64,000 nucleotides of DNA from Pomacea canaliculata. Its lineage: Eukaryota; Mollusca; Gastropoda; Architaenioglossa; Ampullariidae. The stretch is taken from contig NC_037599.1 of assembly GCF_003073045.1 (NCBI RefSeq), positions 17,462,055 through 17,526,054 of the forward strand. Direction: 5' to 3'. Each line of letters opens with the position of its first letter. The stretch's first letter is position 1. Shown here in pieces: positions 1 to 64,000 of this stretch. Position numbers and translations under genes: made by a program. The notes under the pieces were generated by a model. The model ran no database searches and was not told where the DNA came from. It saw only the letters and a program-made list of their open reading frames with translations.

Positions 1-164
1 GAAATATACTCATATCCATACTCCAGAGATCATAAAAGATTCCCTGAGTTGTTTTCTATTCGATGTTTATGTCCATGTAACTAAAAGGAATAAAATGTGT
101 TGTCCATGTATTGTTATATGATGATGCGATCTAAATACCATCGTCTGTTTTGGGTGTTTGATTC

Positions 165-360
165 TGTAAAGCGCCGTGAGCCGCCTTTGATAGTCGGGAA
201 AAAGCAACAGTAGCAGAATATTATTATTATAGTTACCAGAGAATACACGAACATAACCTGTCTTTTCAGTGGCCAATTACAAGTGTTTATTTACTATAAC
301 ATCACTGAATACAAATGGCCCTCAGAGGGTGACAGATTAATAAAGAATCTTGAATCTTGT
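165..360 (+). repeat. LINE-type 3' tail and adjoining dispersed repeat
   Basis: The stretch around 165-235 reads like the 3' end of a CR1-like LINE on the plus strand (a GTAAAGCGCC..GAGC block followed by an ATTATTATT tail). Next to it, about 316-360 carries a sequence that recurs in reverse complement at about 6801-6834 (shared core AAGATTCTTTATT and GTCACCCTCT). Both are therefore dispersed repeat DNA. The overlapping short ORF has no recognisable content. Family assignment is inference. Confidence 0.35.
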
Positions 361-1573
361 CAAAAGCAAAATGCCTGAATGAATCAGAGTGATGAGTCGT
401 CGTGATCTCAGCCTGACTTCTCGTAAACTCTCCTCAGAAACGTGACATTTCGCACCGAAAAAGAAGTAAAAGGGAAAGCAGTGAAGAACACAATGGAGTA
501 AAGCCTATTCTGAAACCCTCCTTTGCTACTGGGAGGAAAGGTTTAAAGGAAACTACAACTAAGGTCAGGTGAACTTCCAGCATCAAGCAAATACCGCCAA
601 AACGACCTGTCAAACAAAGTGGTTTTCTCGTGATGAAAGCCTTTCAACTCTAACCTTCTACCCTGACATACAAGCTTGGCGCAGTTTCAAGCAGCTATAA
701 CATAAAGTTGGATTTATAAATGCACTTCCCCACGTGGAGAGGAGTTCAATGTACTTTGCTTACTAGGCTAAAAACAACCTGACGGTTTAACGACGTAGGA
801 GTGAACAAAACAAGCTTAATGTCGATATATGACGAAGGGATGATTGTTAACATTTTCATTATATTATGGAATTCAAAACACACACAAAAGACCGTTTAAA
901 CAAAAAATAAAAAATTATGGTTGAACAGAGAAAAATGAGAATGGCAGGAAAAGTACACATTTAAAATACAGACTCCAGCGATGTTATCTCTTTGTACAGC
1001 TATATCCTGTATATCTTAATATGTACAATTATATCTCTTAAAATGTACATTTATTGAAAAACGGAATTTCGAAACGAGATATGTATACTATCAACTGGGA
1101 ATGATTAACACCACGCCAGACCGTCACGAGTTGCGCACCCTGGCCGCTCCTCCATCTCGTCGGGTGTCCACTCAACGACCGGCGTCGTTATTTAGCGTCA
1201 GTTATTGGGTGATCAGCTAGCACCAGTCAGGGGATGATGATGATGACGACAACGACAACGACAGACAACGACGATGATTATGATTAGTTGGGCAGGTATA
1301 TGACTCAATGCGAGAACTTTCGCTGAAAAAAAAAACAACAAAAGTTGGAGGAAGTCTCCAGATGTAATTTTGAAATTCATCATGATAGTACTGATGTTCA
1401 TTTCATCGTCCACGATGTGTATGTGGGTGTGCGTGATAGCGAGTATGTTTACGCAAATATGGTTTATTTAAATTGCAATCTAAACTTTTGAAAAGAAAAG
1501 GAAAAAAACCTAAAACACAGCTTAGGTTATTCTGCATTATATATGTCTTTTTTTTTTACCTGGCATCCAAGCC
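361..1573. other. Non-coding stretch, nothing recognised
   Basis: AT-rich sequence with no coding exon, RNA gene or delimited transposon that I can support. Short ORFs here show no family motif. Confidence 0.5.
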
Positions 1574-1727
1574 CAGGGCTTCTGCTTACGCAAAAAATTG
1601 CGTACAGTACGCATTGTTTTTTTTTCAATGGGGTCCCCTTCAAATTTGGGCAAAGAACAGGGACCCCTTAAAATCTGAAGAAGGGTTCCCTGGGACCCCA
1701 AAGAATTTAGCCTTAGCAGAAGCCCTG
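1574..1727. mobile_element. MITE with terminal inverted repeats (about 154 bp)
   Basis: The left end CAGGGCTTCTGCT matches the reverse complement of the right end AGCAGAAGCCCTG. The interior has no coding capacity. The 6 bp CAAGCC flank both ends directly (1568-1573 and 1728-1733), consistent with a target-site duplication. A single end of the same kind occurs near 45373. The ends are hAT-like, but a 6-bp duplication is shorter than the usual 8, so the superfamily is open. Confidence 0.6.
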
Positions 1728-1800
1728 CAAGCCTAAAACAAATTACTGTAGATAGGTATGGCAGCTAAATTAAGACACTTTTCTACAGTTTACAGTGTGG

Positions 1801-1845
1801 ATGACTACGACATACGACGAGGATGTTGGCAGTGCCGAGGACAAG
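1801..1845 (+). CDS. Candidate first coding exon of an unrecognised gene
   Basis: A splice acceptor (TTTTCTACAG, ending about 1788) precedes an ATG at 1801, then 15 clean codons (acidic, ending GSAEDK) run into a perfect donor AAG|GTAAGT at 1845. A second open stretch begins after a CAG near 1974 (VRVYLEVTH...) and reaches a TGA about 30 codons later. The junction signals look real, but I recognise no protein family and cannot link the exon to others with confidence. It may be a decayed or lineage-specific gene. Confidence 0.25.
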
Positions 1846-2394
1846 GTAAGTAATCGTTGAATTACATTCTTAAAGACCTATTGTGAGATGAGAGAGACAT
1901 CGCCTGGTGCACCCACACTTTCATCTCAGATCCGGTTTCATACGCTGTTGTGTAGGTAAGCTCCGGACACCAGGTGCGTGTATACCTTGAGGTCACGCAC
2001 AACGCGCCCTTGTCTTTGCTGATTCACTACGAAGGTCTCAGCACGTGCAGCAGCGCCTGTTGACGACCCCGTTCACACCAGCATATCACAGCTGCTCGTG
2101 TCAAAGGTCACGTTGTCCACAAATGAAAAGGCGAAGACCTGCAGAACCCATTCCTTTGCGTGGGTGACGAAACAGACGCTGGTTGGAAGAAGATTGGAGG
2201 AAGGAAGGAGTGAGTGAGGTAAAAAGACAGAAGGAGAAAGAGAGAGAAAAGATATATTTATAGTGAGAAACACCATATAGACTATAATATATCTATATTT
2301 ATAAAGACAACATAAATATATAGAGACTATATACAAGGAACGAACAAATGAACGGACTCCCATACATCCATACAAATTTGAAATGCCTTAAAAA

Positions 2395-2640
2395 CAAATA
2401 GCGATAGGTTGGATAGAATTTTAGCATTTGTAGTGCTAAGCAACATAGCTAATTCAAAACTATAGAAGGCCATCTACGGAAATTAATGGGTTTGAATTTC
2501 TCTCGAATGCTATTGTAGGCCGGGCAAATAAAAACAAAGTGTAGTTCGGACTCTTCAATATCATGACAGAATGGGCAGTTACTATCCATAGCAAAGGTTT
2601 CAACACATCTGTGGGTAGTGTCAACGAGGAGAACATAAGT
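2395..2640 (-). pseudogene. LINE C-terminal fragment (Cys-rich domain)
   Basis: On the minus strand this stretch encodes a typical C-terminal end of a non-LTR retrotransposon polymerase: a CPFCHDIEESELHFVF-type segment, then ICPAYNSIRE, where the cysteines and histidine form the usual zinc-finger-like CxxC..H..C pattern. The reading frame is short and ends in several stops, and no RT core is visible next to it. It is a dead fragment. Confidence 0.6.
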
Positions 2641-4792
2641 TTATGTATAACATACGTTATAACGGGCTGTGTGTATAGTTTTTCATGTTATTTTTATTTA
2701 GATTTGAAGAGTAGTTATTCTTTAGCAGACGATCAAACATCCGCGAAATGCTATCAAACGAAGAAAGCACACTACCACGTCTGTTTGCGATCGGCGAACA
2801 AAACTTTGAAACAACAATTCAATTGCGATTTGTGATGTGCAAAGAGAATGTTCAGTGTATGTAGGCTTCTTTTATAAGTGACCTGTAAAAATGAACTGTG
2901 GCCTTAAGCGCCGACCTCGAGAAGTCGTTGATAATCACTATATATAGGTCGTTGGGTCTCGTTATACGGGCATATGTACCTTTATCAGAATGTCCTGCTT
3001 TGATCGGGACTTCATTGCATTCAGGAAGTTTGCGATCTTGAATTCGAAAACCTCTATCTCATCATCCTTGGTGACCTTAAAAATACTGAGTGGTTATGAC
3101 GCAGGTTGCTCGTTAAGGGAAAACGTTTTTTACTTACAGAGCGCATGCCCTGAGGGATCGAGGACGCTCGTACCTATGCATAACACCTAGCATGCTACCT
3201 GCTTACGAATTCGTTCTTCTTAAGATAAGCGCATCCAAATATTTGCACTACACTTTATTAAGTAAGCTATTTATAGATTTGTTCATCACCGTAAGCAGTT
3301 TTGTCTATATAAGAACTTACAGATTTCACAGAGTACAGTGGTTGTATCTGGCAAAACACAAAGTGACTAAAAATAAATTTTTATGTCGACAACCTATATA
3401 TGCTGCAAGGCACATTTTTATTTGGTTGATTTCGTCTGAGAAAGCGTTATTTTTCTGTTTTATGGCCGATTTATTAATATGCGCACAGCGGAAATAGAAA
3501 CGTGGCTGTTTTGTCTCTTAGCGATGACCACTGGTAATACTTTAGTGTTCCTTCTCTTCGACGCAAACAAGCCTGCAAAAAGGTCATCGATTAAAATTTA
3601 AATGTAAAAGTGAAAGTAGGACTAAATGTGCATCAGCGAAACGAAACGCGGTAAGTTTAAAGAGTACGTCGTCTGCACAATAAAATATGCTGTGAACATT
3701 TTACATGTCTATATAGCGATATGGTTTCGTTGGCAGAGACTAGACAACTAATAAAAAGAAAGAAAAAAATCTCATTACAATAAAACAAGCTTCGGACGAC
3801 AGTGCGTGAGCGTTTGGCGATTAGACTCTACTGTCACTGTGTACACTCACGTCGCCTCACAGAGGAAATGACCTACAAGCGGTAATGAACCTTTTCATGA
3901 AACGCATGCGCAGACCATGCCAAGCAATCATTCATCCCCAGACATCGGTGCACGCGACACCGACAGTTGCCGGGTGAGTGTTACGGAGCCAAGACTATTA
4001 CTTTCAGTAGAAAGCCCTATTGCAAGAACATAAAAATGTGTGATACATAATATTTAAATGTCAAATTCCTTAAGATCGTTTTAGAGAAGAAACACTTCCT
4101 TCGCTGTCACCGGGATTGTCATCAGACCATGCTCTCTGATCGGACGGTGATGAGCTGATCGGTGCTGTGACCTTACGATCTGGGGTCAGCCTTGGTTACT
4201 GAAGCAGCTATTGCCTTAGTAACCTTCGATTTCTGTGAACGTTTTGTGTAAATGATAGAAATATTTTTTTAAAAAATCAAGAATTTAACATTATCCAATA
4301 TATATATATGATAATGCATTGTCAACGATAGTGCATCCTGTTTATTATAAAGCTTGCAATACGGCTGTGTGTGCGTGAGTATGATAATCACAGTCTCCAT
4401 TCGCCGAGCTGTAAGTTTTGTTCTAAAATTTTTCAAGATTATAGGCAGACATATATGAAAAGTAACGAAAGATGCAACATGAGGCCTGTTCACAACATGT
4501 TACAGGTCTGGTCGAGTTAGCGCCCTCACCTCAGTCGATCGCCACGATGTGACGAGAGATCAAAGTCTGGCTCGCATCATACATTTGCACTCTTAGGCAC
4601 TTCACCCGCTTATGTTGTTTGGAGGTTTTCGGTATTTTTAAAACAGATTCATGCGTAAGGTCCAGTAATCAAGATGTATGACGCATATATTTGCGGTATA
4701 GCAGTTTTATGAAAACGTTCAGAAAGAAAGATTGCCCCAAAACTAGAAGGAACATTAACGTGATATTAATTGTATGCTCTTTTGATTTGCAG
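2641..4792. other. Upstream flank of the elongase gene
   Basis: No coding exon recognised. A possible non-coding first exon of the downstream elongase could end at 3973 (TTGCCGG|GTGAGT), since the ATG-bearing exon starts at a splice acceptor (TTTGATTTGCAG, ending 4792) and so needs an upstream exon. The 3.8-4.0 kb sequence is less AT-rich and promoter-like. The ORFs here show no domain. Confidence 0.3.
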
Positions 4793-4848
4793 TTTTCAAA
4801 ACTCAGCTAGCCTACAGTGCCTGTATTCTATAGTAATTAGAATTCAAC

Positions 4849-7800
4849 ATGGCCAGCTACATCACTCAGGCTGCAAAAATATATGACAAAGCGATTGAGA
4901 AAAATGCAGGTAAGCCATGGAACAAAAATATCTGGCAGGCAGTTTTTGTGTGTGTGTGTGTGAGCAGCATTTATGGGTCCATCATTTACCACCCTTGGCC
5001 AGAGTATCAATCTTCATGTACTTAATTTGAATTGTACATTTTAATATGATCAGTACATTGTACATTTTGAACTAATCCTTATAATAAAATATACAAAGTA
5101 TGAAATAAAAATGATTATATTTGCCAACCAGTCCATATTTTATATGATCTGTAAAGCAAACCAAAGAGTCTGGTGTAGACGTCCTGGTTACAAATATATG
5201 AGCTTAAATGATTTAAGAGTGTTTCAAAGCCTCAGGACTAGCCAAGCTATAAGAGAGAGAGAGAAATGGTGACAGATAAGAAGCAAAAGATGATAGCCAA
5301 GAGTGTACAGGTCTTGCCTTTACCACTCCCCAAAGAAAGGTTGAAGGAAGATGTAGAGTACTGTGTACAAAGTCATCACTAATGAACACCCAACAAGGAT
5401 AAGTGATAGAATAGGATTTTCAATCAGATAAAAATAAAAGCTAGGGTAAAGGATCCATATGCTATTGGCTGTAAGGGCAATGAACTGTAAGGGGTTTACC
5501 CTGTCTAGTGCATAGCTGACCCTTCTTTTTCTGCTGAAGTTTACCTTCCCAGAAAGATCAGACCTTGATTTTTCTTTGTGGAAGCATTCCTCAAACTGAC
5601 AATGAGTCGAGTACACTCGCCACCATACATCAGTAGCCTCCCCTCCTCTTTTCCTAAGCATTTGATTCCAGTGATTTTTAAACATGTTAATGTTAACCAT
5701 GTAAACGATAGTAAATTTAACTATAATCATACTGAAATTTATAAATTTGATTTTATGTTCACAGATCCTCGTGTGGCTGACTGGTTCTTAATGCAGTCTC
5801 CTTTGCCTACCTTGCTGGTTTGCATAGCATATGTGGTCTTTGTGCTGTTGGGCCCTCGCATCATGGAGGGTCGCAAACCAGTGGAGATGAGATCAGTCCT
5901 GCTTGTATATAACTTAGCCATGGTTGGAATGTCCACATTTTGCTTTGTAGAGGTGGGTCTATGCATTTTTTTGATGCTTGTATTCCTGCTTTTTAAACTG
6001 ATTGCATATAATAATAATGCAAAATTTGTAAAGTGCATACTCAAACTGTTAAGGAGTATGCTCTTAGCGCTTAAGAAAAAGAACATACATTTTCTCAGTG
6101 ACAAGATAGAAGTAGTAGTGGCAGTTGCATGGGCTGAAGAGAACCAAGAAAAATGCTTAACTACAAAAGTCAGTTCCAGTTATCCTTTCAGGAAAAAAGT
6201 ACTTGCATGTTTCCCTTACTTTTCAAATTAAGCCCACAAAAAACAATATGCAGGCACTTGCTGCTTTGGTAAATTTAATGAATAAACATAAATAAACATT
6301 GGAGGCAAGACAAGCAGCCACCCAAAAATGTGTAATTTATGTTGCAGTTCTTGTTGTCAGGATGGCTCGCTGGCTACAGCTTAGGTTGTCAGCCAGTTGA
6401 CTATTCCAACACACCTCAGCCACTGAGGGTAAGCAAGCAAATTTTGATGTGCATTTTGTTAAATGTGGTACATTTGCTATATGCAGACAAAAGTAACCCA
6501 CCATAATCATTTTTCAGGATGTTACAACCTAGGAGTTAAAACCATAATACTGCTAAAGCATTGTCTAAACTATGTGTGATCTTTGGACTTGTAGTTCTGT
6601 GTAATGTTACATCCAAAAATAATAATATTGGTGTGTGTGTGTGTGTGTAAATTTTTTTTAACCTATGAATATCTGACCTACTGTAGCACAGTGAACTCCA
6701 ATCCTTTCAGATACAAGGCATTCTGTTTGCTAAAATTTTCTTGAGGCATAAAGTAAAATACAGCTGCGCTTTTAACACCACTGAAATATTATTACATGTC
6801 AGTTCAAGATTCTTTATTCTGTCACCCTCTAAGGCAGGGGTGGGCAAACCCGGCCGCATGTCTCTGGCCGGCCGGACCCGCCAGTATATATACTATGTAT
6901 ACTTAGTTTGGGTACGCAATACTGAGTTATATATTAGTCCGGCCCTCAAAGAACAGTTCTCATGCGGCCCCTTTTAATTGCCCAGGTCCTGCTCTAAGGG
7001 GTATTGAGATATATAGTGTGAACTAATTGCTTCAGCACAGAAAACATTTCACTTAAACTGTATATAATTACATTATCTGTTACAGATGGCACGAGTTTGC
7101 TGGTGGTTCTACTTCTCAAAGTTCATAGAACTTTTAGATACTGTGAGTAAATTTGTCCTTCGTATTGTAGATTTCTTACATTTTGATCTAATAATGCTTA
7201 CTCATAATATAAAATACACATTTGCATTCTTCCTTGCTCATTTTTTTCCCTTCTTTCTTGTGTACAGTCTCATAGGACATATCTCTAGCATATTTCAGTC
7301 CAGTATAACAGATAGTGTTATATAGCAGCTGAAGGACAAAGTATGTTATCAGCCATTAAAGATAAGATTTAATCCTTTAAATCATGTGGCTTTAAGAGAA
7401 GCTTACACTTGAATGTTCCTTTCACCTTTTTACTGTCTCTCAATGTTTTTTCTGTATTTGCAGGTCTTCTTCATTTTGCGGAAAAAGTTTAACCAGGTTT
7501 CTTTTCTGCATGTGTTTCACCATGGCATTATGCCGATCTCATGGTGGTTTGGAGTTAAATTTGTTCCAGGTTTGTGCAGACCTTTATTCATGTAACATAC
7601 ACATCTGCAGTAAATTCACTGATGGATTGATTAAACTAACATGCAGGTTTATTGCATGGATTATTATTCCACCCTTATCATTACCATAAATTTGCATTTA
7701 ATAATAATTTGCGCAAACTCACAATCCTAAGGAGCATGCTCTTAGTGCCTAAGAACAAGAACGAAACATGGACAGCATACAAGGGACAGGAAAACAAATA

Positions 7801-8775
7801 TCATATGAACCTTAAAAGAAAATAAAGTACAGAAAACGCAAAGAGGAACCTAAGAACAAGAACTAAGCGTAACATGATATTGCAAAAGAAAAGGTGTGAA
7901 AAAGGACTAGCATTATGGGAAAGGCTGTTAGGAGTAATGATTGTGATTGGTTTAATCATATTTTTAGGGGGCATTTTTTATGTTTGTCTCAAAGTTTATT
8001 TCTTTATTCCCTATTGTTTAGGTGGTTTTGGAACGTTCCACTCCTTGCTGAACTCCTTTATTCACTTGATGATGTATACATACTATGGATTGTCAGCTCT
8101 GGGCCCTAAATTCAGCAGATTCTTGTGGTGGAAAAAATACATGACATCCATGCAGATTGTAAGTAGCCACAATCTATGACATCAGGCTTATGAAGATTAT
8201 CCTTGTACCAAATCAAGCTCTTTTGAATGGACAGTACAGGCCTGAAATAAATTTAGCCATGCTTAGTTGGAATAATCTGTCAGCACTTAGTCTCTTGATC
8301 ATTCTAACACCTGAAATTCAAATAAAAGAATCTTCAACCTGGAAAACTGAAGACCTAGACTTTAGATGTTAAGCAAAGACATTATGTATAGGGTCATTGA
8401 TGTAAAGAGATCTGGCTTCTTTTAATTAGTATACCCTTGAGTTTTGTTGGTTTTTTTTTTTTTATTTTTGTTTTTGTCCCTAGTTGTACTTTGTATACTT
8501 TTGAGGCAATTTAGTCTTCTAGAGTTGTGTGCAGGTTAGTTGCATTTTGTCTTTTGCAGACACAGTTCATTCTGGTGACGGTTCATTCAGCTCAGTTGCT
8601 CTTCATTGAATGTGACTACCCAATCCTCTTCGTTTACTGGATTGGCCTTTATGCTGTCATCTTTCTAGTTATGTTTGCACACTTCTACATCAAGACATAC
8701 AAAAAGCCTTCAAGACCTGACCACAAAAACCATATTGCTAATGGTGTCACCAGCAAGAAGAAGAAGTCCAGTTGA
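4849..8775 (+). CDS. ELOVL7: Very long chain fatty acid elongase, ELOVL1/7 type
   Basis: Condensing enzyme of the ER microsomal elongation cycle (fatty acyl-CoA plus malonyl-CoA gives 3-ketoacyl-CoA). Seven coding exons: 4849-4909, 5765-5952, 6348-6428, 7086-7142, 7464-7569, 8022-8158, 8560-8775; phases close to 281 residues, normal for the family. Family signatures: DPRV near residue 21, KFIELLDT (122-129), the histidine box HVFHH (145-149), and NxxxHxxMYxYY in exon 6. Several hydrophobic segments fit a multispanning ER protein, and the lysine-rich C-terminus (KKKKSS) resembles, but is not a canonical, ER-retrieval signal. The start lies 56 bp inside an exon whose acceptor ends at 4792, so the 5' UTR is spliced. 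Introns carry a hAT MITE and LINE tails. Orthology to ELOVL7 versus ELOVL1 or ELOVL4 needs a tree; membership of ELOVL is certain. Confidence 0.95.
6012..6095 (-). repeat. LINE 3'-end fragment in elongase intron
   Basis: Contains an ATAATAATAATGC run, a TTTGTAAAGTGC block, then AGGAGTATGCTCTTAGCGC. The same order of blocks appears near 7695-7790 and at the 3' edge of the large LINE at 12470-12515 (AGGAGCATGCTCT). Read on the minus strand, it is the 3' terminus of that LINE family with its ATT-rich tail. Confidence 0.5.
6835..6991. mobile_element. hAT-type MITE, copy 1
   Basis: Starts CAGGGGTGGGCAAACC and ends TTGCCCAGGTCCTG (inverted ends). It is flanked by a perfect 8-bp direct repeat CTCTAAGG (6827-6834 and 6992-6999), the hallmark length of hAT insertion. 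No coding capacity. Other copies lie at 50386-50557 and 59980-60209. It landed inside an older dispersed repeat within an elongase intron. Confidence 0.88.
7695..7790 (-). repeat. LINE 3'-end fragment in elongase intron
   Basis: Second copy of the ATAATAATTT / AAGGAGCATGCTCTTAGTGC / AAGAACAAGAAC block seen at 6012-6095 and 12470-12515. It is truncated, with no ORF. Confidence 0.5.
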
Positions 8776-11700
8776 TGATCGCACTTCAAGCAAGATCGGC
8801 ATCTGCTTTATCAGAAGTTCTCTGTTTACTTGCTTTGCCATGGTCTGCTGATGCCCAGTGACCCAATTCGCCTTCACCTAAGCCTCTTCCCCCACCTGCC
8901 TTTTTTCTTATGTAGTGGACTTCTGGTCCTTGTGCTGAGCTTATGTTAGTAGGTGTACTTTCTAAGACCTTACACCTTATTAAGCAACAAAGTTTACAGT
9001 ATGCAGCAGTTTTCCTGGCAACCTTAAACAAGATTCATTTAAATTAGTAGAACAGTATTTTTTTTTTTTTTTTAAAGATTCCAATTTTGGAAAAAAAGTT
9101 ACTTTTTAAGACAAATATTTATCAAACAGCTGATAAACCAGGTCAAATTGCAATGAATGATGGATGCACCACCAAATTTCTCTGACTACTTTTTTCAGTT
9201 AAGGTAACCAGAGAGTTAATGAACTTTGCATAGAGAAGGTGAAGGACATCAATTTATAAGCTTCCATTAAGAGATCAAGACAATCAAATGATGGGATTTA
9301 ACATTACAAAGCACCCTTCCAAAAAGTTGTTACATTATTCAGAATCATTTCAGCCAAGACACTTTCTATTTTTGTTTTTTTTGTTGTAATCATTCAAGTC
9401 TGTTGTAAGAGATGATATATTATTCTGTTTTCCATCATGGTTGTGTGTTGTAATTATATAATACCACTGTGACCCCTGGTATTATGAGTAAGCATCAAAG
9501 ACTGCAAACATGTATTTGAAAGTTACTGCCATTGTTATATGAGTGATTTGCAAGACATTGTACCAGCGCAGTCAAAAAATATTTCAGGGAATGAATGCAC
9601 CAAATATCGTCCAACTGAATCAGAAAGTATACACAGGCAAAAAAAAAAATCCATCTAAACAAGAAAATGTCCGCCTTCCGATCACCAATTTCTGTGGATA
9701 ATCAAGATGGTTGTATTTTATGCTACAGTGCCAGCCTGTGAAAAAGCATTCAATATATCATAAGTGTTTTAGAAGCTAATGCTAATTTACTTTAAACATT
9801 TAAGTTTCTTAGTTATAGCTGTGTGTGAGGACTATTATTTTCGCTAGCTGATGTTATTTAGAGGCATCAAAGATGAAACTATACAGCTGAGAACAAGCAG
9901 CTACATTTTTTTCCCCTTTTTTGAGGTGAAGGAGAGGTAGGGTTTGTGTGACGCCATTAATAGCCTACTCAGAAGTTTTCAGGAAAATGGTGTTTGAATA
10001 TTGTATCATTTACAACTTGAGTCAAATCATAAATTCGCTCTTCTGACAAGTCATTAACATACTTAAATAATCAAGATTAGGAAAAAAGTTAAACTCGTGT
10101 ATGAAGATATAAACAGCATTCAATTTTCTCTTATTGCGCTTTTTTAATTTTATAATTTATTATTCAAATTTGAATGATTTTTTGTGTTTGGCTATTCATC
10201 TTTATGAATCTTATGTAGAAATCATAGAATCGTGTTGAAATATTTATCATTGTGTGATTGAAAAACATGGATGTGAGAGTGATGTGCTTTTGGGGTTATC
10301 TTGACTAGCATTATAGAGCTCTCAACCATTGGTCTTTCTAACATCTATGAAAAGCTATTAACACATTGCTGGCATGTGTTTTAGCAAGCTTGTTACTATG
10401 GCTGAAGTTATGCTGACTTTTGACTTTTATGTTTGAATGCATTTCTTTACACTTTCATTGAAACTTAAGTCTTAAAATCTGTCATCACTTGTAACAGTTG
10501 AAAAAGTCTTCTGTTAGCATAATTTAATCATTTTTGCAGATTCCCCAGTTATTTCATGGCCTCATTGACACATGTTCCAATGATTATGTTTCATCACCAG
10601 ATTATAAATCATCAAATCTTAAAATCGGCCACCCACAAGAATGAAAAATGGGCATGGCAAGTAAATTGTGCCAAAGTTGTTCCTGCTTTAGAATATTTTT
10701 CTCTTTTCAAACTTTTTAGCAGCTTTAACAGTGAAAAGGTTTCTATCATTTCCTCACCTAAAAATAAATCTTTCTTAATATACAGAGTTGGTTTCCCCAT
10801 ATTCCAGTGAATGATTACCATTTGCCACAGTTGCATTATGAATGCTTTAAGTTATTCATATTTTGATTATATATTAATGATAATAACTGTGAGAAAATTA
10901 AGCAGACAAGATCAATTTCAGACATGGACTTTGATGACAGTTTCAAGCCTTCACATGTGTAACTACTAGCATACATCTATAGTGACATTGTTGCACTAAA
11001 ACATCATGACAAGATGCAAATCCCATCTGCTGTTTTTGGTGCATACGTCAACATTATCTGGTAGTGTGTCCCAGAATAGAATTTATAGCTTTAAAATTAA
11101 TTGTAAAACTGTACCATTACAATGCCTTTAGTTAGGCACTCCATATTTTTATGAACACTTAAAAGATGATTTTTTTTTTTTTAAACTGAAGCCTATGAAC
11201 AACAACAAAAGCGAATTCTCAAGCTACACAACCTACTTCTTAAGAAAAACAAGAGCCAAACTTTCTGTTAGTGTAAATACTTTCTGAATCCTTTATAAAC
11301 CCAAATCCTGCTTATGCTTGAATAAAATTTCTTTAGAACCATATGAAGAATATTTCATATAGATATACCCAGTTCTGTCATGATTAAAACTTGCTATGTG
11401 AGGGAAGGGGTAAAATATTTCACCCTCAAGTTTGACAGTTCAGTCTTAATTTAGGTGTTGTGCTTTCAGTAATGAGCAATGTGTTAAAAACTAACCACTA
11501 AATGTTCGGTTGTAATATTTTGCAGTCTGCTCTGAGCCTTATGTTTCCACACGTCTTATTATAGTTTTCAACAATTTCATTACCTGTAAAAAAACACAGC
11601 TATTGGAAAAAAATGAATAGAAAAGCCGCATAAAAAAAATTCTTCATGATCTATAAACCACTTCCAATTTTATGGCTTTCTGCTATTTATATTTTACCTG

Positions 11701-12469
11701 CTTTTGAAAAGAGTCTTAACCTTTTATGTCACAACTTTTTGATAAATTTGTAAGAGATATGTAAAAAGTATATATAATTTTTTAGTTTTGTATTTTATAT
11801 TCATGTTAATTTTTACAAAGCAGTCATTTACACTTTGTTTATTATTCTACATTTCAAATTGGATTGCAAAGTGTTCCAGATATATGTATCTTGCATAATG
11901 CTTTTGTTGATGTTTATATATTTGTGCAGCTCATTTTGCCAAATGTATAAATGTGCATTGTCTAGATAAAAGTGTGATTATCGCTTTTATGTGTAGAGTT
12001 TGCAGTCTTTTCCAGAATTCATTTCCCTGCACACATTAAACCATGTCCTAGTCATCACTTAACAGCTGTTGTTTTATCCGTCCTTTGTAACAGAATAATT
12101 GTTTGATTGCCTTAATAGTATAATAACAATGTAAACTTGTGTTCAGATGAAATATTCTGAAAACAATGTTAAAAACAAAGCAAATGATTTGTCTTTTGAA
12201 ACTACTTTCAATGGACATTATGAAAGCAGTTGAATCAGTGCAGATTGGAATCGCGAGCCAATCACGTGCATATTTTCAACATTTAGGACACAGCACAAAG
12301 ACTAAGCATGCCTGTGAAGTATCAAGGCAAGACTTTGCCCAGGAGATTTTTACTACTTTCTAAGTTTGGAATATGGAGAGGGGGGTAATGGGCTTTCCCC
12401 CTTTTAATTGTAGATGTGCATTCAACGGCAACCATAACAATAATAAATGTGATTTATTTAGTGTTTTAT
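8776..12469 (+). other. Probable long 3' UTR and downstream flank of the elongase
   Basis: AT-rich, without recognisable coding exons. The first clear poly(A) hexamers I see are AATAAA at 10763-10768 and 11321-11326, so the transcript could extend 2-2.5 kb past the stop. Which is used cannot be decided from sequence. The ORFs in this stretch have no family features. Confidence 0.4.
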
Positions 12470-14300
12470 CACAATTGTGAAGGAGCATGCTCTCAACACT
12501 TAAGACAAGTAGTAGAACCGTGCAGACAAGTAATAAAAGACAAACATGAAGGACACAAAGAAGAATCAGTAAGGATTGAGAGTATCATAAATCTACAGAA
12601 GAAGCAGATGGACTAGTCAATTGACTACAATTACAACTATGTTGATCGGTGTATGGAATAATGCTTATTGAAAAGACGTGTTTTTGGTGCACATTTAAGG
12701 GATTTGAAAGTGGGTAGATGGCAAATACGTAAGGGAAGAAAGTTCCACTGTTTTGCAGCACAGTAACTAAAAATCTGGTGACTCTATGTGGTTTTCTGGG
12801 GAGCAGGATTGAAAGCATAATTATGGTCATCAGACAAAGAGCTAAGTAGTCTGGCTAGGATGTAAGGGAAGAGAAGTTCAGAGAAATAGGACAGTACAGT
12901 TTGTACTGAATGTGAGAAAAGATGTGTAGCCAATGGAGAAGAGTGACATGGTCCCATTTTTTAGCTCAAAACAGCAGAGTTCTGTACTTTCTGGAAGGTA
13001 TGCAAGGCAGCCTGCAAGTAAATAAAAATAAAGCCAGGATAAAATAAAGACACAAGAGTGGTAGCAGTGCATGTAGAGAGAATGTGGTAGATGACAGATC
13101 TTAAAGACCTAGTGATAGGTTGACTGCTGTATCTTGTCATTCAAGGGTCACGTCTGCAGTAACAATATACCCAAGATTTTAGATGGACCACATGCTGCTG
13201 GTGTCACCCACCTTGATGTACCTGGGTGGACTGATTGATGAGTAATAGCCGATTTCTTCTTCTCAAGCAGAAGAGGGTCTCTGTTTTGTCATTAAGTTTT
13301 CTGTGCCATCTGATGGGTGCAGCCGTACAGCGGACTACATGTATTAGCATATGATTGACGAGAAACAAGAGGAGACTGGATGCATGATGGTGGTTTTGCG
13401 TACAAAATGGGGCCAAGTACGGAGCCTTGGGAGACACCCTAGAAATAAAAGGATGTTTGACATTTGACAGTCTGGGTAATACCAGTTAGATAGGGAGGAT
13501 GGGAAAATTAATACTATATCACAGAAAGCACCAAGCACTGTAAACAGATCTCACATGCAGAGAAAGAACAGTGTGTCCAAGACGAGGTCTGAATCCATCA
13601 ATTAGAGTTGAACCATGCTACTTCAGATAATTAAATCTGTGTCAAAACCATTTTCTCAATTATCTTAAGAGAAAAGGTAAGCTTGAAACTGGGCAGTAGT
13701 TGTTGAACACGTTAATGTCAAGAATGGAGTTCCTAAGAAATGGCCTTACCAGGCAAGTTTTAAACAAAGATGGGAAAACACTTATTGACAAACTGACATT
13801 AACAATATTTATGATCACTTTTACATCAGCCTTGGAGACTGGTTGAGTAGAACATCACAGCATTACCAGGAGAACATCACAACAGATGTTGATATCAAGT
13901 CTAGGGATGACTGAATGTGAGATATTACTAGTGAAAATGTCACTGAAAACTTGCGGTAGCTGTGAAGCATGGTAGGCAGTAGTGTTTTTGTGATAAGTCA
14001 ATTCATTCTATTGCAGATGTCAAGCAGCTTTTTGGAAGAGGTGTAGTCAATTATCAGGGACTGAAGATAGGTTGTTTTGGCTGTGTGTACGCAGTGTGTT
14101 GTTTCGAAGTGATTTGGATTACTTTGCGGATGGTAATCCAGTCTTCATGCTCAGCTCACTAAAGAGTGTACTTCAGGTCATGGAGTTCTACGTGGAGCTC
14201 CGAATACCAAGGTATACAATTGGATGAGAGTATCAGATGTCAAGACATTGGGGCATGAACATCAATAACTTTACACAGGACACAGTCTAGCTGAGTGCTC
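12470..14300 (-). mobile_element. Decayed CR1/Jockey-like LINE
   Basis: Minus-strand blocks of a non-LTR retrotransposon polymerase appear in the right order but in shifting frames. An N-terminal FSDIFTSNI-like segment lies near 13900-13960. SVFPSLFKTCLV..PFL and NNYCPVSSLPFL (RT block of the NYRPVSNL type) lie near 13660-13770. GVSQGSVLGPILY (RT block of the GVPQGSVLGP type) lies near 13390-13445. LHWL..IQYKL lies near 12890-12960, and a C-terminal NSGTFFP-like block near 12730. The catalytic YxDD block is not found. Many stops and frameshifts and an inserted SINE fragment show it is dead. The 3' end carries the tail seen in elongase introns. Confidence 0.75.
13540..13615 (-). repeat. SINE fragment inside the LINE
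   Basis: GCAGAGAAAGAACAGTGTG and CGAG..TCTGAAT blocks match the middle (box B side) of the tRNA-derived SINE found complete at 17360-17555 and 47679-47869. It lies between two RT blocks of the LINE and has replaced sequence there. Confidence 0.5.
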
Positions 14301-15212
14301 TCTCTGCATTTGTGATTTGAAAGCTTGTTTATCAATATCGCATAGAAATATTTAGTAAAATTAATCAAGAAATATTATCCATATTAAAGTGACCTCTCCT
14401 GCTAATTCCGTAATTCCCCACCTTCTTGTGGCTGCTTTATTACATGAACTGACAGCTTGTTTACCTTATGTTTTTTATGTTCAGTGAATCAAGCTCTCCT
14501 CTAAATGGGAAAATACACTACAAATTTTATTATTTTCAGTGTCAAGTCCAAGCTAAAGGTAAAGAGCCCCATTACCTTCCCTGATAAATCCAGCCACAGA
14601 CCTGAGAAGGCCTCAAGCCAGAAACCTTCCACCAGAATATGAAGCCTTCATGGGTGATAACTATAGATTGATAAAATGACATACATCCTTCCAATTGGCT
14701 TAACCAAATGGTCATCTAAAGGTTTGATTGTATGGTGGGAACTTTGGCCAATAATAATAAAAACAGCTTATTGATGTTCCCCCACTGCTTCACTCATTCA
14801 GGTAACACAAGATAAAAAAGAGCCAACACAACTCTCCACATTTGCTGCCCACAGAATTACAAATATGCAAACACAGGAAGGTGCTCAGCATAATGTATAT
14901 GCCAGAAACATTGTATATAAACATTTTTCTTGCACACATTACATGAAAATCTATTTAATTTCATTCCACACAAATCTTTTCACAGATGTTAAAATCTGGC
15001 ATTGGCACTTTCATTTGTAATGAAAAACCTATGATGCCTGTGCTGGCCTGTGACTGAACAGGAGTGGAGTGTGTGGATAAGAATGCTGCTTAAATGTCTT
15101 TAAAAGTTTCTAAAAGTATCTGGAAAACAGTAAAGTGCGGCACTACCATTACTACTACAGAAGAGAAGCTGCAGAAGGTTCCATATAATGGAAAATGATG
15201 AACACTATTCTC
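14301..15212. other. Non-coding, 3' flank of NDUFB7
   Basis: No coding exon seen. It would contain the NDUFB7 3' UTR (minus strand). A TTTAAT at 14954-14959 gives an ATTAAA hexamer on the minus strand about 255 nt past the stop. A stretch near 14540-14760 looks repeat-like, but I cannot name it. Confidence 0.4.
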
Positions 15213-16353
15213 TCACATCTTCTGCTTTCTCCTTTTTTCTATCCTCTTGGCTCTTTCTTTCAGTCTTTTTTCTCTTTCATATTCTTTCATGCGCAGCACA
15301 AAGCTGGAAAAAAAGATAAGATCTAAACTGTTTATGAACCTGAAAGTCCTAAGCACAAATACAGACTGTGCTGCTGTCAAAAAATGATTGGGAAAAAAGA
15401 ACAAAGATCGTTTAATGACACCAGCATGCAAGTAAAGCTGGCTGTTTTACCCATCATACCTCAGGTCTAGTTCTCTAAACTTTTTTTTTTTAAGAGTAAT
15501 TGATACAAAGATATCTTTGTAAGTTATTAAATGCTAATCTAAACCCCTTTTTCGTTTTTCATGTTATCAAATTAAAGCACTTACTCTTCATACTGACAGA
15601 CGTCATACTCATGCCACTCATGATGACAAGAGGACTTCACAAATGGAAATGCCTGCTCCCGACACCGCAAATACTTTAGGTAGAAATCAACACAGTAGTC
15701 TCGTTTGTCCAATGGCACGGCTGCTCGATCTAATTCTTCCCTTGTTGCCTCGATGGCTGCAATAATTACACATTTAATGAGACACTCTTTAAAGTGGCCA
15801 TGGAAACCAATTCAGGCCTGCTGGTAAATGTTCTATTAACATTTAACTTTCCTGTATCAAAGTTAACAGGTACGTAAATTAATAAACTGATTAGTAAAAA
15901 ATCTAATTAAATCCTTCCTTTATATGCCACATGAAAAGAAATGCTGCAACACTTGCACACTTAAGCCAAAGAATTGAATAAGAGTATCTACAATGAGTGC
16001 AGAAAAACACACCTTCAACTATAAGGATAACTAATCGGCTTCGTGTAAACTTTATTCTTTTAATATACTGGATGTTTTATTGTAAGTAAGCAAACAATGT
16101 ACTTAATTAAAACCATTTTCATACAAGATTTCAAAAATATTGGAAATTAACCTCTTTTCTCATTATGTATGAAATAAAAGCAGTACAAACTACCTATATC
16201 GAGACCATCTAAAACCATATCACAAGCGTTTTAGAACTCACTTCTTTCCTTTCGTCCATTTGGAAATCCTAATAATGGATTAAAAGTGGGAGGATTTTTA
16301 ATATCTGGAGCGGTATCTGGATGCGTTACATACGCATACATCATATTCCCCAT
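15213..16353 (-). CDS. NDUFB7: NADH dehydrogenase (ubiquinone) 1 beta subcomplex subunit 7
   Basis: Accessory subunit of mitochondrial complex I, on the intermembrane-space face of the membrane arm. Three coding exons on the minus strand: 16353-16242, 15756-15585, 15303-15213; phases close to 124 residues. Two CX9C motifs, C59/C69 and C81/C91, are the twin-CX9C (CHCH) fold oxidised by the MIA40 pathway. The MGNMM start gives an N-terminal glycine suitable for myristoylation, as in mammalian NDUFB7. GFPNGRKER and RMKEYEREKRLKER are family signatures. The C-terminus is a basic helix ending KRRKQKM and is shorter than the mammalian one. The ATG at 16353 is chosen over an in-frame upstream ATG at about 16428 because the MG start matches the family. 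Confidence 0.95.
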
Positions 16354-17359
16354 GTTGAGGATATACAACCGAACTCTGCCTTCGTTCACTTCATTGACCC
16401 TCTCAAAGTCAGTCAGCACTTCTCGCACAATAACGTGAGACCTCTACCGGTACGAGGGTTTTACCGGATCGGACTCTAAATAGAATCGAAATTGATTGGG
16501 TAAAATATTTATATTAATTCAAGTTTGTTTTAAGTTCCTGCGAGATATTGAATATTTATCTTTTATCATTTGGTTTGGTTTATTACAGTGCAGAGTACGA
16601 CATAAATTGAGCTCGTTCCTGTTGCGTATCACGTGACATGCAAAATGACGGTCATATCCCTTTTGGAGGACAGACCCCGCGTTGATGTTTACGTCAGAGG
16701 CTCTGATGGGTTTATAATAGTTAATTTGGTCTTAATTAATTTGTTTATCAATGAAAGTGCACTTTAGTTAATCTCAACTTGCCACTTTTTCTCGATAAAT
16801 GGAGGATAGTAATTGTAGTAAAGCGTAAATTTAAGCGAGTTATATATATAGTTTATACAAAGATATAGTTATATATTTACGTGTCCACGGTAAGTCAAAG
16901 CAAAGAGGATACCTTTTTGGTCGAAGTCAAAGCCGGATCGAAAACTATATAGGTACGTTCTCAAAAGAGAACCTATATACGTTACACTTGTTTTTTGTTT
17001 TTTTTAACAGTTTATTATTAATTATTGGTCGGCAACTGCATGGTATCAACATTGGTCCACAAAAATCAGTGAATATAGTTTTTTTTTTTTAATGACAGCT
17101 GTGGTCGTATCTTAAAATCTCATATACTATACTACAACTCAAGTTTACAAATGATAATTAAATACATTACAAAATTATTTGAATCCCACTTCAAAAAAGA
17201 ATGTAAAATGTAACTCTGCTGTGAGGACACAAAAATTAAAAAGAGCTAGGTAACATAAATTTAAAACTTTTTATAGTCTTAAAATTATTTTTAAAACTCA
17301 TTTTTGCAATCAACATAAGACGTTATACACAACATTTAATTGATTCAATGAAGCTCATG
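16354..17359. other. NDUFB7 5' flank with a small hairpin
   Basis: Promoter side of NDUFB7. At about 16945-16979 the sequence TTCTCAAAAGAGAA sits within outer complementary arms (TATAGG and CCTATA), forming an imperfect hairpin. Otherwise AT-rich, with an A/T-run-rich stretch near 17000-17100 and no coding exon. Confidence 0.35.
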
Positions 17360-17555
17360 GGGGGTGTGGGGGGTGGGGTGGGAATTGATGTTTTACGCTG
17401 TGCCAGCAACTGAGGCTATATTACGGCAAGGCAGCCAGCCCTGTCAACAGATGCCACCTGCAGAGAAAGAACAGTGTGCCCGAGACGAGAAATGAACTCT
17501 GGGCAGCTAACCCTCATTTGGTGACAGGCGCTAACCGGTGCGCCACCGGACCGCT
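17360..17555 (-). mobile_element. tRNA-derived SINE, full-length copy
   Basis: On the minus strand it starts with a tRNA-like head (GCGGTCCGGTGGCGCACC, then GGTTAGCGCC as box A) and has a box-B-like segment. A body follows with GGCATCTGTTGACAGGGC and ATATAGCCTCAGTTGCTGGC. The ends are marked by a perfect 13-bp target duplication AATGAAGCTCATG (17347-17359 and 17556-17568). Same family as 47679-47869 and 33790-33879. Confidence 0.88.
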
Positions 17556-17784
17556 AATGAAGCTCATGATTAAAAAAGAAAGATATACAATAGCTAAATG
17601 CCACACAGTAGAAATTATTATTAATAGTTTATTTCCCCACCATTAAAAGTGGGCTCAAAGCACTTTACTAAAAAGAAAAACAAACAACAATAATAATGTT
17701 ATAATAATAATAATGTCTCAGAAACAATCACTGAAAAATAGCCGAATTTTAACTGAAATTAAAATCATCAGGTTAGTTTTACAG

Positions 17785-18378
17785 TCACTGAGAAATAGCC
17801 ATGCAGATTCAAGAATTTCTGGACTGAAATACATGGGGCAATTACCATCAGCAAGTTGGAGTATATTAATTCATATATAGACTGTTCACGAGCGCTGGCC
17901 TCCTACAACTGTGTAGAAAGAGAGTTGTGGAGGCCAATGGGACATACGAATTGTACCTGTCAATGGTAATAGCCTTCACACTCCTATGTATGACACCTTT
18001 GCTATGCAAGTATTCCAAAGCATGCAGTACAACCCGCTAGATATATGTGACCGCTAGCTCTATACACAAGAAATATGTGACCACTAGCTCTATATACAAG
18101 TTATATGTGACCTCTAGCTCTATATGCAAGATATGTGACCGCTACCTCTGGTAAATCACTTGAACACTGGCATACAGCATGTGACGACAAGAACCATAGC
18201 CCATAACAAGCATGAGCATCCACAGTGATGAGGGAGAAAAGTCTCATGTTGTAGCCGCTTGGTTAATACAACTTCTTTCTGTATATAAGAGAACATGTGA
18301 TGTACGTTTTCTAGAGCAATCCGCTTAACGGCCACCTGCAGTCCGGTAATTGGCAAGTACTGAGGTAGATGCACTGTG
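17785..18378 (-). pseudogene. STRAD-like pseudokinase remnant
   Basis: Minus-strand fragments match a STRADA/STRADB-type (STE20-related adaptor) kinase fold in order but in different frames. These are TGLQVAVKRIALENV..FSYIQKEVVLTK (beta-3 lysine and helix C, about 18240-18345), MGYGSCRHML (hinge, about 18180-18215), LEYLHSKGVIHRSVKA (catalytic-loop region with the pseudokinase HRS in place of HRD, about 17965-18015) and YFSPEILE (APE-like, about 17805-17830). A ~30-bp tandem repeat interrupts it. Frameshifts and stops make it non-functional as seen. Whether it is a retrocopy (no introns evident) or a decayed exon cluster is inference. Confidence 0.65.
18030..18150. repeat. Short tandem array, about four units of ~30 bp
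   Basis: Units share ATATGTGACC(G/A/T)CTAGCTCTATA followed by a variable ACACAAG-type spacer and diverge by a few bases each. The array lies inside the STRAD-like remnant, between its hinge and catalytic-loop pieces, so it expanded after or during decay of that copy. Confidence 0.75.
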
Positions 18379-19512
18379 GTTGTATCTTTTTTGAGCTTTG
18401 TCTATTCGATCCTGCATATAGCTGATAGACACAGGCCACACTGTCAAATTGCACGATGACTTCTGATGATAACTCATGTATGTTGAGAATGACCTTCACC
18501 TTGTATTCTGACAATGGTGGGGAGGTGATGTCAGGCTGATCGACTTGCTGGAGAATCAGACAGCGGAGATCAGGAACAAGCACAATATGCTTTGTTACTG
18601 ATTTTTATGACATAACTTTTGTCTGTCTTTATATAGCTTCATGTTACCCTGAATCTATGAACTTGACAAGCTATATATAGCTATATAACAAGTAACTTGT
18701 TTTAGCAAGTCGTGTACCCCTGGGCCCGAACGTGCTGGCTCACAACGGCCCTGATTGAATTTGAAGTTTTAAAGCAACACATTTGAGAGCAGAGCACAGT
18801 CCTGGCACTGAAGAAGCAAAGGCAACAGCAGTAAATGACATGCAGAGAGCAAGATGCAGGATGACACACACACACTAACATCTCATCACCAGACGACATC
18901 GCTAAAGCACGAACTAATATTCTCGCCGATACTAACAGCGGATCACTTCGCAAGAGGCTAATCACTGGTCTTGGCAGACAGCAATCCACCTATACACGTC
19001 CATGGCTGAAAACGTATAGATCCAGAATCTAATCTAGAGAATATGAAGCAACGTACGTGGCTCGTACATAATAAAAGGAAAGCGACATGGTCCACAATGC
19101 TAGAACAACTAAAAGTGATAAAAAGAAATAAGAGAACAAGAGAAAAGTGCGCGTAGAGTGAGGTAAGCAGATAAGAAATGCTTCATCCCAAAGGCGATAT
19201 CGCACTTAGTATGAATAAGGCCCCGAGTCGAGATTTGGGCCAAAGCCTTCTTAGTTCTCACTGCAGTTATGACAAGCAAGTGTTTTAGTAACCTCTATGC
19301 ACTACTATAATGAATGCTTCCCTTCCGAAACCATGAGCCTTGGCGTGTGAAATATTGTTGCCTTTTCGATTAGCACCATGTAACACCCACAAAACCATCG
19401 ACATCGCTTATCTCCTATACAGCGAGAGCATTATCTCCCTTTTCCGGATCAAGCGACGGAACTCAATCTGACTTTTTACATCAACCCACCAACACGCGGT
19501 TTACAGAGTGCA
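18379..19512. promoter_or_regulatory. Flank and probable proximal promoter of EBP2
   Basis: No coding exon recognised in 18.38-19.4 kb; the minus-strand ORFs here show no family features. The ~130 bp before the EBP2 ATG contain a TTTTCCGGATC element (ETS-like TTCCGG core, about 19440-19450) and no TATA box close to the start, typical of housekeeping ribosome-biogenesis genes. The transcription start is not visible directly. Confidence 0.35.
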
Positions 19513-22500
19513 ATGGACGAGCGCGAAGACGACAGTGAATATGACTCCGACACAGAGGTATAAGCACTAAATCTATCAATTTGAAAACAGATTTAAGCCA
19601 TGGATTGCGGAATACTTTTTTTTTTAAAAAAGAAAAGTTGTAAAATACAGACAAATCACTGCCGCCGATCCAAACTACAAGAAATAAACAAACTCGACTT
19701 TCTTAGATTACGTTAAATGCGTTATCGAATAGCAAACAGTGTTATTAAAACAACCAGAATGTTGCGTTCGCACAACAATTCTACTGAACACAATGACCGT
19801 AATAAGTGATTAAAAAAAAAAGCGATTTACCTTGTTTCATGACTAGACAGCAGTTTGTTCTTGAGATGTATACACACGTACCAGCACGTTACATCCTAAT
19901 CCTTGGGATTAATTTATTTGCCGTCAGATTGTTTTTATTAAGGAATTAAAATGTAATAAATACTCTTAGAGGGTCAGGATTTGTGTGTGTTTATATATAT
20001 ATAATGGTTGTTTTCTGCAGCAGTTTAATAATTGTTCTTTTCCCCCTTCTTGGTGTAGCTTCAGCGTGCATATGCAGATGGCCGTCTTAAAGCTGGTCTG
20101 AATATAGAGGCTAGACCACCACGCAGTTTTATCAACAATGTGGTGAGTATGATGTGGTTGCACTACTAAGAATGCGTAGCGTATAATTATTAATCATTAA
20201 ATCATGACTGCTTACATTAGGATGGGTGCTACTGTTGCGATGTCTTACATTGAAGCTCCTTTTTTATAAAGCAAGCCAAGGGAAATTTCCATCTTTTCTT
20301 CAGGGTAAGATGTTTGAAGTACATGGGCAAACAGCACTGTAAAAAGGGAACAAAGTTTATGTTGTTGGCATCGCACAATGTGTTAAAATGTTATTTCAGT
20401 GAATGCATGAAACAAAAAGGAGACAGAGCTATGCTATAAGCTATTAATTTGGCTATCAGCGCCTTATATATTTTAACAAGGGTGATCTAAAATTTTTAAG
20501 ACATACCATCCTATGTCTCTTTAATCCATCATGTTTGCTGAATGTGAAGCAGTCAAACTGAAACATAAGTTTGCAAAAGTCAAACATGGACTTGCTTGTG
20601 TACTCAGTTCATTTAATATTTATTCATATATTAAATTTTTCTTAGCACTTGCCCTTTATTTTCTTTCATTTTAATAATCACAATATATATTTCCAAAATA
20701 CAAAAAAACTAATCCCAAGTGAATAAAATTTCTACTGATATCCATATCCTTCTACTATCATGCTTCTGTCAGATTTTATTCACTTAAAATATTGATGATA
20801 TATGCTGTCTGAAAGTTGCATATTTATTAAACATTTCACTGAGCCTGTTTTCATTCAAAATCATTTGTATACACTTTGACAAATGGATTTAAATCACAAC
20901 CAGCCCCACCACAATCAGCTGCTTTTTCTTAGTGCGAAAATTTTGGCCTGCCTTTGCCATATTTGACTGAACAGATCTAAATGAAGCCTGACAATGTTTA
21001 TAAATTGCTAGGGATCTGTGGTTTTTACAATATGACTTGAGTGTGAATTGTTTTTACAAACCAATTATCTTGAAAAAAGAAGGGATGTACTTGTTCTGTA
21101 TCCATCGTGGCCTCAAAAGCCTTGAAAGTGAGTGGCACTTTGTACCACTACAATTATAAATTTAATCTTTTTGTGTATACTGGTATTTTTTATGCAGATT
21201 TATTTTGTTGAAACACCCATTAATGAAAACATGGTAAAGTTTTAGTTCTTTTAAAAGTTTGGAAGATATATATGTATAGATGACAGTGGACTTCTTTGAA
21301 GGCAAAAAAGATTGAACTCCTACATTTTCATATAGGCTGGAATGAAGCAGAAACTTGAAGAATTTCAGAGGACTGATCTCTCTTGGTTTGAGAGGCTAGA
21401 CGTAACTGCGGCACCTATATCTTCAGCATCTGAAGAGGTTGTGGATGTTGAAGATGAATTTAAGAGAGAGCTCCTGTTGTAAGTAATTTTCAGAGAATTT
21501 AAAAAAAAATGACATTCCTGCTTTCAGGGAATGCAGTGAAAGACCTACTGTTAAAAATTAAAAACATGCTTCCTTTATAAAAAGACAGATTGTTTGTTGA
21601 TCATTTTATTTTCTCTGTGATCTTAGCCATCCTTTTAAGAGATTTTGCTTTGCATGTACAGTGGCTTCTTCACCCTATTTTTCTCACCTTTTTTTTTTTT
21701 TGTTTTTGTTACAATCAGCTACAGGCAGGCACAGGCAGCTGTTCTCATAGCTTTGCCCAAACTGTCTCAGCTAGGGTTGTCGACAAAAAGGCCTGAGGAC
21801 TATTTTGCAGAAATGGCCAAATCAGACAGTCACATGGTGAAAGCAAGTATATTTTTAGCTTGAGTGCCTTATTTTAACCAGATTTAATGTGTGTGGTGCT
21901 TGTCTCCAAGTATTGTATTGCTCATTGTATTTTCCATTTGACAGAGTGGCACTTTCCATGAACAATATGATATTGATCCTGGGAAACTAATCACATGAGT
22001 GGAGGGTTATATTTAGATTTTCTGTACCCTAGTCTGTTCACCCACATTAACATAGACATGCAGGAGATGGTATATAATTATCACATCATCATCGCAAGTC
22101 GCATACAGCATAGTTCTACAGCCCAAGTGTCCTTTGGTTTTTGTTTTTAGTCTTTTTCCTCCATGGCTTAGGTAGATTCTTTGCCTAGAAGGAAGCACCA
22201 CTGAGATGTTTTGCTTTTGACTTAAATTCTCCTCCTCTCTCATTTATAAGCCCACAGTAATAAGAATGCCTCTGGTCAGTCACATCTCATGCATCATATG
22301 AACGAATTAGCTAGAGTAAAAAGAGGACACAACCTAGCAAACATTGCTGGCTAACATGACCAGGACGACTTTACTTCCTGCTTACTTTCCATTTCTTCTT
22401 ACCAGGCAGCCTTGTACTGACCTAAGTGGCAGAATATCCTCAGGTACTTTCTTATCTAGTTGTGGTTTGCTCTTATGGCCTTATGATGCAGCACCAGCCT

Positions 22501-25500
22501 GACAGCTTTATCCAAATAATTTTTCTTGACTGCTTTCTAATCTATAGCCATTACTTTGCATAACATGTCCAGACAGTTTTTCTAAGTGACTCCCATTTTT
22601 TACCTGTCTGTCCCTAGATGTAAACATTAGGTCATATAGCCAGTTTACTAACTGTAGGAAATTATCTTGTCTCACCTACAGGTCACCACATGACAGATAT
22701 GAAGTTACATGGCTTGTATTTTAAGCTGTGGACCATGCCAAAGACTTGATATTTAAATGAAGAGGTTGTATGCCTTGCTTATATTTGCATGTGATTGTAT
22801 TGATGCAGGTACGGGCCAAACTCCAGGAGAGGCAACAAGCATTAGAGAGGTCGTTGAAAGCAAAAAAACTACGAGAACTTAAAAAATATGGCAAAAAGGT
22901 AAGATTTTAGGAATTTATTCCTTTCTGTGCACACTCATAGTCCATTCTTATTTTTATCGTTCTCTTAGAATATTTTGAACAGAGTACTTTCTGGAAATAC
23001 CATTCACCATTACCAGTGTATTCTTTGAAAGTACAAGTGCATTTAAAATGTATACTAATTGCACGCTTTTGTGTTCATGCGTGTACACACTCACACTCAC
23101 ACCCTCAGGTGAGTTTGTACTGTAGGGTCTGTACTTTATGTTGTCAGAGCTAGGTTTTACAGAGAAGTGTCTGCCCGTGCAGACATGACAAATAGTAAAT
23201 AGGTCTAAATCTACTTGTGTGTTGCTAATTCAAAGACAAAACCTTTTATTAAATTCTTCTTAAATTCTTCAACCTATGGTTTAGACTAGTTCTTAAGATA
23301 ATTTAAAAAAAAATAATTGATCAACTTTTGATAAACCTTTTTAGAATAATTTTTGCACCAGGTGTGTTGTGATCCATCCTGAAAACTTAATCTTGTAATT
23401 GTAGAAATCCCAGTAATATTAAAAGATAATACAATTTGAAAGCCAAAGACTGCAACTGCTGTGAACAGAATTGAAAAAAGTCTATAAGATGGAGTTGACA
23501 AGACTTTTCCACTTGATTAAATACATCTGTCAACCCTTAATGTACTGAAACAGATAAATTTCACACTATATTCATTGCCTTTTAATGTGAAATGCATTTT
23601 TTTAAAATTTCTAGAATCAAGGCTTTGAAGAGCATAAATCATACTCACTGTTTGTTTTATTAGGTCCAACAAGAAGTACTGCAGAAGAGGCAAAAAGAAA
23701 AAAGAGAAATGCTGGATGCAGTGAAGAAATACAGGAAAGGTAAAATAAAAAAAATTGTTATTGCCGTTACTGTATGGTGATGATAGGCGTTTTTAGGTCT
23801 CAGTTTCTACCCTCCTTTCTTAATTCAAAATCATTCCAGTGAGAAAGAATGAAAAGTTTTTTCCCCCCATAAATTTTGTATATTGACAATAGCAGTAAAA
23901 AAAACTTAATCTTTTGCTAATTTGACGATAAAACATATCCACAGTGCTTGTTGGCACAAGGAGGCAGCATGTGTATTATTAACGAGAATCCGCAGAGCTG
24001 TTTTAGTTCGGGAGAATAGTCTTGTGTTTTGTATACTTTTTTTATATAGTATATAGCTGTAGTGCATTTTTTCATGTTTCTTTCACACGTGATTGATCTT
24101 CTGGTGATGCTAAACAAAATGTTTTTGTCCATACTTGTGCATTTAAATATACTATTTATGATGCATTGTTTTTTTTTGGCACAGGAAAAATTGAAAAACT
24201 TGATTTCTTGAATGATATAAATGAAAAGAAGACAAAAAGTGCACAGCCCAAGTAAGTATTTCTATGTTTTTATGTTATTTTTGATAAATAATCAATGTTT
24301 GTACACAAAAACACAGTATCTTTTTGCTACAAATATTTTTATAGATGATGTGGGATTTTATGGGATAAACAAAGGCAATGCTAGGTAAGTCATGGTGCAT
24401 TTAAAGCCTGCTGCAGCAGGATCAGTTCACAGCCTCTGGTTGACTGCATAGTCTATCAAAAGGGGTTTTATCCAAACATTTTTTTCCATTTACAGAGCAA
24501 ATAAAAGAAGGGATTGGAAAAACCAAAAGTTTGGTTTTGGTGGCCAAAAGAAGCGGTCCAAACGAAATACTAAGGAGAGCACTTCGTCATCAACATCCAG
24601 CATGAAGAAGAAGGTTTGGGAGATTTTTATTTTAAAAATAAAAAAATTTGTGCAGCTATAACTTGAATGTGTACATACCTATTTGAAATTTATAACATAA
24701 TAATAGCATGCTTGCAGATGTCTTGTCTCTTGAAGCAGCCACTGTGCACCCTAGAAATGTGTTCAAAACACTTTTTTTTAAATAGATCACATGGGTGCAT
24801 TAACAATTTTGTTAAAATTTTTTTTTTAAATTTCTGTGAAGGACAATGTGACTGGTGATCAGTTTATAGTGTGAAAATCTGCATTTAGTTTAGTACAATG
24901 GGCCTGCAACAGTTTTCATTCATGAGGTTTGGAATCAGTGAGTTTCCAAAATATTTGAAAAAAAGATTACAACACGATTGTGATGCAAGGTTTGCAGCAT
25001 GTCACCCCCTTTTAGGCATTTAAAAAATGTAAGAGAAATCACCATTACTTGTGACAAAATTTAAAATGCATGTTAAATGAATTGGAATTATGATGTATTC
25101 TTTGGATAGTTCATAGGCACTGTTATATATCATTATATGGGTCTTAAAAGTACCAGCACAGGAGTTAGGGAACTAGTTGACCAATGAGTTAAGGGACTAC
25201 TATATGTTGTGCTTTATTAGTTTTTTATCTTTTGATGTTAAATTGTCAATGTGACTGAGTTGTTTCTTTTTGTAACTGTTATGGTGAATTTGAAACTTGA
25301 AAAATTATTTCAAAGAGTCTTGTACTTTATACAGGCAGTCCTCTGGTTACGTCAGCCCCGAGTTACGATGTTTCATGGTTACGACACATCTCCCATTTAC
25401 TGTATAAAGCTTTGTTTCAACTTAAGTGGTTTTGCATCGGAAACGTCTGTTTGATGCGCATTTCATTACGTTATTAAACTTGTTTTATAAGTGTTTTTTG

Positions 25501-25851
25501 ATAATTACTGTGTTAGGATAGGATAAGTGTGTACAGTATGTACGTATGTTCCGACTTACAGTGGAAATCGGCGTACGAATGGAACAGCGTCGTAAGTCGA
25601 GGACTGCCTGTACTTCATTTATTATTATTATTGTTGCTGTATACAGGTGCCTAACCAAAAGTTTTTAATTTAAAGGTTATTAGTTACTTGCCATGATAGT
25701 TGTGTAAAACCTTAAAAATTCTGTTTTTCACATTTACGAAAGAGATGCAGTGCAAATAACCTTAAGTTTTTGTGTGTGCTTTCAGGTAAAACAGGTGCGC
25801 CCTGGGAAGGTTCGAAGAAAAATATTAAAAAACAAAAAGAGCAAGAAATAA
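19513..25851 (+). CDS. EBNA1BP2: Probable rRNA-processing protein EBP2
   Basis: Nucleolar factor for pre-60S assembly and 27S pre-rRNA processing. Nine coding exons: 19513-19557, 20059-20142, 21336-21478, 21719-21842, 22809-22898, 23664-23739, 24185-24251, 24496-24613, 25786-25851; phases close to 270 residues, slightly shorter than the human protein. It begins acidic (MDEREDDSEYDSDTE). The conserved core has LDVTAAP, RPEDYFAEMAKSD, KYGKKVQQEVLQKRQ, KLDFL and RRDWKNQKFGFGG. The tail is strongly basic, as in the family, and fits nucleolar targeting. Intron 4 (21843-22808) appears to use a GC donor (AAA|GCAAGT): keeping the two residues VK there matches the conserved spacing in other EBP2 proteins. 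The other junctions are GT-AG. A pogo-like MITE sits in the last intron. Confidence 0.95.
25332..25610. mobile_element. Pogo/Tigger-like MITE in last EBP2 intron
   Basis: Ends CAGGCAGTCCTC and GAGGACTGCCTG are inverted repeats, extended imperfectly inward (GTTACGTCAG..., GTCGTAAGTC). TA dinucleotides flank both sides (25330-25331 and 25611-25612), the Tc1/mariner-superfamily target duplication. 279 bp, no transposase. Confidence 0.85.
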
Positions 25852-25899
25852 AAGTTGATAAAAATGTAAATTGTTTTTGTGTGTTCTTTTTTAATGAAT

Positions 25900-25905
25900 A
25901 TTAAA
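25900..25905 (+). terminator. Poly(A) signal of EBP2
   Basis: ATTAAA about 50 nt after the EBP2 stop codon, in an AT-rich, T-rich context. It is the first plausible hexamer downstream. Confidence 0.5.
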
Positions 25906-27277
25906 ACAGTTTCATGAAGAATACTATAAAGTTATACTTTAGAATGACATAATTATCTTATTACACTGAAATTTGAGAGTTTAGTTTTTTCATGTGACGG
26001 TTCTGAAAGCATGTTAACAAAGATTTTGCACTGCCCTACTGTGAATGTGTGCACACATGCGCTGTTGACACAATAGGTAGTTATTCATGGTGTTAGGTCT
26101 TTCTCGATGACTGTGCCTCAGTCACTCTGATTTGGCTTTGCCTTTTAGTTTTCAGTTTTTGATCATCGCATGTCTTTTGGGACACAAGGCAGACAATAAT
26201 CCCATGTAGATGATAATCAGAACCTTATACCCAGTCGATGCACAGTGTTCAGATCTCTCGGTATGTGCATGTCTCGCATGTTTTAATCCCAGTTTATCAT
26301 GAAAAGGTTTCAAAACAGTTTTTTGGTGTCTGTAAAGCAAATTCTTGGGTTATAGTTTTAAGTGCATCAAGTTTGCCAAGCATAAGAGGAAAGGAGAACT
26401 ACGTTTTGGTGCTATATCCTAAGAAAAGAGGAGCCTCTTTTTTTTTTAATTTGTGATTATACAAGAGCTGAATGTCAGGACACTTGACACATACAGCCTT
26501 CTTCCTTTTTAACTGTTAAAATATTTTAATATGGCGGTCTTGTCCTGAAGACACCCCAAGCCAAAAGTTAAAAAAAAAAAAAAGCGGACTGGTTTACTAA
26601 TTCGTAATTGTGAATGTCTGGTCATGAAGGCTTCTTGAATTATAAGCTTCCAAATTGAGTTTGACTGGAATGAAGCATGTAATTTTGTAGTATTTTCCTG
26701 CCTATCTCAAGGTATGCTACAGAACACAAAAATATCTGGTGCTCGTCAGAACTGTTTTAATAGGTAATGTTTTTGTACATTATTAGTGTGTGAAGTTTTG
26801 CATGATTCCTTTTGAGAAGCTTTTCTTATAAATTCATAAATAATCTTATAAATGACATGTACAAAAGATTTCCAACAGCATGGAGACAACTTTAGAATTC
26901 TTCAGCAAATGATTTACGCCACAGAGATTGGTTATAAAACTGATCATTAAACAGGATAATATCTGAGACCCTTTTATTCAGAAGTACTTATAATGCAAAA
27001 GCAAATGCAGTTTTTAAAAATGTAACACACATAAGTTGACTGAAGAGATGGTTGTTTGAAGCAAATCTGATGATTTAATTTGAACAAATATGTAGATCAT
27101 ACACTGCTTTGTGTGACTGAAATTGGAAATGAAGAATCTTGTACAACCAGTGAGAGAGTATCTTAATTCTTTAAATCAAATATAGAGACCAGTGTGGGAC
27201 ATACTGTAAGGCAAATATTGAGCATGATATTCACATATTTTTTATAATTAACCATAAATTAATTGGTAATAGTGTCT
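25906..27277. other. Non-coding between converging EBP2 and CFAP144
   Basis: The two genes are tail-to-tail here. No exon or delimited repeat recognised. TTTATT at 26973-26978 gives AATAAA on the minus strand about 300 nt past the CFAP144 stop and could be its poly(A) signal. Confidence 0.4.
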
Positions 27278-29069
27278 TTAATTTCCCAAGCTCTGTTGCT
27301 CCTTTTCCAGCCAAGCCTTTTCCATGAACTTTGTGATTGAAGAATGATGATGAAAATGATTCAGACGTGTGTCATGTCTGTCTGTTTTGATCTGTGAAAA
27401 TTATGAAATTATTGTTAGAAATGCATTTCCAGTGACAAAGTAATGGGTTATAGGTAGAGAGAAAAGAAGTATAATCTTGCTAGGTGCACTGGATATTATG
27501 TTTTCTTCAGTGGTATTTACTCCAGAAGTCTGGCTTCATGAGCATTTGTTTACAAATATACAGTGGAATAAAAACATGCAATTAGAGGCTAAAAAATTTA
27601 AATGCATGAGTGATTTGTATAAACATTACCAATGGAGTTGAAATCCAGCCATATTCTTGTGCTTCTGTCTGTGGGCGTTTGTACTTTTTTGTAGGTTCTT
27701 GATGTGCTCTCTCAAACACTTGTTTGAAATATGCTGCAGCAAATATGCAAGCTAGCTGTATGCCAGTCCACTAAGCAGTGAACAACAATAAGTACTTTGG
27801 TTAACTACTAATACTGCCTCTGTATGTTTGAACATTACTTGCTGAAGCCAATATCAAAGGAAAAAATATTCTATTTTAGACAACCTTTTGGTTTTTACAT
27901 AGAAACCTAAAACTGTCTTTAGTGAAGATGGTATACTTACGGTCCTCATCCCCTCTTATTTCTTCTTCATTGGGTTTCCCAGTAATGAAACCAACTGAAA
28001 TAAAAATAGTTATTACAATGACCAATTTGCATTATCTCCTTTCGCTTACAAAGAAGAGGTAAGATGTTAAATGAGCCATGAATATTATTAACTAAGAAAG
28101 TATTGTCAATCAGAAAAATACCAGCATGGATTACTTTAATACCTTTCACAGAACTATAAAATACAACTTTGTAAAATATTAAAATACAAGAGTTAAATTT
28201 TATACATATGGGGCCAATATGCTTTCAGCATTCCATGCTTCTAGGGTTTCAGCTGCCAAATGACTCAATTTCTCATTTCTTGTTCCTTCTCTGTTTTTTT
28301 TACTCTTGCATAGAATACTCTTAAGTTATGATATAGTCCGAGTTTGAACTAATTAGTAGTCTAAATTTGTTTTGAGTAGGTCAAGGTATTCCTTTTATTT
28401 GGACCCACTGGTAATAGAGTGGCGAAAGAAAACCAACATGCTACTGGGCAGCTTACAGTATAATTAAGAAATAAATAATAAATATATTCCTGCCAGATTT
28501 GGTGAAGATTGAACACAATGTGTGGATTTGAATAGGTTTTGATCACTACTATAGCACATTTATATAGCACTTTGCTTTATTTACAAGATGCACAGATGTT
28601 TTCTTTTTGAAAACTGTGTTTGGTTATCACCAGGAAAACAGAATTAACTTCGTTAACTAAAATGTCGATCGTAGATCTGTTGGCGAACATTAGAGACGTC
28701 AAACCTGTCTGGTCAAAAACATCAGAATCACAAGTTTCACAATTTCGCTATAATAACTTCGCACACGGATAACCTTAACTCAAAGGAAGAGCTAGATCGA
28801 AAATTGACAATAAAATTACGGATGGAAGAGTCGCATGCTGCAGCAGAAATCAATCCCGACTATATATATATATAGAGCGCTTTTGACAGTCTCTAAGCAG
28901 CCGGGAAAATCAATAAGTTTGCATACTATTCAATATACCTACATTTATTATGAGGATTTATGGTGAAGTTGGTATGAAGCTTTAGATATCGGTTTTCTTT
29001 AGCAATGGTTTCTGATATGATGGCTTGCTGATGTACCAAGTTCTTCGGTTCTTTGGGAGGGGCCGCCAT
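27278..29069 (-). CDS. CFAP144: Cilia- and flagella-associated protein 144 (FAM183 family)
   Basis: Small microtubule inner protein of ciliary doublet microtubules. It has four short minus-strand exons, none making a long ORF: 29069-28943, 27994-27941, 27733-27630, 27391-27278. All junctions are GT-AG and phases close to 132 residues, against about 134 in mammals. Family signatures follow in order: MAAPPKEPKN start, HQ..I..E...ENRYLKLHTNFTINP (like the LYTQYHVNP segment), a FGFITGKP segment, EPTKKYKRPQTEAQEYGWIS (like RKKYPETQTEGQEVGW) and DTRLNHFHHHSSIT (like DRRLNHFRVYNDIT). The start codon lies in GGGCCGCCATCTTG (YY1-like element on the minus strand). It is divergent from FZR1, with 0.9 kb between their start codons. 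Confidence 0.9.
28862..28876. repeat. (TA)n microsatellite
   Basis: A short run of TA repeats (CTATATATATATATATAG) in the first CFAP144 intron. Confidence 0.8.
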
Positions 29070-29936
29070 CTTGACTAGTTGTTATGGTGGTCGTCAAGGA
29101 AAAATCACGTTTAAACTATATTAATTTTTGTAACAAAAATCACCATATATTTACTATATTAACTTTTTTATTATACAGAATTGCCTTACATTTACATATA
29201 TGAATTTTTAAGGGATTAACTAATCTTTCCCAGAATGCTTTGAAATGACGCCATAATGGCCTTAACAGCGTAAAGTGATTGTGTATATTCACTATATTTG
29301 AGTTTTGTTCTTCTGAGCACTGAGGTATTCATATCTTCTTTTCTTTGTAACAAACTGTCCATTTTCTTCAAAACACAATATTATTTTCAATGTGTTCTCT
29401 ATTTTTGAGTAGGCTATGTAATTGTCGAGTTTACTGAGTCAAAACCAAAACAAACTTCGCTGATGAGTTGCTAATACCGTCGTAGAGGATGCATCACATT
29501 GCAGCTTATTTTCTATGCATTTAAGAGCAAATGTATGTTATCATTCGTCGTACATAATTTTTTTAAATGTCTTCTTTTTAAGTGCCGACAGAATTTACAA
29601 CTAGTTAACATTCTGTAAATTACCGATTCTAACGGTTTTAATGAACTCATCTAGTACTGCGTATTACTTGTAGTAGGTCTTTTTTAGGTTTCAGGCTAGA
29701 AATAAAAGATTAATACAACTCTTTCAGTGACCCATGGAGCCATTTCCCGAGAACAAGGCAATGCAAAATCGCTGTAACCATACATATTTCAAAATAAAAT
29801 CCTTGTAGTGCTAAACTGATGATCAAGAATTATCTTTCCCAGACGACAAGCAGATCTTGTTGCAGTGATCGTATCACTTGATATCAACAAGCATCTTTAA
29901 ATATGTGCTCAAAGTGATGAATTGTAATTATTCCAG
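29070..29936. promoter_or_regulatory. Bidirectional promoter region of CFAP144 and FZR1
   Basis: The two genes point away from each other. The GCCGCCATCTTG motif at about 29063-29074 is a YY1-type start-site element for CFAP144. FZR1's ATG-bearing exon begins at an acceptor (ATTATTCCAG, ending 29936), so a non-coding FZR1 first exon must lie further upstream; its donor is not evident. The shared-promoter call is inference. Confidence 0.45.
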
Positions 29937-29950
29937 GTTTGTAAAGAGGA

Positions 29951-32900
29951 ATGGATCCTGAATACGAAAAAAGACTTTTGAGACAACAAAATGGCCAGAT
30001 GTCACCATTTGGATCTGTAAGTTCTAGTTTGAGCTTCAAAATCCAATTTTAAGGCACTTTGTATGTGTATATATGTTGTTGCACTGATCGTAATGAGTTG
30101 TTCAGAAAGTGTTTTTGAGGAAAAAAATATAGAGTAATAGGTTCATGGTGAGTGCAGACATGTCGAACATTATTACTATTATTTAAAACTATAATATGAC
30201 CAAGGAATGCAAAACCTAACAGCAACTTATGCCATATATTTTGCTTTGAAAATTGTATCATTAAGAATTTCAGTTACTGTATTTAAAATCAATGTTCTTG
30301 TAGACTACAAAAACCTTAGATTTATTTTTACCTTTTGTCCTCCGGGTGTAAATTTATGAGAGAGTATTGTTAAGATGTGCTGTTTTTCCTTTTGTGTTTT
30401 ACTGAAATTAACCTAAACACTTAAAAAGCTCTGATTGTATTTGACTATATTTTTAAACAGCCAAATTTAAGTCCAGTTGTGTCACCAAACAAGAAAATAT
30501 ATGGAGATCGATTCATTCCTTCACGCACCAATGCTTGCTGGCATATTAGCTTTGATTTAGTTCAGGTAACCATATTTTTTGCTAGTTTTTTGATAGATGT
30601 ATGATAACTTTTCTTTGGAAAAAATTTCAAATTATTATATAATTTAAGATTTATTTGTTCAGAACTTTATCTTTATTTTTAATAGCCAAATTGTGTTTTT
30701 CTAATTGTTGATTTGATTTCCATATTTATTATAACTTAAAACTTCTAGGATATCAGTCAACTTTCCTTACAGTTGCTATGCGACCACATTAGTTTATACA
30801 GTAGTTTATACAATAGGCTTAGGCTTATAATTAATGAACTTCTTTATACTTTCATCAAAAGATGGTCCCACAATATGTTTTATCATTGAGTTTTTTTTTG
30901 TCTTATATTGTATCTCTATGCTGTTGATAATCCTAAAAAAGCTCAGACTTCTGACTTTTAGCATTATACTATTCACATTTGAATTCAAGTATAAAAATTT
31001 GTTTTGATATCATCTTATTGCTTAACAGGAAAGCAGTGTGCAGGCACCACCTCAGACCAGAAAGGCTAAAGAGGCTAATTCGGATAGTGCTAAGGATGGA
31101 TTAGCCTATTCCTGTTTACTGAAAAACGAGCTGTTGTCTGCAGGCATCGAAGACCTTAAAGTAGGTGTGATTCCAGAAATAGCAAAGAGTCAACACCGTG
31201 TAATTGTTTTTGCAATTACTTTTTGGTAAATTACAAGAAATATTTCTTGGTGAAATGACTTCTTTAGATAGTGAAAATTGTTTCATAAAGGAAAGGCTTG
31301 TGGATTATGTACATGTCTTTATTTTTCTCCTCAGGAAGTTCAGGTGGAGGAGAGGAAAGTGCTTACTCCCAAAGAAACTAAGAACCTGTTCAGGGTAATT
31401 TTAGAGGGTTGTCTTGTCCTATCTTTCTCAGCTTAAAGAGCTAGAATATATTTCTTACAGAAACATTTTTCTAAATACCTTTAGCAGACTCTTGTTTAAC
31501 AGTGGAAAGATGTTGAAGGACTCGCCAACTGAATGTAGGCAGAATCTTGTAGAAAATAAAAACTGATCGTTCTAAAGTGATTATAATTTTTACGAGAAAT
31601 ATGAGATTTTAGAAGTGGTATATGATTGAACTAAAATGAAAACATGCTTGCAGTTAGCTTTTGTGCCTTAGATGACTTTTTAAAAAAAGGTGAATTTGGG
31701 ATGTATCAGAGGTAATGCCTTATACTAAGCTTATGTCTTAAGATTATCACTCTCTCAGTGAAAAGAAATCAGCACATGGTAGTAGTCAAGGGAATAGTTC
31801 ACTTATGATCATTCTTTTGATCAGAATAAAAGGTTTCCAATCGACAATTGCAGCAGAATGTTGAGCTTTGAATGAATATTTGTCTACAGTATAACACTCC
31901 TCGCCGCTGTGCAGATGGCTGTGATGCTTCACCTTACTCCCTCTCACCAGTTGGTAGCAAGAGCCAGAAGCTTCTGCGTTCTCCACGCAAAGTACTTATC
32001 ATGAATGCTTAATTTTCATTATGTTCTGTAATTCCTGGATGATTGTAATATAGCCTTAGTTGCTGGCATGGCATAAAATGCAAATAACTGACCAGCCAAC
32101 ATATTTCCTGGAACCTTTGTCCCCTTCCATAAGTCTCTTTTTAAAAACTTTTTGTTACCTGTATTTCTGGACATATATATTTACTGTCATTATTCTCCAT
32201 TTCTGTCAAAGAGATTTTTTTGCTATGGTCTCCATTTTATGAAACCTGTTGATAAATATAGTTCCTGTTTGGTTGTTAAAGGTTCTTTGTTTTAATTCAG
32301 GCAGTAAGAAAGATCTCAAAAATACCCTTCAAAGTACTTGATGCCCCCGAACTTCAGGATGACTTCTATTTGAATCTTGTGGACTGGTCTTCACAAAATG
32401 TCCTTAGTGTTGGACTGGGTACTTCAGTTTACCTGTGGAGTGCATGCACAAGCCAGGTAGCTCTTTGTTTGTGGATTATGTACATGTGTGATCATAATCA
32501 TGCTCTGATTTTGTTTGTTTGATACAACTTCTACTAAAAATTTTCTTTCTTTCTGTTTTTTTAACTGCCATAAATCTGTTAAAATCATGATGCCTTAGAT
32601 TTAAAATTATTTTTTTTTTAGAACAGATGAAAATGTTTATAGTTAAAAAAAAATTCATATTTTTTATTCTTTTATTTTCTTTGGGTTTTTTTTGTTGGTT
32701 TTTTTTTTTTTTCATTTCTTACGTAGTATTGAAAATGAATGCAACTTTAGAGTTCTTATTACGACTATAACTTTGAATGAAAAGACTTTGTCTGCTCAGG
32801 TGACAAGGCTGTGTGATTTGTCTCAAGACAGTGACACAGTAACTTCTGTATCATGGTCGGAGAGAGTAAGTAATTCATTCTGGGTTTTGAAGCCATTTTT

Positions 32901-35900
32901 GTGATATGTGGATATTGGGATGCATCATTTATCTTTTGAGCCAAAAATATTTTTCTTCTGCGTAACCATTATTGTGTGTTTATGTTGTACAGTATAGTGT
33001 ACATAGTAGTTGAAGGATCGATCACAGTATTACTAAACTGCTTCAGCTAAGAGAGGACTAACTTCCTCTGCCTGTTAGTTTTAGTTAATCCAATACGTCC
33101 AAATGCTCTGTGGTTTGGTTTTGAAGATTTTTTGGCTGTGTATTTTACAGGGACAGCAAGTGGCTGTGGGTACCCATAAGGGCCATGTACAGATTTGGGA
33201 TGTCGCTGTAAATAAAAAAATTACTACACTAGAGGGACATGGTGCACGAGTTGGTGAGTCTCTGGCCTAAACTGCCTTTGGTCACCTTTTTATTCAAATA
33301 TCTTTTTTGTGCATATTTTTAATGGACAATCCAAGTGGAATGTCAGTAAATCCCAGAGAGAGAGAGAGAGAGAGATGTTCCTTTTAAGAGAAAAATTAGT
33401 GTCCAGAAAGTGCATTTGGATCATTTAAGTCTTAATAAACAAATTTCAGGATTCTCGCGTGTAGGCCTAAAACTACATGAGTAACATGAGAAGCTTTGTT
33501 GTATAAGTAACAGAGGTTTTTTATTTCAAAATTCTGTTGCAATGTTCTGAAGAACAATTTTTTATTTATTTTTGTTTAGGGGCTTTGGCATGGAATGGGG
33601 ATATCTTATCATCAGGAAGCAGGGACAGACTTATACTACAGAGGGATGTTAGGACTCCATCTGTGGTTCCAGAACGTCGGCTGGCTGGTCATAAGCAAGA
33701 GGTATGTTTGAATTTTATCCAGCTCCCCTGGACCACCCTTGCCCTTAAACACAGTTATGCAGCATGACAGAGATTTTAACAATTTGCATCTCTGCATGTG
33801 GCATCTGTTTACAGGGCTGGCTGCTTGCCGTAATATAGCCTTAGTTGCTGACACGGCGTAAAACACCAATTCCCCCCCCTTAACAATTTGCATGTATGTT
33901 TACATGGCACATACATTCTAATGATGTAGAGACAACCAGAAAACAATACAGAACTTTTGCAGTTCATTTGAACACTTAAGCCAAAAAAAAAACCAAACTT
34001 GCATGGACTTATGCATTAGCAAGGAACGTTGAACTATTTTTAGCTCAGTCCTGATATGCTGAAACCCAGGTTTCTACTCATGAACTGTCTTCTGTTGCTC
34101 TAGTAACTACTGCATTTTAAAAGTTGAATAAATTTGTCCATATCTTGACATAAATTTTGTATGTCACCAAGATTGAATTAAGAGCTTGATTCCTTAAACA
34201 GTCACATTCAGGAATTGTCAGTATAGTTTCATCTTTATGGCCTTACAATCATGCCATCCTTGTCTTTAATGAGGGCTTATTTGTATGGTGTGTGCTGAAC
34301 TACAGGTGTGTGGGTTAAAATGGTCACCTGACCACCAGCATCTCGCATCAGGTGGAAATGACAACAAGCTGTTTGTTTGGAACTTGACCAGCAATGGGCC
34401 AGTGCAGACATACACAGACCACCAAGCAGCAGTAAAAGCTATTGCATGGTCCCCCCACCAGCATGGTTTGCTGGCATCTGGTGGGGGCACTGCAGACCGA
34501 TGTGTACGGTTCTGGAACACACTCACTGGTCAACCTTTGCAGTGTGTGGACACTGGGTCGCAGGTGTGCAACCTCGCATGGTCCAAACACTCCAATGAAC
34601 TGGTGAATACTGCATTTTTCTGGAAGAATGTGTGACGAGCGCAAGTTTATATCCTTTATCATCTGTCTTAACCCTTAGCAGGACAAAAAAGTAAAAGTAT
34701 GTACTAAAGCAATTGCATATAATTGAAGAGAAGATGATATAGAGTGATGTTTGTTTTTATTATTGCTGCTCTCATGTAAACATTAGACCAAAAACCTATA
34801 CAGTTTTGGGAAGGAGAAAACTTGAACTTTGCAATAAAAGTAATGAAAATTACCTACTTTCACTCTGGCGACAGCAATAATCCAAGAAAATTCATTTTAA
34901 AAAAACATCAGCCCATCTAAATAGGTTACCTGCCGTTATCAAAAACATCAGCAAAAACATATTTCCATCAATTAGCAGCACACAGACTGGTTCAAGTATC
35001 TTAAAAATTGTTGGCAGAGTCACTTCCAACAACAGATTCTACCCATTTTTTCAAAGGGGGAGGGGGGAAATCAAATATTCACTCAGAATAAATTAAAAAT
35101 GGCTCCTAAACTGCAGGAAGAAGACCTGAAAATAGAAACAAACTTCCTGTTTGGTTGGTTTTTAACTGGATCAACCAACAGGAGAGCTTTTCTTGTGTCA
35201 CATCAGCAGAGCCATGTTCGTGGCCCATCATGCTGAGGGTTAATTACTAGAACTTAATTATCACTGAATGTGTTTTGTTTGGTAGGTGAGCACTCATGGC
35301 TATTCACAGAACCAGATCCTGCTTTGGAAGTACCCATCACTTGTGCAGATTGCAAAGCTCACCGGCCATTCATATCGGGTGCTTTACCTTGTAAGTATCC
35401 ACCTCTGCAAGCCTTTTTGATCATTCACCTGTTGTTTATTGTCCTATATTTTGTTTTCCTCTTCATCGGATGGATTTTATTCTTAAAGACCAACCTGAAT
35501 GGTTTGCATTTTTTCCAGATATCAGTAGATATAGGCAATATAAACATAACCTGTAAATTCATCCTCCAAAACCCATCCGTTAATTATCTGCTACGATTCG
35601 AACCTGTGATCAACGAGCACCATAACAGTGTACATCACGCTAGTGCAGCTTTCACAACATTTCCGGCAGTCAACACCAATCAGCAAGCGAGAGAATGAGC
35701 GACAGTTCAGATTATTCAGATGCTGACAGTCTGCATTTCTTGCAGTTCTGAAAAAATACTACTTTAGTACGAGAAATGCTGACTTTCAATGTCCGAATAA
35801 CCTGAACTGTCACTCTGATTGGTTTTGATGGCTGGCATTGTTGTGAATGGTGTACCAATGTGATGTAGTACACTGTTAGTTGTGCCCATTTATTGCAGGT

Positions 35901-37076
35901 GCAAATTGCGTACTTTAATAGCAGATAATTAGCCGATGGGGTTTGGAGGCTGAAATTTACAGGTTATGTTTATATCACCTATATCTACCGATATCTGCAA
36001 TAAATGCAAACCATTCAGGTTGGTCTTTATGGTTACGGAACAGAATTGTAGCTGGATCTGAAGGCTGATATTAATGTATCATGCAGATGTATGTCATCTT
36101 TTTGTCCCCTAGAACTTTACTGATTTACCAGATCCTTCTAAAACCTTTAAGTGACATTTCTTTCACATTTTTGTGATTTGAAGCACAAGGGGATAGTGAC
36201 TGCGCCAGATTGAAAGACATATACTTTAAATGTATTTCATGAAATGAAGGAAGGATTTTGTTATTATTATTCAGGCCATGTCACCTGATGGCGAAGCTAT
36301 AGTTACTGGAGCTGGTGATGAAACTCTTCGCTTCTGGAATGTATTCAGCAAAACCAGATCCACTAAAGTGAGTGTACGTGAAGTTTGTGTTTTGTAATTT
36401 TTGTTTAGCTTTTTTTTATTTTTTGCTCAGCACCTGCATGCTTTGGGTGGTGGCTGTTTGTAATTTTTGGCATGTACTGAAGAAACTATGATTTTGTGAT
36501 TGTTATGGTCTTAAAATTTTCACTTTAGTTGGCACATTTGGGGTATCTGGATTTGTTTGTATTGGTGTGTTAAAAAATTATTTGATCTCATAGGTTTTCT
36601 TGTATCTGCTTGCTGGATATTTATTATTCCATTTTAGGTTTTAGTACATATGTTTCTGAATCATTTTTATAAAGAAATTAAGAAAGTAAATTGAAAAATT
36701 AAGAAAAAAGTACTTAAGCCAAAATCAATAGAAAAATATAGATGAAAATGTTATTCACCCCATGCCCATGTTCATTTTGTTTTGAGTCTTACTAATATGC
36801 ATGTAATCGCGATAGAAATCATAGTTTAGACCAGGGAAAATTGTGTGGTAATGGGAAAATAATAAATGAATAGCACATTTATATAGTTCCTTTTTCCAGC
36901 ATCAGCCAGACTCAAGTTTTTCCTGCACAAACTAAGTTTTTGCTAATATGAATATTGACTCCATTATGTTGAAAAGTTACTGTTTGCAGGATGCTTTATT
37001 TCGGTTGCAAAATGTTGTCAACTGTATTTTGCAGGAGTCCAAGTCAGTCTTGAATCTCTTTACAAGGATTCGATGA
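29951..37076 (+). CDS. FZR1: Fizzy-related protein / Cdh1, APC/C activator
   Basis: WD40 co-activator that brings D-box and KEN-box substrates to the APC/C in late mitosis and G1. Thirteen coding exons: 29951-30016, 30461-30565, 31029-31160, 31335-31394, 31890-31991, 32301-32456, 32800-32865, 33151-33253, 33580-33701, 34306-34602, 35286-35390, 36275-36367, 37035-37076; phases close to 482 residues (human 496). The N-terminus [12 protein letters not shown] matches FZR1 rather than CDC20. The C-box DRFIPSR is residues 38-44. KLLRSPRK and [20 protein letters not shown] precede a seven-bladed WD40 propeller (about 170-465), and the C-terminal Ile-Arg tail that binds APC3 is intact. S-P sites in the N-terminal part fit CDK inhibition. 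A SINE, a GA microsatellite and a foldback element lie in introns. Confidence 0.97.
32045..32082 (+). repeat. SINE 3' fragment
   Basis: GTAATATAGCCTTAGTTGCTGGC followed by a degenerate GGCATAAAATGCAAAT matches the 3' half of the tRNA-derived SINE family. It lies in the FZR1 intron after exon 5. No target duplication found. Confidence 0.5.
33353..33374. repeat. (GA)n microsatellite
   Basis: About ten GA units in the FZR1 intron between the exons ending 33253 and starting 33580. Confidence 0.9.
33790..33879 (+). mobile_element. 5'-truncated SINE in FZR1 intron
   Basis: Contains GTGGCATCTGTTTACAGGGC and ATATAGCCTTAGTTGCTGAC, then a C-rich end. It is flanked by a perfect 14-bp target duplication TTAACAATTTGCAT (33776-33789 and 33880-33893). 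The tRNA head is missing, as expected from incomplete reverse transcription. Confidence 0.88.
35486..36027. mobile_element. 542-bp foldback (palindromic) element in FZR1 intron
   Basis: The left end AAGACCAACCTGAATGG is repeated inverted at the right end CCATTCAGGTTGGTCTT. Complementarity continues, with scattered mismatches, through both ~265-bp arms to a centre near 35757 (about 10 bp unpaired). TA flanks both ends (35484-35485 and 36028-36029). There is no transposase. It lies between the FZR1 exons ending 35390 and starting 36275. Tc1/mariner-type origin is inferred from the TA duplication. Confidence 0.85.
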
Positions 37077-39360
37077 GGGCAGCAGATCAGTAACCTATAA
37101 GCCAGTTTTGTGTATGTGTCTGTGAGAGAGAAGGAAAAAAAATTTAAATTGTGTGCATGTGTGAGTGACATATACTACGAGGATGATGAACACATCTGTG
37201 CAATAAAGCACCCAATGTCTGGCATTCGGCTAGAAATGGTGTAATAAAAGACCTTGAGGCATTCGTTTAAAGAAAAGATTATTGCAGCATTTTTATTTCA
37301 TGGGGAAACCATACAGGATATGTTGTTGACATTTTGTTATGAGCATTAGAATGTTGTTATATCCTGATTTATTTAGTAAACTCTTTTGAGAGGACATTAA
37401 AGTATATAAAACTTTTACGAAGGAAAGTTACATGAATTTTTTTTTTAAGTATTTATCTGCTGTCTGATGGGACTATCGAGTCTTTCCAAATGTTTGGGGA
37501 TCAGAAAGTTTACCTTTTGTGTTATTTTCTTGGAATGCCTTTTCTTCCTTGTGTGCTTAAGAATCTTAAAGAACCAAAAACACCTGATGATATGGTGGTG
37601 TACATCTTGTGTGATATGTATTTTGTTTGTGAATGTTTTGTTTTCAAGTGTTATTTCAGACTGATGAAATGTCTGAACTGAAATTAGTAACATCTTTCAC
37701 TAAAGCTAGTGAGCTACTGCTCTGTGTAGGAAACTGGGTCTTGGAACTAATTGCCTTTAGATCAAAGAGATCTTTGATGAGTCAGTGATGACCTGAAATT
37801 AGAACTGTTGAGTATGGCTACATGGTGTGCGCTTGTTTGATCATGTGACTATAGTTCCTCTAATCAGAGGTTTGGATTTTTGTGCCATTTGTGCAAAGTA
37901 GTTTTGCATGAGACTCTCCAGTGTGGAGAGTGTGAGATAGTAGCTGAATCTGTGTTTCATGTAAATTTCTAAAGATGCAAATACTGTATCTTGAGATACT
38001 GAGTTGTAAAAGTCAGCTTGTTCACATTTGCTAGTAAGAAAAAGGTATTGTAGGTAAGAACGAGTTCACCTTGATGTGGTACAAGTGGTAAACATGGAAA
38101 GGGCAAGGGTCTGAGTAACTGGCTAAAGGTTGACCTAACTTCTTACATAATATTAGTCTTCTGTGAACTGATAGGACGTGAACATGTAACTTGAAAAGTT
38201 TTTGATTTGTGCAGTGGGACAACATCTATGAAATATTGACTCATGTGTCAGTTAAATGTTAAAACCTATTTTTCATCATGACATAATTATGCTGCACGTT
38301 TAAAAAAAAAGAATTTGCTTTGGGTAACTGTTTTAGCTTTTCTTGCTTGTAATATTGAAGAATGTATCCTTTGGAGTGGGAGTTGAACTTAGTGCTGCTA
38401 GTGGTGTACATGAAAGTTTAGTCTGAGATGGATGATTAAGGAGACAACATATTTGCATGTCCTCTCATGTAATTATGCATTTCACCGATCATGAAAGCTT
38501 AGGGACTTAAAGCTTAGGGATTCAATTGGACTGAATCTTTAGGCAGGATTCTGGATAGAATAATTGTGAATTCGTCAGTGATAAAGGTTGACCATGCCTT
38601 TGGCCATGCGCCTGTGGATTTAGATATCCAGCACGATGTTGCTGTCACTTCATTTTGTGATGAAAGGAGTTTAGATTTCTGAGAAAGGAATAGCATAGTT
38701 TGATCATGGCTACTTAATTGTACAATTTTAGATTGTGGCTTTTTTTTTTAACTTTTACTTTAAGGATGTGGAGGAAAATGGAAGATTTACTCCTTGTTAA
38801 TATAAAGTTGTTGATTTTGTTGCAGTTTCTTATTTTTAAATGTTATCTTCCCATATTTTTTTCTGTTTGCATAAGTAAATTATTAAAGTAAACTGCATGG
38901 CAATAGGAATTTGCAAGCAGTTTAAAGTCTTAAACAAAAGAACATTAAGTTGTCTAACATTGTTTTAATTTTGGCAAGACAGTCGTTACCAGCCTGGAGA
39001 CTGGTAATCTTGTGGTTTGTTGATTTTGTCCGAAAATTTACAGCTGTCATTTTTTGTCTCCCTTTTCCGTGCATGACAGTCCACCAAGTTAATCCTTATA
39101 GCAGCAGCTACTTCAGGCCACACGTAGGGCAGAAACTGTGTTTTGTCCGAAAGTTCAGCCGAAAAAGATTGTTTGTAGAGTGTGATCGTCTTTAGATGGA
39201 ACGAAGAGCAAGTGTGGTTACTGCAAGTTACGATTATAAGGGACGCGGCACACTTGCTGTGGGGGTGCCTGCCAGCTTGTTTGAGTCACATCGTGCGACA
39301 GCACTGCCGTAACCAGATTACCTTGATGCAACACGATGCAAACCTGAAATAAAGCATTTG
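37077..39360 (+). other. FZR1 3' UTR and flank
   Basis: No coding exon recognised. AATAAA occurs at 37202-37207 (126 nt after the stop) and at 39348-39353 (2.3 kb after). The two could give short and long 3' UTRs, but use of either cannot be shown here. Minor ORFs have no family features. Confidence 0.45.
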
Positions 39361-39524
39361 TCATACTCAAACCTTAGTTAACTGTTATTTATAATGTGTT
39401 TGATGTAGTTTCTATGCAAATTTATTTTCTTCAACTATCATTGCCTTCCGGATACTGCATACACGTAAAAATGCACATCTACTTGATTCAAGATGGCTGA
39501 AATCCTGGTAACATAATGATAACA

Positions 39525-40005
39525 GTTTTTGTGCTCGTTGGATCTAAATCGATATGATAGGATCTACGTATTCTTTTGATTATTTACATAACAGTATACC
39601 TGTCTCGAGATCAGCACTTCGTCTAAACATTGACTAAAGATTTCTCCAAGATTTTGATTGTCTTTTGATCTCTTATTTGCCAGTGTTTACCATCTCTATC
39701 GGCTTGTTTTCAACTTTGATTTAATTTGCCTATACGAGTCTCCACGTGTTATCTACATTAACTTCGATCTCCTTATAGCCATACTGGCATGAAGATGCTA
39801 CCACTCATCTTTGTACCAGACAGAAGAAGTTCCATCAGTTGCTTGATTTTTTTGATGTAACCGGCCGTGGAGAAGAAACGGCTGACTTCACCACGAAATT
39901 ACGATTAGGTTTGTTTGTGCTCGCTGATCTTCTGTTCTATGTGAGGATCCACGCATTCCTCAGATTATTTCTATCACAATATACCTGTCTCGGGATCAGC
40001 ACTTC
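39525..40005. repeat. Two ~95-bp direct repeats, 386 bp apart
   Basis: 39525-39620 and 39911-40005 share TTTGTGCTCG(T/C)TG, GGATC(T/C)ACG(T/C)ATTC and TATACCTGTCTCG(A/G)GATC, ending AGCACTTC. The spacing and mild divergence suggest an old tandem duplication or a decayed satellite or LTR-like unit. No coding content. Identity unknown. Confidence 0.6.
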
Positions 40006-40099
40006 AACATCATTTATGTTTCCAGTCGATGTACCCGGCCGTTGACTGGCGTCTGTATTTATTCCTTTGTAGTGACTCATCAACCTTGTTAAGGCTTTA

Positions 40100-40660
40100 A
40101 TTGTTGAGCATAGGGCCGCAACAACACCTCGCCAGCGGACCCGGTTTAGGGCAACCCCCTCAGTTGGGTCCGTGTGGTTCTGACGTCCTTTGCCTTGCTG
40201 TCTACTGTTCTTTTCCAAGTCTGCTTTGGTCTCCCAACTCTCCTCTTCCCCTGAGGGTTCCTGTCAAGTGCCTGCCCAGCAATGGTGTCAGCTGGTTTGC
40301 GCAGCGTGTGTCCTATCCACCCCACTTGCGCTTTTTGATGTCTTGGCTTGTTGGTTCTTTTCCACAGGCTGCTGTTGGAGATTAGCCTCCAGATGATGTC
40401 CCTGTTTACACTGTCGAACGCCTTCTCAAAGTCCACAAAAGTTATATAAAGGGAGGACTACCACTCAATAGACTGTTCAATGATGATATGGAGGGTGGCA
40501 AAGTGGTCAGTGCATGAACTATCCTGAGAGCAAGGATTGACCAATTTAAAAAAGGGGGGAGGCAATCCTGGAAGGTGGATGGCTGTTGGCCACATGTCAT
40601 ATACGTCTGCAGAAGGAAAAATATCTTCGACGACTTACATGAAGAGCGGTTTATCATGTC
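40100..40660 (-). pseudogene. Internally deleted LINE polymerase fragment
   Basis: Minus strand: SCTDHFATLHIIIEQSIEW, a stop, then DFEKAFDSVNRDIIWRL (RT block A with its first catalytic aspartate in the FEKAFDSV context). This jumps directly to the C-terminal GWIGHTLRKPADTIAGQALD..PQGKRRVGRPKQTWKRT segment typical of invertebrate LINEs. The whole middle of the RT, including YxDD, is deleted. The 41140-41330 stretch nearby also looks like LINE-derived sequence in the same orientation, but that link is weak. Confidence 0.75.
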
Positions 40661-42187
40661 TATTCCCTGTATTTGTGGTTGAACTTCCTCTTTTGTAGGC
40701 TTAACTGACAGGTATAGCCATCAACTGGACGCAGGGAGGAATTTGTCAAATACAGATGCAGACGAGTGTTAAACCTACTACCTACGCTTCAGGGTCGAGA
40801 GCACTGACTAAATTACAGAGCATGCTGCAGTAAGTCATCGCTCAAAGGTGTCTCAATACACGAATACAGTACACGCATTGCTGACGTATAAGGTGAGAAA
40901 ATGTATTCGTTGTGTGTGCGGAGAATGAAATAAAATCTGGTTTGTGTATAGATAGTAGATGGAAGTCTTAAAAACGTAATATCCAACAATACTGAAATAT
41001 GTAATGGTCGCTCATGACAATTTTGGTCATTTGTGTATTTAAATGAAAACTTAACAGTTGACAATGTAAATATATAAAGATTTTTATTAAACTGAAGTTT
41101 TGTATTTGAAGAATGAAATGGCAACTGAGTCCTCCCTGCAGTCAAACGATTGTTTGCATCCTATATGCGGTGTGCCCCTTGGGAACAGCCAATTATGGGG
41201 TGCTAATTAGCAACTCAACTCCGCCTGGAAACCACCCGGGTAACCTCTGGTCCCAACCACGCCCGGACGATGGAGGAGGGTACGTAATTGAGCGTGGGGC
41301 TAGCAACCCCACCCTGTAAAAGAAACTAAACGCTACAGAAACCGCAAACACATTAACTGCACAAAGGTGACAAAGGTTATAAAAAAGATCAATCATTTAT
41401 ATATATCGATAAAATTCGCAGTGCTGCGTTCTCATTCATTTCAAGAATTGTAGTTTTTTAAAAATGGTTTTTATGACACGAGGTTCTGTACTAGTCACGT
41501 GTCGCTCATGTGACAGCCTAAAGTCCTCGCCAAGCCTCAGTAGGGAGTATTCCGTCGACTAATCTGTGGGTTGTATGACAGAAAAAAGTCAAGTACATGT
41601 AAATACGATTTGTTATAGGTGTCATATTTGATAAAACATTAAAAATATAATACGTTTTACAGACAAATGCCAAACACGAGAGTATGAACAGTCGCTTATG
41701 AATTTAAGATCTTGGCATCAGACTACTGACCGACCCCGTTGTTGTTTCGCTGTGCCCGCAAACAGAGGCTGTGTACATGTTGTGGGGTATGACTACAACA
41801 GCTACCGGCATCCATCCTATTCTCAGCCGTTATTTGGTTAAAGGTTATCTGTATTGTGTTGATTACTAGAATCGAGTCAAAGCATATGAAAGCCATGCTC
41901 AATATACCACCTTGTCTTACGATCGAGAGTGTAGCACGGGTGAGAGTTGAAGCAAGTAAAAATGATTTTAGGGCCCGTTTCCTATACATCATATTACGAG
42001 GATGCTCCCCGTGTATGGTGCATGGAGTCACCCCCTTTTTAGAAGTTGAGCACTGGGTATATTCAGGGACTTTACACATTAGAATTAGTTAAAAGAAAGA
42101 AATTAACATTAAAATATAAAATTCTTTGCTAATTTTCCTCGTGTTCTACAAGAATTAACATTTGAAATGTGCATATTTTTTTTTCAG
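40661..42187. other. Non-coding flank upstream of ECHDC1
   Basis: No exon recognised. CACGTG and CATGTGAC elements near 41490-41515 could belong to the ECHDC1 promoter, because the ATG-bearing exon begins directly at a splice acceptor (TTTTTTTTCAG, ending 42187) and a non-coding first exon must lie upstream. Confidence 0.35.
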
Positions 42188-45100
42188 ATGGCTTGGAAGG
42201 TAAAGTGCAACATACCAAAGAGGTTTTCATGGCTGAATCATGCTGTGAACTTGTCCAGTAAGATTCTTTCATATGCTATGCATTGAGTTTTTGGTTTTTG
42301 CCATTTAGTGATTTTGCTAATGCTGAACAAAGCTCTTTATATATATATAGTCTACTATCCAATCAGCAAATTAATTTTCATTTTCTAAAAAAGCTTTCTT
42401 TGCAGTTTGCTTGAACATGTAGCAGAAAAACCATATTTGGTTCTACTGCCATTTTATTTTCAAGAAGGTTCGATTGAATGCCTGGATTTTGAAGGGTAGG
42501 AAAGGATGATGTCTGAGTGAGGACAAATGCCAAACTTTTAAAGTAGAATAGCACAACGAAGTAATTTTATTAAATTTATCTTAACTTATTATATGCATAT
42601 CTCAGGTCAACACTCTGATTTATGTTTCAGTGAAAAACCACATGTGCAGTTTTCCAAAGAGATTTTTCTGCTCCTCTTACTTGCAAGAAATTAGAGAAGA
42701 GTTACAGAAATACCCTGGTGGCTCAGTTGAGCTGACAAAAGATGATGACACTGGTATTGCTGTCATCACTCTAAATAATTTGGGAAAGAAAAATTCTTTG
42801 TCAGGTATGTCTCTTGAACATCATGTGAAAAATTTACAAGGTTAGGGTTCTTATTACACTCATTGTTTTAGTGGTTCATGTGCCAGGTTTACAAATGGAG
42901 AAAATAGTCTTCAGTCATAATTTGGACTGTTGATTTATCCCATGATCTGATGTGTTGAAAACAAGTGAACTTCTACTTTACATCAAGGTTCTCTAAATTA
43001 TTTTCTAAATACAAAGTAGATCTTGCAGTCATGGTCTGAAAATTTAGACGGAAAGGTATCCGGCTGTGGATTATATATATATTTCTTTGTTGATTTAGCA
43101 AAATGAGTTAAGAATGGATGAAACTTAAATTGGTGAAATTAGACCAGCTTGAATTCATATTTAGCTGCTTTCTAGGGGAAGCTCCCTACACATTTGTTGA
43201 CTAATTCCAACAAAATCAAAAAATTTATTAGTTGTTCACTATGAAATAACGCAAATTGTTTAAAACATTGACAGCTTAGAGTAATTTGAAGTTTGAATAA
43301 AACGCATGACTGTGACAAAACTTTCTGTAATATATCAGCCATGTTCAAATTGAAGTGAGGTACGTGATCTATCAAGGGGAATCACTCTTGAAATCCTAAC
43401 TAGGCTCTTCAATGCTCGAGTTGTCGTTTTATTATCTGCTGAATGAGATTCTTGCAACAGTTCTCATAAACTCCGGATCTTCCTGCGAAACATATATTGT
43501 CTCAATGTTTTGTTCTCGAAGTAGAGAATATGTCGAGGATAGTCATCAAGCAATCTTTAAAGTGAGGATTACAATGATTTTATTTCGAAGGCTAGCGTTT
43601 CCGCGCGATGAGAATTTAAAAAATTTTAAAAATGGATCACGAACAAGTGGTACATTATCAAAGCTTTTAACACCCTCTTACCGATGTAGGGCACACAGAT
43701 ATCTTTTTCTCAGGCTTAAGCATACAGATTTAAATGTTTAAATCGCAGATCATTTCTTTATCGCGTGTCGTACTCAACGTGTACACGCGGAGCTTTAATA
43801 ACTCGATACGCTTGCATGGTCTTGAATTTGTGCTGATGTAGCAGTTTCTTAGGGTTAAAAAAACAACAACCGCAGACCATTTTAGAAATGAAAGTCATCT
43901 GGCAGTGATCACAGAAAGAATGTTAATAAATATTAAAGAATTTCAAAAAAGAGTATTAAAGAAAGCCAGAATAAGTATTCAACTACAGACAGTCAAAACA
44001 GGATAAAAATTCAAATCTTAGCCATTTGAAATTTTGAGATAGGGTTTATCGAGGTTAAAAAAAAAAAAACGAATCAGGTTAACGCTAGGATGTGAGACTG
44101 GAGATGGTGTGAAGTCTTCAGTGGCGTAGGAAGATGGACGCAAACACCATGCGGACAGTGAACGACGCTCACATTCTTGCCTCTTCAGTGTCTTTTCTGA
44201 GGGCGGCTGCTTCCCTTGCCTCCCTGATTCCTACTTATTTTCAGCTACAAAAGACTTACATCTTAAATATTGGCATTGAAAAATCGGTCACGCATAATTG
44301 GTAAACTTTTAGAAGAGTACTGTGTTAAACCTTATCGCATTGTGTTGTGCCACACCTTATTTTACAATAAAAACGTTTGACTTTAATTTCTGATTTTTGC
44401 TTGTATCACAGAAGGACAAAACACTGGTATAAATTAGCGATTTTTGTTTGTGTATCAGAACGAAAAAAAAAAATCACGCGTAAATGCGATCTAAAAAAAA
44501 AAAATCGAGAAATAAAACCATCATGCCTTCTGATGATCAGCACAAAAATAGAGGCAGAAGTCAAATCATGTCGCGGGGGACGATGACATCATTCTCTCCC
44601 CCACACATGTCCGCCAACGCTTCCTCCACAGTTAGGCGGCTTTAGGTGGATGTGTTTATACCTCGTTCGCTGACTCAGTTTTCCGACGCGCAGCTCACCA
44701 CGTTTTCACTTTTTTTAAACTGGATATTTGCCACCCAGGTGCTGACCGAATTTCCAGCATCACTCACCAGCAGTTCCTTCGTCAGGGCATGAGGCGGAGC
44801 TGAAACATAGGTCTGTGGGCATGTATACATCTGTGTCACGTGACAGGTTGTTAGCGAGGCAGTAGGTTTCCTTTGTGAGGATAGTGACGAAAAGGTGTCG
44901 GGACAGACCAAGAAAAGTGAAAGATGAACGAGGTGTAGATCTTCGGGTGGATGTTTGAACGGCCGTTGTTAATCTGACTTTGATGTTTGCCGCAGACATA
45001 ACGCACTCGCTTGCACGCCTGGAAGCACGTGTCCCCCCAGGAAGTGATTTCCTGAAAAGAGAGGCGTTTCTTCAGGACCATTTTGTAAAAGGATTGTGAC

Positions 45101-47064
45101 CTCATCATACATCTTGGGAGTCGAGCTCTAAACGTTTAGGATGAACTTTAATTGCTGAATAAGGTGTGGCTGTCCTTTCTTGGGTAGGCCGAATCCCTAC
45201 TCTCCAAAGATCGTTATAAATCAAGGCAATGAACATCAGAACGGTGAATCAGAACAGTTATGTACCCAACTCATCGTCAGCTACCCAGATGAATTCATAT
45301 GGTGGTAGGGCTACATAATACCCATTAGTCTCGGTCTTCTAACACTATTCAGACTGAAACCTTTATATACCCCAGGGCTTCTGCTTAACTTTCTCGGGTA
45401 GATTTGAAAGTTTTTCTTACTTTATTCTCGAACACTACTCAGGAAGTCAAGCTGCTTGATTGCACGAGAGGGATCTCTTTTATTAGAAGGAACTAGTTTT
45501 GGCGAAACAAAAATTTTTAAGCCAGGTCTTAATCTAGTGTTTTACACAATCAGGGAATTATTATCGGTCTAATTAGGTTCAGGAAGTCAGAAGTTGTGAT
45601 TAAAAGTGGTCAGCTACTACTTCATCGCTGATTGAAGTTTTGTGTCTTGCCATCACCTGCATACAGCTGACTCCCCGAAAATGGCTGGTTTCTTAGTCAA
45701 TATGCAAGGGACCATAAATTTCGAAGCAGCTTCTGCAGATTAATATAAAATAATAATAATAAAAAAAAACGACAGCTTGTCTTAGTTTTAAGAGCAAGAA
45801 ACAGAATCGAAGAGAAACCCCTTATCGCTCAGTGTCACGACGACTCGATCGTCTGCTTTTAATCCGATGCAAATACAAAGTGATTATAAATAGAATAAAA
45901 AGACTGGGTGTTGTTGAATGTGTGATAACTGCAGCTGTGACTAGTCAGTGTATCACGGCAGCATCCATAATAATTATTGTGTTGCTTCCGGTCGGGTTTT
46001 GTCGCAGGTTCCATGATGGTATCGCTGGCCGACCACGTGACAGAACTGAGCCAATGGACGAAAGGGAGAGGCTTGATCGTGCGTGGCGCAGACGCCACGT
46101 TCTGCTCGGGTGGCGACTTGAGCACGGTGCGCGCTCTGCTGCAGCCGCAGGACGGCCGACGGTTAGCCGTCTTCATGCACGACGCCCTCACTCGCCTGCA
46201 CGCTCTGCCGCTGGTGTCGCTGGCGCTGCTGCAGGGCGCTGCACTAGGGGGCGGGGCAGAGCTCGCCACAGCCTGCGACATCAGGGCCATGACCCCAGAC
46301 GCCCTGGTGGGCTTTGTGCAAGTAAGGTTTCATAGAAATCACCGATGATGATGATGATAAAACGACATCCTTTTCGTTTAACCAACCTTTCCTGTCCCTC
46401 TCTTCTGTCCTTAAATTTATTCATTCTTTTTTGTTCGCTTCTGTCCTACCTACCTTCTTTTTCTTCCTACCCACCTTTGACTTTTCTAATTTTTTTTCAT
46501 ATACACCTGTCTTGCTGTCTCCCTTAGATTATTCCATTATTCCTTTAATTATAGATTCGTCTTTGTCCGCTTCTGTTTCATTTTTAACACCTAGATACCT
46601 GTTCTTCATGCATCGATTTAATTTTTTCATGCCTTGTAACATTCTTTTTCCGATCTTCTGTCGTTTCGCCGCCACAGGTGAAGATGGGAGTAATCACAGG
46701 CTTCGGGGGAGGCACCCGTCTGGTGCGGCTGGTCGGGAGAACCAGGGCGTTGGAGCTGCTGTGTTCGGGGCGGGTCATCGGGGGCGAAGAAGCCCTCCGC
46801 CTTGGCCTCGTCCAGCACCTTCTGTCCGGAAGTGGCGACGCACTGGAGCAAGCGCAGGCGCTTTTGAGCGAGATCTACTGCGCAAGCGCAGTGCCGCTGG
46901 TGCGGGCGACAAAGAGCGTGGTGACGGTAGCAGACGACGATGGGAGGACATTGGAGGAATGCCTGGAGGAGGAGAGAGACGTTTTTGCGACAGTGTGGGG
47001 CGGGGACCTTCACAAGGCCGCCCTGGCCAAGAACGTGAAACACACCGGCGCCAAAACGTCTTGA
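42188..47064 (+). CDS. ECHDC1: Ethylmalonyl-CoA decarboxylase
   Basis: Cytosolic crotonase-fold metabolite-proofreading enzyme that decarboxylates ethylmalonyl-CoA made by side activity of acetyl-CoA carboxylase. Four coding exons: 42188-42257, 42631-42804, 46008-46321, 46678-47064; GT-AG junctions, phases close to 314 residues. Crotonase signatures: GLIVRGADATFCSGGDL (residues 103-119) and QGAALGGGAEL (157-167), which supply the oxyanion-hole backbone, then MTPDALVGFVQVKMGV and the C-terminal RDVFATVWGG typical of ECHDC1. The 3.2-kb third intron separates AT-rich first exons from strikingly GC-rich last exons. The ATG sits right at the acceptor, so an upstream non-coding exon exists. A methylmalonyl-CoA decarboxylase-like activity is possible; the orthology call is strong. 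Confidence 0.93.
42805..46007 (+). other. Large ECHDC1 intron 3
   Basis: 3.2 kb with no recognised exon or delimited repeat except a single MITE-like end CAGGGCTTCTGCTTA at about 45373, matching the terminus of the element at 1574. Minor ORFs have no family features. Confidence 0.5.
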
Positions 47065-47278
47065 GGCAAAGACAAACTAAGTTTATTCCCCCAACCACTT
47101 CCACCACCTTAAATCCGCTGTGAACATCTTTAGGCAAACTAGGATGTCTACCTGTTTAACTGGTCACAATCGAAGGCGTTACTTTCAAATTAGGGCTAGC
47201 AGAGACTGCACTTTGATTTGTTGATCTTAATTTATGGTTTATTTAAAAAAAATCAGATTAAACGATTAACACTGAACG

Positions 47279-47284
47279 AATAAA
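47279..47284 (+). terminator. Poly(A) signal of ECHDC1
   Basis: AATAAA about 215 nt after the stop codon, first clear hexamer downstream. Confidence 0.6.
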
Positions 47285-47678
47285 TCAAATGTGCTTTTCT
47301 GAACGATACTTTGGGCAAAATAACACTTGGGACTCTTAAAGCCGATAGGTCACAGGGAAAGTGAATGTAAATGGCCCACGTTCCGCCACCTTTACCTCTC
47401 TGAAAACTTGTCTATCAATTTCTAGTCGGTGGGCAGGGACAGCTTCCAAATAACCAGCCCATGAGGTGGCACTGGAAAGAGGGATTGGGCACTACTTTCA
47501 GCACACTTCACTCGTCATGTCTTTGATTTTGCGAACCATCTACAATTCACAGCTCCCTTGACTGTTAAGTCTTTTGAACTATGCATGATAGATTACCAAA
47601 GATCAGTCAATAAAAAAGTGAGTGGTACGTGTCTGCTTACTTTCTAGAATTTTCTTGCCTTGCATCTCGCCAAACATA

Positions 47679-47869
47679 GAGGCGGTCCAGTTGCGCAGCG
47701 GTTAGCGCCTGTCATTAATACAGTGATGATTGGCTGACCTGGGTTCAGATCTTGAATAAGGCACGCTTTTCTTTCTCAGCATGTGGCATCTGTTTACCGG
47801 GCCGACTGCTTTCTCTTGATGTAGCCTTAGTTTCTGGCTCGGAGTAAAACACCAGTACCACTCCTCCTC
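47679..47869 (+). mobile_element. tRNA-derived SINE, full-length copy
   Basis: Head GGCGGTCCAGTTGCGCAGC, then GGTTAGCGCC (box A), and GGGTTCAGATC (box B). Body contains GTGGCATCTGTTTACCGGGC and GTAGCCTTAGTTTCTGGC, ending in a C/T-rich tail. It is flanked by a perfect 10-bp target duplication CGCCAAACAT (47669-47678 and 47870-47879). Defines the plus-strand orientation of the family. Confidence 0.9.
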
Positions 47870-47975
47870 CGCCAAACATGGACGTTAATTAATGATGATG
47901 GAAGACATTCCGCGCCGATAGGTCAGCCCATTTTCTTGTCATCATCCGTCCAACACAAACACTGGGTAAGAGGTG

Positions 47976-48071
47976 AGGTGGCGACAAAACAAGAGATGGA
48001 TCTCCAGCTATGGAGAAATTCGTTCGCGGAAAGTTTAGACTGCATACTTCTCTTTCTCTCTGCTCTGTGTG
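47976..48071 (+). repeat. Dispersed ~96-bp repeat, copy 1
   Basis: Shares AGGTGGCGACAA, AAGAGATGGATCT, GGAGAAATTCGTTC, GGAAAGTTTAGACTGCAT and a TCTCTCTG-rich end with 53416-53512. No terminal repeats or target duplications found, so the element type is unknown. Confidence 0.7.
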
Positions 48072-50385
48072 TACACGTGGTCTGTAAATGAAGGATGGAA
48101 TAAGAAAATAATATTGGAGGAAACATATTACACGCTTTCTTTTGTTTAGCACCGAGGTTAGAAACCCCGCGGTCATGACCCACTGCTTCGTCATCACTGA
48201 CTCAGCAGGGCCGACTTCCAGGAGAGGAGGCCAGAAAATTGTGAACTGGTGTGAAAAGATTTAGACCTGCCGAAAAATTAACTCACAAGGCATTGAAGTA
48301 AAGCATATGGCTGGTGGCTGAATCACCAGCCAACCCTTACCCTCGTCTGCAGGCGCACACCCTCCAGCCAGCCACCTTTAGCCAGCCAGACGTGCAGCCA
48401 GCGAGGCACTGATGCTCACGTAAGCCTGTAGGGAAACGTTAGACTGTCGCCATCCGTCAGTCTGTTTGACAAATGTCGGAATTAGCATCGTTTGAAACTG
48501 GAGACTGCCCGCTTTGTCAGCCGCTAGAAGCAAAGAAAAAGAGGCGAGGAAGGGGGAGAACCCCAAGCGAGGAGAGAAATTGGGGTATTTAGCCTGAAAA
48601 TGGGAGACATGATCGCACAAACCTCAAAGTCGGGTAGTTTTTGTGCTCTCCCATACATGTCCAGTTGAAAGCAACATTTTAGTGATTATTTCCCAGTGCT
48701 GCTGGCTCTCAGTTTCGATTATTGAAAGATATTTGATCTAATGAACATTTGAGAAGAGGTCATTGGTTAAGGAAATAACTATAGATATCCACCATTTTTG
48801 TAGTTAATTGGTTAAAGATGTACTCAGAGGTTTAAAGTTCTTTGTGGTTCCGGCCCAGACATTGCTATTATGCACGAGACACAAACAGTACACATCTTCT
48901 CTGCAGATTGACAAAGTTTATAGTTTGTCCTGAATATTTGGAGAAGCTATTTATTTCCAAAATATTTGACGATACTTTTTCTGTTGAGATGTGACATGTT
49001 GCTTACGACTAAATCTTCCAGAAAAAAACTGTATTTCTGTAAAAGATGACAAAGTCTGTTAAATTAAAAAGTCTATTAAACAGTTAAAAATTGGAAAGTG
49101 GATATTGAGATATAATTTTGTTAAAAAAGTAATGTTTGTGTCTTGCTCTTTTCATTTCTTTGTCAACTCTGGCAGCAAAATGGCATATTTTATGCGATTT
49201 TCATTAGATACACAAATGAATCAAAATCATATTTTAAAAATCCTAACATAATGCTTGCTCACCAACAAATATACAACAGAGCAAGCACTTACCGAATAAT
49301 ATGGATATCCGACAAAAATGACAAGAAAAGTACACTGCAAACCACCATCACCCACCCACAAAAACCGAACTACTTTCTTGATTGAGAACTATTTGTTGCT
49401 GCTGGCAATCTTGCTATAAAACAATACTTCTCAGTGATTAATTTCACACGATTGTGAGAAAGGTCGGCGTTAGCAGTGTCTCCTCACATTTATGTGGTGT
49501 GGTCTTGTCCTAAATTGTTTCTTATAGTCGAGAGCATCAGGAGGTGTCTCAAAGGAGCAGAAGCAGGTCAAAGTTGTCTCAGACGAGTGGACTACTTTCA
49601 GCACTGTAGCTGTTACAAACAAAGCCACACGTGTAGGCGGGTTCTCTGTGCTGTCAATGCTGTTACATCTTCTTGAAAACCAGGCACACACACTTGTTGT
49701 TTTTACAAATTACAGTCACACACCATGCAGACGGTAGTCTTGTAAACAAGCGCAGCTGCTTCCAAGTACTTGTGAGTGATGCATGGTGCGTCGCATCCAC
49801 TTCAAAGGGAGGACTCTGGCAGGGTAAGTAATTGTGCTTAGATGTTTTCCCCTTCACCACAATTGTGCTCATCTCGTGCATACCTTTTGATCAAGCCCCG
49901 CTGAAGCTTCACATTCGAGCAGGGTTAAAGACCTACTAGAGTGCTATTTTTGTAATGACTAGTTGAACTCAGTACGAGATGTCTCCAGTTCTGGGGAACA
50001 GCCCCCTTTGCCATCTCAGAGATAGAGATTTACAATCATCATCTTCACAGACATCTGGGATTGATGCTTACGTTGCCAAGGTTACAGCGACTGGGAGAAC
50101 AGCCACCCTAAAACAATCATTCATTTTCAAGTATCCCCATGGCATCACGTGCATGGTGCTGTTTCTAGTCTTGTATCTCGACAACAAAAAATTCCTTATT
50201 CTCTTATTTTGGGGAAGAAATTTCTTGTTTGGAACTTAACCTTGTTAAGGAACGTTTTATGCTTGTTGACATTCAACAATTGGAAAAAGAACTGTCGAGT
50301 GGGTAGCTTGTCTATTCATCAGTTTTTATTCTTTACTTTTCTTTACATTTCTGCCACATTTGATGTGAATTTCATTTAATTGGGG
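48072..50385. other. Intergenic, nothing recognised
   Basis: No RNA gene or recognisable exon. An open stretch from 49979 shows no domain. Confidence 0.45.
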
Positions 50386-50557
50386 CAGGGGTGGGCAATT
50401 ATTTTTCCCAAGGGGCTGCATGAGAAATTGGGATGGTTTTAGAGGGCCGGACTAATATAATCTTAACTCAGTTTTACCCAATACTGTATATATAGTATAT
50501 ATACGGGCGGGCGGGCCGGTCAGAGACAGGAGGCGGGCCGGCCTTTGTCCAGGTCTG
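50386..50557. mobile_element. hAT-type MITE, copy 2
   Basis: Begins CAGGGGTGGGCAATTA and ends TTTGTCCAGGTCTG. A perfect 8-bp duplication AATTGGGG flanks it (50378-50385 and 50558-50565). Interior shares the GGGCCGGACTAATATAA and CAATACTGTATATATA blocks with the copies at 6835 (inverted) and 59980. Confidence 0.88.
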
Positions 50558-51263
50558 AATTGGGGTATTCGTGATTAACACCCAGTTCATCTGCACGAGA
50601 AAAAAAAATCTTTAACCCTTTCGATATTCTTTCTTCCAGATGCTTACAGATGGGTGATGTCGATGTTTATCATTTGACTCAGCTGCCTGACGAGGGTAGA
50701 AATTAAAGTCAGTTATATTGAAAAGCACTCGATTGATTAAACACCAAGCATCATTAAGTGTTAGGATTAATTTCAGCTTACATAATTTGCCAGCGGACAT
50801 CTTTCGACTGACAGCTAAGATGTTACAGACCTCCATGACAAAATGTCTGCTGTGTCTGGTTGGCCAGTTCGCATGTCTCCATTTGTTGCGTATCCTCTGC
50901 AGATGGTGCTCATACTTTGCTGCATTCATCGTAAGAAAATGCAGGAAAAAACATCCGGTCGCAATAATTTTCTGCACCAACCTCCTGTTCGCCATAAAAT
51001 TATATTTTGGTTTGTTTTCTTAAAACAAGAAATGCACCTACAAATACTCGCCATCAGCAACGGAGCATGCGGATGTTTTGTCCAAATATTTTCCCTTCTT
51101 CTCCATTCACCTTTTATCTTAATTGTCTGTGGCAGAGGTCACAGTTCCGAAATTCTACAGTTTGGTAATAGATGCTGCTTTTGGCAGCTGAAATGCCCGC
51201 TAATAAAGGTCCTTTTTGTTTTGAGGTTTATGAATAAGTCTTATCACTGACAAGCCATTACAG

Positions 51264-51383
51264 GGCCATGTGCACACAGCTGATGACCTGCTTCTGGAGA
51301 TGCGCCCCAGTGTTGCACCAGAACCTGTGCATTCGACATTTATGTGTAGCCTTTCTTTCTTTTTGTACCTTCAGTTTCTCTGA
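51264..51383 (+). CDS. Exon-like open stretch of unknown gene
   Basis: After an acceptor (CATTACAG, ending 51263) there are 39 open codons beginning GHVHTADDLLLEMRPSV and ending at TGA. Codon composition looks protein-like rather than AT-driven. Another open piece with a donor (KMSAVSGWPVRMSPFVAY, to CATC|GTAAGA near 50928) lies upstream. I recognise neither and cannot prove they are joined. Confidence 0.2.
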   Translation, partial: GHVHTADDLLLEMRPSVAPEPVHSTFMCSLSFFLYLQFL

Positions 51384-53415
51384 CAAAGAAGTGTGTGTGT
51401 TAAAAAAGTTTGTACTTCAATGCACAAGCCAGTGTATGTGACATGCCGCCCTTAAGGTTAACGACTCGTGGTCATTATGACATGGTGAGATGTTTACAAT
51501 AAAAAACAACTTTTCAACAGCATTCTAGCAGCTAATGGACATTGTCATAGAATTTCAACCTAAATATAATGTGGTCGTCAGTCTTTGGTTAAAACAACAG
51601 ATGAGACGGTCTTTGAATTCTGATAGGAACATATCTTCCACTCCCTGGTTATGTGTGTATATTTTCGTTATGTATTATGCTTGGCAAATACAGCGTGTAG
51701 TCAATGAATATGGTAAATTCTAGATGGAAATCCATGGAAATAATCTTATTCAGGAAATGCAGAACCGAGTAGTTCACACGCCTCTCAATTCAAATCTTTA
51801 ATCGCCATCCTATCCACTCACCCCACAGCTCTCCGTCTTTTCAAGAGAAACCATTATGAAGCAAAATTTGAAGAAGATAAATAGCTTTAACAAAGCTATC
51901 AAAAATAAAAAAAAATGATGAGCTAAAAGGTTAATAAGTTCTTTTACATTGGAGTGCCCACATGCGCGTGCATGGATGAATCCGCGAGGAGCAGAAAGCA
52001 CGTGTGTTGCATCTTACAATCACCAGCCTCGTTTTGAAGAAGAACAAATAAATCATCAACACGCTTTCCCTCTTAACTCAGCAATGTTGTCATTGCCTGT
52101 GACTCACAGGAACGGTGTAGCGTGAAATGTTATGATTCTCCAGACGACTTTCTTCATTTTTTGTAGTTCTTCCCCACTTTTCCCTTTGGATAATTACCGT
52201 AAATCAGCGAATCCGTTGCGAGCAGTACACCCCGCAGCACTCCTTTGACACCACTGGCGGTGTGTACTTCTTGCCGTCCGACATCTTTGCAGCATCGCAG
52301 ACAGCACCACTTCACTGCTGTCTCAGCGGATTCCTCCACGCCGCTGCATCATCAACTACTTTTTTCCATTAGTACTACCTTCCCCTTCCCTTCCTTCCTT
52401 CCAGCAGGGTGTCCTTTTATCCATCCACCCCCTTCGCACTCTTTGCCCTCGTAGATGCTACTTTTGTTGTTACCTGTCTCTGACGAAGAAGACAAGCGAT
52501 TATTATTTTAAAATAAGAGAAGAAAGACCCAACAAAGATTTTGAAAACGTATTTATTGGAGTCTCTGTGATGCTCTCGTCCTTTCTACTTCTCTCGTTAT
52601 CACTTGCGCGTGCAGATTGCCCTCCGTGGTGTCTGCACGTTTGGCGTGTTACCAGTCAAGACACATTAGTCAGAGGACGGAGTTGATGCTCTTGTTCAAA
52701 TTCCAGCGGCAAGACTACAACTGTATTATAGCTAACATACGAGCACTTTTGGCAAGTACACAAGTGCATTATGGTTAAGATTCAAGTATCTCGGGAAGGC
52801 TTGGTAGTTACGAGCCAGAGACACATTTGCACCCCACAATCCTTGGCTGATTACCTACAGTTCTCACAAACCGTCTGTGACTGTCGACCGTACCTAAGAC
52901 GTTGACCTCTACAGGTGAACTCTTTGGTCTACACGTGACTCAAATGTCAGGACCCAGCAGGACTTCACTGTACTCACTAAGGATCTGTACCTAGCCTGTA
53001 ACCAGGACTGGGTAAATCTGTTGTCATCGGATAGCGGAGACAATCCCATATTCTTGGCCTCAGGGTAGACCTACATATACCCAAATCGTTTTACCAGCAA
53101 GCAATTCATCGGATAACTTTTTACCAATGTTGGATAAATGTGGCAGAGTTCATGATTGGTTTCGGTTTCGCGAGCTAACAAGTAACTGCAATAATATAAT
53201 GGCATAGAACTATTTGATGTGTAGTGTTTTTATTGCATTCATAATCTGAGAGTAGCAGACTTCATAAAAAACGCAACTGAATATTGAAATACAATTTGTT
53301 TTTCCATTTTGTATTTTATATAAATATTTTGGTCGTCAGCTAGTTGCTCGAGAAGCACCGTTTAGCCAAAAACAAATAAATTTTACCTTCCGCAATTTCT
53401 TGTTCCACAGCACCA
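51384..53415. other. Intergenic, nothing recognised
   Basis: No exon, RNA gene or delimited transposon supported. Confidence 0.45.
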
Positions 53416-53512
53416 AGGTGGCGACAAGACAAGAGATGGATCTTCACCTCGGGAGAAATTCGTTCTGTGGAAAGTTTAGACTGCATCTCTCTCTTCTCTC
53501 TGTGTGTCGCCG
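53416..53512 (+). repeat. Dispersed ~97-bp repeat, copy 2
   Basis: Partner of 47976-48071, with the same blocks in the same order and orientation, 5.4 kb away. Confidence 0.7.
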
Positions 53513-53525
53513 CATCACTCTTCAC

Positions 53526-53603
53526 AAAAAGAAAGAAAGAAAGAAAGAAAAAAACCCCAAACAAACAAACAAACAAACAAACAAACAAACAAGCAAACAA
53601 ACA
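53526..53603. repeat. (AAAG)n then (CAAA)n microsatellite
   Basis: Five or so GAAA units, an A/C transition, then about eleven CAAA units with one CAAG variant. Confidence 0.92.
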
Positions 53604-53759
53604 TCTTTTAGTCTGGTCTTTTATGCAACTTCAATTGCTCAGTAGCTGATGAATTAGGAATTAGTTTGGCTTTGGGCTAACTTAACCTAATAGTTTTCTA
53701 CTCATGTTGGGGCAGAGAAAAGGTTTGTGACCAGTGTCGGGACTACGCTACTATTAATA

Positions 53760-54175
53760 TGTAACCGAGTGGTAAGGTGGGGTTGTATGGTGACAACAAC
53801 AGTTCAACACTCGAACCAAAAAGCCAGGAACAGTCAGCAGGTGTGCGACCCTTTATTCTCGTACAATGGTCACGGCTGCGTCGATCGCCCGAGGCGCTAG
53901 AGGTCGGAGCTGTCTCTTCTTCGTCGTGTAGCTGTGCGCGCTGTCTCCGCCGACTCTGTTCTGATCTCTTCGTCTCAGCTCTGCCCTTATATACCTCTGG
54001 GAAGGGGTAAACTTTGCGATGCTCTGATACGGTCGGAACCATACGCCGTTTTACCCTAGCCAATCACCGCTATTTGCCATCTCCCATAGCCAATCACCGC
54101 TATTTGCCATCTCTCACCATGCCCTAGCAGATCCCGCCAAAACTAACAACAACACTGGACTACCGGCCCACTACA
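53760..54175 (-). repeat. 3' LTR
   Basis: 416 bp. Carries a TATA element GGTATATAAGG (53995-53985, minus) and AATAAA (53857-53852, minus), so U3, R and U5 are in normal order. Differs from the other LTR by a 30-bp tandem duplication (54057-54086 and 54087-54116, each starting TAGCCAATCACCGC) and several single-base length differences in short homopolymers. Confidence 0.92.
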
Positions 54176-54648
54176 TCCCCGCCGACTCTTTCTCCAACAG
54201 CGTCCTCGCTGATGAGCTTTAGCTAGCAAGACTAGGGCTATATACAAGCTCACCTAAATTATGCTGGCCCGGGGGGGCTTCAAATATTTAAAACTCTAAA
54301 GAAGATCTGTTGCTGCCGCAAGCAACGCCTAGTCATATCAGCCGCTGGTATTATTTACCTAGTGGAGTAAGATTTTGCCTTGTAAACAAAATATCTGTAC
54401 TACGCCTAACAGCTGATCTGACCGACTGATTATTCTTTTCCAAAATAACTGCTACATTGGGCACGAGGTGTATATAAGGGCAGGCATTCCGTCCACCTGT
54501 CTCGTATGTCATGACATTTCGTAGACGCAGCCGTGGCAAAAATGAAATGAACAATAGCAACATAGACAACTAATGTTACAACATATGTACGTCTTATCCA
54601 CAATGTCAGTGAATGTGTCACACACCACTTTTCATATTGCATCTGAGT

Positions 54649-55293
54649 TTATGCCTGTCTCACAGCAAGCCGCTGCAATTTGCTGTGCTCTGCAGGCACT
54701 GTCACTTCTGGAATCACAGTTACTGTCATATCGGGCACCACAGGTACTGTCATATCTGGCACCACAGGCACTGTCAATTCTGGAACCACAGGTACCGTCA
54801 ATTCTGGAACCACAGGTACTGTCACTTCTGCAACCACAGGTACTGTCAATTCTGGAACCACAGGCACTGTCAATTCTGGAACCACAGGCACTGTCACTTC
54901 TGGAACCACAGGTACTGTCACTTTTGGTATCACTGTAGTTCTGGCTTGACGGGGTGGGACAGTAGTATACCAAAACAGAGTTTCTTCGTCCCTGTCGTAG
55001 TCTTGACAATTCTGTGTCTCCGGCAGTTGACTGTCCTCTAACTGCGGAGACGGCTTCGCTGCTTTGATGTCGTTACTGCGGGCACGTGCAGGGCCGTCAA
55101 CAAGGGGCCTGACTGTGTACACAGCACTGTCATCCACTGGCCGGCTGGTGATATACAGGTACTCCGGCGGCTCCGCCCATGGAATCTGTCCTGTTTGCAG
55201 TTCTGCTTGGCTCTGCCGTCGTTGTGGTTGTCGCTGTTGTAGTTGCACCGGCTTGTCTTGAAACTTTTTCTCTTGAAATCGGCCGGCGATCAC
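54649..55293 (-). CDS. Retroelement C-terminal ORF with 8-residue repeats
   Basis: Minus-strand ORF in the same frame as the cold-shock ORF and separated from it by a single TGA (55308-55306) and a few codons, so both were probably one reading frame. The N-terminal part is Gln/Arg-rich (QLQQRQPQRRQ), a middle part carries EYLYITSRPVDDSAVY, and the C-terminal part is about ten repeats of TVPVVPEL. No enzymatic motif is seen. The repeat looks like a flexible or self-associating tail; function unknown. Confidence 0.55.
   Translation of the reverse strand: MIAGRFQEKKFQDKPVQLQQRQPQRRQSQAELQTGQIPWAEPPEYLYITSRPVDDSAVYTVRPLVDGPARARSNDIKAAKPSPQLEDSQLPETQNCQDYDRDEETLFWYTTVPPRQARTTVIPKVTVPVVPEVTVPVVPELTVPVVPELTVPVVAEVTVPVVPELTVPVVPELTVPVVPDMTVPVVPDMTVTVIPEVTVPAEHSKLQRLAVRQA
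54695..54934. repeat. Ten 24-bp tandem repeats
   Basis: Ten consecutive 24-bp units of the form GG(T/C)ACTGTCA(C/A)TTCTGG(A)ACCACA. 24 is a multiple of 3 and the unit has few stops, so long ORFs appear in several frames on both strands. Only the minus-strand frame continuous with the element's other coding parts is taken as real. Confidence 0.95.
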
Positions 55294-55305
55294 TGCCTCG
55301 GCATT

Positions 55306-55620
55306 TCACTCCTCCGATACCACAGACGAACGTGGCTTCAAACCCCTTGTATGACAGTCTGGTTCAAATTCCACCAATTCACCTTGCCTAGGCGCGGAAG
55401 CCTGCCTTGTGAATAACTGAATGGTGGACAAAGACGTCTGGCCGCCATTATCAGGTGTTATGAACCCCATCCTTTTTGCCACGTTGAACCACCTGCAGAA
55501 CCTCGCCTTCTGCCCCTCCACCATCGCTGTCATGGAAGTGCTGGTCGCTGCGCTCCGTTTCTTGTCTGCTGTCGCGCAAAATATTATGTTTGCGATGACG
55601 ATCAGCTCGGAGGGAATCAC
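55306..55620 (-). pseudogene. Cold-shock domain (LIN-28 type) inside the retroelement
   Basis: The minus-strand ORF carries the first half of a cold-shock domain, with the WFNV and GFITP segments (RNP-1 region), near 55520-55440. The second signature, VFVHH (RNP-2), is at 55435-55421 in another frame, and the ending GELVEFE is back in the first frame. One base is therefore missing near 55438 and one is extra near 55392, a compensating pair that spares the flanks. Spacing and the FNVAK/GGQ context resemble invertebrate LIN-28 more than Y-box proteins. CSDs bind single-stranded RNA. Broken as sequenced, by decay or by assembly error. Confidence 0.75.
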
Positions 55621-55689
55621 GTTGCTGTGTCGTGTGAAGTCGGGAGTGCCGCCTCCATCTCCAGCTGTCTGACTCGTGCAGTCAGACGA

Positions 55690-56128
55690 ATCTATCTCAT
55701 CCTCCTGTCATTACACATCTCCTCGTCTCTACACGTCGGCCGTCTTAAGGAGATCGGCAAAAGAAAGACCCATGGTCGCCAGCTGTCTGGAGTCTCACGT
55801 CGGACCTGGCTGTGTTTAAGTCCTTTCACAAAGCGTGTCGCCAAAACGTGTGTACTGATATGGCGTCGCTCATCAGGCGATTGCTTTCGCCTGTAAATTC
55901 TCAGTGTCGCAGCATATTCGATGACCGCCTCCTCACTCTGCTGTCGGCGGTTATAAAAACTGGCGATAATGTCCATATAACATCTCTCCGCTCGCCGTAT
56001 GCCTCTCTCAACACATCCAAAATTCTTTCCGGCGTGTTTTTCATGTCATAAGGGAACATCAGAACTCGCCGTCTAGCAGGTCCCTCCAGCGCGTTGAGAA
56101 CATAGACACACGCGGCGACCTCAGGCAT
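55690..56128 (-). pseudogene. Gypsy-type Gag fragment, frameshifted
   Basis: Minus strand, two overlapping frames. The first (from about 56128) has LNALEGPARRRVLMF, ERILDVLREAYGER. The second (from about 55976) has SFYNRRQQSEEAVIEYAATL and ATRFVKGLKHSQVRRE. Together these match, in order, the Gag-like domain of Ty3/Gypsy elements (capsid-type helices with the FYxRRQ..ES..EYA core). The frames join if one base is missing near 55977. No CCHC zinc knuckle follows; the cold-shock domain takes that position. Confidence 0.75.
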
Positions 56129-56295
56129 CGGCTTAGGGCAAGACCTATCTCCACCTCTCTTTCAAACTCGTCGACACTGGCCCTCGGCAAACTTCTGAAG
56201 ACGGACTAAATGACACGTTCGTACAGCCTCTGCTGACCTGTCGCCCTCTGCAGCCAATTTTCACTGCTGACACTGATCCTGCTCGCAGCGCCAAA

Positions 56296-56673
56296 TGTAA
56301 CCGAGTGGTAAGGTGGGTTGTATGGTGACAACAACAGTTCAACACTCGAACCAAAAAGCCAGAACAGTCAGCAGGTGTGCGACCTTTATTCTCGTACAAT
56401 GGTCACGGCTGCGTCACTCGCCCGAGGCGCTAGAGGTCGAGCTGTCTCTTCTTGTCGTGTAGCTGTGCGCGCTGTCTCCCCGACTCTGTTCTGATCTCCT
56501 CGTCTCAGCTCTGCCTTATATACCTCTGGGAAGGGTAAACTTTGCGATGCTCTGATACGGTCAGAACAACACGCCGTTTTACCCTAGCCAATCACCGCTA
56601 TTTGCCATCTCTCGCCATGCCCTAGCAGATCCCGCCAAAACTAACAACAACACTGGACTACCGGCCCACTACA
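56296..56673 (-). repeat. 5' LTR
   Basis: 378 bp. TATA element at 56524-56514 and AATAAA at 56390-56385 on the minus strand, in the same order as in the other LTR. Lacks the 30-bp duplication and is shorter by one base at several homopolymers. Confidence 0.92.
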
Positions 56674-56677
56674 AATA

Positions 56678-59600
56678 GAATATAGTGTTGTTACTAGCTT
56701 TACTACTTATAAAAATACTAACAAAATATTACTATTTTATTCATATTGTGAAATATTTCTGGAGTGTAAATAAATAGGTACAGTGTAACTCAACGGTTTG
56801 GTGGTATCTCAACTACTTCATCATTACTGACCCCAAACTGGTTTTTCGACCTCTGAGGTAGGAATTAATAAGTGCACAGAGGTCAGGAACGGACAATTCT
56901 AGCTGCTTGCGTTACTTTTTTTTTCAGTTATTAAGCAAATTTCTCTAGGACCTAGAGGTTCGTAGGTTCTGGGTCCAGACCTCGAATTCGGAGTTGAAAC
57001 TCTAGCAGTTTGAAATTAGCGGTTGGAAAATTAGTTGCTGACGACAAAACAAACCACCAAGAGGCAAAAGCACTCTCCCAGTAGTAGTCTCTGTCACAGC
57101 AGCACCTCCGCCATCCCCCCCACACATACACCCTGCCCCGTGGTTCCCGCACTCCTCCCTCGACTTTGCATTCCATCTTCTCTGCCTGCTTCGGCCTCTC
57201 AACTGTCGTCGAACTCGTTTGGCAACTACCTCCCTGATGTCGAGAGGGGAAGGGGGTGGTGATGAGGAGGCCTGACAACACCAAGGGGAGAGAAATATGT
57301 CACAATCTGTCGCCGCGAAGCACTTTCGCAGGTTCTAGGGAAAAACAAAACAACAACAACAACAATAACAGCCAAAAATGATAGACGGTATCTGAAAGTG
57401 GTATCTATACTACACACACACACAAGCACACAGATGTACGCGCACACACAGTAGAACGCGCTGTGCATCTATTTGCTAATAGTGAGATACATATTCCAAC
57501 ATACATATGCACGCGCGAACAGGAAAGAACACGCGCTATACTAGTGTTTACTGTGTGTTTGTATGTGTGTACGTGCGCGTGCTGATAGTGGCCTACAAAT
57601 TAAAGACATTTTAATCAGGGGAAGCCTTCACAGACAGGGTGCTGCTGTTTGCCTTAATCAAAGCGTATACTTTAAAGACTTTCAAACACCGGTTTCAAAC
57701 AAAGAACCTTTCTGTGTGGTATCCATGACAACAGGGAAATATGCTGGCCGCGCCTTTGCACGTGCATTTGTCGTCCTCGGACATTCAAAGGACTCCTGAT
57801 TTTTGTCTTCAATGGGACTTTGCTACTGTTGCGGTGCCGCTGAAAAATAAAGACAAGAAAGAAGAGATAGAGAGACTAAAGTACACATGTTTTGGGAAGG
57901 TGATAGGATGGGATGTTGGTAGATGCCTTTTGTTCAAGTTTTTGTGCGTTGTGAGCGCTGACAAAAATAAGTTGCACGATGAACCACACGCCAGGCGCTG
58001 GCTTGACGATCCTCCAGCAGCAGGAGCAGCGAACTGAGTTGACCTGACAAGATGCGCAGCTGTCACAAACACTGAACTCACGGATCCTAAAAATGTAAAG
58101 CACAAAAAGACAAGACGAGAAGAAAAACAACAGAAGAATAGGAGAAAAAAAGAGAGGATGATGAAGAAGTCATTAGACGGCGAAAGTGAAAGATGAATTG
58201 ATGGGAATTTTCTCCTTCCTTTCTGCGAGGAGACGTGTGGAGAAGGTGAGCGGTGAAGTTTGTTTATTTAAAGACCTTGTGCATCGATTGTTTCGTGAGT
58301 TTCTCAATAAATAAATATGTTTCTCGACCCCTGAACACGCTGACATTACAATTATGATGTGATCAACGTGAACTTGTGAAATGTGAAAAACACGCAAAGA
58401 TTGAATGAAATAAGACTGTGTCTATATTTACAATGTACAGTGAGGGATTGGTGAAGTGGAGAAGTAAACCAATGCAATAATTTCCCAATAACACGAAGAC
58501 ATGTGGACGACTGCAGTCATTATGGCGAACGGAGGACAAAAGACAGTTTGTTCAGTTACATTGGATCCCCCCTTCTTTCACTCCTCTGACGGTTTATTGC
58601 TGTGAACAGCCGTCGGTTGCCAGTGCACACCAAGTATACCTGCCAACATTAATGTTCCCTCCGTGTGAGTAGACTGAATAATCTCGGGTGGATTAGCATG
58701 CAGACAAAGAAAGAGAAGGCAGTGGTGAGAAAGAAGTCAGTTGGGGTGAGCGTAACTCAACACTCGGCTACAAGGGAAGTGTAGTGGGAGGTGTGCAGCC
58801 CGATACAGATGTGACGGTTGATAGCACCCCAGGAATGAAAATCTCTCGGCTAGAGTTCTCACTTGCAGGTGCAGATTGTTTTTGGTCGGATTTGCGAGAT
58901 AGAGAGAGAGAACTCGCATACGGAGAAGAACACATAACGGGATTAACGAGCAGAAGCCATGATCAGAGGCTCGCTGAAAAGTTACAACTAGAAAAAACTT
59001 TGAAACCAAGGTATTCTAATACTTAGAGGTAAGTCCGTGCTATCTACGGTGTTTTTTTTTTTTTGTTTATTTTTTTTTTGAAGATGGTATCTCGGCGGCA
59101 TTTCTAGGCAGTAAATAGTCTCTCAACATTTCCTCACCGGGAGAGTTCTGAAGTTTTAATGGCGACTAAGGTGTAGTGAGGATGGCAGGTGCACATGGAG
59201 CCCTTGGAAACATTATCGGGAGGGCTCTTGTCGGCGGCCACTAACCCAGGACAAGTAGAGGATGATGATGGCGACGACGATGATGACGTGAGCATGATGG
59301 TGGAAGTGATAATAATATTGATGCAGACTGGCCTTTTTATTTATTCGAGAACTATTTTTGCTACCGGTCTGACTCTGGGGTTTTGCCCGTCTGGGTTATT
59401 TTTTCATGCTGTCTTTAGTCATCGATACATTTATTACTTATTTTATTATTAATTTTGCCTAGTGAAAAAATGCGTTAAATGATTTCTTTAAAAATATAAT
59501 AAAGCGCTTTCCCTCGCTCGGAAGAGAGCTCAAAGAACTTTACAAAAAAGTTCAGCATTAAAATAAACAGGAGAATAAAGATGTGATCGGTTTGTGGAGT

Positions 59601-59979
59601 GGAAGGACAGTGGATACTGAGAGTTTTTCATTCATCCTTGCATTGTTTTTTTTCACAGTCCAAGATGATAGCGGACTGGGTGCTCAAGACCGAAACAGGA
59701 ACAGCTTTGACATATATAAACCACAATTTGCAGTCCATATATAAAAACCATACAATACAAACAGTAAGACATATTCGTAGCAAGTGCCTTCTCCACACAC
59801 TGTATCCACAAACAGGATGCTTGGCATTGCGAGGCTAATCCGCCTTAACACACACACACAAATGTACAGATCAACGAGGGTCAAAGGGAACAGAAGCCAG
59901 GGGTTCGGCGAAGATTGTAATTCCTCAAAAGGTCAAAAGGTTCTTTGTGTGACTGCTGGCTTCTGTCGAGGCTGTACAG
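56678..59979. other. Intergenic, nothing recognised
   Basis: No supported exon. Contains short CA-rich tracts (about 57411-57450) and a poly-T run near 59052-59080. Minor ORFs show no family features. Confidence 0.45.
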
Positions 59980-60209
59980 CAGACCTGGGCAAACGCCGGC
60001 CCGCGGGCCGGATCCGGCCCGCCTCCCGTCTCTGACCGGCCAGCCCGCTGGCCGCCCACCAGTAAATATACTATACATACAGTATTGGGTAAAACTGAGT
60101 TAACTATATTAGTCCGGCCCTCTAGAACCATCCCAGTTTCTCATCCGGCCCTCTAGAACCATTCCAGTTTCTCATCCGGCCTCTTGGGAAAATTAATTGC
60201 CCACCCCTG
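59980..60209. mobile_element. hAT-type MITE, copy 3
   Basis: Starts CAGACCTGGGCAAACGCC and ends TTGCCCACCCCTG. Flanks CTGTACAG (59972-59979) and GTGTACAG (60210-60217) match in 7 of 8 bases. The longest of the three copies; it contains an internal ~35-bp duplication around the CGGCCCTCTAGAACCAT block. Confidence 0.85.
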
Positions 60210-60217
60210 GTGTACAG

Positions 60218-62190
60218 GCTGTCTTCACGAACCTTCCCTTGTCGTTTTTGCGCATTAATTTTTTTCCATTTGTTTTGGCAGTTTAAGGAGACACATGTAA
60301 TAACTGAAACCGCCAATGCCACCCGAATAACCTCCAGAATACAAAGGATTAAGGATCGTTCTCGTCAGACTGTCAGTCTAGGTTTTTACAGAAGTAAGAA
60401 GATAATTTAGCGACACTAAAACCCTGTTTATCCTCAATTAATCTGAACATTGCCATTGTATAGATACTTCTTACGTGGCATGGCAATGACAGTGACCACA
60501 AGTTACCGTTTGTTGACGCTCGGTTACGGTGAGTGAAGTCCCTTTAGTTCAATTGATTGTCTCCCTCGATCGACTCGCAGATTTCTACTTGGTCGTTTGA
60601 AAATAATTAAACTCCACTAGGCATTTAAGCTTTCCTGGACTTTCTGTCTTCTTGGTGTGCTTCGCCACAACGTCTGACGTCATGAGGTTTATACGTAGGC
60701 GCGCGCGTGCGTACATGTACACACTCGACAGGATATTGCAAGAACATAATGTGTGTTTGTGTCAAACTTTGAGAAATAAATGACAAGTTGTTTGAAACGT
60801 GTGTACTTTTTATCCCCTGGTGTTTGTTACGTGCATATACCTGAAAGTGTTTGTATATGAGAGCGAGCCTGTTCGTGTGAGTATTTCGCACTTACATGAC
60901 AATGAGCTACTTGTGAACCTCTCGGTCACTCTTTTTCTATTAATAAACAGAGCGAGTAACATTTAATGGGGAGAAAGAGAGGAATGTTGAGTTGCCTCAC
61001 TTGCTGTCGTTGTCTCACGGCATTGTTATAACATTCCACACACAACCCTGCAGGTGCAGCCACACAAGAGCCATGATTAAAGGCCTACCCTAGTCAAAAT
61101 GTTTTGTAGAGGCCACGCTTACTTCATTAAAAAATATCCGTTCTGAAATTGAAATTCTATTTAGAAAGATGCCAAGATCACATTTCCCGCGACATCACTA
61201 AAACAATCTCGCCATTAAAGCCTCGGTGTGAGCACAAACTAAAAACTCTTTATCAGCACCGGGGATTTGAACTTAGGTTCATCACATGTGCCGCTTTCCA
61301 ATAAAAATAATTCAATACAAAATCTCTGCTATTTTATAACAAAATAATCACACTGATGTTAGAAGCTCTGGGCTTAGTTTTATGTTTGGCTTTTAGCATA
61401 AAATGTAACTACTCCGTAAATATTAAAGCTGTTTCCAGACTGCAGACAACAGTTTACAGTCATCAACAGAATGGAAACTGCACGAGCTGGCGATAAACAT
61501 GGCGGTTTTGTTATGTATAAAATCAGAGAAAAGTAGAAAAGGGGAGGTGGGTGGGTGGGGAAGGAAGGCAGGCACTCTCAAAACACTCGCAGGAGAAAAG
61601 GGTGAACGTATCCAACCCGGCAGACGAACCGCTCGGGAAACGGATGGCAGTCGTCGTCGCGCGCGGCCTAGTCACGTGACCTTATACGGACCGCCCTTTT
61701 GCGCGACCAGAAATAGTTTTCGTCTGCTCAGCGTTTCGTTCGCAGCAGACGAGCTTCCCCACACCCCAATCTTTCTCTCTCCCCCCCCCATTACCTCTCT
61801 CCACAGCAGAGTGAAGGGGCAGAAGGTCCCCAGCCTTTTCGTATTAGCATTAACCGCGACATAAAAAAAGAAAAAAGGAAAAAAAAAAAGAAAAAAATCC
61901 AACACACACCTCCATTCCACTTCCTCCCTTCCCGTCTTCCCCCCTCCTACCTTCTTGAGTCCCATTACGGTTGTGTCGTCTGCGCTGTGGCCGCGTGCTC
62001 GCAGTCGTCTGGCGGCAAGCTGGCTTAGCGACCTCGCCAACTCCGCGCGTGATTGTGGACTTCGTTGTCGCGAAGGTGAAAGAGTGACAGGAAGTGTCCA
62101 AACCTCGGGACGCAGGAGGTCGTTGAAGTGGTTCCTGGCGAAGACCAGCTTAAAAAAAAAAAAATGCTGTGATCGGGATTCTCCTTACAG
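60218..62190. other. Intergenic, locally GC-rich
   Basis: No supported exon. The 61.6-62.1 kb part is clearly richer in CpG than its surroundings, as a promoter might be, with long C and A runs near 61780 and 61865-61900. Confidence 0.35.
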
Positions 62191-62237
62191 GTAGCTGAAA
62201 GACAGAGGGTCCAGGATGAGGAGACTTGTAATGGGAG
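62191..62237 (+). other. Candidate small exon with start codon
   Basis: A pyrimidine-rich acceptor (TTCTCCTTACAG) and a strong donor (GGGAG|GTACGT) bound 47 nt containing an ATG at 62216 (MRRLVMG...). It follows a CpG-rich stretch. It could be the second exon of a gene running out of the window; nothing downstream confirms it. Confidence 0.2.
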
Positions 62238-64000
62238 GTACGTATACCTGTTTCGTCAGAGATAAAGTGCAAGGTGTGATAATAATAGACGTTAAGTCAT
62301 TTAAGGACAGAGTGTGTCTGTAACCTTTTGACCTTTCGCTCGGCCCGAACGAGACTTTTTTTCGGAAAGGTGGGTGAGGTGGGGAATGGGAGGGAGGCGA
62401 TTCTACTTTGATTTACGAGCTGATAAATTAACATTGGAATTCTGTGTCCACTCAACAGTTTGACTCGCATGCACGGACGAATGCGGAAGCGCGAACAGAT
62501 CTCTCTCTCACACTCCGATCATATGTATTATCCATTTACACGCACACGCAGATACACGTATACACATCATCCACACACCCACACCCTCATATCCCCTTAC
62601 ACACACCTGTACACTCATTCGTATGCTCACCCATATCCATTTAGCCATTTACACGACACTCACAGACTCATATGGATGTTCCTCCTTACTCGATGGTCCA
62701 CAGTGAAGATTTGAGGTCCTTGACGGAGTCGAGTTTCAGAAAGAGCGGAGTGGTACAATGGTCCAAGTTCTCTGACGATCGTAATCACGGTTGTCACTGC
62801 GATCGAGTTTCGGTGATCAGCAGATAACTGCGGTGGTGGAGGTCCACGATGTCTCCCTCGTCCAATGCTGATGTTGGCATGACAACAAGTCCTGTGGGCC
62901 AGCGACTGCAGTGACATGACCTGCCGCCATTCTTACGTCTCTGTTTGCCCCATCTGCGCAGACACGTGCAAATCACGTAATGCAGCTCCTAACCACGAGA
63001 AGAAACCGTGAAGGGCCTGAACACGTAAACGATTTGGCTGCCAGGTGCTGGAATGTTGAGGAGTTGAAAGTCTCATTGTGACATTTTGTCATACAACGAA
63101 AATTAAAGGAAATCATTCGTCGTTCAAAAATGCCAGTGGCATACTTTTATTTACATAAAAACACGAATGACATCACGGACAAGGTTGCGATAATATTAAG
63201 AAATATACGTGGCTGTTCCTTTCTTTTTTTTTTTGTGTGTGTGTTTTACAACTGGTAGATAAGACCTCCAATATTTTTTTTAAGGAGTGAAGGGGAGTTG
63301 AAACCCCAAATATTTTAACTGAGGGTTTGACAACCCTCTAGGTTTTAACTAGCAGTCCAAAAACCCTTTGCATTGTATGATTGGGGAAATCTTAATGTTT
63401 GCTGTTAAACCGAGTCGCTGGTGTGATAAACACAGTGAACAATACTCACTGCTCTTTCTCCATTAAAAAACAAACAAACAGAATCTCATACATTTAGGAG
63501 GCATGCCTGCTGTCACGTCGCACTGTGGTGTGTGGTGCATTATGCACGTGCATCCTCGTGTGTGGAATGCGTGGGTCAAGTCAGCCCGACCTCCAGTGAA
63601 CATGGCCGCTCAATATCGTAATTAGAATTGTCGTTTGTTGTCAGCAAAGCGAATCTCGCATCTCCCTCTGAGACTGGCGAGAAGTGCGAAGGAAGAAGCC
63701 GAGTTTATTTGATTAGTATAGAGAACGGTCTCCTTGGGTCGAACTTTCACTGTCCAACGACAATTGGCCCCAAAAATTCCCTTCTCGTGAGGAACCCGGG
63801 GAATATTGATGACGGAGGGGCTGAAAAGACACTAGCCACTTGCGGCTAGAAATAATCACACACACAAACAGAGACATACACGCACACGAGCACGCACATA
63901 CACATACACAAAGAGGAGAAAGGCAAAGTGAGGATTGAAGGAACTAAAGAAAGTGAAAATGAGATTGATGTGAAGGAAGGTGGACGAACACGAACTGTTG
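62238..64000. other. Intergenic with CA-rich tracts
   Basis: CACA/ACAC-rich stretches at about 62530-62640 and 63855-63915. The other sequence shows no recognised exon, RNA gene or delimited transposon. Confidence 0.45.

What the first reader, a model, noticed from the sequence alone, without database searches (positions are those of the whole stretch)
55306..56293. LTR retroelement carrying a Gag followed by a LIN-28-type cold-shock domain
Seen: on one strand, between two LTRs, a Gypsy-like Gag segment is followed by cold-shock RNP signatures (WFNV..GFITP and VFVHH) and no CCHC knuckle. Known: Gypsy Gag usually ends in a zinc-knuckle nucleocapsid that binds the RNA genome; LIN-28 pairs a cold-shock domain with such knuckles. 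Inference: this element may have captured a host LIN-28-like domain and uses it as its nucleocapsid or RNA selector. I know of no described family with this layout.
Basis: partly seen in the sequence, partly recalled or inferred. Interest (0 to 1): 0.88.

Follow-up and report, generated by a model that had tools for sequence, protein, structure and literature searches.

The report
Snail retroelement carrying captured LIN-28 domain
A family of jumping genes in the apple snail has taken the RNA-binding domain of the snail's own LIN-28 developmental regulator into its coat protein, where close relatives have a zinc knuckle for holding RNA, and the domain shows the mark of selection to keep it.

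Summary
The capture is shown; the use as nucleocapsid is inferred. The window lies in a 440 Mb assembly that matches Pomacea canaliculata. At 53760-56673 (minus strand) is a broken LTR element without pol. Outside host lin-28, 39 loci there carry a LIN-28-type cold-shock domain (CSD). In 14 of 30 fetched loci an open frame of 480 aa or more runs from Gag through the CSD region, 11 with the whole 78-residue CSD. The insert matches host lin-28 exons joined without introns (79-81% in three copies) and stops just before its stop codon. One old copy, L054, keeps DNA for LIN-28's two CCHC knuckles. Autonomous Ty3/gypsy relatives have Gag with one CCHC knuckle, protease and reverse transcriptase; the CSD family lacks that knuckle. 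CSD pN/pS is 0.23, the lowest of four regions, with no stop in 24 usable copies. Three of 19 LTR pairs are identical. Most likely the CSD is a substitute nucleocapsid in a gag-only element mobilised in trans. My searches listed no description in print.

The parts
53760..54175 (-). 3' LTR of the element (contains a 30-nt tandem duplication at 54057-54113)
54176..54195 (-). purine-rich tract just before the 3' LTR (candidate polypurine tract)
   Evidence: similar stretch before the 3' LTR in 18 of 19 pairs; L045 differs
54649..55305 (-). 218-aa open frame: end of the lin-28-derived tail, then the element-specific tail and the repeat
54693..54927 (-). 24-nt tandem repeat (9.8 units), read as an 8-residue Val/Pro repeat
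   Evidence: same kind of repeat in most open copies
55158..55233 (-). stretch matching the 3' end of the host lin-28 coding exon 3, read in a different frame; ends just before the lin-28 stop codon
55285..55522 (-). LIN-28-derived cold-shock domain plus its basic tail (complete in DNA, split over frames in this copy)
55523..55700 (-). coiled-coil-like stretch and basic linker; place where autonomous relatives carry the CCHC knuckle
55701..56260 (-). Gag capsid-like region (frames broken in this copy)
   Evidence: Retrotrans_gag matched, weakly, in 13 of 13 open copies
56276..56293 (-). primer-binding site, complementary to the 3' end of tRNA-Ser(TGA)
56296..56673 (-). 5' LTR of the element

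Best explanation
This is a broken copy of a recently active, gag-only (non-autonomous) Ty3/gypsy-type LTR element of Pomacea canaliculata. Shown by sequence: an ancestor took in, from spliced host lin-28 RNA, nearly the whole LIN-28 RNA-binding part (cold-shock domain plus two CCHC knuckles) behind its capsid region; pol is absent; Gag's own CCHC knuckle is missing in this family; LIN-28's knuckles are out of the CSD frame in the one copy that keeps their DNA and are deleted in the other copies that could be aligned there; the CSD stayed open under purifying selection. Inferred: the CSD of the Gag-CSD protein does the job of the nucleocapsid (holding and chaperoning the element's RNA in the particle), and protease, reverse transcriptase and integrase come in trans from autonomous relatives in the same genome that share the primer site and, with one CSD copy, the LTR.
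For: Multicopy Gag-CSD family: 42 DNA matches, 28 (window included) spanning the whole gag-to-CSD query; 39 loci with a LIN-28-type CSD outside the host gene; open frames of 480-759 aa in 14 of 30 fetched loci. With Gag alone as query, 24 of 28 loci at 78% identity or more also have the CSD. LIN-28 origin: element CSDs are one clade (100/100*) nested in gastropod LIN-28, sister to the Pomacea host LIN-28 at 91/63. Spliced source: lin-28 exons 17.5 kb apart in the genome are contiguous in the copies. Knuckle history. Constraint: CSD pN/pS 0.23 against 0.30 capsid, 0.56 linker, 0.48 tail. Activity: LTR K2P 0 in 3 of 19 pairs, 0.073 at most. Partner: relatives with CCHC, protease and, in L055, reverse transcriptase; primer site in L055 and L056 and LTR of CSD copy L049 90-93% identical to theirs; mosaic copies joining autonomous-type gag to CSD-type 3' halves, as expected if both RNAs are co-packaged.
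Against: No RNA, protein or packaging data. Gag rests on weak matches: Retrotrans_gag 17.9 and 19.5 bits in the two copies (cut-off 24.1); no relevant solved structure; structure model unusable (pLDDT 47). Purifying selection shows that the protein matters to the element, not what it does, and the CSD's lead over the capsid (0.23 against 0.30, or 0.27 without the one copy with a stop) was not tested for significance. L057 and L059 carry both the CCHC knuckle and the CSD in one frame, so the two are not strictly alternatives. Four Gag loci show no CSD. The basic linker alone might bind RNA. No integrase was looked at and no autonomous partner was mapped end to end.
Confidence: 0.62

Rival explanations
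1. The CSD acts outside the particle as a LIN-28 mimic: Gag-CSD binds host let-7 precursors or mRNAs (for example in germline cells) and shifts cell state or translation in the element's favour. Without the zinc knuckles it would bind but not bring in the uridylation machinery.
For: It is LIN-28's own CSD, 64-66 of 78 residues identical to the host protein in 19 copies. LIN28's knuckles bind GGAG (PMC5368188, passages) and, by the title of a paper in the reference list of PMC8201479, suffice to induce let-7 oligouridylation; here they are gone.
Against: It sits in one open frame with Gag, next to where Gag's own knuckle was; [quoted passage not shown]
Confidence: 0.18
2. Passenger: lin-28 was picked up by chance and the CSD has no function; open frames persist only because Gag upstream is needed.
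For: Capture of host sequence by retroelements is common (recalled); part of the lin-28 insert is read in another frame than in LIN-28, so not all of it is kept for its old use.
Against: CSD pN/pS 0.23 is well below the tail behind it (0.48) and the linker before it (0.56), with no stop in 24 usable copies; Gag's own knuckle was lost in the same family.
Confidence: 0.1
3. Satellite: Gag-CSD mainly co-assembles with the autonomous partner's Gag so that the element parasitises its particles; the CSD only gives its RNA an edge in packaging.
For: No room for pol in the 19 LTR-bounded copies (2.5-3.6 kb); shared primer site and one shared LTR type; mosaic copies.
Against: Gag regions of the two families are only about 70% identical, so co-assembly is not assured. 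This refines the best explanation more than it contradicts it.
Confidence: 0.1

Closest known systems
TR-GAG elements of plants (terminal repeats with a GAG domain)
   Same: Two LTRs flanking an internal part that encodes Gag only; non-autonomous, some able to move (PMC9784723, passages)
   Different: Here an animal element with Ty3/gypsy relatives and a captured host RNA-binding domain where relatives have the zinc knuckle
Ty3/gypsy (Metaviridae) LTR retrotransposons
   Same: Relatives L055 and L056: Gag, CCHC and protease (PF13650 36.2 bits in L056); RT in L055, best solved match Ty3 RT
   Different: The CSD family has no pol and no Gag CCHC
LIN-28
   Same: CSD, its basic tail and DNA of three exons to just before the stop codon
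   Different: Intronless, fused behind Gag, both CCHC knuckles lost except as out-of-frame DNA in L054
LTR elements with captured extra ORFs (bdelloid rotifers)
   Same: Retroelements that take on additional coding modules (PMC5408684, abstract)
   Different: Those are extra ORF3s (env-like, esterase/lipase, exonuclease); here the change is inside the Gag frame
Troyka
   Same: LTR elements present in molluscs, with Gag CCHC and some short non-autonomous forms (PMC12440569, passages)
   Different: CG...CG ends and 3-bp duplications; here TG...CA ends and 4-bp duplications in the five copies read by eye

Membership tests
Non-autonomous gag-only LTR retrotransposon (TR-GAG-like) | Two LTRs with a primer site between them | tested here: met
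   LTR pair in 19 of 21 copies examined, primer-like site behind the 5' LTR in those 19 with small variants; tRNA-Ser match
Non-autonomous gag-only LTR retrotransposon (TR-GAG-like) | Single ORF with Gag, no pol | tested here: met
   Element length 2.5-3.6 kb in 19 of 19 LTR-bounded copies; open frames of 14 loci shown without pol motifs
Non-autonomous gag-only LTR retrotransposon (TR-GAG-like) | Moved in trans by an autonomous partner | tested here: inconclusive
   Relatives with pol, one shared LTR type and mosaic copies found; movement itself not testable
Ty3/gypsy | Ty3-like RT | tested here: met
   Only in the relative L055 (Ty3 RT 144.6 bits); the CSD family itself has no RT
Ty3/gypsy | Gag with CCHC nucleocapsid | tested here: not met
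   21 of 37 loci asked gave a readable linker: CSD family 0 of 17, autonomous L055 and L056 2 of 2, mosaic L057 and L059 2 of 2
Ty3/gypsy | Retrotransposon Gag capsid fold | tested here: inconclusive
   Retrotrans_gag matched in 13 of 13 pieces, best E 7.6e-5, below the curated cut-off in the rows shown; model unusable
LIN-28 | Cold-shock domain of LIN-28 type | tested here: met
LIN-28 | Two CCHC knuckles after the CSD | tested here: not met
   Exon 3 match starts behind the knuckles in 28 of 29 loci (L002-L030) and in the window; L020 has no exon 3 match; DNA kept, out of the CSD frame, in L054
Y-box / other cold-shock proteins | CSD groups with these and not with LIN-28 | tested here: not met
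   Element CSDs nested in LIN-28, 96/99* against five cold-shock proteins, with a long-branch warning; no Y-box rows were in the trees; solved structures: LIN28A 67.8 bits, a cold-shock protein 66.3, Y-box 56.9
Independent host gene spanning the element | CSD exon belongs to a host locus with introns | tested here: not met
   Host lin-28 is on C6 in three matched exons; the window is on C10 and its CSD is uninterrupted by introns

The most novel reading that the evidence does not exclude
A retroelement swapped its nucleocapsid for a host developmental RNA-binding module, and its RNA has co-evolved to be read by it: the tandem repeat behind the CSD supplies copies of the GNGAY site that LIN28's CSD prefers, giving a self-made packaging code. 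Six of six full elements tested have more GNGAY on the sense strand than shuffles (z about 2.4 to 4.4). From the 5' LTR to the CSD alone the excess is weak (z 0.7 to 1.9); it is absent in parts of two autonomous relatives (z -1.3, -1.5), host lin-28 (-0.5), three window stretches (-1.9 to 0.0) and the antisense strand of the elements (-0.9 to 0.2). GGAG, the knuckle site, is not clearly enriched. Chosen after seeing the data, and the six elements are related, so this is a lead only.
Probability: 0.15. Interest if true: 0.93.

Novelty: new variant of a known kind. Interest (0 to 1): 0.84.

Why it matters
Zinc knuckles are the usual nucleocapsid of retroelements (recalled; PMC12440569 passages agree). 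A young family in which the knuckle is gone and a host LIN-28 cold-shock domain follows the capsid region, with autonomous relatives, mosaics and an intermediate in one genome, opens the question 'what must a nucleocapsid do?' to comparison. It also shows a route (capture of spliced host mRNA into gag) by which host RNA-binding proteins can enter retroelements.

Tried and rejected
Gag fold by AlphaFold on 13 near-identical rows: pLDDT 47, so no fold search was run. Solved-structure search with the gag piece or its profile: nothing relevant. Gag relatives in viral contigs: none. Gag relatives in the protein database: four proteins at E <= 0.001 of 1273 candidates, all P. canaliculata; that search needs shared exact words, so absence elsewhere is weak. 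Origin of the 24-nt repeat from the autonomous element: best match no better than shuffles, rejected. CSD of Y-box origin: disfavoured by database neighbours and the DNA match, though no Y-box row was in the trees. L057-type copies as plain ancestors: their gag half is 93% identical to autonomous relatives but 78-79% to L016, while the CSD half is 93-95% to L016, so they are mosaics; whether their domain order is older than the knuckle loss is not settled. My first pN/pS run picked copies by motifs that fix residues at the ends of each region; it was redone by DNA alignment after one try that stopped with an error. The count of invariant residues used the same end motifs, so two of its seven positions are fixed by the selection.

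Full report
What is in the window. On the minus strand, LTRs at 56296-56673 and 53760-54175 bound a 2.9-kb element with a 4-bp target duplication (TATT, read by eye). The primer site at 56276-56293 is complementary to the 3' end of snail tRNA-Ser(TGA) genes. Inside are Gag fragments, then cold-shock signatures in two frames, then a 24-nt tandem repeat, and no pol. The copy is broken: Pfam sees only part of the CSD (19.1 bits, cut-off 27).

Host. The window is C10:17462055-17526054 of a 440-Mb, 24-contig assembly. The Gag part of L016 is 100% identical to public Pomacea canaliculata protein P0003, and the contig length, 167567, agrees.

The family. The DNA query found 42 matches (40 of 246 candidates scored, so a lower bound), 28 of them, window included, spanning the whole gag-to-CSD query. 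With a Littorina LIN-28 as query there are 51 rows: 46 rows at 39 loci, three exons of host lin-28, and two weak others. Of the 39 loci I read DNA from 34; C10:19664036, C3:38226227, C6:6330528, C11:7399443 and C11:7407985 were not fetched, and the first of these has no DNA match. In 14 of the 30 loci L001-L030 (L001 is the window) an open frame of 480-759 aa starts in or before Gag and runs on past the CSD region. Eleven of the 14 hold the whole 78-residue CSD; in L005 a residue is missing and the tail differs, in L014 part of the CSD is read in another frame, in L019 a few residues are missing. In L024 the CSD is whole but the tail is a different, coiled-coil-like sequence.

A Gag-only test. 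The loci above were found with queries that hold the CSD. With Gag alone as query (150 matches scored of 363 candidates), 28 loci are at least 78% identical; 24 have a CSD row within 2.5 kb and four do not. The DNA match of those four also ends within the query. I could not fetch them, so truncation and true absence are not told apart.

LTRs. Of 21 copies examined with long flanks, 19 gave an LTR pair, with element lengths of 2.5-3.6 kb; two did not (L034, L039). K2P runs from 0 (L037, L040, L041) to 0.073 (L050). I read 4-bp duplications by eye in L036, L038, L040, L048 and the window and did not score the rest.

The domains. The CSD of two open copies scores 73.4 and 75.7 bits against Pfam CSD. 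The Gag region matches Retrotrans_gag in 13 of 13 pieces, best E 7.6e-5, below the curated cut-off in the rows shown. Among solved structures the CSD's best hit is LIN28A (67.8 bits), with a cold-shock protein close behind (66.3) and Y-box proteins lower (56.9), so that search alone does not settle the family.

LIN-28 origin. The protein search with the CSD returned 63 proteins at E <= 1e-6 of 76 candidates. Outside Pomacea the high matches over most of the region are LIN-28s, above all of molluscs (best bit scores Babylonia 74% and Littorina 76% identity; the clam Ruditapes reaches 78%). Others are cold-shock proteins matched over about half of it or with several copies of the domain, three of them with better E-values than any LIN-28. 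I saw no Gag-CSD protein from another genus, but read only nine of the non-Pomacea sequences, and candidates were limited to 165-525 aa. In the trees, element CSDs are one clade (100/99* and 100/100*) inside gastropod LIN-28s; with the host protein included they are sister to it at 91/63, not a strong value. At the DNA level, exon 1 (my numbering of the first matched exon) and exon 2 of host lin-28 both match in 28 of the 29 loci L002-L030, in L054 and in the window, and run together without the 17.5-kb intron; identity is 81-88% for exon 1 and 73-84% for exon 2. L030 has only part of exon 2. A 3' part of exon 3 follows in 28 of 29 (not L020), in L054 and in the window, and ends in each at the same place just before the stop codon. 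Joined, three copies shown align at 79-81%. The shared ends point to one capture from spliced RNA.

The knuckles. L054 alone matches exon 3 from its start (80% over 514 nt for the joined exons), including DNA for both CCHC knuckles. In the six element rows aligned (L054, L002, L009, L016, L024, window), a one-base difference from host lin-28 sets what follows out of the CSD frame; in five of them the knuckle DNA is deleted. So LIN-28's C-terminal tail is read in another frame in the open ORFs. L054 itself has several stops.

Relatives without the CSD. L055 and L056, about 70% identical in Gag and without a lin-28 match, have Gag and one CCHC knuckle; L056 gives an aspartic protease (PF13650, 36.2 bits) and L055 a reverse transcriptase (PF00078, 68.1 bits; best solved match Ty3 RT, 144.6 bits). 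L061 is a third, more decayed one. Linker DNA of six copies (L002, L009, L016, L024, L025, L054) aligned to L057 and L059 shows one shared gap where the knuckle lies (the autonomous rows dropped out of that DNA alignment, but their protein linkers are shown there). L057 and L059 have autonomous-type gag with the knuckle and then the CSD in one frame; L060 is a third such copy with broken frames and an incomplete knuckle. In these three the gag half is 93% identical to the autonomous elements and 78-79% to L016; the CSD half is 93-95% to L016. They are mosaics, with the joint near the start of the lin-28 part. The LTR of CSD copy L049 is 90-93% identical to that of L055 and L056 over 217-222 nt. 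Together these fit co-packaging with autonomous partners.

Selection. Over 29 copies aligned by DNA to L011, pN/pS is 0.23 for the CSD (24 usable, 4 dropped, 1 without a hit, 0 with stops), 0.30 for the capsid region (15 usable, 14 dropped, 1 with a stop; 0.27 without it), 0.56 for the linker and 0.48 for the tail (20 usable, 9 dropped, 1 with a stop each). Pooled pairs are not independent, no significance was computed, and dropping copies with frame-changing gaps favours conserved ones in all four regions. Against the host protein the CSD shows pN 0.066-0.084 and pS 0.52-0.62 in 19 open copies. Of seven aromatic or histidine positions that I chose as RNA-facing, all are the same in 22 of 22 open CSDs, but two are fixed by the motif used to pick the copies, so five count. 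That F73 and H75 line a binding groove of LIN28 is from PMC8201479 (passages); the other positions are recalled.

How it likely works. LIN28's CSD binds single strands with high affinity and limited specificity (PMC5311490, passage) and prefers GNGAY in let-7 loops (also PMC5368188, passages). A Gag that carries it could hold and chaperone its own RNA without a knuckle. Pol must come from elsewhere; the autonomous relatives are the natural source. Losing LIN-28's knuckles may also have spared the element's RNA from uridylation, since the title of a paper in the reference list of PMC8201479 says that they suffice for let-7 oligouridylation; this is speculation.

Literature. Searches listed no paper on a cold-shock domain in an LTR element's Gag; I judged nearly all from titles and abstract openings. 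One search found 893 papers and listed 8. The library lacks most subscription papers, and Repbase was not searched. Verdict: a real and unusual domain swap in an otherwise known kind of element.

Noticed in passing
L024 / L049 (C10:26292000-26300000): A Gag-CSD copy whose repeat tail is replaced by a long coiled-coil-like sequence in the same 759-aa frame; no Pfam match above cut-off and no solved-structure match. Possibly a second capture.
   Followed up: partly
many loci in G000, e.g. C9:933815-934129: A numerous family of gag remnants, about 56-65% identical and often over residues 9-110, with recurring stops (often 2 TGA and 2 TAG): looks like a non-coding derivative that spread.
   Followed up: no
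P0002, P0012, P0025, P0027, P0039, P0040: Public gene models of P. canaliculata built on these elements, one named 'nuclease-sensitive element-binding protein 1-like', some apparently fused to other sequence: a pitfall for anyone counting Y-box or LIN-28 genes.
   Followed up: partly
window 50386-50514 and 60052-60209: Inverted arms of 47-66 nt, 89-92% complementary, about 9.6 kb apart, on either side of the element.
   Followed up: no
L062 (C14:14282500-14284250): A gag intermediate between the two families (82% to autonomous, 85% to mosaic, 73-77% to CSD copies in DNA) with no CSD row near it.
   Followed up: partly
L058 (C12:18711700-18713600): A CSD copy with no Gag row near it.
   Followed up: no
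C12:206199, C5:30030320, C10:16147876, C5:1913760: Gag loci close to the CSD family (78-90% identity) without a CSD row nearby; could not be fetched.
   Followed up: partly
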